Shown here piece after piece: positions 1 to 11,386 of a stretch of 11,386 nt of DNA. The stretch spans positions 1 through 11,386 of the forward strand of contig JAISTL010000178.1 of assembly GCA_031272615.1 (NCBI GenBank), written 5' to 3'. The stretch comes from Methylobacteriaceae bacterium. GTDB lineage: Bacteria > Pseudomonadota > Alphaproteobacteria > Rhizobiales > Beijerinckiaceae. Both the position numbers and the translations under genes were made by a program. The notes under the pieces are model-generated. The model did no database searches. It had not been told where the DNA came from and worked only from the letters and a program-made list of their open reading frames with translations. Numbering within the stretch: position 1 is the stretch's first letter; every line of letters starts with the position of its first letter.

Positions 1-1143
1 GGAGCCGGTCATGGCGAGGAACATCATGGCGGCGAGCAGCGACACCGGAATGGCGACGATGGCGACAAAAGTCGAGCGCCAATCCCGCAGGAACAGCAGG
101 ATCACCAGCACCACCAGGCCGACGCCCTCGATGAAGGTGCGCAGCACGCCCTCGATGGACAGCTTGATGTATTCGCTTTCGTCAAAGCAGATGATGACGT
201 TGGTGTCCGGCGGCAGCGCGCTTTCCAGCTTGGCGAGCTCCTCGCGCACCAGGGTGGAGACCTCCAGGGTGTTGGCGGTGGACTGCTTGATGATGCCGAT
301 GCCGACGGCGGGAATGCCGTTGAGGAAGAATTCATAGCGTTCGTCTTCCGGCGCCAGCACCGCCGTCCCCACGTCCTCCAGACGCACCAGATAGCCGTCT
401 TTGTTGGAAATGATGACCTTGGCGAATTGCTCGGGAGTGGTGAGACGGGAATCCGTTTTCACCGTGAACTCACGCTGGGAGGATTCGATGCGGCCGCCGG
501 GCAATTCGACGTTCTGCGCCTTCACCGCGGCTTCCACATCCTGCACCGTCAGGCCGCGGGCCGCCAGCTGGCCGCGGTTGATGTTGATGCGCACCGCGTA
601 GCGCCGCTCGCCGGCGAGGAAGGTGTTGGCCACGCCGGGCACGGTGGCGAGTTTGTCGACATAGGTGCGGTCGACGAATTCCGACAGCTCCATGGCGTCA
701 TAGAGGGTGGACGTCACGCCGATATACATGATGGGGCGCTGGTCGGAATCCGCCTTGCGGATGATGGGCGTTTCCGCCCCGTCGGGCAGGCTGCGGGCGG
801 CGCGGCCGACGGCGTCGCGCACGTCCGAGGCGGCGTCTTCCATGTTGCGGTCAATGGTGAACTCGATATTGACGGAAGAGCGTTCATCGTTGCTGGTGGA
901 GCGGATTTCCTTGATACCCTCGATGCCGGCCACCGCGCCCTCGATGATCTCGGTGATGCGGCTTTCAATCACCTCGTTGGAGGCGCCGCGGTAAATGGTG
1001 GACACCGACACCATCGGCGGGTCCACCGCCGGGGTTTCGCGCACCGGCAGCCGCATCATCGCGGCCAATCCGCCGATGATCAGCAGCAGGCTGACGACGA
1101 TGGAAAACACCGGGCGGCGGATAAAGAGATCGGAAATCTGCAT
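1..1143 (-). CDS. RND efflux permease (HAE1/AcrB-like), N-terminal part, cut by the left edge
   Basis: This is the inner-membrane proton-driven pump subunit of a tripartite RND exporter. It would take substrates from the periplasm or inner-membrane leaflet and pass them to the adaptor and an outer-membrane channel. Only the first 381 residues are present. The start has the family signature FIRRPVFSIVVSLLLIIGG (residues 7-25), covering the end of the cytoplasmic helix and TM1. It is followed by the periplasmic porter subdomains (about 35-330) with motifs such as ETPAVDPPMVSVSTIYRGAS (36-55) and KLATVPGVANTFLAGER (164-180). TM2 begins near 338 (EGVGLVVLVILLFLRDWRST). The TM4 proton-relay aspartates lie beyond the edge. 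The ATG at 1141-1143 is preceded by GAGGA about 7 bases upstream. It starts 40 bases after the adaptor stop, so the two genes form an operon. The substrate (drug, solvent, heavy metal or other) cannot be told; the FIRRPVFSIV start favours the multidrug HAE1 group. Confidence 0.96.
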   Translation of the reverse strand, partial: MQISDLFIRRPVFSIVVSLLLIIGGLAAMMRLPVRETPAVDPPMVSVSTIYRGASNEVIESRITEIIEGAVAGIEGIKEIRSTSNDERSSVNIEFTIDRNMEDAASDVRDAVGRAARSLPDGAETPIIRKADSDQRPIMYIGVTSTLYDAMELSEFVDRTYVDKLATVPGVANTFLAGERRYAVRININRGQLAARGLTVQDVEAAVKAQNVELPGGRIESSQREFTVKTDSRLTTPEQFAKVIISNKDGYLVRLEDVGTAVLAPEDERYEFFLNGIPAVGIGIIKQSTANTLEVSTLVREELAKLESALPPDTNVIICFDESEYIKLSIEGVLRTFIEGVGLVVLVILLFLRDWRSTFVAIVAIPVSLLAAMMFLAMTGS

Positions 1144-1183
1144 GACAACATCCTCACGCAAGGCGGCGCGGCGCGCCGGACCC

Positions 1184-2350
1184 TCACTTTGTCCCGGCAG
1201 CCGCGGCGGCTTGCTCCGCCGGCTGGGCGTCAATGGGTTCCGGGTCAGCCACAAGTCCCGGGCGGACCCGTTGAATGCCGCGGACAATCACCGTTTCGCC
1301 GGCCTTGACGCCGGAGAGGATCTCGGCGTATCCGCGCTGACGCTGGCCGATGATGAGGCCGCGCCGTTCCACCACGTTCTGGGGGCCGACCACATAGAGA
1401 TAATGCTTCAACCCGTCGCTGACCACGGATTCCTCGGGGACCAGCACCGCCTCCTGCTTGTTGGCGACTTCGAGCCGCACCGAAAGGTACATGCCGGTTT
1501 TCAGCGCTTCATCGGGGTTGTCGAAATCCGCCGTCAGGCGCACCGAGCGGGCAACCGAATCCACCCGGGTATCGATGACCGATACCTTGCCGACAAATTC
1601 GCGGTTGGGGTAGGCGGCGGACAGCGCCCGCACCACCTGGCCCTGCTGCAGGCGCCCCAGCAGATTCTCCGGCACGGAAAAATCGATGCGGATGGTGGAG
1701 AGGTCATCCAGCGTGGTGATGATGGTGCCCGGCGAGATATAGGCGCCGACGGACACATTGCGGGAGCCGACCCGGCCCTTGAACGGCGCACGGATGATGA
1801 GGTCCCTCAGCCGCGCCTCGGCCACGCGGATGGCGGCGGCGGCGGAGGCCATGGCGGCTTCCTGGGCCCTGAGCTGGGCCGAGATGTCATCCACCTGGGC
1901 GGCGGCGCCGGAGCCGGTTTTCTGCAATTGCGTCGCCCGTTCGAGGCGGCGCGCCAGTTCATCGCGCTGCGCTTCGGCTTTTCTCAGTTCCGCCTGGGCG
2001 CGCTCCTTGTCGGCGATCTGCTCGTCACGGTTGAGACTCACCAGCTCTTCGCCCTCGGTCACCAGTTCGCCCTCGGAGAACTCGATGGTTTCGATGACGC
2101 CCGAGACCTTTGTGGTGACGGGAATGGAATTGAAGGCGCGGGCGTTGCCGACCGCCTCGCGGATTTCGGCGATGGTGCCGGCGACGGCTTGGGTGGTTTC
2201 CACCCGTACCGCCCGCGGCGCCTGGGCGGCCTGGGAGGTCTGCGCCCGGGCTTTCTCCGGCTTGATGAGGTCCGAAACTTGAGCCCCGAGGGCAACGATG
2301 CCGGCGGCCGCCAGAACGGAGACTACCAGAAACGAACGGGAAAGGCGCAT
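1184..2350 (-). CDS. RND efflux periplasmic adaptor (membrane fusion protein)
   Basis: This 388-residue protein is the periplasmic adaptor joining the RND permease to an outer-membrane channel. Residues 1-24 (MRLSRSFLVVSVLAAAGIVA then LGAQ) form an N-terminal membrane anchor or signal segment. There is no lipobox cysteine, so it is probably anchored by the helix. The first lipoyl half-motif lies near 82-107 (VSGVIETIEFSEGELVTEGE). An alpha-helical hairpin rich in Ala, Glu, Arg and Gln spans about 108-185. The second lipoyl half is near 181-220 (IIRAPFKGRVGSRNVSVGAY). Beta-barrel and membrane-proximal domains follow, and the C-terminus is Ala/Gln-rich. The open frame extends upstream to 2506, but the added 52 residues look non-coding. 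The ATG at 2348-2350 places the hydrophobic segment at the N-terminus and has GAAGG upstream. The gene is transcribed ahead of the permease. Confidence 0.95.
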   Translation of the reverse strand: MRLSRSFLVVSVLAAAGIVALGAQVSDLIKPEKARAQTSQAAQAPRAVRVETTQAVAGTIAEIREAVGNARAFNSIPVTTKVSGVIETIEFSEGELVTEGEELVSLNRDEQIADKERAQAELRKAEAQRDELARRLERATQLQKTGSGAAAQVDDISAQLRAQEAAMASAAAAIRVAEARLRDLIIRAPFKGRVGSRNVSVGAYISPGTIITTLDDLSTIRIDFSVPENLLGRLQQGQVVRALSAAYPNREFVGKVSVIDTRVDSVARSVRLTADFDNPDEALKTGMYLSVRLEVANKQEAVLVPEESVVSDGLKHYLYVVGPQNVVERRGLIIGQRQRGYAEILSGVKAGETVIVRGIQRVRPGLVADPEPIDAQPAEQAAAAAGTK

Positions 2351-2431
2351 CCAACCAAACCTTCTGCAGCGGCGCGGGTCACGCCTGGACAAATAATTCC
2401 GGAACACCGATTCGACACGGTATTCCCTCCC

Positions 2432-2460
2432 ATTATGACCGGAAACAGTTTTCGTGCCAG
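2432..2460 (-). promoter_or_regulatory. Candidate sigma-70-type promoter for the RND efflux operon
   Basis: On the minus strand, CTGGCA (2455-2460; 4 of 6 matches to TTGACA) is followed after exactly 17 bases by CATAAT (2432-2437; 5 of 6 matches to TATAAT). Transcription would begin near 2425, giving a leader of about 75 bases before the adaptor ATG. This is a consensus match only. No regulator gene or obvious operator is seen beside it. Confidence 0.45.
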
Positions 2461-2551
2461 AAAAAAAATGTAACAAATTGTAATGGCACGGCTGTTTCCC
2501 TCTCACATTTCAGGCGTATGCCCGGGAGTCCGCCCATCGGCCGACAGCCTG

Positions 2552-2579
2552 AAAAAAACGGATATCCACCGGATATCCG
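2552..2579 (-). terminator. Rho-independent terminator after rpoH
   Basis: Reading the minus strand, CGGATATCC, a 3-base loop GGT and GGATATCCG form a perfect 9-bp stem, directly followed by seven T residues (2552-2558). It starts about 16 bases after the rpoH stop codon. This is a textbook intrinsic terminator and closes the long minus-strand array. The upstream arm can also pair within a second palindrome, ACCGGATATCCGGT (2568-2581), so an alternative fold exists. Confidence 0.9.
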
Positions 2580-2595
2580 GTGTGCGGCCCGTTGC

Positions 2596-3492
2596 TCATC
2601 CGGCCGCCTTTTCCGGAGTTTCCAGGAGACGCAGATTATCCTTTACAGCATCCTGTATCTTCTCGAAAGCACGGACTTCGATCTGGCGCACGCGTTCCCG
2701 GGAAATATTGTATTCCTCGGAAAGCTCCTCCAGCGTGCGCGGCGGGTCGGCAAGGCGTCTGGCCTTGAAGATGGCGCGTTCCCGCTCGTTCAGGGTGGAG
2801 AGCGCCTGCTGCAGCGACGTCAGGCGGTTCTGGTTTTCCTCATCCTGAACCAGCACGTCCTCCAGGTCCGAGGTATCGTCCACCAGCCAGTCCTGCCATT
2901 CCGAGGGGTTGCCGTCGCTGCGCATCGGCGTGTTGAGGGACATGTCGCCGCCCAGGCGCCGGTTCATGTCGACAACCTCATGTTCAGGGACGCCGAGCTG
3001 ACCGGCGATTTGTTTCACCTGTTCGGGCTGGAGGTCGCCGTCGTCGATGGCGGAGATGCGCCCCTTGAGTTTGCGCAGGTTGAAAAACAGCTTTTTCTGG
3101 TTGGCCGTGGTGCCGATTTTCACCAGCGACCAGGAGCGTAAAATGTACTCCTGAATCGACGCCTTGATCCACCAGATGGCATAGGTGGCAAGGCGGAAGC
3201 CCTTGTCCGGGTCAAAGCGTTTGACCGCCTGCATCAGGCCGATGCTGCCCTCGGACACCACCTCGTTGATGGGCAGGCCGTAGCCGCGGTAGCCCATGGC
3301 CACCTTGGCCACCAGGCGCAGGTGGGAGGTCACCAGCTTGTGGGCGGCGTCGGTGTCGCCGTGTTCGCGCCAGCGTTTGGCCAACATGTATTCCTCATCG
3401 GCGTCCAGCATGGGAAAGCGGCGTATCTCCTCGAGATAGCGCTGCAGGCCGCTTTCATGCGACAGCGAGGCAAGGGCAACGGATGAGGCCAT
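2596..3492 (-). CDS. rpoH: RNA polymerase heat-shock sigma factor RpoH (sigma-32)
   Basis: This is a group 3-like sigma-70 family factor of 298 residues, the usual size for RpoH. It directs RNA polymerase to heat-shock and protein-quality-control promoters. Region 1.2/2.1 starts near LQRYLEEIRRFPMLDADEEY (16-35). Region 2, with core binding and -10 recognition, spans about 50-120 (SEGSIGLMQAVKRFDPDKGF at 80-99, then the LATYAIWWIK segment). The RpoH box QKKLFFNLR (132-140) is diagnostic. Region 4.2 has a helix-turn-helix around 253-280 (TLEELSEEYNISRERVRQIE). The ATG at 3490-3492 gives a standard N-terminus but has only a weak AGG about 9 bases upstream, in keeping with a regulated start. In many bacteria rpoH translation or RpoH stability is controlled; no convincing thermosensor can be asserted here. 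It follows rluD by 157 bases, an arrangement common in Alphaproteobacteria. Some members of that class carry several rpoH paralogues, and which one this is cannot be told. Confidence 0.97.
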   Translation of the reverse strand: MASSVALASLSHESGLQRYLEEIRRFPMLDADEEYMLAKRWREHGDTDAAHKLVTSHLRLVAKVAMGYRGYGLPINEVVSEGSIGLMQAVKRFDPDKGFRLATYAIWWIKASIQEYILRSWSLVKIGTTANQKKLFFNLRKLKGRISAIDDGDLQPEQVKQIAGQLGVPEHEVVDMNRRLGGDMSLNTPMRSDGNPSEWQDWLVDDTSDLEDVLVQDEENQNRLTSLQQALSTLNERERAIFKARRLADPPRTLEELSEEYNISRERVRQIEVRAFEKIQDAVKDNLRLLETPEKAAG

Positions 3493-3580
3493 CTGGTAAA
3501 CCTGAAAAAGAGCCGCAAGACAAACCGCCCCGGAGGACGGGAAGACGTCATGTTCCTGGCGCGAAGATACTCCGGAAAAA

Positions 3581-3593
3581 TGTCAAAATTATA
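3581..3593 (-). promoter_or_regulatory. Possible promoter elements in the rluD-rpoH gap
   Basis: The 157-base gap is AT-rich around 3575-3615. On the minus strand it contains a perfect TATAAT (3588-3593) and, directly after it, TTGACA (3581-3586). TATAAT has no good -35 match 16-18 bases upstream, and TTGACA has no good -10 match downstream, so the two hexamers do not form one standard promoter. I also found no sigma-32 consensus pair (CTTGAA with CCCCAT). The gap probably holds an rpoH promoter, but its exact position is uncertain. Confidence 0.3.
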
Positions 3594-3638
3594 TTAGAGC
3601 AAATTCTCTTGGTTTTCCAGAAGAATCAGGCAGGGCGC

Positions 3639-3654
3639 GGTGACGGCCGTCACC
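3639..3654. repeat. 16-bp perfect palindrome over the rluD stop codon
   Basis: GGTGACGGCCGTCACC is its own reverse complement and includes the rluD TGA stop (3650-3652). As RNA it can form a 6-bp stem with a GGCC tetraloop. No U-tract follows on the minus strand, so it is not a standard terminator. It may be a pause or mRNA-stabilising hairpin, a protein-binding dyad, or chance in GC-rich DNA. Confidence 0.5.
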
Positions 3655-4696
3655 ACCCGTCCGCCGCTTTCAACGCCCGGTAAAGCCCGGCGAGATCCTC
3701 CGGCAACGGTGATTCAAAGCGCAAAACCTCGTCGCGTGTCGGGTGGGCAAAGCCGAGGACGGCCGCGTGCAACGCCTGCCGGCGCAGGGCCGCCGCGGTC
3801 CGGCGCGCCGCCCCGGCGAGCCGGTGCACCTTGGTTTTGAACCCGGCGCCATAGAGCGCGTCGCCAATCACCGGGTGGCCGATATGCGCCAGATGCACCC
3901 GAATCTGGTGGGTGCGGCCGGTTTCCAGGTGGAGCCGGAGCAGGGCGGCGGCGGGCTCGTTGAACCGGTCGCAGAAGGTTTCCTCGATGGTGTAGCGGGT
4001 GACGGCGGTTCTCGCGTCCGACGCGGTGGATACCGCCCGTTTCTCGCGGTTGAGGGTCGAGCGCGCCAGCGGCGCGTCGATGGTTGCGGCGGCGCGCGAC
4101 GGTACGCCCCAGACGAAGGCGGTGTACGCGCGCTCCAACGGGCCGGAGCGGCCGTGGTCGGCAAACTGGGCGCGCAGGCTTGTGTAGGCCGCGGCGGTTT
4201 TGGCCACCACCAGCAACCCGCTGGTATCCTTGTCGAGACGGTGCACGATGCCCGGGCGCAGCGGGTCGCCGGTATCGGCAAGCCGGGCGCCGCAATGGTG
4301 GAGGAGGGCGTTGACCAGGGTGCCCGAGTCGTTGCCCGCCGCCGGATGGGTCACCATTCCCGCAGGCTTGTCAACCACGAGAACGTCGTCATCCTCATGG
4401 ACCACGGCGAGCGGCAGAGCCTCGGCAAGCGGCGCGGCGGGCTGCCGCAGCGGCGGGGTGACGATGAAAACGCTGCCGGCCCGCACCTTGGCGGCGGCAT
4501 TGGTGAGGGGCGCGCCGTCACACACCACCAGGCCATCGGCAACGGCGCGCTGCCAGCGGGCGCGGGAGAACTCCGGCAGCGCCGCGGCCAGCACCGCATC
4601 CAGACGTTTGCCCGCCATGGTTTTGGTGATGTCCAGACGAACGGGTTCAGCGGTGGAACCGGCGGGGTGGTTCGAAGGTGTATGCACGACTGTCAA
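3650..4696 (-). CDS. rluD: 23S rRNA pseudouridine synthase, RluD family
   Basis: This enzyme of the RsuA/RluA superfamily isomerises uridine to pseudouridine in 23S rRNA; RluD proper modifies helix 69 sites. The 348-residue protein has an N-terminal S4-like RNA-binding domain (about 20-80, GKRLDAVLAAALPEFSRARW at 29-48). The catalytic domain begins near LAVVHEDDDVLVVDKPAGMV (96-115). The catalytic motif HRLDKDTSGL (152-161) places the nucleophilic Asp at 155. RTHQIRVH (261-268) and GHPVIGDALYG (273-283) are further family motifs. The farthest usable start is TTG at 4694-4696, with GGAG 8 bases upstream, overlapping the upstream Nudix stop by 4 bases (TTGA). A GTG three codons later and the ATG at residue 27 are alternatives. 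Assignment to RluD rather than RluA/RluC rests on the S4 domain and on adjacency to rpoH. Confidence 0.93.
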   Translation of the reverse strand: MTVVHTPSNHPAGSTAEPVRLDITKTMAGKRLDAVLAAALPEFSRARWQRAVADGLVVCDGAPLTNAAAKVRAGSVFIVTPPLRQPAAPLAEALPLAVVHEDDDVLVVDKPAGMVTHPAAGNDSGTLVNALLHHCGARLADTGDPLRPGIVHRLDKDTSGLLVVAKTAAAYTSLRAQFADHGRSGPLERAYTAFVWGVPSRAAATIDAPLARSTLNREKRAVSTASDARTAVTRYTIEETFCDRFNEPAAALLRLHLETGRTHQIRVHLAHIGHPVIGDALYGAGFKTKVHRLAGAARRTAAALRRQALHAAVLGFAHPTRDEVLRFESPLPEDLAGLYRALKAADGW

Positions 4697-5316
4697 GCCT
4701 TTACTCCGGAAGGTTTCTCACGAACAGCGCCGGTGTGGCCGGGGCGGTCCATCAGGCGGAGCGCCAGGTCCGACCATAATTCCCGGCGCAGGCCGGCGAG
4801 CTCCGCGGCGCTTTTCCATTGGGCGCCGGAGATTTCCGCTCCCGGCAGCGGCCGGTAACCCGGGGCGCAGCGGGCGAGATGAACCAGGCCGAGATGAACC
4901 AGGCCGACGGGGGTTTCGATTTCATTGATGACTCCCCTGTAGTCGAGGGTGATGCGGAGAGGGTCGAAATCAGCCAGTTCCTCGGCCAGTTCCCGCAGAA
5001 TGCAGGCGTGCACGGTTTGCCGCAAATCCGGCCGGGCGTCGTTCTCTTCGATATGCCCGCCGAGCCCGACGGAATAAAGGCCGGTCAGGCGCTTTTCCGA
5101 GCCGTGGCGCTGATAGCAGAGATAGGCGCCGCCGGCATCGCGGACCAGAACATAGGGGATGAGCTGGCGGTGCGAGGTGTCGGTTTCCGCCCCGGCGCGC
5201 TCGAGCCAGCGCACCGGCCCGGGCCCGACGACGGTGAAGAAATCTTCGCTTGTGAAGGTTGTCCGGCTGATCCAGCGGTCCGGAAGCGCATGTGTGTCGA
5301 CGCAGCAGATTCTCAT
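4693..5316 (-). CDS. Nudix-fold hydrolase with a variant Nudix box (MutT-family predicted phosphoesterase type)
   Basis: This 207-residue protein appears to be a Nudix enzyme. Such enzymes cleave nucleoside-diphosphate-linked or related phosphate compounds with divalent metal. Strand QLIPYVLVRDAGGAYLCYQR (51-70) leads to RLTGLYSVGLGGHIE (76-90) and, after a stretch about 6 residues longer than the usual spacing, to the RELAEEL helix (108-114). E109, E112 and E113 match the metal-binding Glu residues of the canonical REUXEE core. The standard Glu 8 residues before that Arg is Gln here (Q100), with E90/E91 nearby. The pattern YSVGLGGHI...REL.EEL recalls the 'predicted phosphoesterase (MutT family)' group; this is from memory. 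The ATG at 5314-5316 overlaps the stop of the CARF-deaminase gene (ATGA), with AGGA 7 bases upstream, so it is probably translated in step with that gene. Its substrate is unknown. A role with the deaminase product (ITP-like nucleotides) or its activator is inference. Confidence 0.85.
   Translation of the reverse strand: MRICCVDTHALPDRWISRTTFTSEDFFTVVGPGPVRWLERAGAETDTSHRQLIPYVLVRDAGGAYLCYQRHGSEKRLTGLYSVGLGGHIEENDARPDLRQTVHACILRELAEELADFDPLRITLDYRGVINEIETPVGLVHLGLVHLARCAPGYRPLPGAEISGAQWKSAAELAGLRRELWSDLALRLMDRPGHTGAVREKPSGVKA
4876..4905 (-). repeat. Perfect 15-bp tandem duplication inside the Nudix gene
   Basis: GAGATGAACCAGGCC occurs twice in direct succession (4876-4890 and 4891-4905). It encodes GLVHL GLVHL (residues 138-147) in frame. 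It may be a recent slippage duplication, or two similar natural beta-strand segments that happen to share codons. Confidence 0.8.
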
Positions 5317-7283
5317 GGCGCTATCCTGTCAAGCCGCTCCACGCACCACTCATGGATGTCCTGTTCGAACCGGCGCAGCAGCCGCAGTTTGGTTTTGGCG
5401 TCGGCGAAGGAAACAATCAGGCTGTTGCGGATCAGCACCAGGCAATCCCTGAGGGAAAGCCCGCCGCACAACCGGGCGGCCTCGTAGAATTCGTTGGAGA
5501 CGAAGGTGCGGGAAATCCCGGGGTTATCGGTGGTCACCGTAACCTTCAACCCGCGTGTCATATAGTCGTTCAGCGGATAGGGGGCGTCCCCCGGCCTGCC
5601 GTAACCGACAATCTGCCGGTTGCTGGACGGGCACAGTTCGATGCCGATATTCCTGTCGATGAACAGCGGGATCAACTCCTCCCTGTCGGCGAGCTTGAGG
5701 CCGTGGCCGATGCGGTCGGCGCTCAAATGGTAGACCGCTTCCCAGATATTGTCGGCGGTTTCGGTTTCACCGGCGTGGATGGTGATATGGATGCACTTTT
5801 TCAGGAACGGCATGAACAGTTCCCGCAACCGGGCGGGAGAATTGGCGGACTCATCCCCGGCCAGGTCGATGCCGGCCAGTTTCTCGGCGAACCGCCGGTT
5901 GCGGTCAATCAGGCCGAGAACGGCGTCGATGCTGTTCCTGATGTCGTCATAACCGCTCTGCCGGCCGATGATGCAAATCAGGCGATACGTGATACCCGAC
6001 CGGTCCATGGCGTCCATGATGGTTTCCACCACCTCGTCGATGCTCAGGCCTTCCCGCGTGTATTTGTAGGGAGAACAGCGGATTTCCACATAGCGGACAT
6101 TGTCCGCCTTGAGGTTGGCGGCATAGATGTCAACGGTTCGGCTGATGGTTTCGCGGCTTTGCAGCAGGGCGCTGCCCTGATAATCCCCCAACGCCTGATA
6201 GGGGTTGATGCCGATGCGGTAATAGTTCTCAGGCTTGACCCTGTCGCCGAAAATGTGGGCGTCGAAAGCCGCCGGCTTATCGGAAAACCCCAGTATTTCC
6301 TTGATTTTTCCGTTGTCCAGCCCGCCTTTCCGGCAGCGGGCGACGTCAATGATCTCCTCCGCCGACAGCACGCCGCCGAGGTGCACGTGAAGGTCCGCCT
6401 TGGGCAGGGCTTTCAGGATTTCGAAATCCCGCTCGCGGGTGGCCGGGTCCTGTCCGATGATGACGCTCCGCAATTTGCGCAGGCTGCGCGGATGCAGGAA
6501 ATAGAGCTTGCGGAAAATGTCCCGCTCGCCGTCGCGGTTGCGGATGCCGGTGTAGAAATTGTCATAAAGCTGGGCTGACTGTTGTTCCCGTTGGCGGATT
6601 TCCCGTTCGAGCCCGCCGTCCTCCGCGATGACGCCGCTCAGCGAAGGGTCAAAGGGAAATGCCGCGGCGGTGATTTCCCGTTCTCCCGTCGCTACCAGGA
6701 AGCTTTCCGGAATGTCCTTGTGCACGCATACCGGCAGAAAATACCGCGCGTAGGCTCCCGGGGGGCCCGTCAGGTCGTCTTTGCGGAATTCCGGCGGCGG
6801 GTTGATGTCCATGATGTGGAACATCGCCGAGCAGCCGAACAGCATACCCGCCTCGAACATGTCGACGCTCATGGTTTTCCTGCCGCCGGTCAGCGACAGA
6901 TAAAGCTTGCCGTCCGGCCCGGTGAGTCCGGAGGCGTTCAGCACAATCCGGAACAGGAAGGAGCGGAAGGTGCGGATTTTCTCCCCGGTGTTCAAATCGT
7001 CAACGCCTTTGCAGGCGAAGGTTTTCACCGGAACGGCAAACCGTTTGCACCACTGCTCCAGCTCGGGAGGGGAGGGCTCTCCGGTTTTCCCGCCGGGCCT
7101 TTCGGTGGTGATGACCCAAAACTCGTCAACCGGCGTCACGTCACAGGTCCGCCGCAGCTCATCGACCGTCGGGTTGCCGGTGAAGAAATCGTAGACCGCC
7201 GGGTTGGTCCAGCCGACCAGTTCCGGCAGAACCTGCCAGCTGGCGCCGAGGGTGGTGACGAGAATCGTCTTGGTGCTGCGCAT
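5313..7283 (-). CDS. CARF (Cas_NE0113-type) - adenosine deaminase fusion, Cad1-like
   Basis: This 656-residue cytosolic protein joins a nucleotide-sensing domain to a deaminase. Residues 1-190 resemble CRISPR-associated NE0113-type CARF proteins: a first Rossmann strand with glycine loop, KTILVTTLGASWQVLPEL (5-22), and the ligand-loop motif LYLSLTGGRKTMS (127-139). A charged helical linker spans about 200-290. The adenosine/AMP deaminase TIM-barrel follows, with ADLHVHLGG (296-304; zinc ligands H299, H301), TIHAGETE (501-508; zinc ligand H503, catalytic E506), RIGHGL (524-529; H527), CPSSN (551-555) and TTDNP (584-588; zinc ligand D586). Spacing E506-H527 equals that in classical deaminases. 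The second Asp of the usual TDDP is Asn587. Known Cad1 proteins are type III CRISPR effectors that bind cyclic oligoadenylates and deaminate ATP to ITP; that function here is inferred. The ATG at 7281-7283 has GGAG 6 bases upstream. No cas genes or CRISPR repeats are in the window. Confidence 0.93.
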   Translation of the reverse strand: MRSTKTILVTTLGASWQVLPELVGWTNPAVYDFFTGNPTVDELRRTCDVTPVDEFWVITTERPGGKTGEPSPPELEQWCKRFAVPVKTFACKGVDDLNTGEKIRTFRSFLFRIVLNASGLTGPDGKLYLSLTGGRKTMSVDMFEAGMLFGCSAMFHIMDINPPPEFRKDDLTGPPGAYARYFLPVCVHKDIPESFLVATGEREITAAAFPFDPSLSGVIAEDGGLEREIRQREQQSAQLYDNFYTGIRNRDGERDIFRKLYFLHPRSLRKLRSVIIGQDPATRERDFEILKALPKADLHVHLGGVLSAEEIIDVARCRKGGLDNGKIKEILGFSDKPAAFDAHIFGDRVKPENYYRIGINPYQALGDYQGSALLQSRETISRTVDIYAANLKADNVRYVEIRCSPYKYTREGLSIDEVVETIMDAMDRSGITYRLICIIGRQSGYDDIRNSIDAVLGLIDRNRRFAEKLAGIDLAGDESANSPARLRELFMPFLKKCIHITIHAGETETADNIWEAVYHLSADRIGHGLKLADREELIPLFIDRNIGIELCPSSNRQIVGYGRPGDAPYPLNDYMTRGLKVTVTTDNPGISRTFVSNEFYEAARLCGGLSLRDCLVLIRNSLIVSFADAKTKLRLLRRFEQDIHEWCVERLDRIAP

Positions 7284-7835
7284 CGGCTGCTCCGCGGTGA
7301 ATGGTACAATTTGCGATTATGTCAGAGCCGCGCCGGTTTGTCCCGTGTTTTTTGCGGGGGTCGCACGGGGCGCCGGGAACCTGAAAACCGGTGACATCGG
7401 CCGTCATGGACCTTCCCGCGCCGGGTCAAACACCGAAAGATATGATTGACAGCGCCCGGATACCGGAGGCACTCCCCGTGCGCGTCAACGGGCAGCCTAC
7501 AATCCGCTGACGGGGAACCTCTGGATTGTGGTGGTTTTGACGGTTGGGTTGTCGCCGGTCACCGTCATGCGGCTGCGGCATCTCGACAAACCGGAAGGGT
7601 AGCGCAAGGGGACGCTCCTCGCGCCCGATGACCGCGGTTGGGGCGGCAACCGTTCGCTCATATCTCGTGTTCGACCCCCGCACCACGAAGACTATAGTGC
7701 CGGAGATTGACGGCAACGAAGCCCGCCACGCCAGGCGTATCGGCCGGTTTGGCAGGGGGCACCCACAAGCGGCGCCGGCGCCGTTCCGGCGTTTCGCAGG
7801 AAATCCGACAGGTCCGCCGCAGCAACCGCCGGTCC
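7284..7835. other. 552-base gap upstream of the CARF-deaminase gene
   Basis: I find no convincing gene here. Opposite-strand open frames overlap throughout and none has a good ribosome site. The least poor plus-strand frame runs from an ATG at 7628 to 7855 (75 residues, no Shine-Dalgarno). Another plus-strand frame ending at 7603 reads a hydrophobic stretch LWIVVVLTVGLSPVTVMRLR with no plausible start codon, and could be a gene remnant. The part nearest 7283 holds the candidate promoter described separately. No CRISPR-like spaced repeats are present. Confidence 0.6.
7316..7344 (-). promoter_or_regulatory. Candidate promoter of the CARF-deaminase operon
   Basis: On the minus strand, GGGACA (7339-7344; 4 of 6 to TTGACA) and CATAAT (7316-7321; 5 of 6 to TATAAT) are separated by exactly 17 bases. 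Transcription would start near 7309, leaving a short leader of about 26 bases with the GGAG ribosome site. The short leader and absence of another promoter-like site close by support it. It is a consensus match only. Confidence 0.4.
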
Positions 7836-7949
7836 TCAGGTTTCCTCATAATTGACACTGAGGAGCAGATAGGCGATCAGCATGATCACGCCTATCGCGG
7901 GTTTGCCCATCAGCGTCGCCAGCAAGGCGCCTACCACCAGAACCGGCAT
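7836..7949 (-). CDS. 37-residue hydrophobic membrane peptide
   Basis: A small frame reads MPVLVVGALLATLMGKPAIG (1-20) then VIMLIAYLLLSVNYEET (21-37). It has one long or two short membrane segments (about 2-14 and 18-32) broken by GKPAIG, and an acidic C-terminus. The ATG at 7947-7949 has AGGAG 6 bases upstream. An adjacent ATG at 7950-7952 would add one Met with only 3 bases of spacing, and a farther ATG at 7968-7970 would place the AGGAG inside the gene. It ends with TGA at 7836-7838. Coding is supported by the ideal ribosome site and coherent hydrophobic pattern. It resembles in style the small single-helix membrane proteins often found near stress loci, but I do not recognise a family. It is on the same strand as the CARF-deaminase gene, 552 bases upstream, and probably separate from it. 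Confidence 0.6.
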   Translation of the reverse strand: MPVLVVGALLATLMGKPAIGVIMLIAYLLLSVNYEET

Positions 7950-8140
7950 CATGCACTCCTGTAAGTTCATGTCTCGCATCCCGCCTGAAACCGGTTAATG
8001 TCGGTGTCGTCGTTGAGTTCCGGCGGATGAAGACCCGGGCCGCGAAGTATCCGTTATCCTATTCACACTCTTGAATTCACGCACGTTAATCTGCGATTTC
8101 TTTCCGGCCGGGCCGGTCAGCGCCGCAGGCCGCTGCTCAT

Positions 8141-8175
8141 CGGTTTAAAAGGGGCCCAACCCCCTGATAAAACCG
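8141..8175. repeat. Interrupted inverted repeat in the intergenic region
   Basis: Outer arms CGGTTT (8141-8146) and AAACCG (8170-8175) enclose inner AGGGG (8150-8154) and CCCCT (8161-8165). Together they can fold as a two-part hairpin of 11 pairs with a small internal loop. No T-tract follows in either direction. It may be RNA structure or a remnant element. Confidence 0.4.
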
Positions 8176-8242
8176 GGATTCTTCCGAAGACGAACCCACG
8201 CGGCACGTTTATGTTTAACGCAATCTGAATGGAAGATAAATG

Positions 8243-8264
8243 ACCAAATTCCTTAAATTTTGGT
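8243..8264. promoter_or_regulatory. Operator-like dyad ACCAAA-N10-TTTGGT
   Basis: Six-base arms with perfect twofold symmetry flank an AT-rich 10-base centre, giving a 22-base site that stands out from the GC-rich surroundings. The size and symmetry suit a homodimeric repressor or activator. The target gene is unclear: the 37-residue peptide gene starts about 290 bases downstream on the minus strand. Confidence 0.35.
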
Positions 8265-8460
8265 AAGCCTTCGTGACGGGATGGGGCGAAAGGCAACGGT
8301 TTGCGGCCGCGGCTGGTAGGTAATGCTCCCTAAAATAACTTTTTCGTTATGGTTGACGCCGTCCTTCGGTTCGCGTCATTTTCAGGAGAGGTCACGTTTC
8401 GGGCGTGCGGCGACTCGCAATCTTGCGGGAGTTTTACCGGGATTTAATTAGATGGGTCAA

Positions 8461-8474
8461 GACTCCGCGGAGTC
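8461..8474. repeat. 14-bp perfect palindrome GACTCCGCGGAGTC
   Basis: This perfect palindrome lies 35 bases after the stop codon of the 146-residue gene at 8509-8949. As RNA it could form a 5-bp hairpin with a CGCG loop at the transcript end. No T-run follows on the minus strand, so it is at best a weak or Rho-assisted terminator or a 3'-end stabiliser. Confidence 0.4.
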
Positions 8475-8508
8475 CCGCCCCATACGGTTTTCGTGCCCGG
8501 TTCCGGCA

Positions 8509-8949
8509 TCACTCCTCTTTATCCGGCGTGCGGTTCTTCTGGTGCTTCTCATCCGCTTTGACCGTCCGCAGGCGGACGGCAAGGCCCGGCGGCTCCCGGT
8601 CGGCGAAGCGGGACGTGAACGGCAGCAGGGCGTATCCGTTCTGATCGGGCGCCAAAATCCGGCTTTCCCGTCTCACCATGAACCGGTCCCTGGGCAGCCA
8701 TATCACCTGTCCGGCGGAATGCGCCGCTGTGACCGCGGCCAGCGTGTCGGCGCGTCCGGGGTGTTTGCGGATGGGAACAAGCGGCCTGTCGGCGCCGAAA
8801 TAGTGCGTCACCCGGTGCGGAACCGGGATGACCGGGCCGTCGGGGTATACTCTCGGCCGGTTGTCTTCCATGATATCGCCGTTGAAGGTCGTCACATTGT
8901 AAATGCGGTTTCTGAGAAACTCAACGGCGTCGGAAAGCGTCATCGTCAT
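8509..8949 (-). CDS. Hypothetical protein, 146 residues, family not recognised
   Basis: I do not recognise this protein. It has no signal peptide or membrane helix and looks soluble. The N-terminus (TLSDAVEFLRNRIYNVTTFN at 4-23) may be helical. The middle is rich in Pro, Arg and His (YPDGPVIPVPHRVTHYFGAD at 35-54), and the tail is strongly charged (KADEKHQKNRTPDKEE). Third codon positions are mostly G or C as in the neighbouring genes, which supports real coding. A longer open frame on the opposite strand runs through the tRNA gene and is an artefact. The ATG at 8947-8949 has GGAG about 11 bases upstream, a long spacing; ATG at 8941-8943 is an alternative. It lies downstream of the tRNA-Ser gene on the same strand, separated by 247 bases. 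Confidence 0.6.
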   Translation of the reverse strand: MTMTLSDAVEFLRNRIYNVTTFNGDIMEDNRPRVYPDGPVIPVPHRVTHYFGADRPLVPIRKHPGRADTLAAVTAAHSAGQVIWLPRDRFMVRRESRILAPDQNGYALLPFTSRFADREPPGLAVRLRTVKADEKHQKNRTPDKEE

Positions 8950-9196
8950 GGCAGGATGGTCTCCATCTGCTGCGCGGGCGCACGTCGCTGCCGAAGAGCG
9001 GTTTCATGGGAAGCTCCGGAGGTTCGGGTGCTCCGCCGGGGGGAGGGTACGCCAAGACCGCAGCAAAAACAACGGAAATCAATAAATTGCTTGCAAGGAA
9101 CTCTGAAACCCGATGGGAAATGCTTGTTGAATCGTACCGATGGACGGACCGACTCCACAAGAATGGATGACTGCGTGGCTGCTGTTACAAGACAAT

Positions 9197-9286
9197 TGGC
9201 GGAGAGGGGGAGATTCGAACTCCCGATAGACTTGCGCCTATGCCGCATTTCGAGTGCGGTGCAATCGACCACTCTGCCACCTCTCC
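9197..9286 (-). tRNA. tRNA-Ser (anticodon CGA, reads UCG)
   Basis: Read on the minus strand, the acceptor arm GGAGAGG pairs with CCTCTCC, followed by discriminator G and an encoded CCA. The anticodon stem CCGCA/TGCGG encloses loop CTCGAAA with anticodon CGA. A long variable arm (around ATAGGCGCAAGTCTAT) marks a class II tRNA, fitting serine. The T arm is GGGAG-TTCGAAT-CTCCC. All stems are intact. The 3' end faces the gene-poor region down to 7284; no copy of the tRNA 3' end (att-like duplication) is seen elsewhere in the window. Confidence 0.97.
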
Positions 9287-9320
9287 GGGTGCGTCGGGGA
9301 TTCGGCCGAAACGCGGGCTG

Positions 9321-9347
9321 ATTATCACGAGTGTCGGCGAATAACAA
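9321..9347 (-). promoter_or_regulatory. Candidate promoter of tRNA-Ser
   Basis: On the minus strand, TTGTTA (9342-9347) precedes GATAAT (9321-9326) by 15 bases, or by 16 if CTTGTT is taken as the -35. Transcription would start about 28 bases upstream of the mature tRNA 5' end. Spacing is slightly short, so this is tentative. Confidence 0.35.
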
Positions 9348-9632
9348 GCGCTTTGTCGGAATGCGGACGTCGCTTGCCATCGTTCGGTTCGGCATGAAAC
9401 AGACTGAACCCGGGTGGGGCGACCGCCTCCGGCTGCCGTTCTTTATCAAGTACTATTCGTTCTATCAACAGAAAAATACGTTATTCAGAACAAATCTGTC
9501 ATCAGTCCGGATGCGGCCGGGAGGGGCAAAACGGCAGAATTCACGCACTATATCAATGCAATAACCAAAGAAACCCCACCGTGCCGGCAACAGCCCGCGG
9601 CGATTATTTCTCGCTGTTGAACGATTGTCTTG

Positions 9633-9661
9633 TTGACTTCAGCGAACGATTGGATTATGGC
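9633..9661 (+). promoter_or_regulatory. Possible promoter upstream of rplU
   Basis: TTGACT (9633-9638; 5 of 6 to TTGACA) is followed after 17 bases by TATGGC (9656-9661), which shares only the TAT of the -10 consensus. If used, the rplU mRNA would have a leader of about 155 bases, long enough for the hairpin at 9759-9799. Confidence 0.28.
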
Positions 9662-9758
9662 TGGCTTCCGTTGCGGTACGACAGGCAGAAACTCAAGCTT
9701 GGCGTGCCTTTCACCGAAACGATACATGTCGTTTCAGTTTTTCACAACTGCAAAAAAG

Positions 9759-9799
9759 CTGTTCATCAGGTTCGCCGTGTCGAACGCGTTCCTGAACAG
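9759..9799 (+). promoter_or_regulatory. Hairpin in the rplU leader, possible autoregulatory element
   Basis: Arms CTGTTC-ATC-AGG (9759-9770) and CCTGAACAG (9791-9799) pair over 9 bp with a 3-base bulge. An inner TTCG/CGAA helix (9771-9774 and 9781-9784) can form within the loop. The structure ends 14 bases before the GAGG ribosome site of rplU. Ribosomal protein operons often carry such leaders for feedback by their own product. That role here is inferred from position only. Confidence 0.4.
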
Positions 9800-9822
9800 A
9801 ACGGGTTGAACACGAGGAAAAG

Positions 9823-10269
9823 ATGTTCGCGGTTATCAAATCCGGCGGCAAGCAATACAAGGTCGCCAACAACGATGTGATTCGCATCGCCAGGGTCGAC
9901 CGGGAACCGGGCGCCGAGGTCGTTTTCGACCAGGTGACCATGGTTTCCGACGGCACAAGTGTCACGGTCGGCGCGCCCCTTGTCGAGGGGCTGACGGTGA
10001 CGGCCGAGGTCGTGGAGCAGGTCCGCGGCGACAAGGTCATCGCCTTCAAGAAGCGTCGCCGGCAGAATTCACGCCGCACCCGCGGCCATCGGCAGGAGTT
10101 CACCGTGGTGCGGATTACCGCCGTCGGTGATGAAAAGGCCGAACGCCCCGAGGAGGATGCGGCTGCCGAGGAAAGCGTCGTTGCGGAAACCGCCGGGGCG
10201 GAAGCCGCTGCGGCAAACGAACCGGCCGAACCGGCGGAAATTTCCGCTCCGGCCGCCGATGAAACTTGA
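9823..10269 (+). CDS. rplU: 50S ribosomal protein L21
   Basis: This is a large-subunit ribosomal protein that binds 23S rRNA. The N-terminal MFAVIKSGGKQYKVANNDVI (1-20) is the conserved L21 start. The basic segment VIAFKKRRRQNSRRTRGHRQ (72-91) contains the rRNA-binding residues. The core ends near 103, the usual L21 length. Residues 104-148 form an acidic Ala/Glu/Pro-rich extension (such as ERPEEDAAAEESVVAETAGA), commonly seen in alphaproteobacterial L21 and probably disordered. The ATG has GAGG 5 bases upstream. It forms an operon with rpmA, 58 bases downstream. Confidence 0.97.
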   Translation: MFAVIKSGGKQYKVANNDVIRIARVDREPGAEVVFDQVTMVSDGTSVTVGAPLVEGLTVTAEVVEQVRGDKVIAFKKRRRQNSRRTRGHRQEFTVVRITAVGDEKAERPEEDAAAEESVVAETAGAEAAAANEPAEPAEISAPAADET

Positions 10270-10327
10270 AGTTGCGCGTAAACTGGTATAGAGCGCTCAT
10301 TCGAATTGGAAATTTGGGAGAAATCTC

Positions 10328-10594
10328 ATGGCTCACAAAAAAGCCGGTGGTTCATCGCGTAACGGTCGTGATTCAGACGGTCAGCGCCTCGGCATAAAAA
10401 AATACGGCAACGAGCACGTCGTCGCCGGCAATATCATTGTGCGTCAGCATGGTACCACCTGGCATCCGGGGACAAACGTCGGCATGGGCAAAGACCATAC
10501 CCTGTTTGCGCTCTGTGACGGCAATGTCGAGTTTACCACGCGACGCGGTCGCACCTTCATTACCGTTGTACCGATGCAACAATCCACCGAATAG
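10328..10594 (+). CDS. rpmA: 50S ribosomal protein L27
   Basis: This 88-residue protein has the normal L27 length. Its flexible N-terminus [20 protein letters not shown] (1-20) reaches the peptidyl-transferase centre. The following [20 protein letters not shown] and [20 protein letters not shown] segments are highly conserved. The N-terminus begins directly at MAHKK, without the cleavable extension found in Firmicutes. GGGAG lies 7 bases before the ATG. It is co-transcribed with rplU. Confidence 0.98.
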
Positions 10595-10616
10595 CCGGTG
10601 AGGGCAAAAAGAGTTC

Positions 10617-10645
10617 CCGCCGGTTTCACCAAGCCAAACCGGCGG
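10617..10645 (+). repeat. Perfect 10-bp inverted repeat after rpmA
   Basis: CCGCCGGTTT (10617-10626) and AAACCGGCGG (10636-10645) flank a 9-base loop. The hairpin is strong but has no T-tract directly after it. It lies 22 bases past the rpmA stop and may stabilise the mRNA 3' end or act together with the terminator further down. Confidence 0.7.
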
Positions 10646-10709
10646 ATCTTCAAAAACCCAGTTTTCAGCCCGTTTATCGTTCACCCGGCAGAAGAACTGG
10701 AACCGATCC

Positions 10710-10748
10710 AAGGGGGAGGCAAGCGAAGGCCTCCCCTTCGTCTTATTT
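10710..10748 (+). terminator. Rho-independent terminator of the rplU-rpmA operon
   Basis: AAGGGGGAGGC (10710-10720) pairs with GCCTCCCCTT (10729-10738), about 10 bp with a one-base bulge and an 8-base loop. The T-rich CGTCTTATTT follows. Placed 116 bases after rpmA and ahead of the GNAT gene, it probably ends most ribosomal-protein transcripts. Confidence 0.8.
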
Positions 10749-10823
10749 GCACCGCAAAGTCGTGCGACTACGACTAAAGTCGAATGACCGATGCGGAAGA
10801 CGCCAACAGGATCGGAGAATATC

Positions 10824-11386
10824 ATGTTTCCGGAATTGACGAGTGACGATGTGTTTCGGCTGGAAACCGCCCGGTTGTGGCTGCGCTGGCCGCGCCAGTC
10901 CGACGCGCCGACCATCATGCGCCTGGCGGGGGACAAGGCGGTGTCGGAAATGACCGCCAAGCTCCCCCATTCCCTCACCAAAGAGGCGGCGGAACAGTTC
11001 GTGTTCGAGGCGCGCCGCGCCAATGCCGGCGGCGCCTCCCTCACCCTGATGGCGTGTCTGCGCGAAAAACCGGATCAGGTCATCGGTTTGGTCAGCATCT
11101 TCCGCAGTGATGACGGCGAAACGCCGCAAATCGGCTATTGGCTCGCCAAGCGCTCCTGGGGCCAGGGCCTGATGACGGAAATCATCCATGCGACGCTGGA
11201 TATGTTCTTTTTCCTCACCGGCGAACCGGTGCTGCACGCCTCCACCCGGCTCAACAATCCGGCGTCGCGGCGGGTGCTGGAAAAGTGCGCCTTTGAGTTC
11301 GAGGGCGAAGGGTTTTATGAGGCCGCCGACGGCAGGAATTTCGTGGTGCACAATTACCGCGTCACCCGTGACGCCTGGCTGAGGAA
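10824..11386 (+). CDS. GNAT-family N-acetyltransferase (RimJ/RimL-like), cut by the right edge
   Basis: This acetyl-CoA-dependent N-acetyltransferase has 187 residues visible, probably near full length. ETARLWLRWPRQSDAPTIMR (14-33) is the typical first strand of RimJ/RimL-type acetyltransferases. IGYWLAKRSWGQGLMTEIIH (103-122) contains the acetyl-CoA pyrophosphate loop R110-x-x-G113-x-G115. RLNNPASRRVLEKCAFEFEG (142-161) is the characteristic C-terminal motif. The ATG has GGAG 8 bases upstream. A GNAT gene in this position, between rpmA and obgE, is common in Alphaproteobacteria; obgE would lie beyond the edge. The substrate (ribosomal protein, small molecule or other) is not known. The terminator between rpmA and this gene suggests it has its own promoter or relies on readthrough. 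Confidence 0.92.
   Translation, partial: MFPELTSDDVFRLETARLWLRWPRQSDAPTIMRLAGDKAVSEMTAKLPHSLTKEAAEQFVFEARRANAGGASLTLMACLREKPDQVIGLVSIFRSDDGETPQIGYWLAKRSWGQGLMTEIIHATLDMFFFLTGEPVLHASTRLNNPASRRVLEKCAFEFEGEGFYEAADGRNFVVHNYRVTRDAWLR

Follow-up and report, generated by a model that had tools for sequence, protein, structure and literature searches.

What signal does a CARF-adenosine deaminase answer when no Cas protein is encoded beside it? The question was raised by a gene in the window studied here, an 11,386-nt stretch that is the complete contig C38 of a Methylobacteriaceae MAG (2.6 Mb in 344 contigs; completeness 78%, contamination 2.6%). The first-pass annotation had hinted in its headline at a Cad1 without CRISPR, and had suggested that the protein might answer a distant type III system or a non-CRISPR nucleotide cyclase, or be a stand-alone enzyme.

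The Cad1 protein

Going by sequence and predicted structure, cad1 (Table 1) encodes an intact member of the Cad1/CAAD family, a kind that is already known. The intact CARF-deaminase fusion described at first pass held up: the PADLOC model PDLC01908 (CARF5--CARF_ADA) matched residues 5-649 at 571 bits, the reading frame has no internal stop, and PADLOC and the predicted structure both place a CARF domain at the N-terminus and an adenosine-deaminase fold at the C-terminus. The 30 best PDB matches of the predicted fold were all Cad1/CAAD chains (E 1.3e-36 to 3.7e-29), aligned over about the whole length. The comparison with solved structures proposed earlier thus came out in favour of Cad1, with the chains matched end to end, CARF part included. 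TM scores by query length were 0.47-0.69, the highest for the cA4-bound 9mmw and 9ofe and the lowest for 9c67 and other forms with differently placed domains.

Table 1. Features of the window (positions within the 11,386-nt stretch)
Feature	Position	Strand	Evidence and remarks
rpoH heat-shock sigma factor, core-gene flank	2596..3492	-	TIGR02392 5.2e-112, above cut-off
rluD-type pseudouridine synthase, core-gene flank	3650..4696	-	NCBIfam TIGR00005 285 bits, above cut-off; start codon uncertain
NUDIX hydrolase, 207 aa	4693..5316	-	Pfam NUDIX 2.5e-5, above cut-off
cad1/CAAD-type CARF-adenosine deaminase, 656 aa	5313..7283, stop included	-	ATG start, no internal stop, Pfam, PADLOC, fold
Predicted ATP-deaminase domain, about residues 289-656	5316..6419	-	Pfam and alignments
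CARF motif LSLTGGRKTMS, residues 129-139	6867..6899	-	Alignments
CARF sensor domain, about residues 1-192	6708..7283	-	PADLOC, fold; approximate limits taken from the secondary-structure prediction
tRNA-Ser(CGA), upstream flank of cad1	9197..9286	-	Rfam

The protein shares domain order, full-length fold and CARF lysine with 9c67, 8z3k and 9ebt, which we take to be BabCad1, LngCAAD and TaqCad1, and differs from the solved chains in sequence, with 31-34% identity to pieces of them. The active-site motifs HxHLGG and TDN are present, and W514 falls, by hand count, at the position of TaqCad1 W472. In the CARF part, K136 aligned with TaqCad1 K106 and was invariant both against pieces of the three solved Cad1 sequences and in the homologue alignment. 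A published study describes K106 as required for cA4 binding (PMC12669630), and by this alignment K136 is probably the retained lysine for cyclic oligoadenylate (cOA) binding. At 656 aa, the protein lies just beyond the 550-650 aa filter of an 88-homologue survey (PMC11645235).

The alignments placed the deaminase-domain residues at H299/H301, G303, H503/E506, H527 and D586/N587. G303 and N587 replace two aspartates of ordinary adenosine deaminases and were invariant against pieces of the three solved Cad1 sequences; in the homologue alignment G303 was invariant, and the N587 column held Asp in loci L039 and L041. Gly and Asn substitutions in the Cad1 active site are also described in PMC12669630. 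Were the protein an ordinary adenosine deaminase of purine salvage, its N-terminal domain being decorative, the Pfam A_deaminase match (2e-50, residues 370-638) would be explained. This reading has next to no probability given the two aspartate replacements, a TIGR01430 score of 187 bits under the 216.55 cut-off, and the full-length match of the predicted fold to Cad1 structures. In addition, the matches listed for other genomes of the phylum are confined to the C-terminal part of the CARF_ADA profile. Pfam Cas_NE0113 scored 20.8 bits on Cad1, under its 23-bit cut-off.

Surroundings of cad1 and type III-A genes on other contigs

The ORFs and the rluD and rpoH family matches bore out the earlier statement that cad1 comes first in a same-strand gene array leading into core genes, and core genes flank it on both sides, the contig ends being 4.1 kb and 5.3 kb from cad1; ribosomal protein genes named by eye as rplU and rpmA also lie in the window. 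The reported lack of a cas gene or repeat array in 11 kb was confirmed within the scope searched. Window proteins gave no Cas-type match (Pfam, n = 7; NCBIfam, n = 5; PADLOC, n = 3) outside Cad1 itself, which matches CARF, Csx1, Csx14 and NE0113-type models, and the 20 largest direct-repeat families, out of 43 in the window, included no CRISPR-like array. The tRNA was the sole Rfam match in the window at gathering score. Since C38 is one whole contig among 344, this absence is uninformative for the genome.

GC3 (codon-position GC) was 0.80 in both cad1 and rpoH, so cad1 bears no sign of foreign origin. Island insertion at tRNA-Ser was set aside, as no tRNA-end repeat stood out among the 20 largest direct-repeat families. 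Plasmid carriage was rejected: 94 plasmid records matched, none with 80% query coverage, and all 20 matches listed started at residue 252 or later. A viral origin was rejected too: the protein-alone scan of viral contigs found no relative, and the alignment-based scan returned five loci matching the deaminase part only (residues 288 onward).

Searching the whole draft genome for Cas genes, as proposed at first pass, recovered cas10 and csm genes; the arrays sought with them were not seen among the repeat families listed for the two cas contigs. Contig C231 carries csx16, a Can2-like nuclease gene, cas10, csm2 and csm3, with csx16 and the Can2-like gene directly preceding cas10. This cas10 has HD and GGDD motifs, is named Cas10a by PADLOC and scored 105 bits (5.2e-30) with a palm model that also exceeds its cut-off in the E. 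coli control, though not at 1e-12. Contig C211 carries the C-terminal part of csm4 at its end, csm5, cas6, cas1 and two cas2 genes. Each member of the type III-A set (cas10 with GGDD, csm2, csm3, csm4, csm5) was found, csm4 in part; these contigs end at cas2 and csm4, and about 150 codons of csm4 lie unseen between them. The cad1 gene is outside this locus, on a separate contig. Tetranucleotide profiles of C38 and C231 correlated at 0.86, compared with at most 0.65 for 12 foreign loci against either contig; the short contig C211 reached only 0.68 against C38. On binning and composition in this draft MAG, the three contigs appear to come from one cell.

The suggestion of a distant type III system was therefore supported by genes in the same draft genome, and that of a stand-alone Cad1 in a CRISPR-free genome was rejected on the C231 Cas10 match. 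That Cad1 answers a cyclic-nucleotide synthase unrelated to CRISPR, for instance a CBASS CD-NTase, is extremely unlikely: CARF-like sensors outside CRISPR are conceivable, but Cas10 is present, and a SMODS nucleotidyltransferase search, covering one synthase family in the 78%-complete genome, found no match even with an E limit of 1.

A scan of genome contigs with Cad1 yielded at least 80 loci, of which 14 were taken as a sample: 13 reaching the CARF part, and L043, matched from residue 250 and ranked among those 13. In all 66 dropped loci the match begins at residue 251 or later. Fourteen proteins of the MAG were compared by phmmer with ORFs of at least 60 aa in all 14 loci. Most homologues examined in this sample from the matches listed adjoin type III genes; the PADLOC comparison covered 8 ORFs of L039, 5 of L052, 2 each of L044 and L046, and 1 each of L041, L047 and L040. 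Cas10 exceeded the Pfam cut-off, always at 1.1e-14 or below, in 12 of the 14 sampled genomes with a cad1 relative. Cad1 identity to L038-L042 was 37-40%. Of 149 genomes of the bacterium's own family, one has cad1 (E 1e-30), one has the NUDIX gene (E 1e-10) and two have Cas10 (E 1e-12); the genome studied here has all three, and the other family member with Cas10 has no cad1.

These results bear on a stand-alone or domesticated stress enzyme, regulated with rluD and rpoH and freed from cOA. Such an enzyme would suit the position of cad1, which has tRNA-Ser on one side and rluD-rpoH on the other and shares the strand of rluD-rpoH, the contig in which no cas gene was found, and the GC3 shared with rpoH. 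It is nevertheless very unlikely, as the CARF motif and lysine are retained, the type III-A gene set of the genome includes a cyclase motif, and type III genes adjoin most sampled homologues. We consider it highly probable that Cad1 is a cOA-driven effector acting in trans with the genome's own type III-A system. The case shows that a role outside CRISPR should be suggested for an 'orphan' CARF effector only after a whole-genome check.

The NUDIX gene downstream of cad1

A NUDIX hydrolase gene, overlooked at first pass, lies directly downstream of cad1, its start overlapping the cad1 stop by 4 nt (ATGA). Its model had a pLDDT of 91.5, and the best PDB match was 3e57 (E 3.1e-15), the putative Nudix hydrolase Tm1382, whose entry describes it as uncharacterised; a profile of nine partner NUDIX proteins matched Tm1382 at 3.7e-36. 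The catalytic RE..EE residues (R108, E109, E112, E113) were invariant across the nine sequences, five of which matched Pfam NUDIX at E 0.01.

A homologue was found directly 3' of cad1 in 8 of the 14 loci sampled from the matches listed, mostly beside type III genes, with gene order and overlap preserved between loci. No NUDIX match followed the cad1 homologue in L042, L046, L048 and L093, and the sequences of L044 and L050 stop within cad1 or at its end, leaving the downstream gene unreadable. Because the pairing occurs in bacteria of several phyla, the NUDIX step is a recurrent part of the pathway worth testing.

Li et al. are reported to have found that CAAD turns ATP into ITP, that Nudix turns ITP into IMP, and that growth is arrested; a literature search on Nudix proteins with type III CRISPR deaminases listed nothing further on the subject. 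The order of cad1 followed by a NUDIX gene resembles that reported arrangement, from which it differs in lying among core genes, outside a CRISPR operon. We regard the NUDIX protein as a likely ITP-clearing partner of Cad1, and the step as probably ATP-depleting.

With the same Cad1 acting in trans, the NUDIX protein could instead be a safety device that clears ITP/dITP for host protection and recovery and does not deepen ATP loss. NUDIX enzymes are classic house-cleaning hydrolases, the conserved order and overlap would fit an effector-guard pair equally well, and some Cad1 homologues have no downstream NUDIX match. We hold this role possible but doubtful: IMP and growth arrest are what Li et al. 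are said to obtain from the Nudix step, and removal of ITP would be expected to pull the ATP-to-ITP reaction forward, not back. The two accounts differ in the last step only, and their odds overlap.

Proposed pathway and genomic placement

For Cad1 as a trans-acting, ATP-depleting effector, we infer the following physiological link between the two loci. When the crRNA of the Csm complex meets foreign RNA, Cas10 would make cOA, most likely cA4, which the paired CARF domains of Cad1 would bind. The deaminase domain would then convert ATP to ITP, and the NUDIX hydrolase, probably translationally coupled to cad1, would most likely split ITP into IMP and pyrophosphate. Drainage of the ATP pool would stop cell growth and thereby block the phage. 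The Can2-like nuclease of the CRISPR locus would answer the same signal, and Csx16, possibly together with Cad1's own CARF, would turn it off. As to the ligand, characterised Cad1/CAAD enzymes are hexamers that convert ATP to ITP on activation by cA4 or cA6, with BabCad1 preferring cA6 over cA4, and the literature describes Csx16 as cA4-specific and Can2 as cA4-activated. The csx16 gene is reported beside can2 in PMC7969007, and the locus on C231 has the same pair; unlike in Can2-Csx16 loci, a second effector, Cad1-Nudix, would come from another place in the genome.

Like other Cad1/CAAD proteins, this one occurs in a genome with type III-A genes; unlike in their usual context, it is encoded away from the CRISPR locus. 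The place of the pair among core genes is a mild twist on a known kind. A bolder reading, which we think unlikely, is that the pair has been uncoupled from the CRISPR operon and fixed among core genes, with rluD-rpoH downstream. A single cA4 signal would then act on two effectors, Can2 in the locus and ATP depletion in trans, the latter possibly under heat-shock or ribosome-maintenance transcription. If true, the pair would be a shared genome-level effector, open to whichever type III locus the genome acquires by transfer. The detached pair bears on an idea put forward for effector-less loci in PMC11229360, namely that a type III locus can act through effectors whose genes lie elsewhere.

The cad1 gene and its NUDIX partner

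The cad1 open reading frame proposed by the first-pass annotation proved real (table). The PADLOC CARF_ADA model matched residues 5-649 of the product with 571 bits, supporting the annotated CARF-deaminase fusion, and the deaminase domain was clear in Pfam (2e-50). The NE0113-type CARF gave a weak match below the Pfam cut-off, so the motif had been called rightly, yet Pfam alone could not prove it. We modeled the product with AlphaFold2 from an alignment of 14 relatives (mean pLDDT 87.2). All of the best 30 PDB matches, with E values between 1.3e-36 and 3.7e-29 and TM scores (by query length) between 0.47 and 0.69, were Cad1/CAAD chains with approximately full-length alignments; five partial Cad1 chains came next and, at rank 36, the first ordinary deaminase. 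These full-length matches place a predicted CARF fold in residues 1-190, as the annotation had supposed.

Residues H299, H301, G303, H503, E506, H527, D586, N587 and the CARF lysine K136 were invariant against pieces of three solved Cad1 chains. In the alignment, G303 and N587 occupy the positions of two aspartates in ordinary adenosine deaminases, and K136 aligns with TaqCad1 K106. PMC12669630 describes the same two substitutions in TaqCad1 (Gly264 and Asn549) and a requirement of K106 for cA4 binding and cleavage. Asp was retained at the N587 column in two relatives (L039 and L041) of the wider set of 14, indicating that the Asn change is common, not universal.

The NUDIX gene directly downstream had been missed. 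Its start and the cad1 stop share four bases (ATGA), and the structural model of its product (pLDDT 91.5) best matched 3e57, a putative Nudix hydrolase. For comparison, 14 CARF-ADA loci were chosen from at least 80 loci of a genome-contig scan; the window protein and 13 of these (L093 left out) formed the alignment, and all 14 members matched PDLC01908 at 1e-30 or better. A NUDIX homologue (phmmer 2.7e-19 or better) directly followed cad1 in 8 of the 14 loci, from MAGs of Deferribacteraceae (L038), Planctomycetota (L039), Prolixibacteraceae (L040), Gammaproteobacteria (L041), Desulfocapsa (L043), Deltaproteobacteria (L045), Limisphaerales (L047) and Desulfomicrobiaceae (L052). The four-base overlap recurred in L041, L043, L047 and L052. 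Phmmer gave no NUDIX match after cad1 in L042, L046, L048 and L093, and the L044 and L050 contigs stop at or within cad1. Across the nine aligned NUDIX proteins, R108, E109, E112, E113 and 30 further columns were invariant; only five of the nine matched Pfam NUDIX at E 0.01. In the Cad1 relatives of L043 and L045 the linker looks shorter by eye and the CARF motif (SGGRKT) divergent; the NUDIX partners of the two also resemble each other, which suggests a branch with Cad1 and NUDIX evolving together.

Features of the window, of two further contigs of the same genome (C231, C211) and of two relatives' loci
Feature	Location	Strand	Detail
cad1	window 5313-7283	minus	ATG start, 656 codons, no internal stops
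NUDIX hydrolase gene	window 4693-5316	minus	directly after cad1; Pfam 24.7 bits, cut-off 21.1
csx16	C231, 1st in order		1.4e-40
Can2/Card1-like CARF-PD-(D/E)XK nuclease	C231, after csx16		6.1e-96
cas10, subtype III-A	C231, after Can2-like gene		1.1e-98 (first 680 residues)
csm2	C231, after cas10		1.9e-18
csm3	C231, after csm2		4.7e-68
HEC-01 candidate defence pair	C231 12863-14640	minus	HEC-01A 5.5e-125, HEC-01B 2e-43
60-base direct copies	C231 12725-12784 and 14825-14884		identical, 2100 bases apart
csm4, C-terminal part	C211, 1st in order		2.2e-43, profile positions 152-293
csm5	C211, after csm4		7.3e-18
cas6	C211, after csm5		8.6e-92
cas2	C211, after cas6		1.7e-13
cas1	C211, after first cas2		1.7e-76
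cas2 (second)	C211, after cas1		6.8e-12
cad1-NUDIX pair	L052 5241-7705		14.4-kb contig
cad1-like gene	L093 3-2543		in-frame insertion, ~200 residues

Type III-A genes on other contigs

The genome is a fragmented MAG of 344 contigs totalling 2.60 Mb, with 78% completeness and 2.6% contamination, and the window is one complete contig of it. The whole-genome cas10 search proposed as a check by the first-pass annotation returned one Cas10 palm match, on C231 (5.2e-30, 105 bits); at E 1, this model matched in 8 of 14 control genomes, including E. coli, and above cut-off in 5. A RAMP search indicated C231 and C211. The results revealed type III-A genes, cas10 included, on these contigs of the same draft genome, overturning the premise of a cad1 without CRISPR and indicating that the genome has a cyclic-oligoadenylate-making machine. 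The HD and GGDD motifs of cas10 were visible in translation. C231 ends 18 bases past csm3, and we infer that the two contigs adjoin within csm4. A main uncertainty is whether cad1 and the CRISPR locus belong to one cell. The window and C231 were similar in composition (r 0.86), 12 foreign loci reached r 0.65 at most against either, and the short C211 gave 0.68-0.69.

On C211, two different cas2-like genes (2-331 and 1375-1650, minus) flank cas1 in one type III-A locus. The HEC-01 pair lies beside the type III-A locus, ~1.8 kb from csx16, between 60-base copies that are perhaps insertion traces.

According to PMC11645235, over 70% of 88 cad1 homologues occur in genomes with type III systems; the present genome is one, which explains the orphan appearance. 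Stretches of 4.1 kb and 5.3 kb that contain core genes separate cad1 from the two ends of its contig, placing it outside the CRISPR operon. Type III loci acting on effectors encoded elsewhere have been proposed (PMC11229360). The best-supported reading is that cad1 encodes a trans-acting effector, of a known type in an uncommon gene position.

Proposed signal molecule and mechanism

Published work describes Csx16 as a cA4-specific ring nuclease (PMC12409355) and Can2 as activated by cA4 (PMC7969007), which suggests that the signal is cA4. Both cA4 and cA6 activate Cad1 enzymes (PMC11645235); TaqCad1 and LngCAAD prefer cA4, BabCad1 prefers cA6 (PMC12669630), so either may serve here. A SMODS family search for a CBASS-type signal source gave 0 matches in the genome.

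With cad1 as a trans-acting effector, the Csm complex would detect foreign RNA, Cas10 would synthesize cA4, Cad1 would deaminate ATP to ITP, the NUDIX protein would convert ITP to IMP, and the ATP drop would cause growth arrest. The deaminase step is established for Cad1 homologues (PMC11645235). Li et al. (Science 387:eadr0393, a work cited in PMC12715507) reportedly describe the NUDIX step; the other main uncertainty is whether NUDIX deepens the ATP loss or protects the host.

CRISPR context, rarity and gene position

Type III genes lay near cad1 in L038, L040, L041, L042, L043, L045, L047, L048 and L050, and PADLOC placed a Csx1-type gene directly before cad1, at the contig end, in L039. 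No CRISPR gene was found in L044, L046 and L052 by phmmer, nor among their 2, 2 and 5 ORFs in PADLOC; L093 gave only a weak can2-like match (phmmer). Cas10 palm matches exceeded the Pfam cut-off in 12 of the 14 genomes with a cad1 relative (each 1.1e-14 or better); the L039 and L093 genomes had sub-threshold matches only, probably GGDEF proteins. L052 may thus be a second cad1-NUDIX pair away from cas genes, its genome carrying Cas10 on another contig; EAL and chemotaxis genes lie near the pair. The L093 insertion, between deaminase parts, resembles a small transposase by eye.

Among 149 genomes of the same family, cad1 (E 1e-30) and NUDIX (E 1e-10) each occurred in one and Cas10 (E 1e-12) in two; the present genome belongs to all three sets, and the second Cas10 genome had no cad1. 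In the class, cad1 occurred in 1 of 385 genomes (E 1e-60). In the phylum, 43 of 398 genomes passed E 1e-40 for the CARF_ADA profile; the matches listed, apart from the present genome, began only from profile position 187 and were ordinary deaminases. This rarity makes acquisition of the pair by transfer most likely. GC3 of cad1 (0.80) and NUDIX (0.75) resembled that of rluD (0.83) and rpoH (0.80), so the pair is not marked as recent. Of 19 rpoH loci from relatives, 13 had rluD as a neighbour of rpoH, and 10 relatives' rluD/rpoH regions (7 with rluD beside rpoH) gave no cad1 or NUDIX match at E 1e-6; tRNA-Glu lay just upstream of rluD in 4 of the 10. In the ~1.9 kb upstream of cad1 (window 7300-9190), two ORFs were run and gave no Pfam matches. 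Of 3 promoter-like sites found, where 0.6 would be expected, one is at 7344-7316 on the strand of cad1.
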